Shown piece after piece: positions 1 through 64,000 of a stretch of 64,000 nucleotides of DNA. A program made the translations under genes and the position numbers. The stretch spans positions 248,001-312,000 of the forward strand of contig JAMPAI010000003.1 in the NCBI GenBank assembly GCA_023667315.1. The letters are read 5' to 3'. Source of the DNA: Ruminococcus flavefaciens. GTDB lineage: Bacteria; Bacteroidota; Bacteroidia; Bacteroidales; P3. Position 1 is the stretch's first letter, and each line of letters begins with the position of its first letter. Under the pieces are notes generated by a model that made no database searches, had not been told where the DNA came from, and saw nothing but the letters and a program-made list of their open reading frames with translations.

Positions 1-1683
1 CGGGTCGGTTTCGATGAGGCGGGTGTAGTCGTACACCGCTTCCGACACCTTTGTCTCTTCGCTGCGCGTGATATACTCGTCCTCTTTTTTCCACAGTGTC
101 AGCAGCAGCGTAGCGATGGATTCCCTCTTCTCCACGTCGAATTTCCGGTCATCGGTATAGAAAGGGTTGAAGGTGATGGGTATATCTTCGGTATAGGTGT
201 AGTAGATGCCGTCCTGTCCACCGGTTTTTTGCTGAACCCACTGACAGGTGCCGAGATAACTGTTGCCGGTGTCCACCATGATGATATGTGCCCCCTGTTC
301 CCAGTATTGGCGTACCAGGTGGTTCGTAAAGAACGACTTGCCCGAACCGGAAGGCCCCAGTACGAACTTGTTTCGGTTGGTGGTGATGCCACGCTTCATC
401 GGTTCGTCAGAAATATCCACGTGAAGTGGTACATAAGTGAATCGGTCCACCAGTTTGATGCCGAAGGGCGAATCTGAAGAGGCGTAGCTGGTCTCGCTGT
501 TGAAGAAGCAGGTAACCGATTCGGCGAACTGGATAAAGGTGTCCTCCGAAGGGAAGTCCGCCCCGTTGCCGGGCACGCCCGACCAAAAGAAAACCGGTGC
601 GTCGGCGGTAACCTGCCGGGGACGCAAGTCCATCAACGATAGGGCTGCCGCCACGTCGTTGCGCATCTGGTCGTAGTTCTCTTCCGTCCCCCAGGCGATC
701 ACGTTCATGTGTGCCCGGCAGGGCAGCATGTTTTCATCAAGTACAAGGTCGAGGAAGTCCTCAATGTACTGGGCGTTGATGGTGTTTTCCCGCGAAAGCT
801 TCGAAAGCGAGTGCATCTGCTTGCTCCGCTGTGAGAGCTTGCGGGTCATTTCCTTTACATCGTCGATAAAGATGTATTGGTTGTAGATATGGTTATGCGC
901 CAACAACTGGCATATGGGTGCCGAATAACTCAGATGACAGTCTGAACGGTCGGTGGACAGGGCGTCGTGCCGCCGCGCCGGGGAAACCTGCATGGGCAGG
1001 TCGTCCACATCGGAAATGGCATAGACACAGGCCTGTTGGTTGCCGTGGATGATCCGGTCGGAACGCAGTTCGTAGTCCGCCACGGCGGGCGTGGACTCGA
1101 AGAAATTGAAATAGCTGTCCAGCAGGCCGGTCTTTTCTTTTGCACCGACCAGGTCGGCTTCGGTGAGGCGACGCATCTTGATAAAGGAAGAGGCTTCCAG
1201 AATGGCGGTGAACTGGTTTACCGCTTCCATAAAGCGATCTAAAGTGGTTTGGTTGTGGATTTCAAGCGGCACGAGCCGGCCTCGGCAGAGTGTCGTGAAC
1301 AGCGACTGTTTGCGGCTGTTGGCCTTGCAGGTCTTGGTAAGGTACAGATAGCACTTGTGTTCCAGATAGGGTCGTTCGGCAAAGTGCAACTGAAAACTCT
1401 TGCTCAGGAAAGAAGGCTCAGGCCCGTTGTAGGCGGGCTGGTATTTTCTTTGCACGAAAACGTCCTGCTTGTGCAGCACGCTGTATTCCGGCAACGCACG
1501 GATGGCCTTCACCCAGGTGTCGTGCAGGTTCCAGTATTCCTGTTCGGTGAGGGTGAAGATTTCCGGCAGCTGCAGCTCGAACGCCACGGTATAGTCCCCC
1601 TGCTTGGAGAGGATGCAGTCTTTCTCAATAGACAGGATGGGGTTAAGCCGTTCCAGGGTGGAGGTGGGGGCGTTGTTGATCAT
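1..1683 (-). CDS. traG: TraG-type conjugation ATPase (VirB4-like), 3' end outside window
   Basis: This is the motor ATPase of Bacteroides CTn-type mating systems; it powers assembly of the conjugation channel at the inner membrane. About 561 codons are visible and the frame runs off the left edge, so the C-terminus and Walker B are not seen. The start ATG (1683-1681) overlaps the stop of the upstream traF-like gene in an ATGA arrangement, which decides the start. A Walker A motif GPSGSGKS lies near residue 442, followed by a stretch typical of TraG/VirB4 (VDTGNSYLG). It is the last visible gene of a minus-strand tra operon that begins with the ParA gene; further tra genes are expected to the left. 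Confidence 0.92.
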   Translation of the reverse strand, partial: MINNAPTSTLERLNPILSIEKDCILSKQGDYTVAFELQLPEIFTLTEQEYWNLHDTWVKAIRALPEYSVLHKQDVFVQRKYQPAYNGPEPSFLSKSFQLHFAERPYLEHKCYLYLTKTCKANSRKQSLFTTLCRGRLVPLEIHNQTTLDRFMEAVNQFTAILEASSFIKMRRLTEADLVGAKEKTGLLDSYFNFFESTPAVADYELRSDRIIHGNQQACVYAISDVDDLPMQVSPARRHDALSTDRSDCHLSYSAPICQLLAHNHIYNQYIFIDDVKEMTRKLSQRSKQMHSLSKLSRENTINAQYIEDFLDLVLDENMLPCRAHMNVIAWGTEENYDQMRNDVAAALSLMDLRPRQVTADAPVFFWSGVPGNGADFPSEDTFIQFAESVTCFFNSETSYASSDSPFGIKLVDRFTYVPLHVDISDEPMKRGITTNRNKFVLGPSGSGKSFFTNHLVRQYWEQGAHIIMVDTGNSYLGTCQWVQQKTGGQDGIYYTYTEDIPITFNPFYTDDRKFDVEKRESIATLLLTLWKKEDEYITRSEETKVSEAVYDYTRLIETDP

Positions 1684-2000
1684 GATTTCTTGGATAAAAG
1701 GGTGCGGAAGGAACGGCGGTGCAGGATGAAGCGGGGCAGGCTGCGTGATGCCTGCATCTTCTCCAGCCCGAACCGGCCGTACTTCTTGCTCATCTTATAG
1801 ATGTAGCCGATTCCGAAAACGCCGCCTGCGCCCACGACCGCCACGGTAAACACCACCGGCACGCCGGTAAACTGGAGGATGAAGTACAGCACGAATAAGG
1901 CCACCCCCACAATCACGAGGTACTTGATGTACTGAGCTTTCAATCCTTTGAACTCCACCGTTTTTCCGGTGCCTTTGTTGATGGTGTAATAGGCGATCAT
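1680..2000 (-). CDS. traF: TraF-like conjugation membrane protein (DUF4133)
   Basis: A 106-residue protein with two hydrophobic helices between about residues 26 and 70, followed by a basic C-terminal tail. Size, topology and position immediately before traG match the TraF/DUF4133 component of Bacteroides conjugative transposons, which is comparable in place to VirB3. Its stop codon overlaps the traG start by four bases, so the two are very likely translationally coupled. The exact role in the mating channel is inferred from gene order and family. Confidence 0.85.
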   Translation of the reverse strand: MIAYYTINKGTGKTVEFKGLKAQYIKYLVIVGVALFVLYFILQFTGVPVVFTVAVVGAGGVFGIGYIYKMSKKYGRFGLEKMQASRSLPRFILHRRSFRTLLSKKS

Positions 2001-2012
2001 GGCGGCAGGGGA

Positions 2013-2327
2013 TTACAGGAAGAACGCCTTGATGACGATGCCGATAGCCAACGACACGAATAAGACGGCTCCGAACCAGCCTCCGATGGTTTTGGCCGCC
2101 TGCTGGTCGCCCTGCTGTATCTTTGCGAATACCATAATGGCTCCCACTATGGCCACCAAGGCTGCGATAATCAAAGCCAAGGTAGAGACGGTTTCGAAGA
2201 TGCCCTTCAACTCACTTGTAACCTGAGTTAACGCGCTCTTGGCCTGCGAGCCGCTCTGCGCCATCGAGAAGACCGGCAGGGCCGCCATGGCCGCCACCGC
2301 GAAGAGTTTGATTCTGTTTGCTTTCAT
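2013..2327 (-). CDS. traE: TraE-like conjugation protein (DUF4134)
   Basis: A 104-residue protein with an N-terminal signal-like segment (residues 1-23, ending VFSMAQ), a polar helix, and two membrane helices near residues 46-68 and 83-103. This layout and the place before traF match the DUF4134/TraE family, a small pilin-like or VirB2-like part of Bacteroides mating systems. It is separated by 12 bp from traF and by 20 bp from the upstream gene, so it is in the same operon. Confidence 0.85.
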   Translation of the reverse strand: MKANRIKLFAVAAMAALPVFSMAQSGSQAKSALTQVTSELKGIFETVSTLALIIAALVAIVGAIMVFAKIQQGDQQAAKTIGGWFGAVLFVSLAIGIVIKAFFL

Positions 2328-2347
2328 GCTTTTTTATTTAAATGTTG

Positions 2348-3118
2348 TTACGATAAAAAGTCCTGTATGTCGTCGTGCGCCGTTTCCTCTTCGGTCATGG
2401 CCTCTTCTTCAGGTGCATTGTCCGCTTCCTCCACTTCCTCCTCAGGGTCTTCTTCCACGTCTTCCTGCGGGAGCGGTTCCTGCGGCAGCGGCGGATATTT
2501 GGCCAGGATCTCGTCGGTGCGCAGTCGGGAGTCGTGGCGCAGGGCGTTGAAGATTTCAAGATCCTGCAGCCCGTGCAGCTTCTCCGCCGTTTGGCGGTCA
2601 TCTTTCTCGGAACGGTACGGTTGACGCAGGTTCTGTTCCACCTCCGTCACCAGGCGTTCTTCTTCCAAGGCCTGTTGCATGTCCTGCTGTTCGAATATCC
2701 ACTCGTCGTCCACGTCCACGATTGCCATGGGCATCGACTTGGCCGGCATGAAGTCGGGAACGGCTTCGGGAACTGGCTCGGGAGCGGGCGACGGTTCAGG
2801 TTCAGATTCAGGCTCAGGAAACGCGACAGGTTCGGGGACGACATCCGGCTGTTTCACTTCTTCCTCCCGGTCGTTCCTTTCGGTGTTTTCCCCGGCGGCG
2901 GGTTCCTGTACGGGCGCCGGCGCGGCCTTGGCAACCGCCGACTGCCTGGAGACACCCAGGCAGTCTTCCATGCTTACCGAAGACGGGGCGTTTTTTGGGG
3001 TGGCATCGTGGCCGTTGCCGAGGGCGTTCACGGCACCGCTTATCTCCTGCCGGAAATAGAACAGGGTGAACACCGTCCACACGAGCAAGGCCAGGACTAT
3101 GATTGCGCTATTGGTCAT
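2348..3118 (-). CDS. DUF4122-like conjugal transfer protein (TraD position)
   Basis: A 256-residue protein with one N-terminal membrane helix (about residues 4-24), a long Pro/Glu-rich low-complexity linker (roughly 60-120), a conserved-looking block around VDVDDEWIFEQQD, and a strongly acidic C-terminus. Topology and operon place fit the DUF4122 family found between the DUF3408 and DUF4134 genes of Bacteroides CTns. The Pro/Glu repeats make the opposite strand look open, but that is a shadow. The start overlaps the upstream gene by 11 bp. The family number is from memory and less certain than the operon assignment. Confidence 0.7.
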   Translation of the reverse strand: MTNSAIIVLALLVWTVFTLFYFRQEISGAVNALGNGHDATPKNAPSSVSMEDCLGVSRQSAVAKAAPAPVQEPAAGENTERNDREEEVKQPDVVPEPVAFPEPESEPEPSPAPEPVPEAVPDFMPAKSMPMAIVDVDDEWIFEQQDMQQALEEERLVTEVEQNLRQPYRSEKDDRQTAEKLHGLQDLEIFNALRHDSRLRTDEILAKYPPLPQEPLPQEDVEEDPEEEVEEADNAPEEEAMTEEETAHDDIQDFLS

Positions 3119-3599
3119 TGTCGGAGTCGTTGTCCCGTTCCTCCCAGCTCAGGGCGGGACGGGTAAGGGTTTTCAAAACGCCGGCGTGTTGTTCGATATG
3201 GTGGCGCAGCACGTTGTTAACCAACGTGGTGAGCGATACTCCCGTGCAGGTGGCGATAAACCGGAGGTCACGGCTGTTGCGTTGCGACAGCTGCACCCGC
3301 AGCCCGCCCATTTCCTCATCGGTGTCGCGCACCAGGAACGTGTCGTGGTAAGCGGCATAGTCCATCGCCTTGCCCGCCGTGACGGCGGGACGGACGGAAC
3401 CCGCCGCATCCTTCTTCTTCCTTCCCGGCCGTTTCTTCTCCTGCGGTGCCGGTGCTGCTTCGGTTTTGGGTGCCGGCTCCTCCGCCACGGGCGGTTCCGG
3501 CACTTCCGGCAAGGGTTGGATCTGAATCTGCGAACGGTTCATCTTGGCCAGCAGCGCATCCATGCTGCTGTTGCCTATAGGGCTTGTGTGGGTTGACAT
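3108..3599 (-). CDS. DUF3408-like conjugation protein (TraB position)
   Basis: A 163-residue protein starting at MSTHTSPIG; a longer reading from 3737 lies inside the ParA gene and is not protein-like. It has a Pro/Ala-rich and basic linker (KKRPGRKKKD) and a C-terminal part with ribbon-helix-helix character (about residues 98-140, including GVSLTTLVNNVL). DUF3408 proteins occupy this place directly after ParA in Bacteroides CTns. A DNA-binding role as ParA partner is inference. The start overlaps the 3' end of the ParA gene by 25 bp, indicating coupling. It is a natural candidate to bind the repeat arrays next to the operon. Confidence 0.78.
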   Translation of the reverse strand: MSTHTSPIGNSSMDALLAKMNRSQIQIQPLPEVPEPPVAEEPAPKTEAAPAPQEKKRPGRKKKDAAGSVRPAVTAGKAMDYAAYHDTFLVRDTDEEMGGLRVQLSQRNSRDLRFIATCTGVSLTTLVNNVLRHHIEQHAGVLKTLTRPALSWEERDNDSDNDQ

Positions 3600-4351
3600 A
3601 TCGAGATGATTTCGTTGGTGAGGGAACTGATGTGCAGCTCGCTGGCCGTACCGGGCGTCATGGGGAGCAGGGTGCTGCGGTAGATGGTGTTGGTGTCGAG
3701 GGCCTCTTTCGAGAATTTCACCGACTTGGGGATCCACGTGTCCATGAACCGCATGCCGGCGGCGGCGAAGGCGTCCCGGTATTGTTCGATAATCTTGTCC
3801 TGCTTGGTGCGGGCGTCCACCTGCGTGAGGAAATAGCGGATGTCTTTCATCCTACAGCGGTCGCGGAACTCTTCCTTGCTTTTGAGTTTCATCATGAGGT
3901 CGTGGAACGAGATGGTGCTTTCGATCACGACCCGGTCGGGAATCACGGGCACGAAGAAATAATCCACGTCGAGCAGGGTCTGCAGGGTTTCTGGCTGGTT
4001 CACGCTGCCTGGCAGGTCGATCAGGATCACCTGAAGGTCGGCGGCGGGGATGCGCGAGAGGATGGCCGAGGCCGTGGCGTTGTGGGATTCGGTGCCGGTC
4101 TTGAAGATGGGATAGGTTCCGAAGTCGTGTTTTGCGTAGAAGTTCCGGCACAAATCGGAGAGGGTCGGGGAGGTGGACAAGGCTTTCTCCTCTCTGTCGC
4201 GCAGACCGCTGAGGCTGTGCTGAGGAAAGTCGGCGTCGATGGCCAGGCAGCGCAAGGCGTGCACATAGTGTAGTTGTCCCGCAACCATGCCCGTGAGCGT
4301 GGTTTTCCCCACCCCTCCTTTCTGTGTTGCAATGGATATGGTGACTGACAT
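3575..4351 (-). CDS. ParA-family ATPase (TraA position of CTn tra operon)
   Basis: A 258-residue ParA/MinD-type ATPase. The ATG at 4351 is chosen over a TTG further upstream because the protein then begins five residues before the first beta strand. The deviant Walker A motif KGGVGKTT is at residues 11-18, and a Walker B-like segment ILIDLPGS follows. It heads the minus-strand tra operon. In Bacteroides CTns this protein (often TraA) is required for or stimulates transfer. An octanucleotide repeat array begins about 190 bp upstream of its start, which invites a partition-like or DNA-positioning model; that link is inference. Confidence 0.88.
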   Translation of the reverse strand: MSVTISIATQKGGVGKTTLTGMVAGQLHYVHALRCLAIDADFPQHSLSGLRDREEKALSTSPTLSDLCRNFYAKHDFGTYPIFKTGTESHNATASAILSRIPAADLQVILIDLPGSVNQPETLQTLLDVDYFFVPVIPDRVVIESTISFHDLMMKLKSKEEFRDRCRMKDIRYFLTQVDARTKQDKIIEQYRDAFAAAGMRFMDTWIPKSVKFSKEALDTNTIYRSTLLPMTPGTASELHISSLTNEIISICQPTQAL

Positions 4352-4421
4352 AAGCAATCTCAATGTTTGTGGTGCGAAAATAAATAATAATAATTGATGG
4401 CTTATTATTTCTTAAATTTCA

Positions 4422-4429
4422 TACCTTTG
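4422..4429 (+). promoter_or_regulatory. Bacteroidetes -7 box (TACCTTTG), possible rightward promoter
   Basis: A perfect TAnnTTTG match lies in the AT-rich spacer between the ParA gene and the first octamer array. A good TTTG at the usual 17-23 bp spacing upstream is not visible. If active, it would transcribe array 1 and then the small membrane protein and methyltransferase. It also resembles the GTAnnTTTGC core used by CTnDOT-type integrases. Confidence 0.4.
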
Positions 4430-4543
4430 CAAAACTTTCTGAAATTTTCTGAGATTTTCGATTGATGAAAGTTTTGTGTTTGTAAGTAATTGTTTTATAA
4501 TGAAAAATAAATTTTCAAGTTGCATGAAAATTTTTGGCAGAAT

Positions 4544-4695
4544 GGATGTCTGGATGAATGGACAGACGGCTAAAAGTTTGCATGGCGATATGTACATATG
4601 TACGTGCGGACAAACGGATGTATGTACATACGGTAAAACCGCCATAGGTACATATGTACAAAATGCCATATGTACATACGGCGACACTGCCATAA
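4544..4695 (+). repeat. Octanucleotide tandem array 1 (19 degenerate 8-bp units)
   Basis: From 4544 the sequence can be cut into 19 consecutive 8-bp units. Examples are GGATGAAT (4552), GGACAGAC (4560), GTACATAT (4592 and 4648), GTACATAC (4624 and 4672) and TGCCATAT (4664). By hand count the second base is G or T in 19 of 19 units and the third is A or C in 17 of 19. All six GTAC words start at multiples of 8 bp from one another. The array ends just before the ribosome-binding site of the 44-residue membrane protein. The stretch 4352-4543 holds no gene I can support, only AT-rich promoter-like DNA. Small reading frames crossing the array on both strands are judged non-coding. Confidence 0.85.
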
Positions 4696-4708
4696 AAAGG
4701 AGATTCGT

Positions 4709-4843
4709 ATGAGCGTGATAGTGTGCTGCCTTATCGGCGTGGCTGTGGCCGCGATTGTCGTCTATATGGCGAGGGTAGGGAAAGAAAAGGCGGCGATTGC
4801 CCGCCAGCTCCGCAAGGTTGCGGGAAAAAAGAAACAGCCATGA
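4709..4843 (+). CDS. Small single-span membrane protein coupled to methyltransferase
   Basis: A 44-codon gene starting MSVIVCCLIG and ending GKKKQP. It has one hydrophobic helix (about residues 3-22) followed by a basic tail, so the tail is probably cytoplasmic. A purine-rich ribosome-binding site (AAAAGGAG, 4695-4702) is well placed. Its TGA (4841-4843) overlaps the ATG of the methyltransferase (4840-4842) in an ATGA junction, arguing for real translation and coupling. I recognise no family. It may only serve translational coupling or may anchor a partner at the membrane. Confidence 0.6.
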   Translation: MSVIVCCLIGVAVAAIVVYMARVGKEKAAIARQLRKVAGKKKQP

Positions 4844-6330
4844 AACTGTTATACATAGACTTGTTCTGCGGTGCCGGTGGCACGAGTACCGGTGTGGAAT
4901 CCGCCCGTTTGGACGGCATGCAATGCGCCAAGGTGATCGCCTGTGTGAACCACGACAAGAACGCCATCGCCAGCCATGCGGCCAACCATCCCGATGCGAT
5001 GCACTTTACCGAGGATATCCGCACCCTGCAGCTCTCGCCGCTCGTGGCACACGCCGAACGCATGAAGATGCAGTATCCGGACGCCAAGGTGGTGCTGTGG
5101 GCTTCGCTGGAATGTACCAACTTCAGCAAGGCCAAGGGCGGCCAGCCGCGCGATGCGGATAGCCGCACCCTGGCCGAACACCTGTTCCGCTACATAGAGG
5201 CCCTGAATCCCGACTTTATCCAGATAGAGAATGTGGAGGAATTCATGTCGTGGGGCGATATGGACGAGAACGGCAAGCCGATATCCCGCGATAAGGGAAA
5301 GTGTTACGTGCGGTGGTGCAACCGTGTACGCCGCTACGGCTATGACTTCGAGCACAGGATTTTGAATGCCGCCGACTACGGTGCTTATACGACAAGGAAA
5401 CGTTTTTTCGGCATATTCGCCAAAAGGGGGCTTCCGATCGTGTTTCCCGCAGCGACACACTGCAAGGGCGGAAAGGCCGATATGTTCGGCTCGCTCGAAA
5501 AGTGGAAGCCGGTGCGGGATGTGCTCGATTTCTCCGATTTGGGAAACTCTATATTCCGAGAAAGGGCTCTTTCCGAGAACACCCTCGAACGTATTTACGC
5601 TGGGCTTGTCCGGTTTGTCGCGGGCGGGCAGGAAGCGTTCTTATCCAAACAATACAGCGGCAGCCCTGGGGGCAAGAATGTATCCATCAATGGCCCTGCG
5701 GGAACCATCACCTGCAGGGATCACCATATGTTCGTCTCCGCCTACTATGGAAATGGACACAACCACTCCATAGAAGCGCCCGCCCCGACCCTCACCACCA
5801 AGGATCGGCTTTCCGTGGTGACCGCTTTCTTCGGCAACGAGTATTCGGGAGGCGGGCAGTTGTCAAGTCTGGAAAATCCATGCCCGGCGGTGTTGACCAA
5901 GCCGAAACAGGCTTTGATTTCGGTGCGGCAGCACTATCTGCTCAACCCGCAGTATCGGAGCTTCGGGCGCGATATCGACGACCCTTGTTTCACGCTTATC
6001 GCCCGTATGGACAAACGTCCCCCTTGTCTTATCACGACAGATCCGGGGAGCCTTCCTGATATATCCTTGCACTCCGATGATAGTCCTATGACGCGCAGAA
6101 TCAAAAGCTTCATGCGGCTCTATCATATCATCGACATCTATATGCGGATGCTTAAGACGGACGAGTTGAAACGCATAATGGGCTTCCCTGAGGACTATGT
6201 GCTGATCGGAACTCAGGAGGAACAGAAAAAATACATAGGAAACGCCGTGGAGGTGAATATGTCGCGGGCATTGTGCGAGGCACTCTGCCAACGCCTCGCT
6301 GAAACGAAATCATTATTGAAAACCGCTTAA
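4840..6330 (+). CDS. DNA (cytosine-5-)-methyltransferase, Dcm family
   Basis: A 496-residue C5-methyltransferase that transfers a methyl group from S-adenosylmethionine to cytosine in DNA. Motif I DLFCGAGG is at residues 7-14. The catalytic cysteine is C92 in ECTNFSKAKGG, where the usual PC is EC. Motif VI ENV is at 130-132 and motif X (IGNAVEVNMSRAL) is near the C-terminus. An earlier in-frame start at 4723 was rejected because it lies inside the preceding small gene. No restriction endonuclease is adjacent, so this is probably an orphan methylase protecting the ICE from host restriction; that role is inference. It lies between the two octamer arrays. Confidence 0.9.
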   Translation: MKLLYIDLFCGAGGTSTGVESARLDGMQCAKVIACVNHDKNAIASHAANHPDAMHFTEDIRTLQLSPLVAHAERMKMQYPDAKVVLWASLECTNFSKAKGGQPRDADSRTLAEHLFRYIEALNPDFIQIENVEEFMSWGDMDENGKPISRDKGKCYVRWCNRVRRYGYDFEHRILNAADYGAYTTRKRFFGIFAKRGLPIVFPAATHCKGGKADMFGSLEKWKPVRDVLDFSDLGNSIFRERALSENTLERIYAGLVRFVAGGQEAFLSKQYSGSPGGKNVSINGPAGTITCRDHHMFVSAYYGNGHNHSIEAPAPTLTTKDRLSVVTAFFGNEYSGGGQLSSLENPCPAVLTKPKQALISVRQHYLLNPQYRSFGRDIDDPCFTLIARMDKRPPCLITTDPGSLPDISLHSDDSPMTRRIKSFMRLYHIIDIYMRMLKTDELKRIMGFPEDYVLIGTQEEQKKYIGNAVEVNMSRALCEALCQRLAETKSLLKTA

Positions 6331-6333
6331 AAG

Positions 6334-6690
6334 ATGAAAGATATACTTGATGCCCAATACCCAAATGTCATGAACGGAAATAAGCCAAAGAAAGTGTTTG
6401 TGTCGCTGCCGATTACGGGGCGCGAGGAAGCCGCCCGGCAGGAAGCGCGGATGGCCAAGGAACGTCTTGTGGAACAGGGCTACGAGGTGGTTACACCCTT
6501 CGAGTGCGCGCCGGATCCCGGCCGGCATATCGGCTATTACATCGGGCGTTGCATCGAGGCGTTGCTTCAATGCGATGCCATCTGTCAGAAGCCGCAGTCC
6601 GAAAGCGCGGGCTGCCGCCTGGAATCCTGTGCGATCGAGCTCTACAACCTCCAGCGTGTTTCATGGCCGCTTGAAAATCCGCTTGTATGA
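6334..6690 (+). CDS. DUF4406 protein (nucleoside deoxyribosyltransferase-like fold)
   Basis: A 118-residue protein beginning MKDILDAQYP. The core KKVFVSLPITGR followed by a helix and GYEVVTPFE is typical of DUF4406, which is related to nucleoside 2-deoxyribosyltransferases. The later segment HIGYYIGRCIEALLQCDAI also fits. It begins 3 bp after the methyltransferase stop and overlaps the next gene by 4 bp, so all three form one operon. Members are common in phages and ICEs; a role in modified-nucleotide metabolism or anti-restriction is plausible but unproven. Confidence 0.75.
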   Translation: MKDILDAQYPNVMNGNKPKKVFVSLPITGREEAARQEARMAKERLVEQGYEVVTPFECAPDPGRHIGYYIGRCIEALLQCDAICQKPQSESAGCRLESCAIELYNLQRVSWPLENPLV

Positions 6691-7319
6691 CCCCGCTTCA
6701 TGAAATAAACAGCCGCTTCAACGAGCAGTTGCGGCGACAGGCGCAAGGACTTCTGCCGGGTGGATATGTCTATAAGTTAGGTAGACCCGGCGGCATCCTG
6801 CAGAGTGCCGGCATCCCCGATTTACCCATAGAAATGGCTTCGGCGCGACTGCTGCACAAGTCGAACCAGGAGAACCATCCGTTCAACCTATCGGAAGTGG
6901 AGAATCTTCCGCGGGCCATCCAGAATCCGTTGGCCGTGTTCCGCAGCGCCACCCATATCGGGAGCAACGTGATCCTTACGGAGTTGCGTCAAGGGGATAA
7001 GAACTTCGTGGTGGCCTTGCAGACCAACCGGCAGGAAGGCAAGGTGTTGGTGAACAGTGTGCGGAGCGTACACTATCGTAGTTCGAATCTACATATCGTC
7101 AATTGGATCAATGCTGGCCTGGCGGATTACCTGAAGCCTATATCAATGGAAATATGGTTGGAGGACTTACGAAAAGAGCTCCATTCTAAACCGCAGTACA
7201 ATTCCGCGGACGTTAGAATGAAGCTCAGTTCGTGTGCAAAGGTAATACAAAATTTTAAAAACCCGGAAATCGTTGTCCGGCAGCACAAGGTGAAGCGTGT
7301 GCGCGGACGGGGATTGTAA
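6687..7319 (+). CDS. MuF-C-like (phage BECR-fold related) domain protein
   Basis: A 210-residue single-domain protein with the conserved sequence run LGRPGGILQSAGIPDLPIEM, then HPFNLSEVENL, NPLAVFRSATHIGSNVILTEL, FVVALQTN, and a C-terminal NSADV...VIQNFKNPE block. I recognise this as the domain found at the C-terminus of phage MuF-like and polyvalent proteins, thought to be related to the barnase/EndoU/colicin/RelE nuclease fold. The same domain occurs in two other genes of this ICE (16988 and inside 18103). The ATGA junction with the DUF4406 gene shows coupling. Toxin or effector activity is inference. Confidence 0.68.
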   Translation: MTPLHEINSRFNEQLRRQAQGLLPGGYVYKLGRPGGILQSAGIPDLPIEMASARLLHKSNQENHPFNLSEVENLPRAIQNPLAVFRSATHIGSNVILTELRQGDKNFVVALQTNRQEGKVLVNSVRSVHYRSSNLHIVNWINAGLADYLKPISMEIWLEDLRKELHSKPQYNSADVRMKLSSCAKVIQNFKNPEIVVRQHKVKRVRGRGL

Positions 7320-7335
7320 CTCTTCTTTCCATGCC

Positions 7336-7783
7336 GACCCGAAATCCAAATAGCCATTCATCCATACAGCCGTATCGCCATACGGCACTGCCGCCATCGG
7401 GCGGTTTGTATTTCCGTCCGTATGGCGTTATGGCGCAATGTACAAACGTACATACAGCCGTAGGTACGTTTGGCCATACGGACGAATGTACAAATGTACA
7501 AACGTCCGTATGGCGGTATGGCTGTTTGTACAAATGGCGCAATGTACAAATGGCTATATGTCCATTCAGCCGTATGGATATACATCCCGATGGCGTTACA
7601 TCCCAAAGGCGGGACGGCACAATGTACACAAGGACTTCCGTACAGATGGCCTTATGGCTGAAAGTCCATATGGACAAAGGTACGCAGGGACAGACGGCAT
7701 ATTGTCCTTTTATCCGTATGTACACACCTCCGTATGTCCGTATGGCAAAAAGGCCTTTTGGCTTTTCTGCCGTACAGCCACAC
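7336..7783 (+). repeat. Octanucleotide tandem array 2 (about 56 degenerate 8-bp units)
   Basis: From 7336 to about 7783 the DNA is continuous 8-bp units without spacers. Examples are GTACAAAC (7440, 7496), GGCCATAC (7472), GTACAAAT (7488, 7528, 7544), GTCCGTAT (7416, 7504, 7736), GGCGCAAT (7432, 7536) and AGCCGTAT (7368, 7568). By hand count base 1 is G in 42 of 56 units, base 2 is G or T in 55 of 56, base 3 is A or C in 56 of 56, and base 4 is C in 39 of 56; bases 5-8 vary more. After about 7784 the register is lost, although GTAC words continue to about 7870. The rest of 7784-7973 shows no gene. All six frames stay open because 8 and 3 share no factor. No protein is called here. Confidence 0.88.
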
Positions 7784-7973
7784 CTCCCTGTGGTGTCCGT
7801 ACAAAGTGTGTGTACACGAAAAAAAAACGGCAAGATGTGTTTTTGTACGTACAAATCTTCGATTGTCCGTACAAAAACCACTTGCCACCTCAGGCCGGTG
7901 GCGGCCAAAACGATTGCTCCCAAGTCGCAATCGGACGGAATAACCAGAATGTTTAACCTTAAAAAATAAGAAA

Positions 7974-8378
7974 ATGTACAGAGAAATCTTATTCAGGGGA
8001 AAGGTGTTGAATCCTTCACCTGAGACCACGCCGAAAAACGGGTGGGTCTATGGCTACTACGTAAAGGATTTAGAAGCCGGAAAGATCGTTCACCGGATAG
8101 TTAATGAGGATTGTGACTGGAATGTTGATCCCGAAACATTATGCCAAAACACCGGTGTTAAAGATATAAATGGAGTGGAGATTTTTGAGGGGGATATAAT
8201 CCGATATCAGTGTTTTGGACCCTGTTTCTATGAAGAAGGAATGAGATTAATAGATGAAAGGCCAAATTTTTCTTTATATCTTGACGATAACGAGGTCGTC
8301 GGCAACATCCACGATACTCCCGGTTTCTTTGAAGAATTGAAAAAGAAAAAACAAATCCCCGAAGATCATGAAGGCTGA
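7974..8378 (+). CDS. YopX family protein
   Basis: A 134-residue protein with the YopX pattern: REILFRGK at the N-terminus, GWVYGYYV near residue 24, NTGVKDINGVEIFEGDII in the middle, and VVGNIHDTPGFF near the end. YopX proteins are frequent in phages and mobile elements and their function is unknown. It starts right after the second array's decayed tail and overlaps the next small gene by 11 bp, so it opens a short operon leading to the mobilisation genes. Confidence 0.88.
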   Translation: MYREILFRGKVLNPSPETTPKNGWVYGYYVKDLEAGKIVHRIVNEDCDWNVDPETLCQNTGVKDINGVEIFEGDIIRYQCFGPCFYEEGMRLIDERPNFSLYLDDNEVVGNIHDTPGFFEELKKKKQIPEDHEG

Positions 8379-8589
8379 TATCGATGTATTGAGATACCTG
8401 CGCTATTGGCGCACGCCGGCCGAAATAAAGAGTCGTTTCGGCATCAGGAACCCGGAGGCGTATATGGCACAACTGCAGGCGGACGGCTACGGAATAATGA
8501 AGGAGAAACGGGAGCTGGGGGTGCTTATGGTGCCGTGCTTCCGGTGGAACGGACAATGGAAAAGGCCGGAAGGAGGTGCGGATGTATAG
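8368..8589 (+). CDS. Small hypothetical protein, winged-helix-like
   Basis: A 73-residue protein (MKADIDVLRYLRYWRTP). The segment RTPAEIKSRFGIRNPEAYMAQLQADGYGI resembles a helix-turn-helix followed by a short wing, so it might bind DNA; this is a weak inference. It overlaps the YopX gene by 11 bp at its start and the following gene by 8 bp at its end, which supports translation as part of the operon. I recognise no named family. Confidence 0.6.
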   Translation: MKADIDVLRYLRYWRTPAEIKSRFGIRNPEAYMAQLQADGYGIMKEKRELGVLMVPCFRWNGQWKRPEGGADV

Positions 8590-8767
8590 GATAACGAAAG
8601 CGACCGTGGTGAAAGGCGGCAAGGCGGAGATGACGTTCGACGAGGTCTTGGAAGTGCAGGATATAGAGGATTACAGACAGGAGATAATGGAACGTTATAT
8701 CGCCGCCATCATGGCCAAGGTTCAGGTGTATTTGCAGTACAAGGAAATCCCTAAAGACAACGGCTGA
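8582..8767 (+). CDS. Small hypothetical protein
   Basis: A 61-residue acidic protein read from the ATG at 8582. A strong AGGAGG (8571-8576) sits 5 bp upstream, favouring this start over a GTG at 8576. The sequence contains a beta-strand-like start (YRITKATVVKGG) and a long predicted helix (YRQEIMERYIAAIMAKVQVYL). It overlaps the previous gene and ends 11 bp before the MobC-like gene. No family recognised. Confidence 0.6.
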   Translation: MYRITKATVVKGGKAEMTFDEVLEVQDIEDYRQEIMERYIAAIMAKVQVYLQYKEIPKDNG

Positions 8768-8778
8768 ATCGGAAAAAC

Positions 8779-9174
8779 ATGAAAGAGGAAAAGAAAACCA
8801 AACGGATTGAGATACGCGTGAGCGAGGACGAATATGCGCGTATCAAGCATAACGCCGACCGATACAAAGACGGGAATATCGGAGAGTTTATCCGTCAGAT
8901 TGCCGTCTATGGCCAGGTTACCGTGGTGCAGAAACCCGCCAGGTCCAACCCGAATCTGGCGGCGGTGTACGACCTGATGAAGGAGTACCGCAAGGTAGGG
9001 ACGAACTACAACCAGGTGGTGAGGACGCTCCATCAGCAGGCCGCCAACCCCATGCCGGAACTGGTGGCGAGGAATCTGGAACGCCTGGCGGTGCATACCG
9101 ACCAATTGATAGCCCTTACCAAGGGAATCGAAAAACTGTTTGCCGATGGTGATCAAGATAACCAAGTCCACTAA
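8779..9174 (+). CDS. MobC-like relaxosome accessory protein
   Basis: A 131-residue basic protein with an N-terminal ribbon-helix-helix-like segment (KRIEIRVSEDEYARIKHNAD) and the downstream motif VGTNYNQVVRTLHQ, characteristic of bacterial mobilisation MobC proteins. Such proteins bind oriT and help the relaxase nick DNA. Its end overlaps the relaxase gene by 29 bp, as is usual for mobC-relaxase pairs. The oriT should be close by; the region upstream, including array 2, is a candidate. Confidence 0.82.
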   Translation: MKEEKKTKRIEIRVSEDEYARIKHNADRYKDGNIGEFIRQIAVYGQVTVVQKPARSNPNLAAVYDLMKEYRKVGTNYNQVVRTLHQQAANPMPELVARNLERLAVHTDQLIALTKGIEKLFADGDQDNQVH

Positions 9175-10459
9175 AATCGATGCCGTGGTGGGCTACAACA
9201 TGGAGAAGGTGGCCAAGGGTGAGGCGGTCTTGCTGGACAGCGACAGGATACCGGTGCGGTTCAACGAGGAAGGAATCCCCTACAAGCAGGAGATGGTGGA
9301 CGTTTTCGACGACCGCCGCCAGCTTAACGCACGGGTGCGGAATCCGGTGACCCATATCTCGCTAAACCCCGACCCGAAGGACATCTGTACGGACGGCCTT
9401 TTGACCAAAATGGCGCATGAACTTCTGGATGAACTGGGGTATGGCGACCAGCCGTGCGTCATCTTCAAGCACACCGACATCGAGCGGCATCACGTCCATA
9501 TCGTGGTGTCGAACATCGATGAACGGGGTCGGAAGATCGGCGACAGCCACGAGCGTTACCGCGCCAACCGTATCAGGAAAGGGTTGGAGGAGAAATACCG
9601 CCTGCACAAGGCCGAGGAATCCGAACGTCAATCCGTGGCGGTGGTGGAGAAAACGCAGGCGGGCAAGGCGGAGGTGGCGTGGCAGGTGGCGGGCGTATGC
9701 TCCCGTCTGTTGGCGGATTACCGTTTTACCGGCTTCGGCGAGTTCCGCACCTTCATGGAGGAATGCGGGGTCAGGATGAACGTTGTCGATACGGAAGCCG
9801 GCAAAGGGCTTTCCTACGCCGTCTCGGACGGGGACAATGGGCAACGCACGCCCTGGGTGCCGGCTTCGGAACTCGGCAAGGAGTTTATGTACGATGGCGT
9901 GACCCAAAAGGTGGAGCAGTCCCGGTTGGAGGCCAAGGCCTATTGCCGGCGGCAGGGTCTGCGGAAACTGATGGAAGGACACCTGCAGGCGAAGGACTTG
10001 CAGGATCTGAACAGGAAAGCGGCGGCGGTCGGGATGAGCTATGTGTTCCGCTTCACCCTGGACGGAAAGCCGTATGGCTGTACGGTCATCGACCAGAAAC
10101 GACAGGTGGTGTTCAACGCCTCGCAGGTGCACCGCTCGCTTTCGGCGCAGGCCTGGCAGAAGTTCTTCGACAACCGGCCTATCCCGGACAGGCTGGTTGT
10201 CGGGAGGAAGATAGACCGGGAGAGCAAGCAGGACACGGACGTATGGCAGAAGATAGACACGCTGCTGGACGGCATCCTACCTCGGGAAGAAAAACGGCGC
10301 TACCTGCCGCAATATGCGCCTAATTCGCCAAACCCGGCTTCAGGCTGGACGCAGGGCGGTGCCAAGGCCGTTCCCAAGCAGGAACGCGCCAACACCCATT
10401 TCCACTTCGAGGACGAAGAGGAGGAAGAAGAACGCAGAAGAAAACATAGAAGATTGTAA
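9146..10459 (+). CDS. MOBP-type relaxase/mobilisation nuclease
   Basis: A 437-residue relaxase that nicks oriT and pilots the transferred strand. The ATG at 9146 is preferred over a TTG six bases earlier. The metal-binding pattern is visible as FKHTDIERHHVHIVV, with H109, D111, H116 and H118. Y17 in VVGYNMEK is a likely nucleophile. The C-terminus ends in an acidic-basic stretch (EDEEEEEERRRKHRRL). It sits between the MobC-like gene and the coupling protein, giving a complete mobilisation module. Confidence 0.9.
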   Translation: MVIKITKSTKIDAVVGYNMEKVAKGEAVLLDSDRIPVRFNEEGIPYKQEMVDVFDDRRQLNARVRNPVTHISLNPDPKDICTDGLLTKMAHELLDELGYGDQPCVIFKHTDIERHHVHIVVSNIDERGRKIGDSHERYRANRIRKGLEEKYRLHKAEESERQSVAVVEKTQAGKAEVAWQVAGVCSRLLADYRFTGFGEFRTFMEECGVRMNVVDTEAGKGLSYAVSDGDNGQRTPWVPASELGKEFMYDGVTQKVEQSRLEAKAYCRRQGLRKLMEGHLQAKDLQDLNRKAAAVGMSYVFRFTLDGKPYGCTVIDQKRQVVFNASQVHRSLSAQAWQKFFDNRPIPDRLVVGRKIDRESKQDTDVWQKIDTLLDGILPREEKRRYLPQYAPNSPNPASGWTQGGAKAVPKQERANTHFHFEDEEEEEERRRKHRRL

Positions 10460-10478
10460 CACAGTAAAACCTACAGCC

Positions 10479-12491
10479 ATGCAAGACACGACAGACGACA
10501 AGACCATCGAGAAATTCATGGGGGTGCTTCGGATTATCGCCGTGGTATTCCTTTTCATTCACCTGTATTATTTCATGTTCCCGGTATGGAAGGAGGCCGG
10601 GGTGTATCACGCTTTCGTCAACAAGATATTGATGCGGTTACAGACACTCTACGGCATGTATTCGACTACCTGGCCCACCAAGATCATCTGTTTCCTGTTC
10701 CTGGCGGTCGGCTGTATGGGGGTTTCGGGCAAGAAGAAGGAAGACCTGTCGTGGCAGGACGTGATGTGGCGTATCGTGGTCGGCTTCCTGCTGTTTTTCG
10801 GAAGCGGCGTTTTCTTTGTGCATGGCTACAGGCTGTCGCATACGCTGTACATTATATACGGGGTGGTGACGTCCACCGGCTTCATCTTCCTGATGTGGGG
10901 CGGCATCCTGGCCTCGCGCCTGATCCGGGTCAACCTGATGGAAGACCAATTCAATGATGAAAACGAGAGTTTCATGCAAGAGAGAAAGAGGAAAACGAAC
11001 AAAAATTCGATAAATATTCCCACCCAATTCTATTATCGTGGGAAATGGCGGAACGGCTGGATTAATGTCGTGAATCCGTTTCGGGCAAGTATGGTGCTGG
11101 GAACACCTGGTTCTGGCAAGTCCTTCGCAGTGATCAATAACTACATTAAGCAGTGTATTGAGAAAGGTTTCGCGATGTATATCTATGACTATAAGTTTCC
11201 AGCCCTTTCCGATATAGCAATCAATCACTATCGTCTACACTCGAAAGGATACAAGATTAATCCATCTGTCTATGTACTCAATTTTGACGATCCGCGCCGT
11301 TCCCACCGATGCAATCCCATAAACCCGAAATTGATGACGGACATAACGGATGCCTACGAGGCCGCCTATACCATCATGCTCAATCTGAACAAGACATGGA
11401 TTCAGAAACAGGGCGAATTTTTCGTGGAATCTCCTATTACACTCGTATCTGCCATTATATGGTTTTTGAAAATCTATAAAGGTGGTAGATATTGCACCTT
11501 CCCGCACGTTATTCAACTGCTGAACGTGCCATATACTGAACTTTTCCCGATATTAATGAGTTATGGCGAGCTGGAAGCCTACCTGTCGCCTTTTGTAGGT
11601 GCATGGAAAGGCAATGCACAAGACCAGTTGCAGGGGCAGTTGGCCTCCGCGCAAATCCCCTTGTCGCGTATGTCGTCGCCCCAACTATATTGGGTAATGT
11701 CGGGGGATGATTTTACGCTCGATATCAATAATCCGAAAGAACCAAAAATTCTGTGCGTGGGCAACAATCCCGATAGGCAAGCTATATATGGGGCCGCATT
11801 GGGGCTTTATAACGGTCGTATAGCAAAACTCATCAATAAGCAGGGTCAGTTGAAGAGCTGTGTGTTGATTGATGAATTGCCCACTATGTATTTCAAAGGT
11901 CTTGATAATCTTGTCAATACAGCCCGTAGTAATAAGGTCGCCGTCTGTCTCGGCTTTCAGGACTTCTCGCAACTGAATCGGGATTACGGAGATAAGGAAA
12001 GTAAAGTTATCCAGAATACAGTGGGTAATCTATTTTCGGGGCAGGTGGTGGGAGAAACCGCAGACTTGATCTCCAAACGGTTTGGAAAGGTACTACAGCG
12101 CAGGCAGAGCCTATCCATCAACAAACATGATACATCGGTATCTATCTCCACCCAGTTGGATTCATTGATACCGGCCTCGAAAATATCAAATTTGTCGCAA
12201 GGTATGTTTGTTGGAACCGTGGTGGATGATTTTGGACAGAAAATCAAGCAAAAGATGTTTAATGCCGCGATAGTCGTAGATGTAGAGAAAGTTAAAGCCG
12301 AAGAAAAGCAGTATCAAAAGATACCGGTAATCACCGACTTTACAGATGAGAACGGCGAGGATAAGATGCAAGAGACCATTATGGCGAACTACCACCGCAT
12401 CGTGGCCGAGACCAAGCAGCTCGTCAAGGACGAAATTGCCCGCATCGAAGCCGACCCCGACCTCTGCCACCTGCTGGAGGATGCGGAGTAG
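10479..12491 (+). CDS. Type IV coupling protein (VirD4/TraG-like, YWFCY N-terminus)
   Basis: A 670-residue inner-membrane ATPase that hands the relaxase-DNA complex to the mating channel. The real start is MQDTTDDK at 10479, since the open frame before it overlaps the relaxase gene. Four hydrophobic helices occupy roughly residues 18-150, and the N-terminus resembles the YWFCY domain of Bacteroides coupling proteins. Walker A GTPGSGKS is near residue 208, and a Walker B-like LIDELPTMYF is near 463. The 5' part is GC-richer than the lower-GC ATPase part, suggesting mosaic origin. Confidence 0.9.
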   Translation: MQDTTDDKTIEKFMGVLRIIAVVFLFIHLYYFMFPVWKEAGVYHAFVNKILMRLQTLYGMYSTTWPTKIICFLFLAVGCMGVSGKKKEDLSWQDVMWRIVVGFLLFFGSGVFFVHGYRLSHTLYIIYGVVTSTGFIFLMWGGILASRLIRVNLMEDQFNDENESFMQERKRKTNKNSINIPTQFYYRGKWRNGWINVVNPFRASMVLGTPGSGKSFAVINNYIKQCIEKGFAMYIYDYKFPALSDIAINHYRLHSKGYKINPSVYVLNFDDPRRSHRCNPINPKLMTDITDAYEAAYTIMLNLNKTWIQKQGEFFVESPITLVSAIIWFLKIYKGGRYCTFPHVIQLLNVPYTELFPILMSYGELEAYLSPFVGAWKGNAQDQLQGQLASAQIPLSRMSSPQLYWVMSGDDFTLDINNPKEPKILCVGNNPDRQAIYGAALGLYNGRIAKLINKQGQLKSCVLIDELPTMYFKGLDNLVNTARSNKVAVCLGFQDFSQLNRDYGDKESKVIQNTVGNLFSGQVVGETADLISKRFGKVLQRRQSLSINKHDTSVSISTQLDSLIPASKISNLSQGMFVGTVVDDFGQKIKQKMFNAAIVVDVEKVKAEEKQYQKIPVITDFTDENGEDKMQETIMANYHRIVAETKQLVKDEIARIEADPDLCHLLEDAE

Positions 12492-12511
12492 GGAACGCAG
12501 GAGAAAAATGC

Positions 12512-12519
12512 TATCTTTG
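12512..12519 (+). promoter_or_regulatory. -7 box (TATCTTTG) ahead of small membrane gene
   Basis: A perfect TAnnTTTG lies in the 56-bp gap after the coupling protein gene, 28 bp before the ATG of the 56-residue membrane protein. No convincing TTTG is found at -33. It suggests separate transcription of the small gene. Confidence 0.45.
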
Positions 12520-12547
12520 CCAAGAAGCGGTAAAAAATATAGAGAAG

Positions 12548-12718
12548 ATGGAAATAATGATTTCTAAAGAGGGTATCATGCTGATTATAGCGGTAGGTGT
12601 GACAGGTTTGGCTCTGGGGTATCTCTGTGCATGGCTAAGGTATAAGAAGTATCTGGACTTTTTGTACGTACTGTTGAAAGATTTGGAAGAGAAAGACAAG
12701 CAAAAGTTGGATAAATGA
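12548..12718 (+). CDS. Small single-span membrane protein
   Basis: A 56-residue protein starting MEIMISKEGIM. It has one hydrophobic helix (about residues 9-30) followed by an amphipathic charged tail (LLKDLEEKDKQKLDK). A -7 promoter box lies just upstream. It is convergent with the Fic gene, whose stop codon is 11 bp beyond its own. No family recognised; it could be an accessory of the mating apparatus or a short toxin-like peptide. Coding status rests on the clean start, helix and promoter. Confidence 0.5.
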   Translation: MEIMISKEGIMLIIAVGVTGLALGYLCAWLRYKKYLDFLYVLLKDLEEKDKQKLDK

Positions 12719-12729
12719 ACCTGTTGTAA

Positions 12730-13587
12730 TTATAACTTCAAGCCCCTCTTTTTGGACTGCCGGGACTCTGATTTCTTGGTTGTAGGTTTTATGGTAACGC
12801 CCAGGTGCCGGCGGTATTCGTCAATCTCCGTCCTTAACGTCTTGATGTGCTGCCCGAACATAAAGGTATGGAATGGCGTGCGGTCGTTGTTGTCCTTCAA
12901 GGCCTTCAAGGCCGAAAGGTATTCATGCACGTCTTCTTTGTGCACCGTGGTGAGCGGCAGGCCGAAGTAGCGTTCGACGTAGTTCATCAGTAATCGGGAC
13001 GTCCTTTTGTTTCCGTCATACCAGGGATGAATCAGCACCAGGTCACTGTGGGCGTCAAAGGCGCATGTCAATTGTTCGGGAAGCGATTTACTTTCCTGCA
13101 GTCTTTTGTTGATGGAGGCACAAAGTCGGTCAACCATTCCGGGAACTTTCGAAGCTTCCTCGTAATACCCCAAGGCATCGGATTTCACGGCCGAAACGCG
13201 GAACTCTCCTTTTGTCATATCCACATTGCCCAAGATGGTTTGGATAACACTACCCGTCTGCTGAATGTTGAAGGCGTTGAAAGATTGTAATAATGCGGGG
13301 CTGACAGGGGTTTTCTTGTCGGCTTCGGCAAGGGCAAACCGCATGGCACGGAAGTTGTCCTGTACCATCAAGTGGTGTTCCAGCAATTTGCCGGGTGCCG
13401 TCCGTCCCTGTTCCAGCAATATCTCCACTTCCGCATCGGTAAGGGTCGCCCCCTCCAGGCGGGTAGAACTGCCTACAATTTGGTAGAGCCTGTATTTTTC
13501 GTAGTCGAAAACGGCTTGCGGCAACGCCAATTCGGCATATTCCTTTGAAATGCTTTCGAGTTCCGACAAGAGATTTTTTGAAGTCAT
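12730..13587 (-). CDS. Fic family protein (AMP-transferase-like)
   Basis: A 285-residue Fic-domain protein. The Fic motif HPWYDGNKRTSR starts at H187 and has Lys before the final Arg (GNKR rather than GNGR), a common variant. An inhibitory-helix-like motif SSTRLEG (about residues 40-46) is at the N-terminus, as in self-inhibited class II Fic proteins. The family transfers AMP or related groups from nucleotides to target proteins. The ATG at 13587 is preferred over a TTG at 13602. It is the only minus-strand gene in the middle of the ICE, so it was probably inserted as an independent cargo unit. Confidence 0.88.
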   Translation of the reverse strand: MTSKNLLSELESISKEYAELALPQAVFDYEKYRLYQIVGSSTRLEGATLTDAEVEILLEQGRTAPGKLLEHHLMVQDNFRAMRFALAEADKKTPVSPALLQSFNAFNIQQTGSVIQTILGNVDMTKGEFRVSAVKSDALGYYEEASKVPGMVDRLCASINKRLQESKSLPEQLTCAFDAHSDLVLIHPWYDGNKRTSRLLMNYVERYFGLPLTTVHKEDVHEYLSALKALKDNNDRTPFHTFMFGQHIKTLRTEIDEYRRHLGVTIKPTTKKSESRQSKKRGLKL

Positions 13588-13606
13588 ACCTTTTCTGTTC
13601 AATGCG

Positions 13607-13735
13607 CAAAGATAAGCATAAGCTGAGAGCAGAGCCAGACCGAAAGTTCACTTTGGGCTTGGCTTTGCCGAGGCGAGAGTATCTTCGGCGAAGTCCAAGA
13701 TACGAATAAGCCGAGCGCAAAGGCAAAGCGAACCT
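13607..13735 (-). repeat. Dispersed intergenic repeat with -7 promoter box for the Fic gene
   Basis: On the minus strand TATCTTTG (13614-13607) lies 19 bp before the Fic ATG. The adjoining GC-rich stretch contains phrases such as GCCGAGGCGAGAGTATCTTC and CCGAGCGCAAAGGC. These recur in similar order near 47082-47155 upstream of ssrA. I take it as a widespread Bacteroidales intergenic repeat that carries promoter-like ends. No gene is seen in 13588-14032. Confidence 0.5.
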
Positions 13736-13787
13736 TGATTTTGCTGGGAGGCTACTGTTGTTTCAATATCAGCCTTTTAACATTGAA

Positions 13788-13861
13788 AAAAGTCACAAAA
13801 GTCCTAAAAGTCACAAAAAAGCACATAAATCCTAAAAAGCACAAAAAAGCACATAAAGCAC
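13788..13861. repeat. A-rich 9-10 bp tandem array
   Basis: Eight consecutive 9- or 10-bp units built on AAAAGTCAC, for example at 13788 and 13806, with variants AAAAGTCCT (13797), AAAAAGCAC (13834) and ATAAAGCAC (13853). A-tracts repeated near the helical period should bend DNA. It lies about 170 bp before the DUF3945-like operon, so it may be a promoter-upstream or protein-binding element. Confidence 0.65.
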
Positions 13862-13982
13862 ATCCGATTTTGATGCGTATGGATAGATTGGCTTTCGTTT
13901 AATTGATTGATATGTAGAAGGATGTTTGTTTTAGTTAGGAAACTTATTCATCCAAAACACCGTCCACATGCGCGGCTCCCGA

Positions 13983-13990
13983 TACTTTTG
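13983..13990 (+). promoter_or_regulatory. -7 box (TACTTTTG) for accessory operon
   Basis: A TAnnTTTG match 42 bp before the ATG at 14033. The -33 region is not clear. It probably drives the DUF3945-like gene and, past a terminator, perhaps part of the downstream block. Confidence 0.45.
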
Positions 13991-14032
13991 TCTCGATAAC
14001 TCATTCTATTAATCCATTTAAAATCAAATGAC

Positions 14033-14983
14033 ATGGAAGAAACAATCAAGACGGAAGTCAAAGACCAGATGGGCAAGCTCGAAGCCGGCTCGTACAAACC
14101 GCGTGTCAGCACCGAACAGATGCTTGACTTTGTGGAAACGCTGGCGGCAAAGAATGTCAACGTGCTGGAACTGGTTAACTCGCAGGATCTGCGTCGCCTG
14201 GCCTATGGCAAGATGACCTCGAAGCTGTACGCCTTTACCGAAGAACGCAACGGAAAACGCTACGAAGAACAAGGCAAGTTCTACGTGAACGGCAAGGAGC
14301 AGGCAGCCGAAATCAAGGCGGTTACCCGCTTCAATCAGGAAGTGGACCGTTCCCAGTACAAAGGGCACACCTTTACGCCGGAAGAAAAGAACAACCTCTT
14401 TCAAAACGGCCAGGCCGGTGCCGTCGTTGAAATCGACGTGAACCATGGCAAGGATGGCATGGAACCCAAAATGGAAAAATGCTATGTTTCTTTCGATCGT
14501 GATCTTAACCGTTTTAAGGCTGTTCCTGCGGAAAAAATCTCCGACAACACGTTCAAGAAATTCTTCGGCCACGAAATCTCCGACGAGAACGCCGCCGCGT
14601 TGAAAGAGGGCAAGCCCGTGGTGATGGAATTGCCCGACCGTCAAGGGAACCTCAAAAAGACGGTGCTGCAGTTCGATACGTACGAGTTCGGACTGAAGCA
14701 GTATCCCCTGGTGTTCTTCGCTCCCCGTAAGTTCATGAACGTGGAGCTGACGGACGAGCAGCGCAGCGCGTTGGGCAAGGGCGAAACGGTGAAGATGGAA
14801 GGCCTGCAGAAAAAAGACGGCACCAAGATCGATGCACGGATCAAACTGGGCGGAAATGCCAAGGTCGTTTTCGAACCGGGCGAGAAGCAGGCGGAAAAGA
14901 AATCCGTGGCCGAAAAGCCCAAGGTGGCCAAGGTGGAAAAGCCTAAGGTAAAAAACAAGAAGTCGAACGGCCCCAAACTTTAA
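14033..14983 (+). CDS. DUF3945-like ICE protein
   Basis: A 316-residue soluble, highly charged protein. It contains two copies of a motif type seen in DUF3945 proteins: LFQNGQAGAVVEID followed by CYVSFDRDLNRFKAVP, and LTDEQRSALGKGETVKMEGLQKKDG followed by IDARIKLGG. It ends in a Lys/Pro-rich tail. DUF3945 proteins are common in Bacteroides CTns next to topoisomerase III and polyvalent genes; their function is unknown. A strong hairpin terminator follows at 15013. Confidence 0.78.
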   Translation: MEETIKTEVKDQMGKLEAGSYKPRVSTEQMLDFVETLAAKNVNVLELVNSQDLRRLAYGKMTSKLYAFTEERNGKRYEEQGKFYVNGKEQAAEIKAVTRFNQEVDRSQYKGHTFTPEEKNNLFQNGQAGAVVEIDVNHGKDGMEPKMEKCYVSFDRDLNRFKAVPAEKISDNTFKKFFGHEISDENAAALKEGKPVVMELPDRQGNLKKTVLQFDTYEFGLKQYPLVFFAPRKFMNVELTDEQRSALGKGETVKMEGLQKKDGTKIDARIKLGGNAKVVFEPGEKQAEKKSVAEKPKVAKVEKPKVKNKKSNGPKL

Positions 14984-15012
14984 TCCAAGTCAGGGAGATA
15001 GTTGTTTCATCT

Positions 15013-15040
15013 AAGGAGGGAGCGAAAGCTCCCTCCTTTT
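15013..15040 (+). terminator. Rho-independent terminator
   Basis: An 11-bp perfect stem (15013-15023 with 15028-15038) closes a GAAA tetraloop and ends in TTTT. It lies 30 bp after the DUF3945-like gene and 15 bp before the next start, so it should end or attenuate the transcript. Confidence 0.88.
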
Positions 15041-15055
15041 AATAACAGACAGACA

Positions 15056-15802
15056 ATGAAAGAAGAACAAGAACAGAACATCCCTCAGGCTGAGCCGGTG
15101 TCGGAACAGGCTCCGGTCGAAGCTGCACCGGAACAAACCCCGGAAGTGGACGCAAGCCAGGCACTCAAGGGCGAGAAAGCGGCCAATGCAAACCTCAAGG
15201 AGAGCATCATGCCGACCGTGAACAAGCCTCAGATTGACCCCAATAAGACCGAGGGAGGTGTACTGCTGGATACGATTATATCGAACCTGTACAGTGCCTA
15301 CCAGCGCCGGAAGCAGAAAAGGGAAAGCATTGCCGCCAACGAAAAAATCGGCGAACAGGGCAAGGAACCGATCAATCCCGAGGAATTCAAGAAACTGATG
15401 CAGATGCTGGAGAAAGAAGGGGTCAACCTGGAGCAACTGCATAAGAACGGCGATATGGACCGTCTGCTGCAAGGGCGCATAACGAAAGAGGTATATACGC
15501 GTACGCCGGAGGGTTCGTGGCTGCCCCGGAGCGGAGCGTTATTCATCGGCGGCGACAACCAGATTCACCAGGCATTGATCCGGCAGGAGAAAGCAATGGA
15601 AAAGGACTTGACGGCCAAGGAGAATGAACAGTTGCGCAAGGAGGGCGAGGTGCTGAAAGGGGACACGCTGATCAAGCGGAATCCCAAGACCAACCGCGTG
15701 CAGCGCATCCCGGCAAGCAAAGCCGCCCGGCAGCGCAGTCAGAAACAGGTCAACAAACGTACCGTGGCGCCCAAAAAGAAAATGGTGAAACGGGGATTGT
15801 AA
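15056..15802 (+). CDS. Hypothetical ICE protein (DUF3945/DUF4099-associated type)
   Basis: A 248-residue protein from MKEEQEQN at 15056; the open frame upstream crosses the terminator and is not used. It has an acidic Pro/Glu/Ala N-terminus, a helical middle (INPEEFKKLMQMLEKEGVN, then LHKNGDMDRLLQGR) and a C-terminal segment KRNPKTNRVQRIPASKAA ending in a basic tail. The NGDMDRLLQGR phrase resembles segments of DUF3945/DUF4099 proteins from Bacteroides ICEs. Function unknown; basic tail suggests nucleic-acid contact. Confidence 0.65.
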   Translation: MKEEQEQNIPQAEPVSEQAPVEAAPEQTPEVDASQALKGEKAANANLKESIMPTVNKPQIDPNKTEGGVLLDTIISNLYSAYQRRKQKRESIAANEKIGEQGKEPINPEEFKKLMQMLEKEGVNLEQLHKNGDMDRLLQGRITKEVYTRTPEGSWLPRSGALFIGGDNQIHQALIRQEKAMEKDLTAKENEQLRKEGEVLKGDTLIKRNPKTNRVQRIPASKAARQRSQKQVNKRTVAPKKKMVKRGL

Positions 15803-15834
15803 TATCAGTCAAAACAATCATAAAAAAAGAGAAC

Positions 15835-16836
15835 ATGAAACCCTTATTTAAGAATGATCCGTCCAAGCCGGAAATAGACATCATCAATGCACCTGGTCGA
15901 CTTTTCGAAGAGAAAGTGAATGTGCTTGAACGAACCATCGCCGCCCGCACCATCATGGCGGCGGCCGAAAACGAGGACATGGATTTACGCCGTCTGGCGG
16001 CCTCCCATCCGTATGCCACGGAAGAAATTCTGGAAAAACTGTCGCTGGATCCAGCTCCGGAAGTACGGCTGCTGGTGGCCTCCAATGCGAATACGAACCA
16101 GCATACGCTCGACCGGCTTTTTGCAGATGAATACCTTGAAATCCGTCAGGCGGCGGCCACCAACGATAATGCCAGCGAACAGGTTTTGGTGCGCGCCATC
16201 AATGATCCGAATGCGGAGATGCAGGAGATTGCTGCCGACCATGCCGGCGCTACAGAATATGTACTTGAAGTGGCTATCCGATCCAGAAACCCGGAGGTTC
16301 GGGCAGCGGCCGCAGGCAACGAAAACGCCACCGAGGCAATCCTGATGGCGGCCATTTTTGATGCGGACGTACAGGTGCGGAAAGCGGCGGCCATGAACGA
16401 CGAAGCCACGGTTTCGGTCATCAAATCGGCCTTGAAAGACCGGAACGACGAGGTGCGTGCCGTGGCGGTGCTGCACGATACCGTAACCGGCGAAATGGCG
16501 CAGGCCATGCGGTCGGATGCCTCGCCGAAAGTGCAGCAGGCCTTGAACCGCCTGGAGCACCTGCAGACGATTCCGGACTTCAAGACCATTCAGGATTCGG
16601 TGGATTCGATACCTAAATATATCGGAGACAAGAAGCTGACATACGCCCAGCGCCAGCGGCTCGCCGACGGGAAAATGGTGGAATTGAAAGACGTTATGGA
16701 CAAAGACGGTGTCAAGCACGAGAAGCTTAACCTGCGTTCGGATGGCAAACGCCTGTTGGTCGTGCACGACCAGAAAAAGCAAGAGAAGGAGAAGCAGCAG
16801 CAGAAAAAGAAGGCCTCGCTAAAACTCCGCCACTAA
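15835..16836 (+). CDS. LRV/HEAT-like 24-residue repeat protein
   Basis: A 333-residue protein whose central part (about residues 40-235) is at least seven tandem 24-residue alpha-helical repeats of the type EVRAAAAGNENATEAILMAA. The pattern resembles leucine-rich repeat variant (LRV) or HEAT-like solenoids, which bind proteins or nucleic acids. The C-terminal 90 residues (YIGDKKLTYAQRQRLADGK, then a Lys/Gln-rich tail) look like the DUF3945-type end of neighbouring proteins. It starts 32 bp after the preceding gene. Role unknown; possibly a scaffold. Confidence 0.72.
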   Translation: MKPLFKNDPSKPEIDIINAPGRLFEEKVNVLERTIAARTIMAAAENEDMDLRRLAASHPYATEEILEKLSLDPAPEVRLLVASNANTNQHTLDRLFADEYLEIRQAAATNDNASEQVLVRAINDPNAEMQEIAADHAGATEYVLEVAIRSRNPEVRAAAAGNENATEAILMAAIFDADVQVRKAAAMNDEATVSVIKSALKDRNDEVRAVAVLHDTVTGEMAQAMRSDASPKVQQALNRLEHLQTIPDFKTIQDSVDSIPKYIGDKKLTYAQRQRLADGKMVELKDVMDKDGVKHEKLNLRSDGKRLLVVHDQKKQEKEKQQQKKKASLKLRH

Positions 16837-16873
16837 TGGATTCCATCGAAGAAATAAAGAAAAAGGCCTCGCT

Positions 16874-16987
16874 TGGCTCTCCTCAGCGTCACCCAATGTT
16901 CAGCAGGAAATAGACAAGCAAGACTTTGTTTCTGCCATAAAAATAGTAAAAGATTTTCAAAACCCACCTTTAAAAGGTCAGAAAACT
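16874..16987 (+). pseudogene. Remnant of a MuF-C-like domain, in frame with the next gene
   Basis: Thirty-eight codons directly before the ATG at 16988 read WLSSASPNVQQEID followed by FVSAIKIVKDFQNPP. This closely resembles the C-terminal end of MuF-C-like domains (compare WLSKQRSNSADV and KLVQSFENAK in the 18103 protein). It is open and in frame with the next gene but has no start. A duplicated AAGGCCTCGCT word (near 16812 and 16864) marks the junction. I infer a truncated fourth copy left by recombination. Confidence 0.55.
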
Positions 16988-18079
16988 ATGGAAGAATTTG
17001 GCCAACAATTCGATATAAACAAAAAGTTTGACGAAGAGTTAGATATGCAAATTAAGGGAGATTTGCCCTCCAACCACGTTTACGAACTTGGAAGGCCTTG
17101 CGCTATTTTAAAAAGCACAGGCGTTCCAGACCTTCCCATACAACTCAGTGCGAAGAGGTTGCTTGATAAGGCTACTCTGTTTGGACACGATTTTGACCTT
17201 GTGGAAATAAAGGGGTTGGTAAATAGACTTAACAGCCCTGTTGCGGTATTTGCATATGGAGACCCTAAAAAGGCTCAAAATGTTATTCTTGAGTTAAAAC
17301 AAAATAACAAGCACTTTTTAGTCGGTCTCGCGCTTAACCCCGAAATTCAAGGGCGAAAACTTGAAGTCAACAGTATTAGGAATATTTTCCCGAAAGAAGA
17401 TACAGAGTGGGTAAACTGGATTGGGCAAGGAAAAGCGCTGTACCTAAACCAAAAAGAAATCCAAGTCTTGATAGATCAACTGCAGACGATTCCCGCAGAC
17501 GTGAACTACCTAAACTTGGATTTCGTTGCAAATGTAGTTAAAAACTTTGAAAATCCGAAAATGGAAGAAGAAATCAAGCAAGAGGATAATGTTTACGAAA
17601 CCCGGTACGAGAACGGGCAATTGAAAAGAAGGGTGCATTATAACAGTTCCGGAGAACGGGATGGGTTATACGAACATTGGTACGAGAATGGACAGATGTC
17701 TACGCGGTACAATTTAAAGGACGGCAAGTTGGAAGGATTGTGCGAGTCGTGGCATATGAACGGCCAGAGAGAAACAAGGAGGAACTATAAAAACGGGAAC
17801 CCTGACGGGTTGTCCGAATCATGGTATAGGACGGGACAGATGTATCTGAGGGAGAATTATAAAAATAGGCAACTGGACGGGTTGCGTGAAATGTGGCATC
17901 GAAACGGGAAGCCTGCGGCGCGGGCATACTATAAGGATGACATGATGCATGGATTGTATGAAGAATGGGATCCAAACGGTAAGTTGACGGAGCGGGCCGT
18001 TTATAGGGAGGGGAAAAGAATACCCTGCGCCAAGAAACAGGAAGTTGCCCCGAATGGGAAGCGTAGTCTCGGATTGTAG
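16988..18079 (+). CDS. MuF-C-like domain fused to MORN-like repeats
   Basis: A 363-residue protein. Residues 5-195 form a MuF-C-like domain (LGRPCAILKSTGVPDLPIQL, NSPVAVFAYGDPKKAQNVIL, FVANVVKNFENPK), clearly diverged from the two other copies. Residues about 205-350 are six 23-24-residue repeats of the MORN_2 variant type (YENGQMSTRYNLKDGKLEGL, HMNGQRETRRNYKNGNPDGL). Such repeats are often found beside effectors or antitoxins. Base composition is lower in GC than the flanking ICE genes, suggesting separate acquisition. Function unknown. Confidence 0.72.
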   Translation: MEEFGQQFDINKKFDEELDMQIKGDLPSNHVYELGRPCAILKSTGVPDLPIQLSAKRLLDKATLFGHDFDLVEIKGLVNRLNSPVAVFAYGDPKKAQNVILELKQNNKHFLVGLALNPEIQGRKLEVNSIRNIFPKEDTEWVNWIGQGKALYLNQKEIQVLIDQLQTIPADVNYLNLDFVANVVKNFENPKMEEEIKQEDNVYETRYENGQLKRRVHYNSSGERDGLYEHWYENGQMSTRYNLKDGKLEGLCESWHMNGQRETRRNYKNGNPDGLSESWYRTGQMYLRENYKNRQLDGLREMWHRNGKPAARAYYKDDMMHGLYEEWDPNGKLTERAVYREGKRIPCAKKQEVAPNGKRSLGL

Positions 18080-18102
18080 TAACAATTATAACAAAGGGAC
18101 AG

Positions 18103-21100
18103 ATGTACAAGCAACTTGATTTGAATTTTGAAGAGCCGAAGGACGAGGTGAGGTATGATAATCTCTTGATGGAGCCGGAAACGCTCCGCAAAGAGGTCGA
18201 ATTCGCCAACGTGCAGCGCGTGTTTGAGGAAAGCAAGGCGTTTGCGTTCTCGGCTCCGAATAAAGTCACTACGCCGAGAGACGTGGCCTACATATTCAAG
18301 CAATTGGAAACGGTGGCCGTGGAAAATACTTTTGCGGTCTTGGTCAAGGATGACCAGCCGACGGTGATTCACCTCGGGATGGGTTCGTCGAAGGCGTGTC
18401 TGGCCCCTTTTGAGCCAGTGATAGCTGCAGATAAAAAAATCAATGCAGACAAAATATATTTAGTGCATAACCATCCCAGCGGTAATGTGCAGGCGAGTCG
18501 GGAAGATATGGCTTTGCTCAACCAATGGGAGCGGATTTTCGGAAACAGGATGCAGCCGGGAATCATCATCAATACCCGGACAGGCGTGTTCGGCGAGTTT
18601 GTAGATGGAGAGCAGGTAAAATCGGATTTGACGATTGAACCCGGACAGAGGCTATACCCGGTCAAGTTGTATTCCTTTTCCAAGTTGGTGTTTAGTAAAG
18701 ACTATAAAGAAACAGGTATCGTAGCAAATTCTTCCGACGTGGCGGCTTTTCTATCAGGTCAACGGCTGGGTGAAAGGTCTAAATTGGCATACTTGATTTT
18801 GGGACGGAACGGCACAATACAGGCAAATATCCATACGAACTATGATTGTGTCCGTCGGGAAAAAGTGAAGGACTTGGCTCGACAGATTGCAGAAGACTCC
18901 ATTGCGTTCGGGGGACAGCAGGTCATCACATACGGGACAGCGCAGGTCGATCGTTTGCGAATCAAGGAACTCCAGGATGAGCTGTATTGGCGGGGTGTAT
19001 TAATGCAGGATCATGTCAGCATTCGGTTAGATGATGGTAGTCTTGCAAACAGCCTTATGGCGGAATCGGGTTCTATGGATAGGTTGTATAAGTATCAATC
19101 TGCCAATAATGAAGGATGGTTAAGTAGTTTGATGGAACCGGAAATTGGGTATGGCGAGGAGCGGAAATATGGGCAGCTTGCGCTGTCTTTTGACGAACCA
19201 GAGGAGGAAGTACAATATGATCCGTCCGTCTCTGCCGGAATCAGGGAAGACCGAATCAACCGGGGCATTATGACGGAAGAGGAATACCTTGGACTAAAGG
19301 GATACTCCGCAATGGGCTATGCGGAACTGGCTTTGCATAAGGGAAGGCAAAAGACGCAAGGGGCACAGGACAGGGTGGTTAAAAATTACCACGAGCGGGC
19401 AAGGGCTTACGATGAGGAAAGGGTGAGACTGCGCCTGGAATATCGCGAGAAGGCAGGTCGGGGTGAACTGCGAGCCCCCACGCCGGCCGAACAAATTATC
19501 GAACAAGCGAACGGAAATCCCGATTCAGCAGCCACACAGGCGGCCAGACGATCTGCGGAGAAGAGAGGGATAGATTGGAGGGTGCAAAAGAAAGAGAAAA
19601 TCGTAGATGTGAACAGGAGGTTCAATCAAGAATTGCAACTGCAGATTAATGGTGGATTACCCAAGGGACATATATATCGGTTAGGCAGACCAAGCCAAAC
19701 ACTGAAAGGTGCAGGAATCCCGGATTTGCCGATAGAGATGGTGGCAAGCCGTTTGTCGGATAAATCGATGCAGGATAATCATCCGTTTGATTTGTCTGAA
19801 GTACAAAATCTTGTAACCGCCATTCAAAATCCGTTGGCTGTGTTCCGCAGCGCCACCCATATCGGGAGCAATGTCATCCTTACAGAACTGAACCACCATG
19901 GGAAAAACTTTGTTGTTGCCATTCAGACAAACCAAAAGAAAGGTCGAATCGAAATAAATAGTATTCGAAGTGTATATCCTAAAAATAATATAGCGATTGT
20001 CCATTGGATCAAGGACAACTTAGCGGATTATCTCGATAAAAAAAGAATGGCCGAATGGCTTTCCAAACAGCGGTCCAATTCCGCTGACGTTAGAAAACTA
20101 TTCGACCACGCGACAAAATTAGTGCAAAGTTTTGAAAACGCAAAAGAAGAGCAGGAAATCCGTTTCCGCTTCATAGGGGAGAAGGGGGCGGCGAACCTCG
20201 ACAAGGCGGAGGAAGCCACGACCCGTTTGGACAATCTGGCGGTGGCAGAGGAGATGGAGGCCGCGAAGAAAGATGCCGTGGCCATCAAGATGGCCACGGG
20301 CTGGGAACGGGGCGCGGACGGGAAGTGGCGTTACGAGGAACCCGACTTTGAGGTTGATATAAAGGGGCTGGCACGAAAGAATCATCTTTATGATGATTTG
20401 CCTTGGGGAAAGGAATATAATGCGCTTATCGACAAAATCTTTGATGGTGTTGAGTTAACTCCAAGAGAAAATGTCCGATTCGAAGAACTTTCCGTGAGGG
20501 CAGATGAACTGCGGAAAGTTTATGAGGCGGGCGACATCCGCTATCTAGATGATTATGTCAAGGACAAAAAATTGTTTGAGGCGTATCCGAAATTGAAGCA
20601 GGTGCGGTTGGAGATGTATGAGGATCCTAAGGATAACGGGGTTCTTTATACGGGAGCTACCTGGTATGCCGGTCAGAATTTGATACGTGTCAATGAACAA
20701 ACTCTGTCGAACGAGGGTTTCAGGAGCGTTCTGGTGCATGAGGTTCAGCACGCCATACAGGAGATGGAGGGGTTCGCACGGGGTGGTAACCGTAATACTT
20801 ACAGGAATCACCTTGATTCTTTGAAAGAAAAGCATGATGCGTGGTCTATGCTTGAAGAGTTTGACCGCAAACGTAAGGAACTAGGAGAAGAAGCCTTTCC
20901 GATGGAGGTTTATTACGCTGTGCGTGATGAATATCGTTCGCTCGGATTTGAATTCGGTGATGGAGTTTTCCCAAGCCGCGAGGCTTACGACAAAGGGTTT
21001 AATCTTTGGGTGCGGGGGTATGATAAGGAGGGGTATGAAGAAGCGTATAATGAGTATCAAAGCCTTACCGGTAAGTTCGGCCATGGTCTGGGTGATGATC

Positions 21101-21834
21101 GATACAGACAAATCTCGGGCGAGGTTGAATCCCGCAATGTGCAATCGCGTATCGATATGACGCCCGAGCAACGCCGCGCCTCCCTTGCCTCCGAGACCGA
21201 GGACGTGGCGCGGGATAAGCAAATTATGATAGAGGCAAGGGAACAGGTAAGGGACTTATCGGCCAAGCTGCACACGCCGATCCGAGTCATCAAATCGGAT
21301 GATATCCATCACAATGATAAGGATATGGAAAAGCGTATGCGTGCCGGTAAAGGCTGGTACAACACCAGGATGGACGAGGTCATGTTGGTGCTGGACAATC
21401 AGTCTTCAATGGAAGACCTTAAGAAGACGGTTCTTCACGAGGTGGTCGGTCATAAGGGATTGCGTGAAATCATGGGTGAAAAGACCTTCAAGACCATGTG
21501 CGAAAGTGTGTACCGATCGATGAATCCTGCCGTACAGCAATCCTACCTGCGGCAATACGGCACTCCGGCCATTGCCGGCGAAGAGTTTATCGCGCATGCG
21601 GCCGAACACGGCACGACGGCCTCCATGTGGCAGGCGATCACTTCGGCCCTCAAGGTAGCCCTCAACAGCATGGGAATACACGTCAATTACACCTACAGGG
21701 AGGTGGCGGCCTTGCTGCAGCGTAGCCGCCGCCATCTGGAAAACAAGCAGACGGCCATGCAACCGTCCGTTCGTCCAGTATCAGGTGAGAAAAAACAGAC
21801 CGCCAAGCCCCGCAAGCGGGGCAGGGGTATTTAA
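18103..21834 (+). CDS. Large polyvalent protein: JAMM/RadC-like, MuF-C-like and metallopeptidase-like domains
   Basis: A 1243-residue multidomain protein. The N-terminal region has a RadC/JAMM-type metal motif VHNHPSGN at residues 121-128, with D135 and a possible E74. Residues about 505-680 are a MuF-C-like domain very close to the 6687 gene. Around 728-745 is GWERGADGKWRYEEPD, as in large polyvalent-protein domains, with an HEVQH zincin motif at 879-883. A second HEVVGH signature is at 1112-1117, one residue longer than classic HExxH. This architecture fits polyvalent proteins of phages and conjugative elements, thought to enter the recipient with the DNA and counter its defences. Activities are predicted from motifs only. 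Confidence 0.85.
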   Translation: MYKQLDLNFEEPKDEVRYDNLLMEPETLRKEVEFANVQRVFEESKAFAFSAPNKVTTPRDVAYIFKQLETVAVENTFAVLVKDDQPTVIHLGMGSSKACLAPFEPVIAADKKINADKIYLVHNHPSGNVQASREDMALLNQWERIFGNRMQPGIIINTRTGVFGEFVDGEQVKSDLTIEPGQRLYPVKLYSFSKLVFSKDYKETGIVANSSDVAAFLSGQRLGERSKLAYLILGRNGTIQANIHTNYDCVRREKVKDLARQIAEDSIAFGGQQVITYGTAQVDRLRIKELQDELYWRGVLMQDHVSIRLDDGSLANSLMAESGSMDRLYKYQSANNEGWLSSLMEPEIGYGEERKYGQLALSFDEPEEEVQYDPSVSAGIREDRINRGIMTEEEYLGLKGYSAMGYAELALHKGRQKTQGAQDRVVKNYHERARAYDEERVRLRLEYREKAGRGELRAPTPAEQIIEQANGNPDSAATQAARRSAEKRGIDWRVQKKEKIVDVNRRFNQELQLQINGGLPKGHIYRLGRPSQTLKGAGIPDLPIEMVASRLSDKSMQDNHPFDLSEVQNLVTAIQNPLAVFRSATHIGSNVILTELNHHGKNFVVAIQTNQKKGRIEINSIRSVYPKNNIAIVHWIKDNLADYLDKKRMAEWLSKQRSNSADVRKLFDHATKLVQSFENAKEEQEIRFRFIGEKGAANLDKAEEATTRLDNLAVAEEMEAAKKDAVAIKMATGWERGADGKWRYEEPDFEVDIKGLARKNHLYDDLPWGKEYNALIDKIFDGVELTPRENVRFEELSVRADELRKVYEAGDIRYLDDYVKDKKLFEAYPKLKQVRLEMYEDPKDNGVLYTGATWYAGQNLIRVNEQTLSNEGFRSVLVHEVQHAIQEMEGFARGGNRNTYRNHLDSLKEKHDAWSMLEEFDRKRKELGEEAFPMEVYYAVRDEYRSLGFEFGDGVFPSREAYDKGFNLWVRGYDKEGYEEAYNEYQSLTGKFGHGLGDDRYRQISGEVESRNVQSRIDMTPEQRRASLASETEDVARDKQIMIEAREQVRDLSAKLHTPIRVIKSDDIHHNDKDMEKRMRAGKGWYNTRMDEVMLVLDNQSSMEDLKKTVLHEVVGHKGLREIMGEKTFKTMCESVYRSMNPAVQQSYLRQYGTPAIAGEEFIAHAAEHGTTASMWQAITSALKVALNSMGIHVNYTYREVAALLQRSRRHLENKQTAMQPSVRPVSGEKKQTAKPRKRGRGI

Positions 21835-21849
21835 ATTGCTAAATTTGTA

Positions 21850-21879
21850 TTGTAATGAAATCAATTATGGCTACTTTTG
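21850..21879 (+). promoter_or_regulatory. Promoter inside the 5' end of the kinase-like reading frame
   Basis: TTG (21850-21852), a 19-bp spacer and TACTTTTG (21872-21879) form a good Bacteroidetes promoter. Transcription would start near 21885, after the ATG at 21855 but just before the ATG at 21898. A second box TAAATTTG (21840-21847) lies upstream. This favours 21898 as the true start of the gene. Confidence 0.5.
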
Positions 21880-22703
21880 CAACAAATAGCGACGACTATG
21901 CAGGATCTGAACGAAATCCATCTGACCGATGGAAGGACAGCGGAGCAGTATCTCTCCAAAATCGAGAACCCGGCCGACCGCCACTGGGCGACCGAGGGTA
22001 TATTGGAGTGCTTGCGGCTGAATTGGCCGATACATATACTGCATATCGAGAGCATGGGGAGAAAGTTGCGCAGGAAGAGTGCGCAAGGAAACTGATAGGT
22101 ATAGCGAAACGAGACGGCTTTTACCTACCCCCCGCAGCCGAAAATCTGGAAAAGTATCTGGATCCCACAAGGGAAAGCCGTGTTTACTTCGATTCCCGAA
22201 ACAATAAGGTTCTAAAACTGAAGGATCCTTTTGCGCTTCTTGCGATGAAAGGGGCTTCCGTGCCGAATGTCCTTTTTGAACACTTGGCACACAATCTTCT
22301 TTTTGAAAGCGTCCCCTATCATTTTCGGGGTGTTACAGAAGATGAAATGGGCAATCTCCGTTTCGTGTTGGAACAACCCCTCGTTCACGGCCTTTCGAAT
22401 GCTTCCGAGGAAGAAGTGTCAGCTTATTTCAAGGAACGAGGTTTTGAGCCGTCGAAGAAACAAAAATACACCTATACGAATGGAGCGGTTTCCATTACGG
22501 ACGTAATGGGTGATAATGTCATTGTGGATGAAAACCACCGACTTCATTTTATAGATCCGGTCATCCGGTTTGAGGCTGACCCCAAAATAGCCCTCACTAC
22601 GTTGGAGAATATGAAGAAAGAAATTCTTCGGCGGGGAGAAAGGAAAGGTCTGGCTGAAGTCGGGAAGAACAAACAGAGGCGGAAATTCAGATTCAAATTA
22701 TAA
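21855..22703 (+). CDS. Polyvalent-protein kinase-like domain protein, probable frameshift near N-terminus
   Basis: The open frame encodes 282 residues. From about residue 50 on it matches the protein-kinase-like domain of polyvalent proteins: DGFYLPP, SRVYFDSRNNKVLKLKDPFA with a candidate ATP-binding Lys, NLRFVLEQPLV, and a catalytic-loop-like VIVDENHRLHFIDPVIRF. The first 45 residues are Arg/Pro-rich and unnatural. In another frame an ATG at 21898 gives MQDLNEIHLTDGRTAEQYLS to about codon 38, then the natural-looking sequence continues in the annotated frame (GVLAAELADTYTAYREHGE). A one-base shift near 22000-22020 is inferred, from mutation, sequencing error or recoding. Confidence 0.72.
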   Translation: MKSIMATFATNSDDYAGSERNPSDRWKDSGAVSLQNREPGRPPLGDRGYIGVLAAELADTYTAYREHGEKVAQEECARKLIGIAKRDGFYLPPAAENLEKYLDPTRESRVYFDSRNNKVLKLKDPFALLAMKGASVPNVLFEHLAHNLLFESVPYHFRGVTEDEMGNLRFVLEQPLVHGLSNASEEEVSAYFKERGFEPSKKQKYTYTNGAVSITDVMGDNVIVDENHRLHFIDPVIRFEADPKIALTTLENMKKEILRRGERKGLAEVGKNKQRRKFRFKL

Positions 22704-22707
22704 CGTC

Positions 22708-24795
22708 ATGAAAGCAGTGATAGCGGAAAAGCCGAGCGTGGCGAAAGACATAGCGAACATTTTGGGCGCGAATGCCCGTAAGGACGGTTATCTGGAGGGG
22801 AATGGGTATAGGGTTACCTGGGCGTTCGGGCATCTGGTGGAGTTGGCCATGCCGGCCGAATACGGTTGGGAGGGATTCAATGCCGAACACCTGCCAATGA
22901 TTCCTGATGCGTTCAAGCTGGTTCCCCGGCAGAAGAAGGTCGGCAAGAAGATGGCGGCCGATCCGGGTGTGTTGAAGCAGCTCAAGGTCATCAAGGAGGT
23001 GTTTAACGGATGCGATGAGATCGTGGTGGCCACCGATGCCGGTCGAGAAGGGGAACTGATATTCCGCTACATCTATAATTACCTGCATTGCCGGACACCG
23101 TTCAGGCGGCTTTGGATATCATCCCTCACCGACAAGGCCATCAAGGAGGGCTTTGCCAGGCTTCGCCCCGGCAACGAGTACGACAACCTGAACACCAGTG
23201 CCGAATGCCGCTCGCAGGCCGACTGGCTGGTGGGGCTGAACGCCTCGCAGGCCTTGGCGGTTGCCGCCCACGGCAACTACTCGCTGGGACGTGTCCAGAC
23301 CCCCACCTTGAAGATGGTGTGCGAAAGGTACTTGGAAAACAAGAACTTCGTTCCGCAACCCTACTGGCAGATCAAGGTCGATACCGAGAAAGCCGGCGTC
23401 AAGTTCCCTGCTTGGTCGGATGGCCGCTACGACCAAGCCGACCCCGCACAGGCGGCGGTAGGGCAGATCCGGCAATCGGGGCAACTGAAAGTCGGGAAAG
23501 TGGAACGCAAGGAGGTTCGCCAGGAACCGCCTCTGTTATACGACCTGACGGCCTTACAAAAGGAGGCCAATACGAAACTGAACTTCTCGGCCGACAAGAC
23601 CCTGTCGGTCGCCCAAAGCCTGTACGAGAAGAAGGTGATGTCGTATCCGCGTACGGGCAGCCGGTATATCTCGGAAGATGTGTACGAGGAAATGCCCGAA
23701 CGGGTCGCCCTGTTGGCCGGGTATGCGCCTTTGGCCAGATACGCCCAGGCACTGAAAGGCAAAGCCTTGAATAAGAAGTCGGTGGACGACAAGAAGGTGA
23801 CGGATCATCACGCCTTGATCATCACCGAGAACCTGCCAGGGGAGGGTGCATTGTCGGCAGACGAAAGCAAGGTGTACGACCTGGTGGCCTCCCGCATGCT
23901 GGAGGCCTTCAATGCTCCGTGTGTCAAGGATGCCACCGTTGCCGTACTGACCTCGGCAGGGGTGTCGTTCACGGTACGCGGCAGCGTGGTCAAGGAGCCG
24001 GGCTGGCGGCAGGTACGGGGTGAAGCGGAGGAACAGGCGGAAGATAAGGAAGAAGTTTCCAAATTGCCCGACCTGCAGGAGGGTGATATGCTGCCAGTGC
24101 AGCAGGTTTCCTCGATAGAAAAGCAGACCAAGCCGAAGCCGCTCCATACCGAAAGCAGCCTCTTGGCCGCGATGGAGACGGCAGGGAAAGACATAGAGGA
24201 CGAAGAAGAACGCGCCGCGCTCAAGGACATCGGCATCGGTACTCCGGCCACCCGTGCGGCTGTCATAGAGACCTTGTTCCGGCGGGAATATATGGAACGT
24301 CAGAAGAAATCCCTTGTTCCGACCGCGAAAGGCCTGGCGGTCTATGAGATAGTGAAGGACAAACTGATTTCCGATGTATCGATGACAGGCAAGTGGGAAA
24401 CGGCCTTGAACCGCATTGCCGACGGACAGGGTAAGGCAGAGGCCTTCAAGGGGGCTATCATTCAGTACACGAAGCAGATTACGCAGGAACTGCTTGCCGT
24501 TCAGGGCGACAAGCTACGTTCCGAGGCCGCTGCCCCGGTGGCTACCGTCAAGTGTCCGTTGTGCGGCGGCGAGGTGAAGTTATTCCCGAAGCTGGCCAAG
24601 TGTACCAACGAGGCTTGCGACCTGAAGATTTGGCGGGAAATTGCCGGCAAGAAGTTGTCCGACAAAGACCTGACGGCCTTGCTGACCAAGGGCAAGACCG
24701 CCACGCTGAAAGGCTTCAAGTCCAAGGCCGGCAAGAAGTTCGATGCCGCCCTGGAACTGAAAGACGGCAAGGCTTCGTTTGTGTTTGGAAAATAA
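22708..24795 (+). CDS. topB: DNA topoisomerase III
   Basis: A 695-residue type IA topoisomerase that relaxes or decatenates single-stranded regions of DNA. The Toprim domain has MKAVIAEKPSVAKDIA and ATDAGREGELIFRY. The catalytic tyrosine is Y320 in SYPRTGSRYIS. The C-terminus carries a zinc-ribbon-like pair (CPLCGG and CTNEAC) and a topoisomerase C-terminal repeat. ICE-borne topB genes are usual in Bacteroides CTns and may help replication or circular-intermediate processing. It starts 5 bp after the kinase-like gene. Confidence 0.95.
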   Translation: MKAVIAEKPSVAKDIANILGANARKDGYLEGNGYRVTWAFGHLVELAMPAEYGWEGFNAEHLPMIPDAFKLVPRQKKVGKKMAADPGVLKQLKVIKEVFNGCDEIVVATDAGREGELIFRYIYNYLHCRTPFRRLWISSLTDKAIKEGFARLRPGNEYDNLNTSAECRSQADWLVGLNASQALAVAAHGNYSLGRVQTPTLKMVCERYLENKNFVPQPYWQIKVDTEKAGVKFPAWSDGRYDQADPAQAAVGQIRQSGQLKVGKVERKEVRQEPPLLYDLTALQKEANTKLNFSADKTLSVAQSLYEKKVMSYPRTGSRYISEDVYEEMPERVALLAGYAPLARYAQALKGKALNKKSVDDKKVTDHHALIITENLPGEGALSADESKVYDLVASRMLEAFNAPCVKDATVAVLTSAGVSFTVRGSVVKEPGWRQVRGEAEEQAEDKEEVSKLPDLQEGDMLPVQQVSSIEKQTKPKPLHTESSLLAAMETAGKDIEDEEERAALKDIGIGTPATRAAVIETLFRREYMERQKKSLVPTAKGLAVYEIVKDKLISDVSMTGKWETALNRIADGQGKAEAFKGAIIQYTKQITQELLAVQGDKLRSEAAAPVATVKCPLCGGEVKLFPKLAKCTNEACDLKIWREIAGKKLSDKDLTALLTKGKTATLKGFKSKAGKKFDAALELKDGKASFVFGK

Positions 24796-24805
24796 CGTAC
24801 ATTTG
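24778..24805 (+). promoter_or_regulatory. Promoter of the AbiH gene
   Basis: TTTG (24778-24781), a 16-bp spacer and TACATTTG (24798-24805) lie across the topB stop, 18 bp before the abiH-like ATG. The box and its preceding G also match GTAnnTTTG of CTnDOT-type attachment cores. Confidence 0.5.
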
Positions 24806-24823
24806 AGGATAAATGTATGAGGA

Positions 24824-26143
24824 ATGAATAGGATTGTCGTTATAGGGAACGGATTTGATAAGGCGCATGGTCTTGCGACCGGTTACAAGGACTTTATTGA
24901 TAACTATTGGACACATTTTGGGAATAGCATTTATTCCGAGTATGATGTTTTGCAAATGAACACTTACGGGGTAATCAAGGATCCGAATCCCTATGAAGAT
25001 GAATTTTTATCGTTCAAAGTGTTGTGGGGAAACTTAGACAATGCCGTTATTCCCCCCATATCTCAGTCATGTGAGAGTCCGTATGGACAAGTGATAGCAT
25101 TCTTGACTCGGTTGAGTAGAAATGGGTATTGTAGATGTTCTGTAAAGTTGATATTTAAGAACAAATTTTTTGAGCATATTTCCGCTTGCTGTTCTGTTTC
25201 AAACTGGCTGGACATTGAGAATGAATATTATGGGCAGTTGAAACGACTGCTCACGGAAGAAGATGCCGTTAAACGAAGTGAAAAGGTCCGGGAGTTGAAT
25301 GCCGATTTCAATGCAATAAAGAAAAGGCTTGAAAACTATCTGGTACAAATTGTTGATTCAGAGACCTTGAAACCGATTCCGTCTATTCAAAAAGCGTTTG
25401 ACTCTGTGATTGTTCCTATCGAGATAGCCTATGGAAAACAAGATTTGTTTTTTCGCTCAATTATGGCAGATATGATTGTTGCACAAGAGGATGTATCAAT
25501 GATAGGAGAGATGGAAGAGGATCAGGCTTATCAACATTTTGCATCTCGTGATGAGCAAAATAGACACTATCTTCAAAAAAAACTAAAAATAGATTCTTTC
25601 AGAAAGAGATATTGCATGCCGCAAGAAACATTGTTCTTGAATTTTAATTACACTTCTACCGCTGAGAGCCTTTATGTTAAAGAAGGTGAAGACAAGGAAG
25701 TTGTCAATATACATGGGCAACTTGGCAATACGCAAAATCCAATAATTTTTGGGTATGGTGACGAACAGGATGAAGACTACCAGCGAATTGAAAGATTGCA
25801 GGATAATGATTTTTTAGACAACATCAAATCGGTTCACTATCATGAAACCGGCAACTACCGGCAACTGTTAGGGTTTATGGAATTGGAACCTTACCAAGTC
25901 TTTATTATGGGGCATTCGTGTGGAAACTCCGACCGCACGCTGCTTAAGACTTTGTTTGAGCATAACAATTGTATGTCAGTGAAGGTGTACTACCATCAGA
26001 GAGAAGATGGAACAGACGATTATAGTCAATTGATTCGTAATCTATCACGAAACTTCAGTGACAAGGCGGATATGCGGGACAAGGTTGTCAATAAAGAGGA
26101 ATGTTTGCCATTAGTTCCGATGGATAGGAAAGAGGAACGATGA
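24824..26143 (+). CDS. AbiH-family phage abortive-infection protein
   Basis: A 439-residue protein with AbiH hallmarks: the N-terminal IVVIGNGFDKAHGLATGYKDF, the central LNFNYTSTAESLY, NIHGQLGNTQNPIIFGYGDE, and the C-terminal FIMGHSCGNSDRTLLKTLF. AbiH was named for phage resistance in Lactococcus; how it acts is not settled. The gene is visibly AT-richer than the ICE backbone, has its own promoter, and is the last gene before the ICE-chromosome junction, the usual place for cargo. No partner gene is adjacent, so it probably works alone. Confidence 0.88.
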   Translation: MNRIVVIGNGFDKAHGLATGYKDFIDNYWTHFGNSIYSEYDVLQMNTYGVIKDPNPYEDEFLSFKVLWGNLDNAVIPPISQSCESPYGQVIAFLTRLSRNGYCRCSVKLIFKNKFFEHISACCSVSNWLDIENEYYGQLKRLLTEEDAVKRSEKVRELNADFNAIKKRLENYLVQIVDSETLKPIPSIQKAFDSVIVPIEIAYGKQDLFFRSIMADMIVAQEDVSMIGEMEEDQAYQHFASRDEQNRHYLQKKLKIDSFRKRYCMPQETLFLNFNYTSTAESLYVKEGEDKEVVNIHGQLGNTQNPIIFGYGDEQDEDYQRIERLQDNDFLDNIKSVHYHETGNYRQLLGFMELEPYQVFIMGHSCGNSDRTLLKTLFEHNNCMSVKVYYHQREDGTDDYSQLIRNLSRNFSDKADMRDKVVNKEECLPLVPMDRKEER

Positions 26144-26187
26144 TGAGTATTGGGGATAGTTAAAGACAGATCCCTTGATCAATTTTT

Positions 26188-26197
26188 CTATCTTTGT
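26188..26197. other. Candidate ICE attachment core (attR)
   Basis: The word CTATCTTTGT differs only at its outer two bases from the GTAnnTTTGC core known for CTnDOT-type integrases. It lies 45 bp after the last ICE gene. A short inverted repeat, TGTTGT and ACAACA around a 6-bp spacer (26269-26286), is a second candidate. Without the left end of the element neither can be confirmed; 26144-26375 otherwise holds no gene. Confidence 0.2.
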
Positions 26198-26339
26198 CAG
26201 TTAAAAATCGAGTTTGTTTGTGTGAGAGATAGAGAGGAATAAACTTGAGAGTTGGCCGTGGGCTGATGTGTTGTTATTTTACAACAGTGTTGATTCTCAT
26301 TGTAGTTTTAAATCCCCTATACTCCACAAGAAAAATCCC

Positions 26340-26366
26340 AAGCCCGATGTAATCGGGCTTTTTTTG
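26340..26366 (+). terminator. Rho-independent terminator
   Basis: A 9-bp perfect stem (26340-26348 with 26352-26360), a 3-base loop and a run of seven T. It ends rightward transcription from the ICE side and sits 10 bp before the phosphopantetheinyl transferase start. Confidence 0.9.
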
Positions 26367-26375
26367 TTTCAGGAC

Positions 26376-26984
26376 ATGCCCGCCATCCATATCAAGACGT
26401 TCCCGCACGATATTTCCAAGGCCGAACGGAAAACCTTGGGGCGAGCCTTCGTGCTGCAAGTGTTGCAGACGGAACTGGGCGTGAATGATTCTCTGAACAT
26501 GGCGCGTACCGCGCAGGGCAAGCCCTATCTTGCCGGTTATCCGGACTTCTTTTTCAATTACAGCGATTCGGGAGAGACGCTCGTTTTGGCCACCGGCGGC
26601 AGCCCCGTGGGCGTGGATGTCGAACAGATGCGGCCCCGCGGTTTAGAAGGCGTTCTGGAACGCTTTTTCCTGCCTGAGGAAAGCTTGCCGGTACGCCAGG
26701 CGCAGGGCGAACAGGAAAGGACCGCGCAGTTTTTCCTCCTGTGGACGGCCAAGGAAAGCCTGCTCAAGTATGTCGGCTGCGGATTGGGAGGAGAGATGCG
26801 CCGGTATCCGGTGCTGGGCGGCTATGCCCGGTATGAGGGAAAGCGCCTGCGTTTGCGCACATATATCGTGAGGAACGGCAGGCAAATGGAATATACCGCC
26901 GCCTCCGTGCGCTGTGGCGACCTTATACTGACCCTCTGCAGCGAAAGCGAGGAAGAACCCCGCTTTATTTTTTACCCAGAATAA
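26376..26984 (+). CDS. 4'-phosphopantetheinyl transferase superfamily protein
   Basis: A 202-residue Sfp/AcpT-like enzyme that would attach the phosphopantetheine arm of coenzyme A to carrier proteins. Signatures are VGVDVEQ for Mg2+ binding and FLLWTAKESLLKY (the WxxKE motif). The ATG at 26376 is chosen because the open frame before it crosses a terminator. It overlaps the thioredoxin gene tail-to-tail by 20 bp. It is the first gene on the chromosomal side. Confidence 0.85.
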   Translation: MPAIHIKTFPHDISKAERKTLGRAFVLQVLQTELGVNDSLNMARTAQGKPYLAGYPDFFFNYSDSGETLVLATGGSPVGVDVEQMRPRGLEGVLERFFLPEESLPVRQAQGEQERTAQFFLLWTAKESLLKYVGCGLGGEMRRYPVLGGYARYEGKRLRLRTYIVRNGRQMEYTAASVRCGDLILTLCSESEEEPRFIFYPE

Positions 26985-27405
26985 ACGACTGGATATAGGC
27001 GTTCAGCTGCTCTTTGGGCAGCACGCCCGCGTTCATGGCCGGTTGCCCTTCGGCAGGCACGAACAGCAGGCTGGGAATGCTCTGTATGCCGAAGGCCGCC
27101 GAAAGTTCCTTTTCCACATCCACGTTCACCTTGTAGAAGATAACCTGGCCTTCGTATTGCGCCGCCAACTCTTCCATTACCGGCGCCAGCATCTTGCAGG
27201 GACGGCACCAGTCGGCGTAGAAGTCGATGAGGCAGGGCAGCTTGCCCTTGTATTTCCAGGTGTCGGGATTCTGTTTGTAGTCGTGGACCTTTTCCAAGAA
27301 ATCGGCCGTGCTCAGATACTTTACGTGCGATTGGTCCTGTGCCGAGCACGAAAAGGTGAGGGCAAGCGAGAAAAAGGCGAGGGTGGAGAGGATTATCCGT
27401 TTCAT
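26965..27405 (-). CDS. Thioredoxin-fold lipoprotein
   Basis: A 146-residue protein with a lipoprotein signal ending LTFSC (lipidated C20) and a thioredoxin active site WCRPC (C67 and C70). Downstream segments VIFYKVNVDVEKELSAAFG and IQSIPSLLFV match the thioredoxin fold, including the cis-Pro. It is likely a periplasmic membrane-anchored thiol oxidoreductase. It starts 10 bp after dapD and is probably co-transcribed with it. Confidence 0.9.
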   Translation of the reverse strand: MKRIILSTLAFFSLALTFSCSAQDQSHVKYLSTADFLEKVHDYKQNPDTWKYKGKLPCLIDFYADWCRPCKMLAPVMEELAAQYEGQVIFYKVNVDVEKELSAAFGIQSIPSLLFVPAEGQPAMNAGVLPKEQLNAYIQSFILGKK

Positions 27406-27415
27406 ATGAGAGTTG

Positions 27416-28225
27416 TTAGCAAGAGATGTTAAAATCGCGCAAGGCGTCGTTCAAGGTGGTCTTGGTGTCGGTGGATGCCTTGCGCTGTCCGATGATCAGC
27501 GCGCAGGGCACGTGGTAGGTGCCGGCGGGAAACTCCTTGGGCATGCTGCCGGGAATCACCACCGAACGCGGGGGAACCATGCCCTTGTAGGTGCGCGGTT
27601 TCTGGCCGCTTACATCGATGATGTGCGTGGATTTGGTAAGGCATACGTTCGCGCCCAGCACCGCCTCGCGGCCTATATGCACGCCTTCCACGAGGATGCA
27701 GCGCGAGCCGATAAAGCAGTCGTCTTCCACCACCACGGGTTCGGCCGTTACGGGCTCCAGCACGCCGCCGATGCCCACGCCGCCGCTCAGGTGCACGTTC
27801 TTGCCGATCTGGGCGCAGGAACCTACCGTGGCCCAGGTGTCCACCATGGTTCCCGAACCCACGTAGGCCCCGATGTTCACGTACGAGGGCATCATCACCG
27901 CACCGGCCTCCAGAAACGAGCCGTAGCGGGCAATGCCGTGGGGCACCACGCGAACCCCGGCTTTCTCTAGGTTCTTCTTGAGCGGGATCTTGTCGAAGAA
28001 TTCGAAAGACCCCACTTCCATCACCTGCATCTTGGAGAGCGGAAAGAACAGGACCACGGCTTTCTTTACCCATTGGTTCACCTGCCAGGTTGCGGGATCC
28101 ATCACACGCAATTCGCCTCGGTCGAGCAATTCGACCGCCTGCAGGACGGCCTGCGCATGCGCCGCCTCCTGCAACAAGGCCCGGCTCTCCCAGGCTTCCT
28201 CGATAAGGGCACGAAGTTTTTCCAT
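27416..28225 (-). CDS. dapD: 2,3,4,5-tetrahydropyridine-2,6-dicarboxylate N-succinyltransferase
   Basis: A 269-residue enzyme of the succinylase branch of lysine and diaminopimelate synthesis. The middle is a left-handed beta-helix of hexapeptide repeats (GTMVDTWATVGSCAQIGKNV and following), flanked by the DapD-specific MMPSYVNIGAYVGSG and VPPRSVVIPGS. Length agrees with the family. The ATG at 28225 lies only 6 bp from a TACATTTG box (28239-28232), so the mRNA leader is very short or absent. Confidence 0.93.
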   Translation of the reverse strand: MEKLRALIEEAWESRALLQEAAHAQAVLQAVELLDRGELRVMDPATWQVNQWVKKAVVLFFPLSKMQVMEVGSFEFFDKIPLKKNLEKAGVRVVPHGIARYGSFLEAGAVMMPSYVNIGAYVGSGTMVDTWATVGSCAQIGKNVHLSGGVGIGGVLEPVTAEPVVVEDDCFIGSRCILVEGVHIGREAVLGANVCLTKSTHIIDVSGQKPRTYKGMVPPRSVVIPGSMPKEFPAGTYHVPCALIIGQRKASTDTKTTLNDALRDFNISC

Positions 28226-28327
28226 AGGGTACAAATGTACGGTTTTCCTATCAATCGCGGAATGCCGCGGCGGAATCCGTTGTCCACAACGGGCGAAATG
28301 ATTAACTTTACCCGCTTTTTTACGGCT

Positions 28328-29338
28328 ATGATAAATTTTGGAATCGTAGGTTGCGGGTATATCGGTAAACGTCATGCGGCCATGGTTACCGGCAACGGAG
28401 AGTGCCGGGTTCAGGCGCTTTGCGATGTCAAGCCCAAGGAAATACTGGGATTGGAGGCGTATCCGGCAAATTTTTATCAGGATTACGGTGTCATGCTGGC
28501 AAAGGAAGCCGGCATGGATGTGGTCAATATATGCGTTCCCAACGGACTGCACGCCGATTACGCTATCAAGGCGATGGAATACGGTGCCCATGTGGTGGTG
28601 GAGAAGCCGATGGCGCTCACCGTGCGCGATGCCGACCGGATATTGGAAACCTCGCACAAGACGGGCAGGCACGTGTTCTGCGTTATGCAGAACCGCTATT
28701 CACCCCCCTCGGTATGGATCAAGTCGTTGGTGGAGTCGGGCTGTCTGGGACAGATCGAGCTGGTGCAGGTAAACTGCTATTGGAACCGCGACGCCCGCTA
28801 TTACCTGCCGGGAAACTGGCACGGATCGGCCGATATGGACGGCGGCACGCTCTTTACCCAGTTCAGCCATTTCGTGGACATACTGGCCTGGCTGTTCGGC
28901 GACATCACCCACATACAGGCGCGTTTCGCCGATTTCTGCCATCAGAACCTCACCGCCTTCGAAGATTCGGGCATGGTGCAGTTCGATTTCGTGAAAGGGG
29001 GCGGCATGGGCTGCCTCAACTATTCCACGGCGGTGTATGACGCCAATCTGGAAAGTACGCTTACCGTCGTGGCCAGGAACGGCAGCGTGAAGATCGGCGG
29101 GCAGTATATGGACAAGGTGGAATACTGCCATGTGAAGGGCTACGAAATGCCGGTGCTTCCGCCCACCAATCCCGGCAACGACTACGGGCATTACAAAGGT
29201 TCGGCGCAGAACCATCACTATGTAATCCGGAATGTGGTGGATGTGCTGCAAGGCAAGACGGATGCCATTACCGCCACGGCGCAGGAAGGCCGCTTGGTGG
29301 TGGATATGATAGAACGGATATATACACTTCGTAAATAA
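28328..29338 (+). CDS. Gfo/Idh/MocA family oxidoreductase
   Basis: A 336-residue NAD(P)-dependent sugar oxidoreductase. The Rossmann motif is VGCGYIGKRH at the N-terminus and the family EKP motif is in HVVVEKPMALT. The C-terminal part has the alpha/beta fold segment GGTLFTQFSHFVDILAWL. An in-frame ATG at 28298 is an alternative start. It is 9 bp upstream of a nucleotide-sugar 6-dehydrogenase; in polymer pathways such pairs make UDP-sugar uronic acid derivatives, with the Gfo/Idh enzyme oxidising C3 (WbpB/WlbA type). That role is inference. Confidence 0.88.
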   Translation: MINFGIVGCGYIGKRHAAMVTGNGECRVQALCDVKPKEILGLEAYPANFYQDYGVMLAKEAGMDVVNICVPNGLHADYAIKAMEYGAHVVVEKPMALTVRDADRILETSHKTGRHVFCVMQNRYSPPSVWIKSLVESGCLGQIELVQVNCYWNRDARYYLPGNWHGSADMDGGTLFTQFSHFVDILAWLFGDITHIQARFADFCHQNLTAFEDSGMVQFDFVKGGGMGCLNYSTAVYDANLESTLTVVARNGSVKIGGQYMDKVEYCHVKGYEMPVLPPTNPGNDYGHYKGSAQNHHYVIRNVVDVLQGKTDAITATAQEGRLVVDMIERIYTLRK

Positions 29339-29347
29339 AGGCTTGAG

Positions 29348-30646
29348 ATGGAAGTTTCGGAGTTTCTTGAAAAGAGGAAAAAGATTGCGGTGGTCGGCTT
29401 AGGTTACGTCGGTCTGCCGTTAGCGTTGGCCTTGGCGAAAAAAACGAGCGTGATAGGTTTCGATATAAACGCCGGCCATCTGGAAATGCTGCGTGAGGGG
29501 AAGGATGTTTCCGGAGAATTGCCGGCGGAAGCCTTTAAGGACACAGACATCGTTTATACGGACGATGCCTTGGATCTGGAGCGGGCCTCTTTTTATATCG
29601 TGGCGGTGCCCACACCTATCGACACGTTCAATAATCCCGATTTGATTCCCTTGTTCAAGGCGACCAGAACGGTGGGAAAGTGCCTGAAAAAAGGCGATTG
29701 CGTGGTGTATGAATCCACGGTCTATCCGGGTGCCACCGAAGAGGAGTGCGTGCCTTTGCTCGAAAAGTTTTCGGGTCTCGAGTGCGGAAAGGATTTCAAG
29801 ATCGGGTATTCTCCGGAAAGGATTAACCCCGGCGATAGGGTGCACACTCTGGTAAGCACCAGAAAAATCGTTTCGGGTTGCGATGATGAAGCCTTGAAGT
29901 TGATCGGCGGGGTGTATGCGCTGGTGGTGGAAGCAGGTTTGCATTACGCACCCTGCATCAAGGTGGCCGAATCGGCCAAGATTGTCGAGAACATTCAGCG
30001 CGATGTGAACATCGCGTTGATGAACGAGCTTTCCATCATCTTCGGACGCATGGGCATCAACACCTACGACGTGCTGGATGCGGCGGGCACCAAATGGAAC
30101 TTCCTGCCGTTCAGTCCAGGACTGGTCGGGGGGCATTGCATCGGCGTGGATCCCTACTATCTGGTGTACAAGGCCCGCGAACTCCAATACCACTCGCACG
30201 TTATCAAGGCAGGGCGGTTCGTGAATGATTCCATGGGAGGCTATGTGGGCAAGCGGGTTATCAAGAAACTGACCTCGATGCAGAAGAACGTCCAGAACGG
30301 AAGGGTTCTGGTATTGGGAATCACGTTCAAGGAAGATGTGGCCGACATACGCAATTCCAAAGTGGCCGATGTCATCCGTGAATTGAAAGATTACGGCATG
30401 AGGGTGGATGTGGTCGATCCCAGGGCGGATGCCAATGCCGTAAGGCAGATGTACGGCTTCGGCCTTTGCCCCGAACCGGAAGAAAAGGCGTACGAGGCGG
30501 TGGTGGTGGCCGTTTCACACAGGGAATACGCCCATCTGACGGAATCCGATTTTGCCCGTTGGCTAAAAGACACAGACGGACTGGTGGCCGATGTGAAAGG
30601 TCTCTACCGGGGCAAGATTTCCAGATTGAACTATTGGAGTTTGTAA
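29348..30646 (+). CDS. Nucleotide sugar dehydrogenase (UDP-GlcNAc/GalNAc 6-dehydrogenase type)
   Basis: A 432-residue NAD-dependent enzyme oxidising the C6 hydroxyl of a UDP-sugar to a carboxylate. It has GLGYVGLPLALALA at the nucleotide-binding site, ESTVYPGATEE, and GGHCIGVDPYYL with the catalytic Cys. The sequence is nearer to TviB/WbpO-type enzymes than to UDP-glucose dehydrogenase. It follows the Gfo/Idh gene by 9 bp and probably supplies activated uronic sugars for surface polysaccharide. Confidence 0.88.
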   Translation: MEVSEFLEKRKKIAVVGLGYVGLPLALALAKKTSVIGFDINAGHLEMLREGKDVSGELPAEAFKDTDIVYTDDALDLERASFYIVAVPTPIDTFNNPDLIPLFKATRTVGKCLKKGDCVVYESTVYPGATEEECVPLLEKFSGLECGKDFKIGYSPERINPGDRVHTLVSTRKIVSGCDDEALKLIGGVYALVVEAGLHYAPCIKVAESAKIVENIQRDVNIALMNELSIIFGRMGINTYDVLDAAGTKWNFLPFSPGLVGGHCIGVDPYYLVYKARELQYHSHVIKAGRFVNDSMGGYVGKRVIKKLTSMQKNVQNGRVLVLGITFKEDVADIRNSKVADVIRELKDYGMRVDVVDPRADANAVRQMYGFGLCPEPEEKAYEAVVVAVSHREYAHLTESDFARWLKDTDGLVADVKGLYRGKISRLNYWSL

Positions 30647-30664
30647 AACCGAAAACACACAGAT

Positions 30665-33600
30665 ATGAAAAAAAGAATGTTCGGCATCGCGCTGTTGTTG
30701 GCCGCAGGTGCCTTCGCCTATGCGCAGAATGCCCGGGAAGAAGCCCTTTGGTTCACCTATCCGGCCATTTCGCCCGATGGCAAGACGGTGGCGTTCAGCC
30801 ATCAGGGAGATATATTCACCGTGCCCGTATCGGGAGGGGAAGCCCGTCAGCTTACCTCGAATCCATCGTATGAAGCCTATCCGGTATGGAGTCCCGACGG
30901 TACGAAAATCGCGTTCGCTTCCGACCGCGAAGGCAGCCTCGACCTGTATTACGTTCCGGTGCAGGGCGGCGCGCCGGTGCGCCTTACCACCAACAGCGGC
31001 GCCGAGATTCCGTTGAGCTTTACCGACCGGGGCACGGTGCTTTACCGCGCTTCCGAAATGGAAGCCGTGCAGAGCCTGCTCTTTCCGGGCGACTATCCGC
31101 AGGTGTACGAGGTGGACTTGCAGGGAGGCCGTCCCCAATTGTTCTCGGCCTATCCCTACATCAAGCTGAGCCTCAATCCCGACGGCAGCCTGCTTTACGA
31201 AGACAAGAAAGGCTACGAGGACAATTGGCGCAAGCACCATACCTCCAGCGTTACGCGCGACATCTGGCTGGTGAAAGACGGCAGGCATACCCGGCTCACC
31301 ACGTTCAAGGGCGAGGACATGGATCCCGTCTGGGCGCCCGACTACAGGAACTTCTACTATCTGAGCGAGGAAAACGGTTCGTTCAACGTATATCGCAAGC
31401 GTTTGTCGCCGGAATCGGCTTCCGAACAGCTGACCCGTTTCTCCACCCATCCGGTGCGTTTCCTCAGCGTGGCCAAGGACGGCACGCTCTGCTTTACCTA
31501 TAACGGCAGCATCTATACGATGCAGCCCGGCAAGGAAGCGGTGAAGCTGGCGGTACGCATCGTTACCGACAACAGCGTGGCCAAGGTCACCAAGAAGATA
31601 ATGCGCAGCGGCGCCACCGAGATCGCCGTGTCGCCCAAGAAAAACGAGGTGGCTTTCGTGCTGGGCGGCGACGTGTACGTCACCTCGGTCGATTACGCCA
31701 CCACCAAGCGCATCACCAATACGCCCGAAACCGAACGCACCGTTGATTTCGCGCCCGATGGACGCTCCATCGTCTATGCCTCCGAACGCGACGGGGTATG
31801 GCAGCTGTATCAGGCGAGCCTCGAAGACAAGAACGACAAGAACTTTACCTATGCCGGAAAGATAAAGGAAGAACAGCTTGCCAAGAGCGACGAGACGAGT
31901 TTCCAACCCAAATACAGTCCCGACGGCAAGGAAGTGGCCTTCCTGCGGAACCGTACCGAAATCTGCGTGCTCAACCTCAAGAGCGGCAAGGTGCGCACGG
32001 TGATGGACGGCAAGTACGAGTACTCCTATACCGACGGCGACCAGGATTTCTGCTGGAGCCCCGACGGCAAGTGGATACTTACCGGCTATATCGGCACGGG
32101 CGGCTGGAACCACAAGGACCTGGCCCTGGTGAAGGCCGACGGCAGCGGCGAGATTCACAACCTTACCAACAGCGGCTATAGTGAGGGTAACGGCAAGTTC
32201 GTGCTGGGCGGCAAGGCCATGCTGTTCGAGAGCGACCGCAGCGGCTACCGCAGCCACGGCTCATGGGGTGCGGAAGGCGACGCCTACATCATGTTCTTCG
32301 ACAAGCAGGCGTTCGAAGACTTCCTGAAGAACAAGGAAGAACGCGCCCTGGCCGAAGAACGCGCCAAGGATGCCAAGAAAGAAGACAAGAAAGAAGACAA
32401 GAAGTCGGACAAGGACAGCGCCGACGCCAAGAAGAAGGTGGAAGACCTTAAGTTCGACTTCGACTATCTGGAAGACCGCACGCTCCGCCTTACCTCGTCT
32501 TCGGATATGCTGGGCGACATCGCCCTTTCGCCCAAAGGCGACAAACTCTATTACCTGGCGCCCCACAACGGCAAGATAGCCCTTTGGGAAAAGGATCTGG
32601 TGGAACAGAAGACCGAACTGAAGATTCCAGGCATCGGCTACGGCCAGTTCCATATGACCGACGACGGCGAGATCTTTCTGTTGGCCGGCGGAGGCATCAA
32701 GAAGGTAAAGGCCGGGGCGGGCAGCGCGGACAACATCGAGTACGAGGCGCTGTACGAAAACCGTCCCTTTGAGCAGCGCGCCTACCTGTTCAGCCATATC
32801 TGGCGGCAGGTAAAGGATAAGTTCTACGACCCCACCTTCCGCGGCATGGACTGGAAGGCGTATTTCGACAATTACGAACGCTTCCTGCCCTATATCAACA
32901 ACGGCTACGATTTCTCGATCATGGTGAGCGAGCTGCTGGGCGAACTGAACGCCTCGCATACCGGCTGCCGGTTCTACAGCGGCGGCGCGATGCAGACGGC
33001 TGCCCTGGGCGTGTTCATCGACCCCGCCTACGAGGGCGACGGCCTCAGGATACAGGAAGTGCTGCACAACAGTCCCTTCGCGCTCTGCGGCAAGGACATC
33101 AAGCCCGGCGACGTGATCACCCATATCGACGGCCAGCAGATCAAGGCGGGCGAAGACTATTTCCCGCTGTTGGAAGGCCGTGCGGGCAAGGCGACCCGCT
33201 TCGGCATAGCTCCGGCCAAGGGAAAGGCGTTCGAAGTGGTGGTGAAACCCATTGCCAAGTGGCGGCAGAATGCGCTGCTGTACGAACGCTGGGTAAAGCG
33301 CAACGAACGCATGGTGGACTCGCTTTCGGGCGGACGTCTGGCCTACGTGCATATCCAGGGCATGGACTCGCGCAGTTTCCGCACGATTTACCGTCAGTTG
33401 CTCAACGACAGGAACCGTAACCGCGAGGCGGTGATCGTGGATACCCGCAACAACGGCGGCGGCTGGCTGCACGACGATGTGGCCACGCTCCTGAGCGGCA
33501 AGCGCTATGCCCGTTTCAGCCCGCGCGGGCAGTTCGTGTCCGACGAGCCTTTCGGCAAATGGACCAAGCCTTCGTGCATGCTGGTGAGCGAGAACAATTA

Positions 33601-33898
33601 TTCCGACGCGCACGGCACGCCCTACACCTACAAGCAGCTTAAGATCGGCAAGCTTATCGGGGCGCCGGTGCCGGGCACGATGACCGCCGTGTGGTGGGAA
33701 TCGCTGCCGGGCGGCTATGTGTTCGGCATCCCGCAGGTGGGCGCGCTGGACGAAAACGGCAACTACCTCGAGAACCAGGATCTGATTCCCGACATCATTA
33801 TCTACAATACGCCCGAAACCATTATGGAAGGCCGCGACCTGCAGATAGAAAAGGCGGTGGAAGAAATGCTCAAGGAGGCCGATGCCCTGAAAAAATAA
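30665..33898 (+). CDS. Tricorn-like S41 family serine peptidase
   Basis: A 1077-residue exported protein. A signal peptide (residues 1-20, ending AYAQ) is followed by WD40-like beta-propeller repeats (AISPDGKTVAF, VWSPDGTKIAF, KYSPDGKEVAF, CWSPDGKWILT). A Lys/Glu/Asp-rich charged insert lies at about 553-595, then a second propeller, a Tricorn C1-like core, a PDZ domain (SPFALCGKDIKPGDVITHI) and an S41 protease domain near the C-terminus with candidate nucleophile in NNYSDAHG. It is likely a periplasmic peptidase. The opposite strand has long open shadows because of strong GC3 bias. Confidence 0.88.
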   Translation: MKKRMFGIALLLAAGAFAYAQNAREEALWFTYPAISPDGKTVAFSHQGDIFTVPVSGGEARQLTSNPSYEAYPVWSPDGTKIAFASDREGSLDLYYVPVQGGAPVRLTTNSGAEIPLSFTDRGTVLYRASEMEAVQSLLFPGDYPQVYEVDLQGGRPQLFSAYPYIKLSLNPDGSLLYEDKKGYEDNWRKHHTSSVTRDIWLVKDGRHTRLTTFKGEDMDPVWAPDYRNFYYLSEENGSFNVYRKRLSPESASEQLTRFSTHPVRFLSVAKDGTLCFTYNGSIYTMQPGKEAVKLAVRIVTDNSVAKVTKKIMRSGATEIAVSPKKNEVAFVLGGDVYVTSVDYATTKRITNTPETERTVDFAPDGRSIVYASERDGVWQLYQASLEDKNDKNFTYAGKIKEEQLAKSDETSFQPKYSPDGKEVAFLRNRTEICVLNLKSGKVRTVMDGKYEYSYTDGDQDFCWSPDGKWILTGYIGTGGWNHKDLALVKADGSGEIHNLTNSGYSEGNGKFVLGGKAMLFESDRSGYRSHGSWGAEGDAYIMFFDKQAFEDFLKNKEERALAEERAKDAKKEDKKEDKKSDKDSADAKKKVEDLKFDFDYLEDRTLRLTSSSDMLGDIALSPKGDKLYYLAPHNGKIALWEKDLVEQKTELKIPGIGYGQFHMTDDGEIFLLAGGGIKKVKAGAGSADNIEYEALYENRPFEQRAYLFSHIWRQVKDKFYDPTFRGMDWKAYFDNYERFLPYINNGYDFSIMVSELLGELNASHTGCRFYSGGAMQTAALGVFIDPAYEGDGLRIQEVLHNSPFALCGKDIKPGDVITHIDGQQIKAGEDYFPLLEGRAGKATRFGIAPAKGKAFEVVVKPIAKWRQNALLYERWVKRNERMVDSLSGGRLAYVHIQGMDSRSFRTIYRQLLNDRNRNREAVIVDTRNNGGGWLHDDVATLLSGKRYARFSPRGQFVSDEPFGKWTKPSCMLVSENNYSDAHGTPYTYKQLKIGKLIGAPVPGTMTAVWWESLPGGYVFGIPQVGALDENGNYLENQDLIPDIIIYNTPETIMEGRDLQIEKAVEEMLKEADALKK

Positions 33899-33901
33899 GC
33901 C

Positions 33902-34246
33902 ATGGACAAGATTTTTGAAGAGCTCAACATAGCGATCACCGTTTGCAAGGCAGACGGCGAGATTATCGGGATGAACCGGAAGTCGAAGGCGGTGAACCTG
34001 CGGCCGGGGCAGGACAGCATTATCGGGCAGAACGTGCTCGACTGCCATCCCGAACCGGCGCGCACCAAACTGCAGGAACTATTGGCCAAGCAGGCCACCA
34101 ACGCCTACACCATCGAGAAAAACGGGGTCAAGAAACTGATTTACCAGACCCCGTGGTACGAAAACGGCGAGTTCCAGGGCCTGGTGGAGTTCTCGATCGA
34201 GATTCCGTTCGAGATGCCGCATTACGTGCGTCAACCCAAACAATAG
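33902..34246 (+). CDS. Standalone PAS-domain protein
   Basis: A 114-residue protein that is essentially one PAS domain: ELNIAITVCKADGEIIGMNRKS, IIGQNVLDCHPEPA, and ENGEFQGLVEFSIEIPFE. The CHPEPA motif resembles the PAS part of DUF438-type sensor proteins. It has no output domain, so it must act on a partner or just bind a ligand. It starts 3 bp after the Tricorn-like gene and is probably co-transcribed. Confidence 0.78.
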   Translation: MDKIFEELNIAITVCKADGEIIGMNRKSKAVNLRPGQDSIIGQNVLDCHPEPARTKLQELLAKQATNAYTIEKNGVKKLIYQTPWYENGEFQGLVEFSIEIPFEMPHYVRQPKQ

Positions 34247-34277
34247 GAAACCTCGGCAAAATCTTTCGGTTTATTCG

Positions 34278-34285
34278 TACCTTTG
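34278..34285 (+). promoter_or_regulatory. -7 box (TACCTTTG) of clpX
   Basis: A perfect TAnnTTTG match 12 bp before the clpX ATG; the -33 element is weak. The transcript would have a leader of only about 5-8 bases. Confidence 0.6.
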
Positions 34286-34297
34286 CGGTTTCGAATT

Positions 34298-35590
34298 ATG
34301 GAACAGGATAAGAGAAAATACGGCAATGCGAACCCGCCTCACAAAGGCCGGGGCAATTTGCGTTGTTCGTTTTGCGGCAAGACCTTGGACGGCAGCATTC
34401 CCGCCGTGCAGGGCGCGGACGGGGCGGTTCTGTGTCAGGAATGCGCCCGCGTGGCCCAGCGGTATTTTGCCGAAATCGAAAAGGAATTTCCTTCGCGCCC
34501 CAAGTCCTGCGAACCGGTAAAACTCAAGAAACCGCAGGAAATAAAGCTGTTTCTCGACCAGTACGTTATCGGGCAGGACGAGGCCAAGAAGGTGCTTGCG
34601 GTGGCGGTGTATAACCACTACAAGCGCCTTAACTATTCGGCCGGGATCAAAGACAGCAACCAGACGGAAATCGAGAAGTCGAACATACTGATGGTGGGGC
34701 CCACCGGTACGGGCAAGACCCTTCTGGTGCGCAGCATCGCCCGTTTGCTCGATGTTCCTTTCTGCATCGCCGACGCCACCGTGCTTACCGAAGCCGGTTA
34801 CGTGGGCGAAGACGTGGACTCGATCCTGAGCCGCCTCCTGCAGGCCGCCGACTTCGACGTGGCACAGGCCGAGCGCGGCATTATCTTTATCGATGAAATC
34901 GACAAGATCGCGCGCAAGAGCAGCAATCCTTCCATTACCCGCGATGTCTCGGGCGAGGGGGTTCAGCAGGCCTTGCTGAAGCTGCTGGAGGGCACCGACG
35001 CCTTGGTTCCGCCGCAAGGAGGCCGCAAGCATCCCAACGCCGAGATGGTGAAGATAAACACCCGGCATATCCTCTTTATCGGCGGCGGCTCTTTCGACGG
35101 CATCGAGCGGCATATCGCCTCGCGCATGAACCGCACTGCCATCGGATATAGGAAAGATGAGGAACGTCAACGCGCGGACAAGGACGAGAACGTACTTAAA
35201 TATATCACCCCGCAGGACTTGCGTTCTTTCGGCATGATTCCCGAGCTGGTGGGGCGTTTCCCGGTGCTTACCTGGCTTGACGAACTGGACCGCGACGCCT
35301 TGCGCAGCATCCTTACCGAACCCAAGAACGCGCTGGTGCGCCAGTACAGGCAGTTGTTCGCCATCGACGGGGTCGAATTGGAATTCGATCCGGAAGTCTA
35401 TGATTTCGTGGCGGACAAGGCCTTGGAATTCAATATAGGCGCGCGGGGTCTGCGCGGCATCATGGAAGGCATGATGAACGAGCTGATGTACGAGATTCCG
35501 TCTTCCGGCATTAAGGAATATCGTGTAACTTTGGATTACGTAAAGTCCCATTTCGGAAAGGGACTGGCGGATAAACTCAAAAACAGCTGA
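34298..35590 (+). CDS. clpX: ATP-dependent Clp protease ATP-binding subunit ClpX
   Basis: A 430-residue AAA+ unfoldase that feeds substrates to ClpP. It has the N-terminal zinc-binding domain (CSFCGKT and CQECAR), Walker A GPTGTGKT, pore loop GYVGED, Walker [11 protein letters not shown], and the RKH loop GGRKHPNAE. The ATG at 34298 is chosen over an upstream TTG because it follows the -7 box. clpP is not adjacent. Confidence 0.95.
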
Positions 35591-35593
35591 GGT

Positions 35594-36961
35594 ATGTTCC
35601 GTAGAGCGGTATGTCTGTTTCTTTTTTGCCTTTCCTGCTGTGGCCTGAACGCACAGCCGGACTGGTTCGAAAAGGCTTTTCCCCAAGGCGGGCGTATGGC
35701 TCAGGGCGAAACCAAGGCGGCCTCGCCGGTAAGGATCGTGTACGACGCCAACGTGATTTGCGTGGGGGGCGCGGCACACCTGAGCGTGGATCATTCCTTG
35801 TACGGCCCGGGAAGCGACCTGAGTTTCGAATGGTTTCAGAAAGGGGAGGATGGTTCGGAAGTTTTGCTCGGTACGGGCGAGAGCACGGACTTTAACTCCT
35901 ATGTGGAACAGGAAGTGTGCATTATCCTGAAGGCGATGGACGGCAGCCTGCCCATAGGCACCGACACGCTTTGGATTTACACGACCCGGATGCCCGGATA
36001 CACCACCGTTGACGACACCATCTGCAAGGGTATGGAGGCGACCGTGGGCGTGAACGGCGGCGGATACTGGGCCTGGAGCACCTCGGGAACCACATCGTTC
36101 ATCAACATACGTCCGGCGCAGACTACGGTCTATCGGGTGCGCGTCTCGAATTATCCTATCGTGCAGAGCGGCTATGTCAACGCCTGCTACGCCGAAGACT
36201 CGGCTATCGTGACGGTAAACGACTCGGCCATATTCACCTTGGCGGGCGACGGGGAGATGTGCGCGGGATTCGACGCCACGGTGCGTGTGGAAGGCGGTAC
36301 GGACGTTTACTGGAACGGAACGCCGGGCGGAATATCCCATGCCGTTACCGTGCTGCGGGATACCGTGTTGAATGTTACCGCCACCGACCGCTTCGGCTGC
36401 CGGGGCGTCAAGAAGTGGCCCCTTACGGTGGTGGAGAACCCCAAGGGCGAGATTTACGCCTATGTGGATGGAGAGCTTTCCGACACGGTCTGCTTAGGCT
36501 CGGCCATCAGGATAGAGGTGGAAAGCGAGATGGAATGCCGTTACCGCTGGTTCAACCGCGACACCACGCCTTTCGTGGAGATTTACCCGCAGGCGGACTT
36601 TACTGCCTATTGCGATATCTCGGTGGGCGGCAGTCTGGCGGGCACCGTGTGCAAGGCCCGTCTGGAAACCTTCGTTACCGTAAAGAACTGCCACCACGTA
36701 TATTTTGCCAGCGGCTTCGTGCTGGACGGCTATAACAAGACCTTCGGCCCGATAGGGGTGGAAGACACGACCCGCACCTACGAGTTCCGCATCTTCAACC
36801 ACAACGGAACGCAGGTGTTCCAGACCACGCGCTTTACCGAGGGCTGGGACGGCCGCTACAAGGGGCAATGGGTGCCGCCGGGCGTGTATGTCTATGTGTA
36901 CCGCGAAAAGTACCGTCAGCTTACGTGGGAACGCAAGGGCACGTTTGCCGTTATCAAATAA
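35594..36961 (+). CDS. Type IX secretion cargo protein with gliding-motility C-terminal domain
   Basis: A 455-residue secreted protein. A signal peptide (about residues 1-20, ending GLNAQ) precedes repeated beta-rich PKD/Ig-like modules with paired cysteines (ANVICVGGAAHLSV, DDTICKGMEATVGV, EMCAGFDATVRV). The last 85 residues (FRIFNHNGTQVFQTTRF, WDGRYKGQWVPPGVYVYVY, GTFAVIK) match the CHU_C/type B type IX sorting domain. It is probably displayed on the cell surface or secreted. It begins 3 bp after clpX, an unexpected partner. Confidence 0.85.
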   Translation: MFRRAVCLFLFCLSCCGLNAQPDWFEKAFPQGGRMAQGETKAASPVRIVYDANVICVGGAAHLSVDHSLYGPGSDLSFEWFQKGEDGSEVLLGTGESTDFNSYVEQEVCIILKAMDGSLPIGTDTLWIYTTRMPGYTTVDDTICKGMEATVGVNGGGYWAWSTSGTTSFINIRPAQTTVYRVRVSNYPIVQSGYVNACYAEDSAIVTVNDSAIFTLAGDGEMCAGFDATVRVEGGTDVYWNGTPGGISHAVTVLRDTVLNVTATDRFGCRGVKKWPLTVVENPKGEIYAYVDGELSDTVCLGSAIRIEVESEMECRYRWFNRDTTPFVEIYPQADFTAYCDISVGGSLAGTVCKARLETFVTVKNCHHVYFASGFVLDGYNKTFGPIGVEDTTRTYEFRIFNHNGTQVFQTTRFTEGWDGRYKGQWVPPGVYVYVYREKYRQLTWERKGTFAVIK

Positions 36962-37032
36962 GGTCCGGAGAATGGATTTTCAGAAACTTGCTTTGGAATG
37001 CCGTGGTCGTCGGGAGGAATCCCGATAGTTCT

Positions 37033-38364
37033 TTATTTGCCTAAAAGCTGGAACATGTTCTGTTTGTAGGCTTCCACACCGGGTTGGTCGAAGGGGTTCA
37101 CGTCCATTGAATAGCCGCTCAGTCCGCAGGCGAATTCAAAGAAATAAATCAACTGGCCGAGATACCGTTCGTTCAGCTCGGGAACGCAGATGCGCAGCAC
37201 AGGCACGTTGCCTTGTCCGGAATGCGCCATGAGCGTGCCTTCTTCGGCCTTCTGGTTCACGAACGCCATTTCCTTGCCGGCCACGAAATTCATGCCGTCC
37301 AGATTGCGTCCGTCTTGCGGAATGCTTATGCGGGTGTGCTGCCTGTCGAGGCTCAGCACGCTTTCGAAAAACAGGCGTTCGCCGTCCTGGATGTATTGGC
37401 CCAACGAATGCAGGTCGGTGGTGAAACCGGCGTTGGAGGGGAAAAGGCCTTTGCCCTGCTTGCCCTCGCTTTCGCCGTAGAGCTGTTTCCACCATTCGCT
37501 CAGGTAGTAGAAGCGCGGTTCGAAGTTAACAAGCAGTTCCACTTTCTTGCCGTTACCCACGTATTGCATCTGGCGGAAAAGGGCGTATTGGGCGGCGATG
37601 TTGCCGGTCCAGTCGATTGTGTCGGAAATAAGTCTTTCCTGCATTTGCGCCGCGCCCTTCACCAATGCCTTGATGTCGATGCCGGCCACCGCCAGCGGGA
37701 AAAGCCCCACCGGGCTGAGCACCGAATAACGGCCGCCGATATCGTCGGGCACCACGTAGGTGGTGTAGCCTTCTTCGGTGGCCAGGGTGCGCAGGGCGCC
37801 TTTGGTGCGGTCGGTAATGGCCACGATGCGTTGGCGCGCTTCTTCCTTGCCGTATTTCTTTTCGAGATGGTTGCGCAAGAGGCGGAAGGCGATGGCCGGT
37901 TCGGTGGTGGTGCCCGACTTGGAGATTACGCAGAGCGTGTAGTCGTGGCTGTCGAGCAGGGAGAGCAGTTCGTTCATGTAGTCCTGCCCCAGCTGATGCC
38001 CCGCGTAGATAACGGCCGGGCATCCGGGCATGCGGTCGGCCAGCTGCGGCTTAAGCGCCTCGATAATGGCGCGCGTTCCCAGATAGGAACCGCCGATGCC
38101 GATACATACGAACAACTGCGATTTTTGCTTGAAATCCTCCGCCTTGGCGATCATGGTGTCGAGTTCCTCCGCACGGATCTGTTCCGGCAGGCGGATCCAA
38201 CCCAAGAAACCGTTGCCCGCTCCGTTTCCGTCCAAGAGGGTGCGGTAGGCTTTCTCGATACGGTCTTTCAGAGCCGGAGTGTCGGCATCTTTGCGTTCCG
38301 CAAGGCTCTGAAGCGTTTTGCCGGCATCGAGCCCGTAGGTGAAGTCGAGGCGGAGGGATTCCAT
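37033..38364 (-). CDS. pgi: Glucose-6-phosphate isomerase
   Basis: A 443-residue glycolytic enzyme interconverting glucose 6-phosphate and fructose 6-phosphate. It has FVCIGIGGSYLGTRA, the sugar-phosphate site CVISKSGTTTEPAIAFRLL, and DDIGGRYSVLSPVGLFPLA. The ATG at 38364 is chosen, 13 bp after the gap stop, so gap and pgi form an operon. Confidence 0.95.
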   Translation of the reverse strand: MESLRLDFTYGLDAGKTLQSLAERKDADTPALKDRIEKAYRTLLDGNGAGNGFLGWIRLPEQIRAEELDTMIAKAEDFKQKSQLFVCIGIGGSYLGTRAIIEALKPQLADRMPGCPAVIYAGHQLGQDYMNELLSLLDSHDYTLCVISKSGTTTEPAIAFRLLRNHLEKKYGKEEARQRIVAITDRTKGALRTLATEEGYTTYVVPDDIGGRYSVLSPVGLFPLAVAGIDIKALVKGAAQMQERLISDTIDWTGNIAAQYALFRQMQYVGNGKKVELLVNFEPRFYYLSEWWKQLYGESEGKQGKGLFPSNAGFTTDLHSLGQYIQDGERLFFESVLSLDRQHTRISIPQDGRNLDGMNFVAGKEMAFVNQKAEEGTLMAHSGQGNVPVLRICVPELNERYLGQLIYFFEFACGLSGYSMDVNPFDQPGVEAYKQNMFQLLGK

Positions 38365-38377
38365 GACAGACTGGTTT

Positions 38378-39385
38378 TTATTTGAACAGGCGGCAGGCAA
38401 GGTCGGCCACGCGGCAGGAATAACCGAATTCGTTGTCGTACCAGGCCACCACTTTTACAAAATTGCCGTCCATCACCTTGGTGAGTTTGGAATCGAAAAT
38501 GGCGGAGTGATGATTGCCCACGATGTCGATGCTCACGATGGGGTCTTCGGTGTATTCGATAAAGCCCTTCATCGATCCTTCGGAGGCTTCTTTCATGGCG
38601 GCGTTCACTTCTTCCACCGTTACGCTGCGGTTCAGTTCGGCCGTAAGGTCAACCACCGATCCGTCGGGGGTGGGAACGCGCATGGCGAAACCGTCCATCT
38701 TTCCCTTGAGGTCGGGCAACACCAGGCCCACGGCCTTGGCCGCACCGGTGCTGGTGGGGACAATCGACATGGCTGCCGCGCGGGCACGGCGCAGGTCGCT
38801 ATGGTTGCCGTCCAGGATAACCTGGTCGTTGGTATAGGAGTGGATGGTATTCATGAAACCGCGGCGGATGCCGAATTTTTCGTGCAGCACCTTGGCCACG
38901 GGAGCCAGACAGTTGGTGGTGCAGGAAGCGTTGGAAACCAGTTTCAGGTCGGGCGTGATTACGTGTTCGTTAACCCCCATCACGATGGTGGCGTCCACAT
39001 CTTCGGCCTTGCCGGCGGGCGCGGTGAGCAACACTTTCTTGGCGCCGGCGGCCAGATGTTTCTCCATGCCCTCGCGTTTGCGGAAGACCCCGGTGGCTTC
39101 GATCACTATGTCCACATCGTGCTGCGCCCAGGGGATAAGGGCGGGGTCTCTCTGGAGATAGCAGGGAATGGACTTGCCGTTGACCACGAGGTTCTCGTTC
39201 TCCAGACGGGCCTCGCCGGGGAATTTGCCGTGCACGGAGTCGAATTTGAGCAGATGAGCCCTGGTTTCAAACGGCATCGTGCCGTTGATGGCCACGATTT
39301 CCACTTCGGATTTTTCCAGAAGGTTTCTGAAAGAGATGCGGCCAATACGGCCAAAACCGTTGATGGCGACTTTAATCTTAGACAT
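38378..39385 (-). CDS. gap: Type I glyceraldehyde-3-phosphate dehydrogenase
   Basis: A 335-residue phosphorylating dehydrogenase of glycolysis. It has the NAD-binding INGFGRIGRISFRN, the catalytic SNASCTTNCLAP, the RRARAAAMSIVPTSTGAA segment and the C-terminal WYDNEFGYSCRVADL. The loop after the first strand (INGTMPFETRAHLLKFDS) is short, as in a subset of bacterial enzymes. It heads the gap-pgi operon and has a -7 box about 70 bp upstream. Confidence 0.95.
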   Translation of the reverse strand: MSKIKVAINGFGRIGRISFRNLLEKSEVEIVAINGTMPFETRAHLLKFDSVHGKFPGEARLENENLVVNGKSIPCYLQRDPALIPWAQHDVDIVIEATGVFRKREGMEKHLAAGAKKVLLTAPAGKAEDVDATIVMGVNEHVITPDLKLVSNASCTTNCLAPVAKVLHEKFGIRRGFMNTIHSYTNDQVILDGNHSDLRRARAAAMSIVPTSTGAAKAVGLVLPDLKGKMDGFAMRVPTPDGSVVDLTAELNRSVTVEEVNAAMKEASEGSMKGFIEYTEDPIVSIDIVGNHHSAIFDSKLTKVMDGNFVKVVAWYDNEFGYSCRVADLACRLFK

Positions 39386-39454
39386 AATGCAAATTGTTTG
39401 TTACGGTGTTAAACGTCTGCCGCACCTCCGTGGTTTACGGGAAAACGGCAAAAA

Positions 39455-39462
39455 CAAAGGTA
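39455..39462 (-). promoter_or_regulatory. -7 box (TACCTTTG) of gap-pgi
   Basis: A perfect TAnnTTTG on the minus strand (39462-39455) gives a leader of about 60 bases before the gap ATG. No clear -33 TTTG at normal spacing. Confidence 0.5.
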
Positions 39463-39498
39463 CGTAATTTAGACCAATTTACGAAAAGGGATATTTTT

Positions 39499-41088
39499 TT
39501 ACACGAACTTCGCCTCGCGGCGGAAGATCTTGCGCAGGCTTTTCCATTTAGGAAAGATGGCGAAGGGGCGTATCGGGGCGTGGCTCACCAGGATCACGAG
39601 CAGCGACACGAGGGCTGCCATGAGCAGCCAGCCGTAAATCTCCTTCATCGACACCACCAGGGCCTGTCGCTGCACCATGCCGTAGAGATTTCCCAAGGGA
39701 ATATGCGCCGCGGCGGGGTTCACATCGGTAAACCTCGCGCCCAACAAGGCGGCGTTCTTGGCCATGGTGTGCCGCAGCAGTTCGCCCACGATGGCCGGGC
39801 TGAGCGTGGCGCCCACCACCGCGCCCGTAAAGCCGTTGATGGTGAGCGCCTGCGGAAACACGAAGAAATGCAGCCCGCTCTGCACGATCGAGGTAAGGAA
39901 GACAATCGAGATGACCACCGAGGCGAAACCCCGTATGAAGAGCGGCAGGAACAGCGATTGCTTCTCCACCCCGTAATCGATCATGAAGTAGAACCACGCC
40001 AAATAGACGGCGGCCAGGGCGAAGCCGATGGCGGTCATGGTCTTGTAGCGCCATTTGCGCAAGGCAAAGCTGAGGTAGGTGAAGCCGCATCCGGCCAGAA
40101 TGCCGGCGAAGGCGTAGAGGTTCAGGTCGATGGCGTTGGTTTCGTCGAAGCCGAGGATGGCGAAGGCATAGGTATGCTCGAACACGTGTTCGGTGGCAAT
40201 CAGCGTAAAGAACACTAAGTAGATGAGGGTCGCCCGCACCACGTTGCGGTTGGTCATGGCCTGGAAGCTGATGTAGGGGTGGTGCAGGAAAGAGGCCCGC
40301 CAAAGGTTGATGCATAGACAGGCCGCGCCCAATACCGTGGCGCCGATAATCTCCCCGGCTTCCCACCAGTCGTAGAAATTGCCGTACACGCAGATAAAGG
40401 TGAAGCAGAGCATGAACACGCTCCACAGGCCGGCGCCGATCCAGTCGATGCCCAGAAAGGGAATCTGCATCATGTCGCGGTGCGGTTTCACCAAAATAAG
40501 CACCATCACGATCATCAGAAGCAGAAGGCCGCTCATGATCCAGTGCATGTATTCCCATTGGGCAAAGAAGGCGGTATATACGGTGGCCAGGCCGCTGAGC
40601 TGTATCACGCTGTCAACCACTAAGTATACGTAGCAGAAGAAAATGGCCATGTCGCGCACCGGGGTCAGCCAAAGCTGTATCGTGGAGTTGCAGGCGAAGG
40701 TGGCCTGCATGCGGAACCAGCCCGCGATAAAGCAGGTAAGCACCAATACGGGCACGGAGGAGGTGTGGGCGCAGATAAGGGTGGCCGCCAGCAGCACGCC
40801 CGCGCAGGTGAGCAGGCTCACCCGGTTGGAGAACCGGAACTTTACGCGGAACATCACGCAGAAGTTGATGGCCATGCCCACCAAGGAGGCGTAGCCCGCC
40901 ATCAGGATGTCTTCCTGCATCAGCGCGGTGCTGCCCACCATATCGGAGGCCGCCGCCAGATAAACCCCGCCCGAGAACTGCACGATCAGCACGAAGAAGA
41001 TGAACAGCCAGGGTTTGAGCCGCCTCGGAATGTAATCGGGAACGTCAGGGATGTCGAAAGGCCCCTGCGATGCGTGCCAGTCCGCCAT
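39499..41088 (-). CDS. MFS efflux transporter (DHA2/EmrB-like)
   Basis: A 529-residue membrane protein with about 14 hydrophobic segments and a short cytoplasmic N-terminus (PDYIPRRLKPW). Size and helix number fit the DHA2 drug:H+ antiporter group. It starts 1 bp after the HlyD-type adaptor stop and follows a TolC-type gene, so the three encode an EmrAB-TolC-like tripartite pump across both membranes. Substrate unknown. Motifs in the protein are diverged from classic EmrB. Confidence 0.85.
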   Translation of the reverse strand: MADWHASQGPFDIPDVPDYIPRRLKPWLFIFFVLIVQFSGGVYLAAASDMVGSTALMQEDILMAGYASLVGMAINFCVMFRVKFRFSNRVSLLTCAGVLLAATLICAHTSSVPVLVLTCFIAGWFRMQATFACNSTIQLWLTPVRDMAIFFCYVYLVVDSVIQLSGLATVYTAFFAQWEYMHWIMSGLLLLMIVMVLILVKPHRDMMQIPFLGIDWIGAGLWSVFMLCFTFICVYGNFYDWWEAGEIIGATVLGAACLCINLWRASFLHHPYISFQAMTNRNVVRATLIYLVFFTLIATEHVFEHTYAFAILGFDETNAIDLNLYAFAGILAGCGFTYLSFALRKWRYKTMTAIGFALAAVYLAWFYFMIDYGVEKQSLFLPLFIRGFASVVISIVFLTSIVQSGLHFFVFPQALTINGFTGAVVGATLSPAIVGELLRHTMAKNAALLGARFTDVNPAAAHIPLGNLYGMVQRQALVVSMKEIYGWLLMAALVSLLVILVSHAPIRPFAIFPKWKSLRKIFRREAKFV

Positions 41089-41089
41089 C

Positions 41090-42124
41090 TCAGTACCTCA
41101 CTTCGCTTTCCACATTCATACCGGCACGCAGCAAGGCCATCTTGTCGGCATCGTTGCCTTCCGAGAACTCGATGCGCACGGGAACGCGCTGGCGCACCTT
41201 TACGAAATTGCCCGCCGAGTTGTCTTGCGGCAAGATGGAAAGGCTGGAGCCCGTGGCTTTCGAAATCGACACCACCTCGCCCTTGAAGCGGACGCCCGGA
41301 ATGGCATCCACCTTGATATCCACCTCGGCGCCCGGGCTGATGTGTTTCAACTGGGTTTCCTTGTAGTTGGCCGTTACCCAGATCTCGCCCTCGTCCACCA
41401 CGTCGAGCAGGGTCTGTCCGGGCTGGATCAGCTGGCCTATCTGGATTTCCTTGCGGGAGGTGAAGCCGTCGCAGGGCGCCACAATCACGGTGTAGGAGAG
41501 GTTCAGCCGTGCCGTTTCCAGCAGGGCCTTGGCCAGTTCCACGCCGGCGTCCGTCTGGGCGGCACGGTCCTTGGTCTGTTCCACGGCCGATGAAGTGGTG
41601 GCGTATTGACGTTTGCACATCTGATAGCGCGCTTTCTTGGCTTCGTAATCGGTTTTGGCCGCATCGTACTGTTGCCTGGTAACGGCTTGCTGTTCCAGCA
41701 GTTTTTCGTAACGGGCAAACTCGGTGGCGGCGTTTTCCATCAATACCTTGGCCTCGAAAACAGAGGCTTCGCTCACCTCGCGGCTGGAGGCGGCCATGCT
41801 TACGCCCTGATTGGCAGCCTTGCGGCCGGCCAGCGCGTTCTGATAGTCGGCATTGGCCTGCGCCACACGCAGGCGCATGTCTGCATCGTCGATAATCACC
41901 AAGGTGTCGCCTTTCCTCACGTATCGGTATTCTTCAAAGCGTATTTCCTTGATGTAGCCCTGCACGCGGCTGTTTACCGGCACGATCTGCCGGCAAACCT
42001 GGGCGTTGTCGGTAAATTCCACGCGTCCGAGGTGGATGAATTTGCCGCAAATCCAAACGGCGGCTACGGCGATCACGGCAATGGTGACGGCGTAAGACAG
42101 TATTTTCTTGCTGCGGTGTCTCAT
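41090..42124 (-). CDS. HlyD/EmrA-family membrane fusion protein
   Basis: A 344-residue periplasmic adaptor. One N-terminal membrane helix (about residues 9-29), a biotinyl-lipoyl-like half (VNSRVQGYIKEIRFEEYRYV), a coiled-coil hairpin of about 110 residues, a second lipoyl half (LSYTVIVAPCDGFTSRKEIQ) and a beta-barrel domain (EIWVTANYKETQLKHI). It overlaps the TolC-type gene by 4 bp and links the MFS pump to the outer-membrane channel. Confidence 0.92.
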   Translation of the reverse strand: MRHRSKKILSYAVTIAVIAVAAVWICGKFIHLGRVEFTDNAQVCRQIVPVNSRVQGYIKEIRFEEYRYVRKGDTLVIIDDADMRLRVAQANADYQNALAGRKAANQGVSMAASSREVSEASVFEAKVLMENAATEFARYEKLLEQQAVTRQQYDAAKTDYEAKKARYQMCKRQYATTSSAVEQTKDRAAQTDAGVELAKALLETARLNLSYTVIVAPCDGFTSRKEIQIGQLIQPGQTLLDVVDEGEIWVTANYKETQLKHISPGAEVDIKVDAIPGVRFKGEVVSISKATGSSLSILPQDNSAGNFVKVRQRVPVRIEFSEGNDADKMALLRAGMNVESEVRY

Positions 42125-43443
42125 ATCTTTCCGGTTGTAAATAAGAGTTTGTAATAGTAATAGATGATGTTGATGCGGGCGTTCACCAACTGCTGCTCGG
42201 CATCCAGTTGCGCGTTGGCTGCATCGAGCATATCGGTAATCAGCGCCATGTCGGCCGCGTAGCGGGTGGAGGTGGTGCGGTAGTTGCGGCTCGCCAGTTC
42301 CACGCTCTTCTGCTGGGTGAGCAGTTCCTGATAGGCCTCCATGTAGCGGATATAGTTGGCGCGAACCGCCAGGGCGATGTTCTCGCGTGCCACATCAAGT
42401 TCTTCCTGGGCCTGCTGCGTGGAAAGCCGGGTGGCGGCCAGTTTCCGGCTGCTCTTGTATAGCGAGGAGAAGTTATAGCTCACGCCCAGGCCCACGTACC
42501 AGTAGCTGAGGTTCTTGTCGAGGGGCGGGATTTCCACGAGGATGGGACCGTCGAGTGTCCAGAAGGCCTGCACGCCGATTTGGGGCAGGCGTTCCGATTT
42601 AATCAGCGATTCGGCCTTGCGGCTTATGTTGACCCCCGATTCGGCCAATTGCAGGGAAGGGGCGTTGCCTTCGGCTTCCTGCTGCCACCAGGCCGGCTCG
42701 TTGCCGGGCAGGGATTCGGCGAATATGGACGAGTCGGGCAGCACCACGGTGCCTTCCGGCAAACCGGCCGTAACCACGAGGTTGTCGTTGAGGATTTGCA
42801 GCGTGTTGTCGATTTTCACCAACTGCAGTTCGAGCGTGGAAACCAACAGTTCGTAGCGGGTGATGTCGTTCTGAAGCGCCGTTCCCTGGCTGTAGCGGGC
42901 CTTCATGTCGTCGAGCACCTGCTGGGCCTGCTCGATGTTCTTCTGCATCACCTCTTTCAGGTTGGAATATTTGTAGAGGTCGAGGTAGAAGCCGGCAAGG
43001 CGGAAGCGGATGTTGTCGCGCTGGAAATCGGTGGCGTAGCGGGCGGCGGTGCTTTGCATCTTGGCCATGTCGATGGCGTTCTTGATGGCCCCGCCCGTAT
43101 AGACGGCCTGTTCCACCTTTACCGAAAGCCCGTTGCCGAGGTGGGGGATGGGGGCTTTCGTGTAGTTGGAGAAATCCCGGTCGGTGATGAATCCGTCGCC
43201 GATATAACTGAGCGAGAGTGCGGCGTTTATTTCGGGCAGCCGTCCGCTTTTGGCCACCGACACTTGTTTTTCCGCCACTTTTTCGGCGGTCAACAGGGGG
43301 CGCAGGTGAACCCCGTTGGTTTCCGCTGACTCGAATATCTCTTTGAGCGTAAACGTTTTGGGTACATCCTCTGCATAAGCGCATGCGCCAAGGCTCCACA
43401 GCGCAGCCAACAGCAGCCCCGTGAGCAATCTGGTACTGTTCAT
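42121..43443 (-). CDS. TolC-family outer membrane efflux protein
   Basis: A 440-residue outer-membrane factor with a signal sequence (LLAALWSLGACAYA, where LGAC may be a lipobox). Two repeated helical halves carry the TolC pattern of long coiled coils (QAQEELDVARENIALAVRAN, NAQLDAEQQLVNARINIIYY). It is the first gene of the efflux operon. A TACTTTTG box at 43650-43643 upstream could drive it. Confidence 0.92.
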   Translation of the reverse strand: MNSTRLLTGLLLAALWSLGACAYAEDVPKTFTLKEIFESAETNGVHLRPLLTAEKVAEKQVSVAKSGRLPEINAALSLSYIGDGFITDRDFSNYTKAPIPHLGNGLSVKVEQAVYTGGAIKNAIDMAKMQSTAARYATDFQRDNIRFRLAGFYLDLYKYSNLKEVMQKNIEQAQQVLDDMKARYSQGTALQNDITRYELLVSTLELQLVKIDNTLQILNDNLVVTAGLPEGTVVLPDSSIFAESLPGNEPAWWQQEAEGNAPSLQLAESGVNISRKAESLIKSERLPQIGVQAFWTLDGPILVEIPPLDKNLSYWYVGLGVSYNFSSLYKSSRKLAATRLSTQQAQEELDVARENIALAVRANYIRYMEAYQELLTQQKSVELASRNYRTTSTRYAADMALITDMLDAANAQLDAEQQLVNARINIIYYYYKLLFTTGKI

Positions 43444-43525
43444 AAAACTGTAATTAAAGACTGAAAATCCCGGAATTTATCGAGGAAAAAAGATTCGGCT
43501 TTCGGGAAAACCGATGGCAAAAAAG

Positions 43526-43612
43526 TTATTGGGAACTCTTCCAGCTTTCTTTAAAGGCCTGGTTTATGATGTTTGGCATTTCGCCTGAAAGAGAATACGT
43601 TATAAGTTTCAT
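43526..43612 (-). CDS. Possible 28-residue leader peptide gene
   Basis: ATG at 43612 opens MKLITYSLSGEMPNII and ends KESWKSSQ at 43526. A TACTTTTG -7 box (43650-43643) lies 30 bp before it. It could be a leader peptide or small protein ahead of the efflux operon, whose first gene begins 82 bp further on. I recognise no family; it may be chance. Confidence 0.25.
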   Translation of the reverse strand: MKLITYSLSGEMPNIINQAFKESWKSSQ

Positions 43613-43642
43613 TGCAAGCACGGCTCTTTGTGAACCGCGGTG

Positions 43643-43650
43643 CAAAAGTA
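43643..43650 (-). promoter_or_regulatory. -7 box (TACTTTTG) upstream of efflux operon
   Basis: A TAnnTTTG match on the minus strand, just after the stop of the DUF4143 ATPase gene. It would transcribe the short leader and the TolC-HlyD-MFS genes. Confidence 0.4.
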
Positions 43651-43664
43651 CGGAAAAATTTTGT

Positions 43665-44819
43665 TTAAATCGCCAAACTACGCCACTGCAAGGCATTTCC
43701 GGCGGTAGTCTTGATATCGTTTTCTCCATTGTAGATGGCAAAGCAGCGTTCGGGCGGCGTGTTCGACAGTTGAGCCCATTTAACGATACCTTTAAAGAAA
43801 TCGGAGGAGAAGGTTGCGCCCGATTTTATTTCGTAAGCCTGTGCATCTCCCTTTATATAGCGCAGCAAGTCCACTTCGTTGCCGGTGCTGTCGCGCCAAA
43901 AAGAGAGGGTGGGGCTTTCTCCCCGGTTGTAGGCTGCCTTGATGAATTCGTTCACCACCAAGTTCTCGAACAGGCTGCCCCGCAAAAAGTGGGTGGACAG
44001 CTGTTCAGGACTTTGGATATCCAAAAGAGAACAGGCCAAGCCGGTATCATAGAAGTAGAGTTTGGGCGTTTTAACCAGGCGTTTGGCGAAGTTGTTGTGG
44101 TCGGGTCTGAGCAGGTGGCAGACATAACTGGCTTCCAATACGGAAATCCAGTTGGTGATGGTGGATACCGCCACATCGCATTCGTTGGCTAAGGAAGATA
44201 GGTTGAGCAACTGCCCGATACGTCCCGCGCACAGCTTGATGCAGCGGATAAATTTGCCCAAATCCCCGATATTCTTCATAAGCCGCACATCCCGATCCAC
44301 ATAGGTCTGTATATAGAACGGATAGTAGTCGGTGGGGCTGATATTCTTGTCGTAAAGACGAGGGTAGCCGCCCGTAAAGATTTCCTTGTCGAGCGAATCG
44401 GGCAGGATTTCACCCTCCTGCATTTCCGCATGAGAGAAAGGCAATAGCTTCAACAGGGCTGTCCTGCCCGCCAGCGACTGGCCGATACGTTCCATCAGCA
44501 GGAAATTGTGTGAACCGGCCAGCAGGTACATGCCCTCCTTGCCGGCATGGTCGATATGGGTCTGCAGGTAGGAGAACAGTTCGGGTACCCGCTGTGCCTC
44601 GTCGATAATCGTTTTGTCGGGATAGGTGGCCAGGAAGCCCTTGGGGTCTTCGGTGGCGAACAGGCGCATATCGGGGTCTTCGAGTGACACGTACCGGTAC
44701 TCGGGAAACGAGTTTTTCAACAGCGTGGATTTGCCCGACTGCCGGGGTCCGGTCAGGGTGACAACCGGGAATTTAGAGGTCAGCTCCACAAGTTTGTACC
44801 GTAACAATCTGTCAACCAT
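43665..44819 (-). CDS. AAA ATPase with DUF4143 domain
   Basis: A 384-residue protein of the AAA_14/DUF4143 family. Walker A is GPRQSGKST and Walker B-like is KTIIDEAQRVPEL. The C-terminal DUF4143 part contains KLYFYDTGLACSLLDI, GSLFENLVVNEFIK and the nuclease-like pattern GNEVDLLRY followed by AYEIKSG. Members are abundant in gut Bacteroidetes and their function is unsettled. The ATG at 44819 is chosen for its promoter and normal N-terminus. It is monocistronic. Confidence 0.9.
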   Translation of the reverse strand: MVDRLLRYKLVELTSKFPVVTLTGPRQSGKSTLLKNSFPEYRYVSLEDPDMRLFATEDPKGFLATYPDKTIIDEAQRVPELFSYLQTHIDHAGKEGMYLLAGSHNFLLMERIGQSLAGRTALLKLLPFSHAEMQEGEILPDSLDKEIFTGGYPRLYDKNISPTDYYPFYIQTYVDRDVRLMKNIGDLGKFIRCIKLCAGRIGQLLNLSSLANECDVAVSTITNWISVLEASYVCHLLRPDHNNFAKRLVKTPKLYFYDTGLACSLLDIQSPEQLSTHFLRGSLFENLVVNEFIKAAYNRGESPTLSFWRDSTGNEVDLLRYIKGDAQAYEIKSGATFSSDFFKGIVKWAQLSNTPPERCFAIYNGENDIKTTAGNALQWRSLAI

Positions 44820-44839
44820 TGGTGTTTTGTTTGTTTTTG

Positions 44840-44870
44840 CAAATTTACGATTCAAAACTAAAATTGCAAA
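44840..44870 (-). promoter_or_regulatory. Promoter of DUF4143 ATPase gene
   Basis: A full Bacteroidetes promoter on the minus strand: TTTG (44870-44867), 19-bp spacer, TAAATTTG (44847-44840). Transcription would start about 15-20 bases before the ATG. Confidence 0.7.
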
Positions 44871-44981
44871 CTTTTCTTGCAAATTTTCGATTGATGCCGA
44901 AAGGGAGAGCCTTTTGCGGTCAAGGAGGCAAATGATTTCTTTGGAAAATTTCGGTTTTTATTTTGTCTTATTGATTAATAA

Positions 44982-45902
44982 TCAGTGTATTATTGTTTCG
45001 TTGCGTCCGGCCAGTACATTTTTTTTCAACCCGTCCAGGCCGGCGCGGAGGAGGGCGGAGTGGGCGAAGGCTTGTTGGAATTCGGATTCGGACATTGAAA
45101 AGATCCGCTCCCGGCTTAGGTTCAGCAGGGCTTCCGAGGCTTGGAACTCGGGATGGCTGGGCGTTTCTATCCTGTGGTTCACAGGGCAAGCCTTTTGGCA
45201 GGCGTCGCAGCCGAACCAGCAGGAGGCAGGTAGCGGGGGGCGTTCCCCCTTGTGTTCAATCGTGAGATAGGAAAGGCATTTGTTGGCGTTCAATCCGTCC
45301 TGCAGGGCATGGGCGGGGCAGGCATCCTCGCAACGGCTGCAGTCTTTGCAAGGGTGCGCGAAACCTACTTCTTGTAGCAGCGGCCTGTCGTAGGTGTCGA
45401 ATTCGGCCTGGGTAAGCAGGATTCCGATAAAGCAGTAGGAACCAAAACGGGGATTCAACAGCAGCGAGTTCCTTCCGACAACGCCCAAGCCCGCCTGTTC
45501 CGCCCAGTATTTCTCAAGCACGGGCGCGGTATCGCAGAAACAGCGGAACGAGCCTTCGGGCAGGCCGTCCGCCAGAGAGAAAAGCTTTTCCTTTACGTAA
45601 AGATGGTAGTCTTTGCCCTGGGCGTAGAGCGACACCTCGGGGTTGCGGGGCGTGTTCCCGTGTTGGGCGTATCCGCAGAGAATCACCACGAGGCTCTTGG
45701 CTCCGGGCAACAGCAGCGCGGGGTCGAAACGTTTGTCGATATGGCGTTCCAGATAGTGCATTTCCGCCTGCCGCCCCTGTTCGAGATAGGCACGGAAGGT
45801 GTCTTTGACAGCGGCATCCACCGGTTTCATGGGGGTGATGCCGATGCCGTCTATCTGCAACCGTCCGGCCTTTTGCTTCAGCTCGCTCGCGCTCAACAGC
45901 AT
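44982..45902 (-). CDS. queG: Epoxyqueuosine reductase
   Basis: A 306-residue cobalamin- and iron-sulfur-dependent enzyme for the last step of queuosine synthesis in tRNA. Two 4Fe-4S motifs are visible: CKDCSRCEDACP and CDACQKACP. The N-terminal half contains the substrate-binding part (GIGITPMKP, MHYLERHIDKRFDP). It starts 11 bp after ruvB in the same direction and is probably co-transcribed. Confidence 0.93.
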   Translation of the reverse strand: MLLSASELKQKAGRLQIDGIGITPMKPVDAAVKDTFRAYLEQGRQAEMHYLERHIDKRFDPALLLPGAKSLVVILCGYAQHGNTPRNPEVSLYAQGKDYHLYVKEKLFSLADGLPEGSFRCFCDTAPVLEKYWAEQAGLGVVGRNSLLLNPRFGSYCFIGILLTQAEFDTYDRPLLQEVGFAHPCKDCSRCEDACPAHALQDGLNANKCLSYLTIEHKGERPPLPASCWFGCDACQKACPVNHRIETPSHPEFQASEALLNLSRERIFSMSESEFQQAFAHSALLRAGLDGLKKNVLAGRNETIIH

Positions 45903-45913
45903 GGTGTGCCGGC

Positions 45914-46939
45914 TTAGTCGAAAAGCGAGTTTTCGATGTGTTTGGGCGTTCTGCCCAGATGTTGGTAGGCGAGGGGCGTTACTTCGCGGCCACGGGGGGT
46001 GCGCATCAGGAAGCCTTCCTGAATCAGGTAGGGTTCATAAACTTCTTCGAGCGTGCCGGGGTCTTCGCCCACGGCGGTGGCTATCGTGTTCACACCCACC
46101 GGCCCCCCCTTGAATTTGTCGATGATGGTGAGCAGGATGCGGTTGTCCATTTCATCGAGGCCGAACTTATCCACGTTGAGCGCGTCCAAGGCATGGCGGG
46201 TAATGTCGATCTCCACCGAGCCGTTGCCCTTTACCTGGGCGAAGTCGCGCACGCGGCGCAAGAGCAGGTTGGCGATACGCGGGGTGCCCCGGCTGCGGCG
46301 GGCAATCTCGTAGGCGGCGTCTTCGTGTATGTCCACGTCAAGCAGTCCTGCCGAACGCTGTATGATTTTCTGCAGGGTATTGGCGTCGTAATAGCTCAGG
46401 CGGGCATTGATGCCGAAACGGGAACGCAAGGGGGAGGTGAGCAGCCCGCTACGGGTGGTGGCTCCAATCAGCGTAAAGGGGTTCAGACCTATCTGCACGC
46501 TGCGGGCGTTGGGGCCGCTGTCGATCATGATGTCGATCTTGAAGTCTTCCATCGCCGAATACAGGTATTCTTCCACCACGGGGGTGAGCCGGTGTATCTC
46601 GTCGATAAACAGCACGTCGTTGGGCTCGAGGTTGGTGAGCAGCCCCGCCAGTTCACCGGGTTTGTCGAGCACGGGGCCGGAGGTGGTCTTGATGCCCACG
46701 CCCAGTTCGTTGGCGATGATGTACGACAAGGTGGTCTTGCCCAAGCCCGGAGGGCCGTGCAGCAGCACGTGGTCGAGAGCCTCCTTGCGCTGGCGGGCGG
46801 CCATCACAAACACCTTGAGGTTGCCCGTTACGCTTTCCTGACCTTGGAAACTGTCGAATCCGGAGGGGCGCAGAGCCTTTTCCAACTCTTTGTCGGTGCC
46901 CGTAAGGTTGTTCTTTTCGGGATGAAGGATATCGTTCAT
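45914..46939 (-). CDS. ruvB: Holliday junction branch migration helicase RuvB
   Basis: A 341-residue AAA+ motor of the RuvAB complex. Walker A is GPPGLGKTT, Walker B is [10 protein letters not shown], sensor motif [11 protein letters not shown], and the C-terminal winged helix includes [15 protein letters not shown]. The ATG at 46939 follows its -7 box by only 7 bp. Upstream reading to 46978 crosses the promoter and is rejected. Confidence 0.95.
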
Positions 46940-46946
46940 GGGAAGG

Positions 46947-46954
46947 CAAAGGTA
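46947..46954 (-). promoter_or_regulatory. -7 box (TACCTTTG) of ruvB-queG
   Basis: A perfect TAnnTTTG (46954-46947) 7 bp before the ruvB ATG; the mRNA would be nearly leaderless. No clear -33 box. Confidence 0.55.
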
Positions 46955-46967
46955 CGAAAAGTCGAGC

Positions 46968-47082
46968 GCAGAAGCCAACCGAAGGTTGTTCTACGCGATT
47001 GTCTCGGAAAAGGCCAAGTTTACCTGGCTTTTTCGAGATGATGGCGTAGATAACCGCAAACTTGTTTGCGGTTGGCTTCTGC
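46968..47082. repeat. Nested foldback repeat between ruvB and ssrA
   Basis: Outer 13-bp perfect inverted arms, GCAGAAGCCAACC (46968-46980) and its complement (47070-47082), enclose inner arms CTACGC and GCGTAG (46991-46996, 47044-47049). They also enclose a further stem of TCTCGGAAAAGGCCA with TGGCTTTTTCGAGA. A separate small hairpin, ACCGCAAACTTGTTTGCGGT, lies in the right arm. The flank to 47155 resembles the intergenic repeat at 13607-13735. It has no gene and may be a MITE-like or structured-RNA element. Confidence 0.65.
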
Positions 47083-47166
47083 CGAGACGGAGTACCTTCT
47101 GCGGAGCGCAGCGAAGCAAAAAGTACGAAAAAGCTGAGTGCAAAGCCAGAATTTACAATTTATAAC

Positions 47167-47174
47167 TATCTTTG
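47167..47174 (+). promoter_or_regulatory. -7 box (TATCTTTG) of ssrA
   Basis: A perfect TAnnTTTG 17 bp before the mature tmRNA 5' end, leaving a short leader for RNase P to remove. Confidence 0.6.
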
Positions 47175-47191
47175 CACCTCTTGATTTTCAC

Positions 47192-47570
47192 GGGGCCGAC
47201 TGGTTTTGACAGCAGGGACAGTGGAAAGCAAGCACGCCGAGGGTTGGGTAACTGCCTCGCTAAAACCAATGCTCACGCCATTAAACGGCAACAATAGCGA
47301 TTACGCTCTCGCTGCCTAGTACAAGGTACTACATTCAGCGACGCTTCCGGAAAAAGCCATGACCGCCGGCTCGTTTCCACCGAAGTGCAAAACAATCAAA
47401 GTCGGTTCCGGGCTCATCCCGCTTTCGGTTGTGTCCGGTAATTAGGAAGATAAGAACGGGATACGGATGCTTTTCGCCAGTCCCGTTACGAAAATCAAAG
47501 GAAAGGCTAAGCGTGTAGAAAACTTTTTTGCTGCTTGTTTGGACGGCGGTTCGATTCCGCCCGGTTCCAC
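47192..47570 (+). ncRNA. ssrA: Transfer-messenger RNA (tmRNA)
   Basis: The RNA rescues stalled ribosomes and adds a degradation tag. The 5' end GGGGCCGACTGGTTTTGACA is typical. Its GGGGCCG pairs with CGGTTCC at 47562-47568, which is followed by the discriminator A; a T-arm GGCGG-TTCGATT-CCGCC precedes it. CCA is not encoded. The tag frame reads GNNSDYALAA before TAG (47287-47319), taking GGC after TTAAAC as resume codon by analogy with other Bacteroidetes. The 3' end touches a long foldback. Confidence 0.92.
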
Positions 47571-47698
47571 TTAAAAGCGATTTGGGCGGCGATTTGCTTC
47601 GCCGCAGATATTGGGTTATCTCGGTCACGTACATTAGTACGCTCCCTCGAAACCCGATATCTGTGGCTTGCACCTCACCGCCCAAATCACTTTTAAGT
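47569..47698. repeat. 130-bp foldback element at the 3' end of ssrA (copy 1)
   Basis: Twenty-one-base outer arms (47569-47589 and 47678-47698) pair with one mismatch. Inner 13-base arms (47605-47617 and 47651-47663) also pair with one mismatch. The left arm begins at the tmRNA discriminator base, so the hairpin may end the transcript. The right half (47631-47693) recurs with 7 differences over 63 bp at 50158-50220. A frame through it is not a gene. Confidence 0.8.
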
Positions 47699-47716
47699 AA
47701 ACGTGGTTTAGTCCAA

Positions 47717-47768
47717 GTTTTGGAAACCTGCCATTTGAGGCTCGCATCTTACCGCTCCGAATGCTTTT
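47717..47768. repeat. Diverged third copy of the ssrA-folB repeat
   Basis: This stretch aligns without gaps to the right half of copy 1: GGAAACCTGCCATTTGAGGC against the copy 1 phrase CGAAACCCGATATCTGTGGC, then CGCATCTTACCGCTCCGAAT. It is clearly related but degraded. The following 47769-48068 shows no recognisable gene apart from a possible 21-codon frame. Confidence 0.55.
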
Positions 47769-47954
47769 TTTTGTTACTGAGCTAAGGGGCTCAAGTTTTT
47801 AAGGCAAAAAGTGGATGTCTTTGATGGACAGGGTACGGACTGTCTCCGCTGGGGCATCTACAGACAAAATAGGAATGGTAAGCCGATTCAGTGATCTTGT
47901 AAACCTAAGCTGTTAAACAACCTATAGAGTGTCAACCTTTTTCATGGGGAGTCA

Positions 47955-48020
47955 ATGGAGGCGTTGAGGGCCAAGGTGAACCGGTTGGAGAAATATATCA
48001 AGAAACGGCTTGGGAAATAA
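47955..48020 (+). other. 21-codon frame, possible insertion-sequence remnant
   Basis: ATG at 47955 opens MEALRAKVNRLEKYIKKRLG, a short amphipathic coiled-coil-like helix, and stops at 48018-48020. The preceding word GTGTCAACCTTTTTCATGGG is reminiscent of an insertion-sequence end. It may be the tail of a lost transposase or chance; I do not call it a gene. Confidence 0.15.
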
Positions 48021-48024
48021 TAGG

Positions 48025-48057
48025 AGAAGGGGGCAACCTGATGGATGCACCCCTTCT
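48025..48057 (-). terminator. Hairpin downstream of lipoprotein gene
   Basis: An 8-bp perfect stem, AGAAGGGG (48025-48032) with CCCCTTCT (48050-48057), 12 bp after the minus-strand stop at 48069. No U-run follows, so it may protect the mRNA 3' end rather than terminate. Confidence 0.4.
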
Positions 48058-48068
48058 GATAGGTTAGG

Positions 48069-48884
48069 CTATTTGCTCTTATAAGTTACCTTATAGGTGA
48101 TTTTACCGGTTGATTTATATGAGCGATAAATGGCGGAAACGAATCCATCCTCATCAAAATCGTAGGTGTAGTTGCACTCATAATCTTCAGAGGGGAGACC
48201 TTGGCATTTGCTGCCGAGGTATCCTTCCGAAAATCCCCAGGACAGACAGATGGAGGGGAGGTCAACGAGGTCTTCGTTGTCGTCGTGGTGGCGGTAATAA
48301 TCGAGGTGTCTCCATGATTGGAAGAATGCGCACCAGTCCATATTGGACGGGTGCGATTGGGTGGTGTATGCCACCTCGTCGTTAAAGATGTTGCCATCTT
48401 CCCATTCGAAAGTCCACATTAATTCATCGCCGTCGAATACGCTATGCAGGTATTTTCCGCTTTCATCGTAGGAGAGCCTGAAATTCTCCTTTCCCTCCCA
48501 ACCTCTGTCAAGAACGATTAAGCCCTTTGAATTTAAGTCGAAAGAGGTGCTGGTTTCATCATCAATGGTATTCGTGGCGTCGTAATCGGTACGATTCATA
48601 TATAGCGTGTTGTTTTTCTTTTCGAAGGAAAGTACGTAGTGGTATTTGCTGTCTTCGCTGTTCCAATAGTGGGTAAGGGTTTTGAGGGTTCCGTCGCTGT
48701 TGTACGAAAAGTGGTATGAAAAATAAGTGGTGTCTGCGGTGTTGTATTGAGTGGCTTCCACTTTTTCCACCAGCCGTTCGCCGGCCTTGTTGGTGGCGAA
48801 TTGCTTTTTGTCGTTGTCCTTGTTGCAGGAGGTGGCGAACAGCAGGCAGCCCGCGGTCGCCAAAAGCGTAATCATGCGTTTCAT
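48069..48884 (-). CDS. Putative lipoprotein (DUF4595-like)
   Basis: A 271-residue exported protein with a lipoprotein signal ending LFATSC (C20). The body is a run of tyrosine- and aspartate-rich beta strands (YHFSYNSDGTLKTLTHYW, FRLSYDESGKYLHSVFDG, YTYDFDEDGFVSAIYR), the pattern of DUF4595 or YD-like beta proteins of Bacteroides. Function unknown, likely periplasmic or surface-facing. It has its own -7 box. Confidence 0.78.
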   Translation of the reverse strand: MKRMITLLATAGCLLFATSCNKDNDKKQFATNKAGERLVEKVEATQYNTADTTYFSYHFSYNSDGTLKTLTHYWNSEDSKYHYVLSFEKKNNTLYMNRTDYDATNTIDDETSTSFDLNSKGLIVLDRGWEGKENFRLSYDESGKYLHSVFDGDELMWTFEWEDGNIFNDEVAYTTQSHPSNMDWCAFFQSWRHLDYYRHHDDNEDLVDLPSICLSWGFSEGYLGSKCQGLPSEDYECNYTYDFDEDGFVSAIYRSYKSTGKITYKVTYKSK

Positions 48885-48922
48885 GAAGATGTGTTTTTAA
48901 GGTTAAAGTTTAAATAAACGCA

Positions 48923-48930
48923 CAAAGGTA
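48923..48930 (-). promoter_or_regulatory. -7 box (TACCTTTG) of lipoprotein gene
   Basis: A perfect TAnnTTTG (48930-48923) on the minus strand within an AT-rich gap, giving a leader of about 30 bases. Confidence 0.55.
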
Positions 48931-49051
48931 TAAAAGTTTATTTTATTCTTTTGTATCTTGTTGAAAATTTGTATTATAATAGTTTTATGTATCAGACGAT
49001 AATTTATGCACAATGTTGCATCTTTAAGGAGGCAATAGGGCTACTGCGGGT

Positions 49052-49519
49052 TTAATAAATGTCGTTGGATGAGGACAGTGAGTCTAAGATGCTTTCAAAA
49101 ATCCGTCGGTCCTTGTTTTTTGTGCCCCGGTATTTGAAAAAACTGTACAGCAGGTCAAACAGTTCCTGCTTGACAAGTCGGTCGCAGACTTTAATTTCGT
49201 AAGAGGCAAGTTGTGCAGGGGAGAACCTGTGTACGTTGCTCCGATGGGATATGATGGTGTGCTTGTGAAAGAAAAAGCCCTTTTCGCCGACCTTGCGGCC
49301 TCGCTCAAAGCAATATACCGACATATCCCGGTCAACGATGAGGCCGTGTTTCAGAAGGCCAGTGTCAAAATAAATCTTTGAGGTCGTCATGGAAAGCAGG
49401 TGCAGGTCATTGCCCTCGGTGCCCAGTACGATGAAGAATTTATCCTTGGTGGCGGTAGGCAAGTGGTAGTCGTGAACCAACAGGATGGAGCCGATGGGAA
49501 ACCGTTCAGCAGATGCCAC
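49052..49519 (-). CDS. Putative PemK/MazF-like toxin partner of Panacea protein
   Basis: A 155-residue protein read from a GTG at 49519 (ASAERFPIGSILLVHDYHL); no earlier ATG fits. The N-terminal 60 residues show strands typical of small SH3-like barrels (GSILLVHDYHL, DKFFIVLG, LHLLSMTTSK), loosely resembling PemK/MazF. The C-terminal half is helical and basic. It overlaps the upstream Panacea gene by 14 bp, the usual arrangement of a toxin with its antitoxin. Toxin identity is inference from context; I do not recognise the family with certainty. Confidence 0.5.
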   Translation of the reverse strand: MASAERFPIGSILLVHDYHLPTATKDKFFIVLGTEGNDLHLLSMTTSKIYFDTGLLKHGLIVDRDMSVYCFERGRKVGEKGFFFHKHTIISHRSNVHRFSPAQLASYEIKVCDRLVKQELFDLLYSFFKYRGTKNKDRRIFESILDSLSSSNDIY

Positions 49520-50075
49520 TTTCCATCAGTTTGCTTTCCAGGGCGTTGTAATAGACGGTCTTCTTCATGCCGTCATCAAGCAGCTCCGAAAAATCAATCT
49601 CCGCCTCGCTCGTGCTGTTGTCCGGCGTGAACGATATGTGTTCCCGTTCTTTGGTGTTGCTCCAGAGCGAACCTTTCCTGTGGGTGATTTTCACTAACTG
49701 GCTTGCGGATAACTTCCCGTACCGTTCTGCGATATCGGAAATCACTTCCATGTCCAGCTCGCTGAACTCTGAGTCATCGAATGTATTGGCCGGCCTTACG
49801 ATGCAGGTGCTGCCTTGAAAATCGAATTTCACGTAGTCGGAAAAGAGGTTGGTTCCCGGATATTTTGCAAAGAACACGTCTTGTGCCACAGGGCCTAGCT
49901 TCCATACGCGATAGGGAAGCCATGTAATGGGGGTTCCATACCGTTTTGTGGATTCTTCATCAATCAGGTACAGCAACTTCAGCAGTTTGGTTTGACACAA
50001 CGGCTGACATTTTTCGGCAAGGAACAGAATGAGGTTCCCCACCAGGTCTTTGTTGAGTTTTATTCCGCTGTACAT
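49506..50075 (-). CDS. Panacea-domain (SocA/DUF4065-like) protein, putative antitoxin
   Basis: A 189-residue protein with the Panacea pattern: FLAEKCQPLCQTKLLKLLYLIDEES, then YGTPITWLPYRVWKLGPVAQDV, and a helical end including SELDMEVISDIAERYGKLSASQLVKITH. Panacea proteins act as antitoxins to diverse toxins and as proteolysis adaptors. The next gene overlaps by 14 bp and is the likely toxin. A -7 box is 36 bp upstream. Confidence 0.8.
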   Translation of the reverse strand: MYSGIKLNKDLVGNLILFLAEKCQPLCQTKLLKLLYLIDEESTKRYGTPITWLPYRVWKLGPVAQDVFFAKYPGTNLFSDYVKFDFQGSTCIVRPANTFDDSEFSELDMEVISDIAERYGKLSASQLVKITHRKGSLWSNTKEREHISFTPDNSTSEAEIDFSELLDDGMKKTVYYNALESKLMESGIC

Positions 50076-50110
50076 CGTTTTATGAATTGAAGATGAATCA
50101 ATCTCGGCAA

Positions 50111-50118
50111 CAAAGATA
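50111..50118 (-). promoter_or_regulatory. -7 box (TATCTTTG) of Panacea operon
   Basis: A perfect TAnnTTTG on the minus strand 36 bp before the ATG at 50075. The -33 element is unclear. Confidence 0.5.
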
Positions 50119-50157
50119 ACATAAATTTAAAACAGGGGACGGGCATCGGAGACAACA

Positions 50158-50220
50158 ACATTAGTACGCTTCCTCGAAACCCGATATCTGCGCCTCGCAC
50201 CTCACCGCCCGAATTGCTTT
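50158..50220. repeat. Second copy of the ssrA-end repeat, at the 3' end of folB
   Basis: 63 bp with 7 differences from 47631-47693, including the shared phrase CCTCGAAACCCGATATCTG. It ends at the folB stop codon. Only the right half is present, so it cannot form the same long hairpin. Confidence 0.8.
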
Positions 50221-50581
50221 ATCTTTCTATCTGGAGTTCTATGCCGGAGGCGTGGATTTTTTCTCCTAGGGGCGGGTTCAGTTTCTGGAGTTTTATCCTT
50301 AGTCTTTCGATGGTGGGGAAGTCGCGCAGGATGCGGTCGGCTATGCGGCGGGCCACGTGTTCCATGAGTTTGGAAGAAATCTTCATTTCTTCCTTGACCC
50401 TGTTATATACTTCCGCGTAGTTTACGGTGGACTCTAAGTTGTCGGTAAGTTGCGCCTGTCCGGTGTCGGTGTAGAGGTACAGGTCAACCTTGAACCAGGT
50501 GCCGATGGCGCGTTCCTGTTCGAAACACCCGTGGTGGGCGTAAAACTCCATGCCTTCGATAAAGATGCAGCTGTTTTCCAT
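50219..50581 (-). CDS. folB: Dihydroneopterin aldolase
   Basis: A 120-residue enzyme of folate synthesis that cleaves dihydroneopterin to hydroxymethyl-dihydropterin and glycolaldehyde. The core IFIEGMEFYAHHGCFEQER, TVNYAEVYNRVKEEM and SKLMEHVARRIADRIL match the family, as does the length. The start is directly after the lpxH stop, so it is the last gene of a lipoprotein-lpxH-folB operon. Confidence 0.92.
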   Translation of the reverse strand: MENSCIFIEGMEFYAHHGCFEQERAIGTWFKVDLYLYTDTGQAQLTDNLESTVNYAEVYNRVKEEMKISSKLMEHVARRIADRILRDFPTIERLRIKLQKLNPPLGEKIHASGIELQIER

Positions 50582-51466
50582 TTAGAACGAGTTTTGGGTC
50601 GCCTCGCCTTCCAGTTTCAGGATGTTTCCGTCGTAGGAAGCGAAGGTGCAGTAACGGATCCAGTCGCCGGTGTTCAGGTAGAACGACTTGCGTTCCTGTT
50701 CTCTCTTGCCGTGCTCCAGCGCGGTCTGGTTTTCGGGCAGTACGCGCACCTCCGGCTTCTGCCGGTCGATTTCCGCCAGAACGGGCCAATGCCGGTGGGC
50801 GAAGATAAAGAAGTCGATATGTTTCTGTTCGAGTGCCTCCTGCATGAATGCGAGCAGGTTGCGGTTCTTCCACTGTTCGCGCCTGCGGTGCTGCTCGGCT
50901 TCGGCCGCCACGCCCGTCTTGCGGCTGTGGCGCGACATCGACTTGGCCATCAGGCTGCCCCAGTACGGATGCAAGGCGGCATAGAGCACCCGGCTGGTCT
51001 TGGCTTCGAATATGGCCTTCATCAGTTTGTAGCTCCGTTCGTTCGCGCCCAAGCCGTCGCCGTGCCCGATCAGGAAACGGGCGTCGCCCACATGGAGTTC
51101 CATAGTGCCACGGTACACCTGCATGCCTAATTCCTGCTGGAAGTAAGTATTGTTCCACGTGTCGTGGTTCCCTCCGAAGAAATGCACCGGGATGCCGGCG
51201 TCGGTAAGTTCGGCAATCTTGGCCAGCAGGCGCACGAAGCCTTTCTGCACCACATGGCGGTATTCGAACCAATAGTCGAAAATGTCGCCCAGCAGGAACA
51301 GGGCCTCCATTTCGTGCCGGTGGGCATCCATCCAGGCAATCACCTTGCGTTCCCGTTCGCGGCTTTCCTCGTAATTCGGAGCGCCCAAATGGAAGTCGGA
51401 AAGAAAGAAAATCTTTTTCCCCGGCGTTAACGCAAGCGATAGGATGGACGGTTTACCGGTGGTCAT
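50582..51466 (-). CDS. lpxH: UDP-2,3-diacylglucosamine diphosphatase (LpxH-type metallophosphatase)
   Basis: A 294-residue calcineurin-like phosphoesterase. Metal-binding motifs are in order: SDFHLGAP, LGDIFDYWFEY, GGNHDTW, GHGDGLG and FAHRHWP. The family cleaves UDP-diacylglucosamine in lipid A synthesis. The ATG at 51466 is chosen; it overlaps the upstream lipoprotein gene by 14 bp. Confidence 0.85.
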   Translation of the reverse strand: MTTGKPSILSLALTPGKKIFFLSDFHLGAPNYEESRERERKVIAWMDAHRHEMEALFLLGDIFDYWFEYRHVVQKGFVRLLAKIAELTDAGIPVHFFGGNHDTWNNTYFQQELGMQVYRGTMELHVGDARFLIGHGDGLGANERSYKLMKAIFEAKTSRVLYAALHPYWGSLMAKSMSRHSRKTGVAAEAEQHRRREQWKNRNLLAFMQEALEQKHIDFFIFAHRHWPVLAEIDRQKPEVRVLPENQTALEHGKREQERKSFYLNTGDWIRYCTFASYDGNILKLEGEATQNSF

Positions 51467-52256
51467 GGCTTTCGTTCTCTTCGTGTTCGGTGCCGTTGAA
51501 TATCTGGCGTTGTTTGAGGCGGTTCGCGGCCCGTTCCACATTGAACCGGAAGCGTGCCGCATGGCCGTTGCCGGGCAGATGTTTCACCATCGAGTCGGCG
51601 CAGGCCTTCAAGAAGGCGATGTCGCCACCGTCTTCCAGGTTGAACAAGGCGTGGCTGCCCACGGTCTTGTTGACGATGAATACCGGAATCAGGTTGTTCG
51701 TGTTGCGGCTGCACAGCTTCATGGCCTCGTGGTGTATGTTCTCCAACAGGCTGTTGATGCGCAGACTGCAGGCCTCGTGCAGGGAGTCGGCGTTCCGCAC
51801 CTTATAGCGGTTCGCCATCCAGAGCCGTTCGGTGTTCTCGATAAGCGATTCCGTTTGCAGGAGCCGCTTCTGGTAGTCGATAACGGCCTGGTTCACCGGT
51901 GCTGAGATCCCGTCGCAGATATTGGCGTCGCTTACCAGCGAATCGTAGGAGGTATGCAGGTGCAGGCGTTCGTCCGGCATGGGGAGCAGCACCAGGGGAT
52001 TTTCGGAACCGTGGGCGAAGAGTGCGTATATATGCATGTCCTCGCAGGGAAAGATGAACTCGTTATTCCGTCTTTTTGCCGGATAAATCGAATCCACGAA
52101 AACGGCTCCCTTTTCGTCGGAGATTTCAAACAGGGCCAAGGCTCTGCCTTGCGCATTGGCCACACTCAGTTCCGCAACTTTGTGCGGTTCGGATTTGCAG
52201 GCGAAGAAGCACATCGCGGCAAATCCCACGGGGATAAGAAAAGAAAGGTGCTTCAC
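51453..52256 (-). CDS. DUF4369-like lipoprotein
   Basis: A 267-residue lipoprotein with signal ending MCFFAC (C20). The N-terminal part (AELSVANAQGRALALFEISDEKGAVFVDSIYP and the following strands) resembles the DUF4369 domain that precedes thioredoxin domains in Bacteroidetes. The rest is helical and lacks a CxxC, so this is a thioredoxin-less member. It heads the operon with lpxH and folB. Function unknown. Confidence 0.65.
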   Translation of the reverse strand: MKHLSFLIPVGFAAMCFFACKSEPHKVAELSVANAQGRALALFEISDEKGAVFVDSIYPAKRRNNEFIFPCEDMHIYALFAHGSENPLVLLPMPDERLHLHTSYDSLVSDANICDGISAPVNQAVIDYQKRLLQTESLIENTERLWMANRYKVRNADSLHEACSLRINSLLENIHHEAMKLCSRNTNNLIPVFIVNKTVGSHALFNLEDGGDIAFLKACADSMVKHLPGNGHAARFRFNVERAANRLKQRQIFNGTEHEENESHDHR

Positions 52257-52285
52257 GGTGGTTCGGTTGGTTCGGTGGTTCGGGT

Positions 52286-52339
52286 GCGGGATTTCTATCC
52301 CGCCTTTTATGCCTCGGCAAGCTCCGGATAAGCCGGAGC
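52286..52339. terminator. Two adjacent hairpins after glnS
   Basis: GCGGGAT (52286-52292) pairs with ATCCCGC (52297-52303) around TTCT, and GCTCCGG (52321-52327) pairs with CCGGAGC (52333-52339). They fill the gap between glnS and the next minus-strand gene and probably end the glnS transcript. A T-rich tail (CTTTTAT) is only on the plus strand. The flank 52257-52285 is a short run of GGTTCG-like repeats. Confidence 0.5.
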
Positions 52340-52356
52340 CTGCGTTCGGCGGTTGA

Positions 52357-54072
<1,716 letters not shown>

Positions 54073-54120
54073 TGGAAAAGTATTTAGCCCATCCTCTTTG
54101 TTTGAGAAAAAGGATACGTG

Positions 54121-54128
54121 CAAAGTTA
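54121..54128 (-). promoter_or_regulatory. -7 box (TAACTTTG) of glnS
   Basis: TAnnTTTG on the minus strand about 50 bp upstream of the glnS ATG, just beyond the hydE stop. Confidence 0.45.
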
Positions 54129-54166
54129 ATGTAAAGTAAGAAAGGGCGCAAGTGTTTTTGCAGGTT

Positions 54167-55204
54167 TTACCGCCTCGGGTTCCCCTGTTCGAAAAGCGAG
54201 AGCGAGCATCCCGCGTCCTGAATCATGTGCAGCAGGTTTTCCCGGCTGTCTTGCGCCGACTGGCTGATGCAGATCTTGTTCTCGTAGAGCGAATAGTCCT
54301 TGCGGTGCAGGGCGGGCGTGATGTTGGGCATGATTACGTTGGCTGCCGTGTAGAGTGCCGCCCGCCGGCCATCGGGATGCAGGGTTCCCATGGCGGTGGT
54401 GGCGGCTATGTTGATGCGCGGCATAAGCAGGCGAAGCACCGCCAGGGCGTTCAGGTTCAGTTCGTAACGCTCTTCCTTGTTCGGAATTTCGTTCCGCTGC
54501 GCCCACAGGGGCGTCTGTTCGTGTTCGAGATACGGGCCCATGCCCACCATATCCACGCCCAAGTCCTTTAAAAACAGCAGGTCGTGTGCCACCTGCGCCG
54601 TATTTTGGAACGGCAGGCCGATCATGATGCCGCTGCCCACGTAGTAGCCCGTTTTTCGCAGGCGGTGCAGGCAAGCCAGGCGTTCCTCAAAGCTATGGTC
54701 GGCAGGATGCAGTCTCGCGTATAATTCGGGGCTGGAGGTCTCGATGCGCAGCAGGTAGCGGATGGCGCCTGCCTCGCGCCAGCGGCGGTAGGTTTCCTCG
54801 CTCTGTTCGCCCAAAGAAAGCGTGATGCCCAGTTCGCCCTTGCTCAGCTGCATGATTTCGCGCACGAGTTCTTCGATAAGTCTGGTAAAGGCGGCATCGC
54901 GGCGTTCGCCCGATTGCAGCACGATGGAGCCGAAGCCCTCCTTGTGGGCGAACTCGGCGGCCTGCAACACTTCTTCGGGCTTGAGCGCGTAGCGGTGAAC
55001 ATTGGTGTTGGATTTGCGGATGCCGCAGTAGAGGCAGTCTTTGGTGCAGATGTTCGAGAATTCGATAAGCCCGCGCAGATACACCTTGTCACCCACCTCG
55101 CGCAGTTTGGTCTGGCGGGCGGCCTCCCGCAGGGCTTGCGCATGTTCGCCGCGCAGTTCCAACAAGTGCGCGATGTCTTGCCATGTGTCGGTTGGAAATT
55201 CCAT
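54167..55204 (-). CDS. hydE: [FeFe]-hydrogenase maturation radical SAM protein HydE
   Basis: A 345-residue radical SAM enzyme acting in assembly of the hydrogenase H-cluster. The SAM cluster motif is [11 protein letters not shown] in [20 protein letters not shown]. Other family segments are [39 protein letters not shown] and [12 protein letters not shown]. The ATG at 55204 is chosen over longer frames. hydF, hydG and the hydrogenase are not in the window, so the pathway must be completed elsewhere or the enzyme has another role. Confidence 0.88.
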
Positions 55205-55265
55205 GTACACGTAGTGAAGTACAAAATCCTCACAAGATAGCAAAAAAATCAACACCCTGTAAAGC

Positions 55266-55300
55266 AGAGGGGGGCGCATGCGTTGCATGCGCCCCCCTCT
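55266..55300. terminator. Strong 16-bp perfect hairpin after M16 peptidase gene
   Basis: A perfect 16-bp stem (55266-55281 with 55285-55300) with a GTT loop, mostly G-C, 22 bp after the M16 stop. On the minus strand it is followed by GCTTTAC. It most likely ends M16 transcription and insulates hydE. Confidence 0.75.
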
Positions 55301-55321
55301 TACGGCATCAAGCCCTGTGGA

Positions 55322-58225
55322 TTAATAGCCGAAGATGTCTTCGGTGGAGAGCATCTTGACCTTGCCGAGGGTCTTGAGGTAGTTGAAGTCCAAGGCGGCC
55401 TTGTTGCCGAGCACCATATAGTCGAACGGCTTGCCCTTTACTTCCGCTTTCTGGAAGGCGATCACGTCCTCGAGGGTAAGCGGCAGCAGGTGTTCATATA
55501 CGTACTGGCTCTGTGATTCGTCTTCAAAACCGAATTTCTTGGAATCCAGGTAGGTGAAGAAGATGCTTTCGCGCAGCACGCGGTAGGTGCGGTAGCTGTC
55601 CAGCTCGTTGGTCTTGGCCAGCACGAAGTTCTTTTCGGCCACCGGCATGTCTTGGATAATTTCGTTGAAGGCGGCGATGGCGTCTTTCATCTTGTCGGTC
55701 TGCGAGCCGATAAAGGACTGGAAGCCGTACTGCAGGTCGGGTCTGGACGGACGGCCGTAGTAGGAGTAGGCCGTGTAGGCCAGGGCGCGAGCCTCTCGCA
55801 TTTCCTGGAACACGATGCCGCTCATGCCGCCGCCGAAGTAGGCGTTGTACATGGTGGAGGGAGCCAGGAGCTCCTTGGAGTAGTCGGCACCCTTCATATA
55901 GGTACCCACATAGACCTGCGGCGCGTCGTAGTTGGCCACGAATACCGAGCCGTCGTTGTCTCGCATCGTGAACTTACGGGCTTCGGGCATGGCTTTGAAT
56001 TCTTCGGGCAGGATATGCTTGGCAAGGAGAACCTTAACCAGCCCCTGCATCGACTGCGGGCCGAAGTACATGATGGTGTGCTCGTAGTTCTTGAGGTCCT
56101 TGATGGTGGTGGTGAGCGTGTTGGGATTCATGTCGCGCACTTCCTTGTTGGAAAGCTGCCATGTCAAGGGGTTTTCGGGACCGTAGAACGCGTACTGCAT
56201 CAGGCGGCGCCAGTTGTCGCGCTGGGTCTTCTTGGCGTCCATGCGCTGCTTGACCAGGTCGTCGGCCAGGTTGGCGTAACGTTCGGGATCGGCCACCACC
56301 GAGTTGAGCAGGTGTTCGAACAAGTCCACCGAGGCTTCGAAGTTCTTGTCGATCCCCGAAAGGATTACATATACGCGGTCGCTTCCGGCAATGGCGCTGT
56401 AGTTGGCGGCCAGTTTGTAGAATTCGTTCTGCAGTTCTTCGGCCGAGTATTTGTCGGTGCCGAGGTAGGGCAGGTATTCGAATGCGATGTCGAGGTTCTT
56501 GTTGTTGAACTGCCCCATTTCATAAACGTAGTAGAGGCTGAACAGGGGGTCGCCGTCGTTGTGCTTGTAGAGCAGGGGCAGGCGGTCTTTGAACTTGCTT
56601 ACCGTAAGGTCTTTCGAGAAGTCGGGGAACACCGGCTCGATGGCCTTTACCTGCGATTCCTGAATGTCCTTGAGGTACTGGCTGGCCGTGTCGCGGTTAA
56701 TCGAGAGCGGGGTGATCTGCGGTTTCTCGATGCGCGGATAGGAAGGCGCGCCTTCGAGTTTATACACGATGGCGTAGTTGTTCAGGTATTTGTTGGCGAA
56801 ATCCACGATGTCCTGCTTGGTAACCTTCGACATCCTGTCGATGCTGTTCACCACGTCCGCCCAGTTTTCGTGGTTGTTGAAGGCCGTCATCATCGTCATG
56901 GCGCGGTTGTTGTTGTCGCGGATTGACTTGTATTCGTCGGCCGTGTAGTTGTCCACGATGGCCTTGAGCATGTCTTCCGAGAAATCGCCTTTCTTGAGGC
57001 GTTCAACCTGGGCATACATCAGTTCTTTCACTTCGTCCAGGCTCTGGCCCTGACGCGGCATGCCGAAAGCGAGCAGCATACCGTAGTCGGCAAGGCTTTC
57101 GTAGAAGGCCTGGGCGTACATAACCTGCTGTTGCTGAACCAGGTTCACGTCGAACAAGCCCGTCTTGCCGTTGGTAAGGATGTTGGCCACCAGTTCGGCC
57201 ACATGCACTTCGGGGTTGCGGGGCGAGGGCAGGCGGTAGGCGAAGGCCACGCAGGCCGGATCCTGACCGATTACCGTGTCGGCGATAACCTGCTGCATTT
57301 CGGGTTCTTCCTCGTAGGTGAACGCGGGCACGTCCTTGCGTTCCATCTTGCCGAAGTAACGGTCAACGATGGCGATGGTCTTGTCCGGGTCGAGGTCGCC
57401 CACCATGACCACGGCCATGTTGTTGGGCACGTAGTAGGCGTCGAAGAAGTTCTTGATGTTTACGATCGAGGGGTTCTTAAGCTGTTCGGGCGTGCCGATA
57501 ACGGTCTGCGTGCCGTAGGGATGGTGGGGGAAGAGCATCGTGAACATCTTTTCCCAAACCTGGCGCATGTCGCTGGCCTTGCCCATGTTGTATTCTTCGT
57601 ATACGGTTTCCAGCTCGGTGTGGAACAGACGGATGATCGGGTTCTGGAAACGGTCGGCCTGAATCTTGGCCCAGTTCTCGATCTGGTTGGCGGGAATGTC
57701 TTCCACGTAGGCGGTAACGTCGTTGCTGGTGAAGGCGTTCGTGCCCTGGGCGCCGATGGCGGCCATCAACTTGTCGTATTCGTTGGGAATGGCGTACTGG
57801 GCGGCGATCTGCGAAACGCTGTCGATCTTGCGGTAGATGGCGGTGCGTTCGGCTTCGTCCGTAGTCTGGCGGTAGGTCTCGAACAGGTCTTCGATCTGGT
57901 CGAGGTATTCTTTTTCGGCTTCGTAGTTCACGCTTCCGAACGATTCGGTACCCTTGAACATAAGGTGTTCGAAGTAGTGCGCCAGGCCGGTGGTTTCGGC
58001 CGGGTCGTTCTTGCCGCCGGCGTTCACGGCGATGATCGTTTGCAGGCGCGGGGCGTCCTTGTTTACCGACAGGTACACCTTCAGACCGTTGTCCAAGGTG
58101 TAGATGCGGGTTTTCATGGGATCGTCGGGAACGGTCTCATACTTGTACTTGCCCTGGCAGGAGGCAAGCATCATGGCTGCCGGCAGGACCAACAAGCCCA
58201 GAAGGCGGAAAATGTTGTTTTTCAT
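55322..58225 (-). CDS. M16 family zinc metallopeptidase lipoprotein
   Basis: A 967-residue pitrilysin/insulinase-type peptidase with a lipoprotein signal (MMLASCQGK, C23). The inverted zinc motif HYFEH is at residues 83-87 and a downstream Glu lies in ETVYEEYNMGKA. The length corresponds to two M16 halves fused, the second inactive, as in many Bacteroidetes periplasmic homologues. It is likely anchored in the outer membrane or periplasm and degrades peptides. Confidence 0.92.
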   Translation of the reverse strand: MKNNIFRLLGLLVLPAAMMLASCQGKYKYETVPDDPMKTRIYTLDNGLKVYLSVNKDAPRLQTIIAVNAGGKNDPAETTGLAHYFEHLMFKGTESFGSVNYEAEKEYLDQIEDLFETYRQTTDEAERTAIYRKIDSVSQIAAQYAIPNEYDKLMAAIGAQGTNAFTSNDVTAYVEDIPANQIENWAKIQADRFQNPIIRLFHTELETVYEEYNMGKASDMRQVWEKMFTMLFPHHPYGTQTVIGTPEQLKNPSIVNIKNFFDAYYVPNNMAVVMVGDLDPDKTIAIVDRYFGKMERKDVPAFTYEEEPEMQQVIADTVIGQDPACVAFAYRLPSPRNPEVHVAELVANILTNGKTGLFDVNLVQQQQVMYAQAFYESLADYGMLLAFGMPRQGQSLDEVKELMYAQVERLKKGDFSEDMLKAIVDNYTADEYKSIRDNNNRAMTMMTAFNNHENWADVVNSIDRMSKVTKQDIVDFANKYLNNYAIVYKLEGAPSYPRIEKPQITPLSINRDTASQYLKDIQESQVKAIEPVFPDFSKDLTVSKFKDRLPLLYKHNDGDPLFSLYYVYEMGQFNNKNLDIAFEYLPYLGTDKYSAEELQNEFYKLAANYSAIAGSDRVYVILSGIDKNFEASVDLFEHLLNSVVADPERYANLADDLVKQRMDAKKTQRDNWRRLMQYAFYGPENPLTWQLSNKEVRDMNPNTLTTTIKDLKNYEHTIMYFGPQSMQGLVKVLLAKHILPEEFKAMPEARKFTMRDNDGSVFVANYDAPQVYVGTYMKGADYSKELLAPSTMYNAYFGGGMSGIVFQEMREARALAYTAYSYYGRPSRPDLQYGFQSFIGSQTDKMKDAIAAFNEIIQDMPVAEKNFVLAKTNELDSYRTYRVLRESIFFTYLDSKKFGFEDESQSQYVYEHLLPLTLEDVIAFQKAEVKGKPFDYMVLGNKAALDFNYLKTLGKVKMLSTEDIFGY

Positions 58226-58325
58226 TGTGTAAAAGTTTGTTTATGGCTCCGGAATGAAACCTCACCCCGTTAACAGCGCACGAATGTACGATTTTTTTCG
58301 GTAGGAAACACGGCCTTGCCTTGTT

Positions 58326-60833
58326 TTAGTTGCCGCGGGCGTTGCTTCCGCCTCCACCGCCTCCCAGGCGCGAGGACTCGTCGGCCGCCGCCTTCTGGCG
58401 CGGGTTGCGGTTCATCAGCTTGTTGTTGCCGAAGCGGTACGAAAGCGAGATCCTGCCCGTGTACATGTCCCAGCCGTAGTGCATCTTGGAGACGGTCTTG
58501 CGCCCGTCGGCCTCCGGATAAGTGGATTTTGTGTCGTAGCCGGTAAAGGAAGCGTAGAACGAGGCCGAGAGGGTCAGCGTCTTGTCGAGGAAGAAGGCTT
58601 TCAGTCCGAGTCCGCCGCCGTAGATGCCGTAATTGTATTCGAACAGGGAGCGGGTGGGCATCGTTCCCCAGCTGTAGGCCGAGAGGGTCAGGTTCTTGTG
58701 GGCGTCCACCTCGGTGTTGATCCAGTAGCCGGAGGTAAAGGTGCGGCGCGATTCCTCCATACCTCTGTATTTGATGTGTTCCTCGCCGTAGCTGCCGTTC
58801 AGGAACACCGAGAGCCGCCATATCTTGAAGAAGGTGAGCTGGGTGGAGAGGTTTATGTCGAGCCGGTCGCTCTTGCCCGCGTTTACCGTCTGGCGGAAGG
58901 TTACGGGGCGTCCGTCGGGGTCGAGGCCGTAGAAGTTTATCTGCTGCGGGGTCCCGTCGGTATGCACGTAGCCCACGGTGGCGAAGAACTTGTAGTTGAA
59001 CGAATAGGTGAGGTCGAGCACATGGGAGTATTCAGGCTTCAGGAAAGGGTTCCCCGCGCTGTATTGGTCGGCCTGGTTCCGGGTCAGGAAAGGATTGAGC
59101 GAGTAGTAGCCGGGACGCGAGAGCCGGTAGCGGTACGACAGGCTCAGCTGGTTCTTGCTGCCGATGGGCTGGCTTATGCTGATGTTGGGGAAGGGGCGTA
59201 TGTACTGGTTGGTGTTTGCCGAGTCCATGTCGAGGTTCTTGCCGTGGGTGCGCGTGTATTCGGCGCGCACGCCCACCTGCAGCACGGTCTTGGTCTTGAA
59301 GGTGTGGTTCACCATAGCGTAGGCAGCCCCGATGATCTCGTTGTAGAGGTAGCGGTTGGGAACGGTGGCGCTGTCGAACTCGGTGTAGAAGTAGCGGTAG
59401 TTGTTGCCGGTGTAGCTGAACTTGAGGCCGGCTTCCAGGCGGGTCTGTGTGTTGAACGGATGCTCGTAGTCGGCCTTGAAGCTGTATATGTCCGACGAAA
59501 ACGGGTTGGAGAGGTCGTATCCCGTGGCCAGGGCGGGCGCGTTGCCGTTAAAATCGCCCGTATAGTAATTGAGGCCGTTTGAACCGTGGCTTTTCTCGAT
59601 ATTGCGGATATAGTCGAAGTTGAGCGTGAGCTTGCGGTTATATACGGTATCGAAGGTGTGCTCGTAGTTCAGGTTCACGTTATGGTTCTGTTCGTCGTAG
59701 GTGGAGTTGGCCGTTTGGTCGAAGGTGTAGAGCACCGAATCGGGCGTCTGCACGGGGTAGAAACGGGTGCGGAGGTTGTTGAAATCGTTGCGGTATTTGC
59801 CGCCGGAACCCTGGTAGGTAAGGCTCAGCACGTCGGCTTTGGAGATATAGTAGTCCAGACCGCCCTTGCCGTAAAAGCTCAGGTAATTGTTCATGCCGGA
59901 ACGTCTGCCGGATTCCTTGCCGTTCACTTCCTGCCGGCTGCCGTCCGCATAGTGGGTGTAGCCCGAAAAATACTGGCTGTTGTATCCCTGATAGGCCGAG
60001 AAGGAGCCGTAAACGGTAAATTTCTTGTGGCGGTAGTTCAGGTCAATGCCCGCGTTGTAGCCTACTTTCGAGGCAATCCGGATTCCCGCGTCCACCGAAC
60101 CCGAGAAGCCGCTGTTCTGAATCTTGGTGGTCTTGATGTTGATGATGCCGCTCACCCCCTCGGCGTCGTACTTGGAGGAGGGGTTGTTCATCGTCTCGAT
60201 CTTGTCCACGCTGTTGCCGGGCATGCTGCGCAGGTAGTTGGCCAGGTTCTGCCCGCTCAGGTGGGTGGGGCGGTCGTCCACCGTAACCATCACGCCGCCC
60301 TTGCCGTTGAGCGAGATGTTGTCGTCTTTATCGACCGTGATGCCGGGAAACTTCTTGAGCATCTCGAAGGCGTTGTCTTCCTGGGCGATGATGCTTTGGG
60401 ACACGTTCATCGTGATCTTGCCTGCCTCCATCTCCATCAGGGGGCGTTTGGCGCGTATCACCACCTTGTCTAGCTGTACCGAGGCGGAGGTCATTCCGAT
60501 TTCGCCCAGGTCGATCTCCCGGTGTCCGGCATCCACCTTGAAAACGGGCGAGTTGTTGCGGTGGTAGCCCAATACCGCCACCTGCACGAAGTAAGACCCG
60601 GCGGGAATCCGCTTGAACGAAAACGAGCCGCTGTCGGACGAGGCCGTTCCCATTACCTGCGTGCTGTCTGCGGCCTTTACCAGCACCACGTTGGCGAAGG
60701 GAATGCCCGATAGGTTGTCCTTGTCGAGCACGCGCCCCTTTACGTTGCCCGTCTGGGCCCACAGGCTTCCCGCCCCGCCGGCTGCCAGCCCCAGGACGAG
60801 CAGCAGCCGTGTATATCCAATCAGCTTTTTCAT
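58326..60833 (-). CDS. TonB-dependent-receptor-like outer membrane beta-barrel protein
   Basis: An 835-residue protein with signal peptide (ending GSLWAQ), a CarboxypepD_reg-like domain (NVKGRVLDKDNLSGIPFANV), a plug domain (MNVSQSIIAQEDNAFEMLKK, GGVMVTVDDRPTHL) and an outer-membrane beta-barrel of the OMP_b-brl_3 type. The C-terminus has a run of six glycines near GGGGGGSNARGN. It lacks a clear TonB box. No SusD partner is adjacent, so it is more likely a stand-alone receptor or adhesin than a glycan importer. Confidence 0.85.
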   Translation of the reverse strand: MKKLIGYTRLLLVLGLAAGGAGSLWAQTGNVKGRVLDKDNLSGIPFANVVLVKAADSTQVMGTASSDSGSFSFKRIPAGSYFVQVAVLGYHRNNSPVFKVDAGHREIDLGEIGMTSASVQLDKVVIRAKRPLMEMEAGKITMNVSQSIIAQEDNAFEMLKKFPGITVDKDDNISLNGKGGVMVTVDDRPTHLSGQNLANYLRSMPGNSVDKIETMNNPSSKYDAEGVSGIINIKTTKIQNSGFSGSVDAGIRIASKVGYNAGIDLNYRHKKFTVYGSFSAYQGYNSQYFSGYTHYADGSRQEVNGKESGRRSGMNNYLSFYGKGGLDYYISKADVLSLTYQGSGGKYRNDFNNLRTRFYPVQTPDSVLYTFDQTANSTYDEQNHNVNLNYEHTFDTVYNRKLTLNFDYIRNIEKSHGSNGLNYYTGDFNGNAPALATGYDLSNPFSSDIYSFKADYEHPFNTQTRLEAGLKFSYTGNNYRYFYTEFDSATVPNRYLYNEIIGAAYAMVNHTFKTKTVLQVGVRAEYTRTHGKNLDMDSANTNQYIRPFPNISISQPIGSKNQLSLSYRYRLSRPGYYSLNPFLTRNQADQYSAGNPFLKPEYSHVLDLTYSFNYKFFATVGYVHTDGTPQQINFYGLDPDGRPVTFRQTVNAGKSDRLDINLSTQLTFFKIWRLSVFLNGSYGEEHIKYRGMEESRRTFTSGYWINTEVDAHKNLTLSAYSWGTMPTRSLFEYNYGIYGGGLGLKAFFLDKTLTLSASFYASFTGYDTKSTYPEADGRKTVSKMHYGWDMYTGRISLSYRFGNNKLMNRNPRQKAAADESSRLGGGGGGSNARGN

Positions 60834-60838
60834 AGCCA

Positions 60839-60868
60839 CAAAGATATTAATATAAAACAAATTCAAAA
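60839..60868 (-). promoter_or_regulatory. Promoter of the TonB-like receptor gene
   Basis: TTTG (60868-60865), 18-bp spacer and TATCTTTG (60846-60839) on the minus strand match the Bacteroidetes consensus fully. The box ends 6 bp before the ATG, so the mRNA would be leaderless or nearly so. Confidence 0.7.
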
Positions 60869-60899
60869 CAAGAAGATTCAAAACCTTTCCACCGTTCTT

Positions 60900-61241
60900 T
60901 CAGGCGTAGGCCTCCAGATCTTTGAATCCGAGGCCCAGGAGTTTCATGCGCGACACGAAATCCGGCACGCTCTTGAGAAAGTCTTCGCGCATCAGGGCGG
61001 TGGCCTTTTCCTGGCTGTCGGGCGAGATCAAAAAACCGATGCCCCGCTTGCTGTAGATGATTCCGTTGCGTTCCAGGTGTTCGTAGGCGCGCATCACTGT
61101 GTTGGGGTTCACCATAAGGGTGGCGCCGAACTCGCGCACCGAAGGAATGCGTTCATCCGGCGAATAATCGCCCTTCAATATCTTCTCGCACACATATTCG
61201 GCAATCTGCTCGAATATGGCCTTGTCCGATTTAAATTCCAT
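60900..61241 (-). CDS. GntR-family (YtrA-like) transcriptional regulator
   Basis: A 113-residue repressor-type protein with a GntR winged helix (AIFEQIAEYVCEKILKGDYS, RIPSVREFGATLMVNPNTVM, RAYEHLERNGIIYSKRGIGF) and only a short C-terminal dimerisation tail, as in the YtrA subgroup. It lies 36 bp after an ABC permease gene. YtrA regulators usually control the ABC transporter next to them. The palindrome at 62988-63025 upstream of the operon is the probable operator. Confidence 0.9.
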   Translation of the reverse strand: MEFKSDKAIFEQIAEYVCEKILKGDYSPDERIPSVREFGATLMVNPNTVMRAYEHLERNGIIYSKRGIGFLISPDSQEKATALMREDFLKSVPDFVSRMKLLGLGFKDLEAYA

Positions 61242-61277
61242 AGGGTTGTTTTTTAGCGTTAGACCAAGCGGCGCGGC

Positions 61278-62009
61278 TTAGAACTGCTGCCGTCTGATTT
61301 TAAAGAAGCTCCATGCCCAAAGGCCCACTGGCACCACGATGGAAATGAAGACATCGAAGATGATGGCCAGGCGGGTGGCGGTGAATTCCTCGATATAGAA
61401 ACCGTTCATCAGGGCACCGGAATGGTGCAGGCTGTAGCCGTACATGCTTACCAGGATCATTCCGGCTACCGAGACGCAGAGCAGCGAAAGCAGGGTCTTG
61501 CCGAATTTTCCGGACTTAAAGAAGCAGACACCCCAGACGGACACGCTCTGCATGCCCACGATCGACCAAAAGGTGGAGTCGAAAAAGCCGAGCCGGGAGC
61601 GGGAGGTAAAGCAGCCCAAGAGGTCGAACATCATTTCGCTGCGGCCGGTAAGTCCGACCCCGGCCAGACTCACGATCCAGGAAAAAACCAACATGGCGAT
61701 GGGTACGATAATCGTGCAGATGCAGAAAATGCTCAGGAATTTCTCGGTCTGGCTGGCGGGCAGCTGGCCGAATGCCACGCCTTTGGTGGTATGGAACAGG
61801 TGCTTGTAAAAGAAGAAAGGCAGGGCGAAGGCGGCGAAACCGATATAGGGGATAAAGGGGGAGGTGGACAGGTGGCCGTCGCCCATGGGAGAAAGCAGGT
61901 AAAGCCCGAGGATTACGCCGGTAAGGATCAGTATGTCCTTGAGGTTGCGTTGCAGTTCGCTCTTGAGCAACATGCCGAAACGGGATATGGAGAATTCGCT
62001 GGTATTCAT
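61278..62009 (-). CDS. ABC transporter permease
   Basis: A 243-residue membrane protein with about six hydrophobic helices (LKDILILTGVILGLYLL, FIPYIGFAAFALPFFFY, IFCICTIIVPIAMLVFSWIV and three more). It fits the membrane part of an ABC-2-like exporter and lies between the ATP-binding gene and the GntR regulator. Substrate unknown; peptide or antibiotic export is typical for YtrA-controlled systems. Confidence 0.8.
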   Translation of the reverse strand: MNTSEFSISRFGMLLKSELQRNLKDILILTGVILGLYLLSPMGDGHLSTSPFIPYIGFAAFALPFFFYKHLFHTTKGVAFGQLPASQTEKFLSIFCICTIIVPIAMLVFSWIVSLAGVGLTGRSEMMFDLLGCFTSRSRLGFFDSTFWSIVGMQSVSVWGVCFFKSGKFGKTLLSLLCVSVAGMILVSMYGYSLHHSGALMNGFYIEEFTATRLAIIFDVFISIVVPVGLWAWSFFKIRRQQF

Positions 62010-62050
62010 GGCTGAAATGTTTTAGGGTTAATGGTGTGTGATTGAATGGG

Positions 62051-62953
62051 TTATTTTAAAGAGTCGGCGTTGAGGCGCTTTTCCATCTCGATGGCGAAGT
62101 CGGAACGCAGTTCCGGGTTCTGCTCGTCGATGAACATGCGTTTGAACAGGCCCTTGTTCTGGATGGCGGCGTTGAACAGCATCTCGATATCCACCTTGGT
62201 TTCCTCGCCTTCTTCGTTGTATCCCACTATATTATATCCACCCACGCATTCCTCGCGGTAAAGGTCCTTGTCCGACTTTTCGGGTTTGCGGCCGAACCAC
62301 AGCTTACGGGTGATTTCTTCCACGCTGTTGTTGAGCAGGATACGGTTCCTTTCCAGGATGATGATGGGGTCGATGAGGTTCTCCAGATCCCTTACCTGAT
62401 GGGTGGAGATCACGAAGCACTTGCTGTCGTCGGCGGCCTGTGCGATGAGGCGGCGGAAGATGCCCTTGGAGGGGATGTCCATGCCGTTGGTGGGCTCGTC
62501 CATAAGCAGCAGCTTGGTGTTGCAGGCCAAGGCGAAGCACATCATGGCCTTTTTCTGCTGTCCGTGCGAGCTTTTGTTGATCTTGCGCGTGGGGTTGATG
62601 CCTAATTCGCTTACGTAATGCGCCAGCTGTTCGTGGCTGAAGCGGGGGTAGAAGGGCGAATAGAGCCGCACGTATTCGTTGAGCGAGAGTTTGACGGGGT
62701 CGATCACTTCGGGCAGGTAATACACCTCCGAAAGCAGTTCGGGGGAGCGGCGGCGGGGATCGTGTCCCATGATGTGGATGGAGCCTTCGCATGGGAAGCG
62801 CAGGCCCGCGAGCATGCGCAGCAGGGTGGTCTTGCCCACGCCGTTCTCGCCCAGCAGCCCGTAGATATAACCGGCCTTGAGGTTCATGTTCAATTGTTCG
62901 AATACGGTGTAATGCTTGCCGTACCGGAAACTGAGGTCTTTTATTTCGATCAT
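62051..62953 (-). CDS. ABC transporter ATP-binding protein
   Basis: A 300-residue ATPase with Walker A GENGVGKTTLLR, Walker B KLLLMDEPTNGMD and a degenerate signature SHGQQKKAMMCFAL in place of LSGGQ. A C-terminal extension of about 80 residues follows the nucleotide domain. It is first in a three-gene operon with the permease and GntR genes, under the operator upstream. Confidence 0.92.
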   Translation of the reverse strand: MIEIKDLSFRYGKHYTVFEQLNMNLKAGYIYGLLGENGVGKTTLLRMLAGLRFPCEGSIHIMGHDPRRRSPELLSEVYYLPEVIDPVKLSLNEYVRLYSPFYPRFSHEQLAHYVSELGINPTRKINKSSHGQQKKAMMCFALACNTKLLLMDEPTNGMDIPSKGIFRRLIAQAADDSKCFVISTHQVRDLENLIDPIIILERNRILLNNSVEEITRKLWFGRKPEKSDKDLYREECVGGYNIVGYNEEGEETKVDIEMLFNAAIQNKGLFKRMFIDEQNPELRSDFAIEMEKRLNADSLK

Positions 62954-62987
62954 CGTTGCAGGTATTAGGGGTTAGAAAATGTATTTT

Positions 62988-63025
62988 GTGTGCTACGAAA
63001 ATACTGTATTAGTTTCGTAGTACAC
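62988..63025. promoter_or_regulatory. Operator palindrome upstream of ABC-GntR operon
   Basis: GTGTGCTACGAAA (62988-63000) and TTTCGTAGTACAC (63013-63025) are 13-bp inverted arms with one mismatch and a 12-bp spacer. The site begins 2 bp past the -7 box, so a bound repressor would cover the transcription start. GTGTACTA-like half-sites are typical for YtrA-type GntR proteins. Confidence 0.75.
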
Positions 63026-63027
63026 CG

Positions 63028-63035
63028 CAAAGGTA
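63028..63035 (-). promoter_or_regulatory. -7 box (TACCTTTG) of ABC-GntR operon
   Basis: A perfect TAnnTTTG on the minus strand directly beside the operator palindrome, about 75 bp before the ATP-binding gene. Confidence 0.6.
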
Positions 63036-63226
63036 TGTTAAGTTTTTGAATCGGCAAGCCTTTTTTGAAAAAAAATTTTTTTGATGCTTTTGAAATGGTC
63101 TTTTTGTTGGTATAAATTGGTTGTAATCTGTATATTGTGTGGTTATGAAAATTTTTCTTGGAAAACATTTTTTGTATGAAACTTCGATAAATCCGCAAAA
63201 CGGGATTATATAAGAAAACAGTCGAT

Positions 63227-64000
63227 ATGATTGCGAGAACGTACGGAGCGGCCATCGTGGGCATCGATGCCATGATAATACGGGTGGAAACCAGTGTGGA
63301 GACTGGCGTCAACTTCATGTTGGTGGGCTTGCCCGATGTGGCGGTGAAGGAAAGCCATTACCGTATAGCCACGGCTTTGGCGCATTGCGGCTACAAGGTT
63401 CCGGTAAAGAAGATAGTCATCAATATGGCACCGGCCGATCTGCGCAAGGAGGGCACGGCCTACGACCTTACGCTGGCCATGGGAATCCTTGCCGCTTCCG
63501 GGCAATTGAGCCGGAATGGCGCCGAATGCAAGGAGATAGAGGACTATCTGATTATGGGCGAACTTTCGCTAGACGGCAGCCTGCGTCCCATCAAGGGCGT
63601 GCTGCCGTTCGCGATAGAAGCCCGCAAGCAAGGCTTCAAAGGCTTGATACTGCCGATGAAAAACGCACCCGAAGCCGCCATGGTGGGTGGGATTCCCGTT
63701 TATGGGTCGGAGAATCTCGGGCAGGTGGTGCGTTTTTTCAGAGGCGAGGCCGGCTTGCAGGCCTTCGAACCGGAAAAGGACGGAGCAAAAGAAATGGAAG
63801 CGGCGGGGGAGGAACCCGATTTCTGTGATGTAAAGGGGCAGGCGTTCTGCAAGCGCGCCTTGGAGATAACCGCCGCCGGCGGGCACAACATACTGCTGAT
63901 AGGCCCGCCGGGTTCGGGCAAGACCATGCTGGCGCGGCGCTTGCCGGGCATCCTGCCGCCGCTTACCGTAGAGGAAGCCTTGGAGACCACCAAGATCTAT
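63227..64000 (+). CDS. YifB/ComM-family Mg chelatase-like AAA ATPase (5' part)
   Basis: The first 258 codons of a protein that normally has about 510. The N-terminal ChlI-like domain has YGAAIVGIDAMIIRVE, GLPDVAVKESHYRIATAL and APADLRKEGTAYDLTLAMG. Walker A GPPGSGKTM is near residue 225, and the frame runs off the window. The family includes ComM, a helicase helping branch migration in natural transformation. It is divergent from the ABC operon, and 62954-63226 is AT-rich regulatory DNA. Confidence 0.93.
   Translation, partial: MIARTYGAAIVGIDAMIIRVETSVETGVNFMLVGLPDVAVKESHYRIATALAHCGYKVPVKKIVINMAPADLRKEGTAYDLTLAMGILAASGQLSRNGAECKEIEDYLIMGELSLDGSLRPIKGVLPFAIEARKQGFKGLILPMKNAPEAAMVGGIPVYGSENLGQVVRFFRGEAGLQAFEPEKDGAKEMEAAGEEPDFCDVKGQAFCKRALEITAAGGHNILLIGPPGSGKTMLARRLPGILPPLTVEEALETTKIY

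Follow-up and report, generated by a model that had tools for sequence, protein, structure and literature searches.

An octamer lattice beside an oriT-like block in CTnDOT-type ICEs, a candidate docking site for DNA transfer

The delta/omega system of pSM19035-type plasmids consists of a ParA-like protein (delta), a ribbon-helix-helix (RHH) protein (omega) and spacerless heptads. In the met boxes, RHH dimers of MetJ lie side by side on 8-bp palindromic boxes at an 8-bp pitch. CTnDOT-like ICEs are major vehicles of gene transfer in gut Bacteroidota, antibiotic resistance included, and to our knowledge it is poorly known how they choose and deliver their own DNA. In the available parts of two publications, VirC1/VirC2 with overdrive as well as gonococcal ParA/ParB are described as acting in T4SS DNA transfer (PMC4949242, PMC8716806). 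For CTn341 an oriT, an inverted repeat and a nick site are reported, and the accessible portion of that text mentions no octamer array (PMC5729914).

Here we describe arrays of contiguous degenerate octamers in a 64-kb stretch of DNA (the window) and in related loci. Like delta/omega, the locus has a ParA gene, a putative small DNA binder and contiguous degenerate repeats directly upstream; unlike delta/omega, the unit is 8 bp instead of 7, the arrays are larger, the class of the rule depends on the clade, and the array lies beside an oriT-like block inside the tra/mob region. Met boxes differ in being few and in acting as an operator, with neither ParA nor oriT. The combination of a ParA-like ATPase, a partner and a cis enhancer by an oriT-like site resembles VirC1/VirC2 and overdrive as far as these are covered in the parts available of PMC4949242 and PMC8716806, although the lattice is longer and is regular; the likeness is one of anatomy. 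Among the open-access publications listed by our literature searches none describes the array, older subscription papers on CTnDOT and CTn341 being outside the coverage. An earlier note on the window had stated that no described counterpart exists; this stands in so far as we found no paper on the array, but ParA/RHH short-repeat sites and VirC/overdrive are clear analogues.

The region concerned is the tra/mob junction of a CTnDOT-type ICE. As in the ICEs of this type (CTnDOT/CTn341) of Bacteroides, tra genes led by ParA and DUF3408 lie beside mobA-C. One side carries, on the minus strand, a ParA-type ATPase in the TraA position (3575-4351, 258 aa from ATG; Pfam CbiA 4e-11, AAA_31 8e-9; 50.7 bits against NCBIfam ParA_partition, under its cut-off of 180), a DUF3408 protein in the TraB/TraC position (3108-3599; Pfam PF11888, 1.1e-7) and domain matches to DUF4134 (TraE position, 2013-2327) and DUF4133 (TraF position, 1680-2000). 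Divergently, on the plus strand, follow MobA, a NikA-like RHH relaxosome protein (8779-9174; Pfam MobC_2 and NikA-like above cut-off, NCBIfam MobA at 42.9 bits under cut-off, and a weak RHH_1 match), the MobB relaxase (9140-10459; NF041325, 263 bits, under the cut-off of 400) and the MobC coupling protein (10479-12491; NF041326, 982 bits, above cut-off). A YopX-family gene (7974-8378, plus strand) is found between the oriT-like block and mobA, and other small ORFs are also located between array 1 and mobA. The element is a divergent member of its type: its ParA is at most 35% identical to those compared and sits on a very long branch of the ParA tree.

Array 1 (7344-7783, no strand assigned) is the oriT-proximal one and consists of 55 contiguous octamers with the consensus G-K-M-C-R-T-A-Y. 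The earlier note had let it start at 7336, and its hand counts over the resulting 56 octamers prove exact: base 2 is G or T in 55, base 3 is A or C in all 56, base 1 is G in 42 and base 4 is C in 39. Likewise, all 11 GTAC words starting from 7440 to 7720 fall in one register modulo 8. The first of these octamers does not fit (score -3.4), and the array begins at 7344; a cyclic HMM sets the limits at 7345-7793, with the end at about the latter position. That bases 5-8 vary was too strong a statement, as base 7 is A in 43 of the 56 octamers, 47 have T or C as base 8 and 47 have T or A as base 6. The period stands out clearly in the lag-8 autocorrelation, with an identity of 0.486 against 0.248 +/- 0.021 in 1000 dinucleotide shuffles (z 11, highest shuffle 0.334), and identities at lags 16, 24, 32 and 40 are 0.45-0.51. 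The position-specific base matrix gives a column information of 5.50 bits against 0.27 +/- 0.08 in shuffles (highest value 0.64). A 16-unit GKMC score reaches 53 out of 64 only at the places of array 1 and array 2 in the 64 kb; its maximum in one shuffled window was 39. The odd octamer run in the window is real. Its consensus is nearly palindromic (r = 0.94 with the reverse complement, column-permutation p = 0.034).

Array 2 (4536-4695, no strand assigned; HMM limits 4535-4694), absent from the earlier note, sits just upstream of parA and has 20 octamers of the same consensus. The two arrays are 2.65 kb apart, and their registers are offset by 2808 bp, which is divisible by 8. Between them, as if inserted into a single array, lie three plus-strand genes (4840-7319) for a C5-methyltransferase (4840-6330), a DUF4406 protein (6334-6690) and a MuF_C-domain protein (6687-7319). 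One iterated profile of the last protein also matches 16988-18079 and 18103-21834, so that the three form a repeated cargo family.

The array is not a CRISPR, being built of contiguous degenerate octamers and not of near-identical repeats with spacers, nor is it a simple satellite, as TRF detects only short fragments; on both points we agree with the earlier note. A phage origin was considered and dropped: no DNA in a phage collection resembles positions 7000-8800 of the window, and no relative of the window ParA was found on a viral contig. Two readings had been offered for a fixed frame with a variable tail. Nothing points to a record-like sequence. A fixed-pitch lattice to which protein would bind is the best reading, and the place beside ParA, the oriT-like block and mob genes is conserved.

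Similar arrays are present at the same place in relatives; the earlier note had named their absence as a refutation. The first set consists of the best 80 of 452 ParA loci, retrieved with an alignment of 11 ParA proteins, and 79 of these 80 have a period-8 array immediately before parA. The main scan compared periods 5, 7, 8, 10, 11 and 13, with 6, 9 and 12 omitted because codons produce them. Period 8 is the best of the six over the whole locus in those 79, and its score near the parA start is 0.26-1.03 against at most 0.23 anywhere else in the 80 loci. The single failure, L108, scores 0.16, and L133 reaches 0.26 with only 90 bp before parA. The second set comprises 20 of 44 ParA places in other genomes (mostly weaker matches, from a sample of 393 genomes) together with L198. 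Here a fixed criterion finds the array in 18 of 21 loci, with two borderline misses (L201, 0.24; L213, 0.21) and one locus that has none (L203, 0.07); L209, L210 and L218 duplicate loci of the first set wholly or nearly, and 15 of 18 is the count without these. On plasmids, all five fetched loci (of 57 matching records) show a period-8 peak of 0.39-0.60, period 4 being nearly equal in three of them. Most arrays have 13-45 units, and the window, with 20 + 55, is the largest case among the loci surveyed. About 215 bp upstream of ParA, L204 carries a near-perfect TYGAGGTA octamer satellite of freshly expanded look. L199 and L200 carry 40-bp super-repeats of five octamers about 340 bp upstream of ParA, which suggests growth by block duplication.

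An inverted-repeat block lies about 15-25 bp beyond array 1, at 7808-7927 on the minus strand, and contains a 16-nt inverted repeat. Model R1, made from 27 such blocks with that of the window excluded, has its sole match in the 64 kb here (40.4 bits, E 6.1e-8; search with E up to 1). Related loci have a conserved block of this kind in the stretch from mobA to the array: 65 of 75 loci are matched by a strict regular expression, R1 matches it in 8 of 8 when given eight of the ten loci thus missed, and it is matched in 21 of 21 second-set loci. In the window and in second-set loci the array adjoins the block. Three Hymenobacter plasmids have the array and no R1 match, and L108 and L203 have ParA and the oriT-like block without a clear array. 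The conserved block is presumably oriT and would correspond to the one reported for CTn341. The canonical order is mobA - oriT - array - parA - DUF3408, which the window keeps, with genes on both sides of array 1.

The spacing of these parts bears on two alternatives. Over 75 loci, the median gap between the end of the array and the start of parA is 17 bp, where one would expect a promoter, and two solitary DUF3408 genes also have an array just upstream. It might be argued, then, that DUF3408 or another regulator represses the parA/tra operon from the array, which would be an operator with no role in transport. We consider this unlikely. The usual 13-45 units are many more than an operator needs, the larger array of the window is about 3 kb from parA and adjoins the oriT-like block, and some satellite arrays lie in regions without tra gene matches. 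Alternatively, the lattice could be bound by the NikA-like RHH protein MobA as a part of the relaxosome, and not by DUF3408. MobA has a recognisable NikA-like domain, and 75 of 80 loci have a divergent mobA. The array follows the parA/DUF3408 side, however, the median distance to the mobA start being 393 bp, and L049, which has no MobA match, keeps the oriT-like block, the array and DUF3408; a lattice of MobA therefore appears quite improbable.

The constant of the lattice is its pitch of 8. Many loci being near duplicates, the 82 arrays of the first set (two of them from the window) were reduced for the rule analysis to 35 non-redundant ones, L108, L133 and L143 being dropped here and in the pair analyses. 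The best-scoring class rule is Y-R in 19, K-M in 5 and of mixed classes in 11 of the 35, whereas by compliance the 70 distinct arrays divide into 34 K-M and 36 Y-R. The strict two-base K-M rule of the earlier note is thus not general, since other clades keep Y-R. K-M and Y-R alike are classes that complement themselves. Over the 35 arrays the mean of the best reverse-complement correlation is 0.74, compared with 0.54 when columns are permuted, a modest symmetry with p<0.05 in 12 of the 35 arrays and p<0.01 in none. Class-preserving changes are enriched in the rule columns of K-M arrays (43 of 93 against 70 of 263, p 7e-4) and of Y-R arrays (88 of 116 against 196 of 353, p 1e-4), these p values being rough because nearest-neighbour pairs share sequences. 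In 30 of 31 gapped pairs, nearest-neighbour arrays differ in net length by a multiple of 4, a result that is supportive rather than strict because repeat alignment favours in-phase gaps. Modulo 3 the same differences divide 9/13/9. Three MAFFT alignments that slid blocks by whole units were set aside. In agreement with the earlier note, the array is therefore not a coding repeat: long ORFs span it, yet 4-bp indels shift the frame. In 16 of the 31 pairs the net indel is 4 modulo 8, which hints at a 4-bp sub-lattice.

That the array is neutral tandem-repeat DNA, lengthened by slippage and bound by no protein, is a reading to which we attach next to no credence. Growth by duplication does occur, as the satellite of L204 and the super-repeats of L199 and L200 indicate. 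Against neutrality stand the nearly universal position and the class-preserving bias of the substitutions, as well as the finding that two window arrays at such a distance have one consensus and that similar arrays exist in other elements.

Probably the lattice is bound by DUF3408, the likeliest candidate. In 80 of 81 loci, window included, a DUF3408 gene follows ParA within 3.5 kb, and in the window it comes directly after ParA; in the exception, L080, the sequence ends just after ParA. L049 and L050 have DUF3408 without a ParA match and keep the order oriT-like block - array - DUF3408; the array directly upstream of the solitary gene scores 0.42 against 0.25 elsewhere in L049 and 0.37 against 0.21 in L050. 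An initial DUF3408 search was positive in 14 of 198 genomes of the order, and 33 regions were taken (five tandem DUF3408 genes inside fetched regions are not counted separately). At a single automatic threshold, arrays were found in 8 of the 12 regions that contain ParA and only in L049 among the 21 without a ParA match; 19 of these 21 show no clear array. L032, L034 and L055 have DUF3408 and the oriT-like block, with neither a ParA match nor a clear array. Read by eye, the C-terminus of DUF3408, in the window as elsewhere, has a strand-helix-helix pattern, and we take an RHH fold to be plausible. A sequence search of DUF3408 against the PDB gave no match, none of the Pfam families matched by 41 members is an RHH family (25 of 26 listed), and the DUF3408 profile matched neither the MobA profile nor, with hhalign, omega at a significant level (probability 0.25%). 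A recognition code, with Ser/Thr in the presumed beta-strand of K-M systems and Arg in that of Y-R systems (by eye), was considered and rejected: it holds at the level of clades, but L095, L100 and L143 break it, L114 is unclear and the solitary cases L049 and L050 apparently break it too. As only 5 changes of rule class are required on the ParA tree, compared with 24.7 when labels are shuffled, the residue pattern is a lead and not a code.

The ParA gene itself brings in the main rival to transfer docking. A small ParA ATPase encoded first (258 aa, CbiA/AAA_31) and contiguous short repeats upstream of parA, a putative centromere, are features of type Ib partition cassettes; a ParA-like ATPase together with a candidate partner, DUF3408, in 80 of 81 loci is VirC-like. 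Period 8 outscores period 7 in 79 first-set and 18 second-set loci, and the omega-type 7-bp heptad was not encountered there. The same scan gives period 7 just before parA/omega in two of three omega-type loci (L219 and L221) and no period-7 signal in the third, the lactococcal omega-like L220, whose period-8 signal was dropped as it stems from a hairpin-like stretch downstream of the gene. Since period 7 is recovered in two delta-omega loci by the same scan, the anatomy of the array is equally that of a type Ib centromere. On this account, type Ib-like ParA and DUF3408 would segregate the excised circle or a plasmid via the array, and the conjugation genes would be mere neighbours. The contiguous short repeats immediately upstream of parA, which is followed by a small putative DNA binder, agree with this, as does the occurrence of the array in Hymenobacter and Bacteroides plasmids. 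Nonetheless, we find a partition centromere possible but rather doubtful. The array is tightly tied to the oriT-like block, and its unit is 8 bp, not 7. Moreover, elements without ParA matches also have arrays, in some cases along with an oriT-like block, and ParA is missing from two units made up of oriT-like block, array and DUF3408; for both, a role in transfer is simpler. Transfer docking and partition may both be true.

Short arrays in other elements were sought from the window outwards. Profile R2, made from seven 64-bp blocks of the window, was run on its own 2.93-Mb genome, and 150 of 476 candidates were scored; among these, the only matches outside the window are two copies of one element (E 2.4e-8). 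This is a 5.9-kb integrative element (L230; G000:C22:104000-123500) in two tandem copies, 100% identical over the 4265 bp compared, with a mini-array in the code of the window (7 of 7 printed units follow the K-M rule). Its genes are for an integrase, an AbiEii-type protein and a relaxase-like protein of 373 aa, and the array is just downstream of the last. The 373-aa protein has no Pfam or NCBIfam match; its His motif is presumably a relaxase motif. R1 finds no oriT-like block in L230, no DNA match to the element exists in 190 family genomes or plasmids, and none of 17 other relatives of its relaxase has a clear array (L246 reaches 0.45). The genome has a single DUF3408 and a single ParA of this kind, both within the window.

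In 17 genomes with a CTnDOT-like ICE, BLAST with one AT-rich array gave ICE arrays plus shorter matches elsewhere. We examined 16 of the latter places, a part of the total: two are ICEs, two have no array (L282, L285), and the 12 others are arrays in regions without ParA or DUF3408 matches. L272 is an IME with integrase, relaxase, a Toprim protein and about 18 octamers. L274, L275 and L284 have an array and an oriT-like block and give no ParA, DUF3408, MobA/B/C or relaxase matches. L275 and L284, and with them L274, are candidate minimal satellites of CTnDOT-type ICEs. L275 and L284 have RteC and integrase-like genes (in L275 Pfam sees only N-terminal integrase domains, and the integrases of L284 were judged by eye), and 114-116 bp separate their array from the oriT-like block; in L274 this distance is 1.4 kb. 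The RteC/oriT-like satellites carry the code of a Bacteroides ICE. L276-L281 and L283 form one family with weak arrays (0.48-0.68), and R1 finds no oriT-like block in L272, L276-L281, L283 or L286. As a control, a window array used as BLAST query in the same 17 genomes gave nothing below E 0.034. In 149 genomes of the order, 5 places match the AT-rich query at E<=1e-4, a background that keeps BLAST values alone from proving the weak satellite cases. Compliance with K-M is seen in seven satellite copies and is partly expected, as these were found by similarity.

A lattice that lies at an oriT-like block together with ParA and DUF3408, and that recurs in elements which would have to borrow a T4SS, is consistent with a transfer docking site. 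We see an even chance that the array is such a site in cis, bound by DUF3408, engaged by ParA and marking the DNA of the ICE for the transfer machine. Beside the origin of transfer, DUF3408 homodimers would bind side by side, one dimer per 8 bp, and would read only the chemical class of a few phased bases. Binding of this kind would account for the constant spacing, the lax sequence, the leaning towards strand symmetry and the substitutions that preserve class. ParA, as an ATPase, would then engage the coated lattice and carry the excised element to the coupling protein and the T4SS, along with the relaxosome at the adjacent oriT, much as VirC1/VirC2 act at overdrive. Small mobilisable elements would copy the local lattice code and so use the same route of delivery. 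Among the observations that count against docking, net indels of 4 modulo 8 make up about half of all, which is awkward for a strict 8-bp dimer pitch, and satellite arrays are not always near an oriT-like block.

More tentatively, and with some leaning against it, the lattice can be regarded as a conjugal address code, in which each ICE marks its DNA by fixing only a base class (keto/amino or purine/pyrimidine) at phased positions, a code that drifts with the ParA/DUF3408 pair of the element and is mimicked by satellites in order to be transported. The class rule would then be a major-groove reading of donors and acceptors by the lattice of dimers. If true, this would be a recognition logic that tolerates nearly any sequence while the phase holds. 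The array is a conserved and seemingly overlooked cis element tied to ParA and DUF3408, and as such it gives DUF3408 a testable role, while the short satellite arrays provide a sequence handle to predict which small element rides which ICE.
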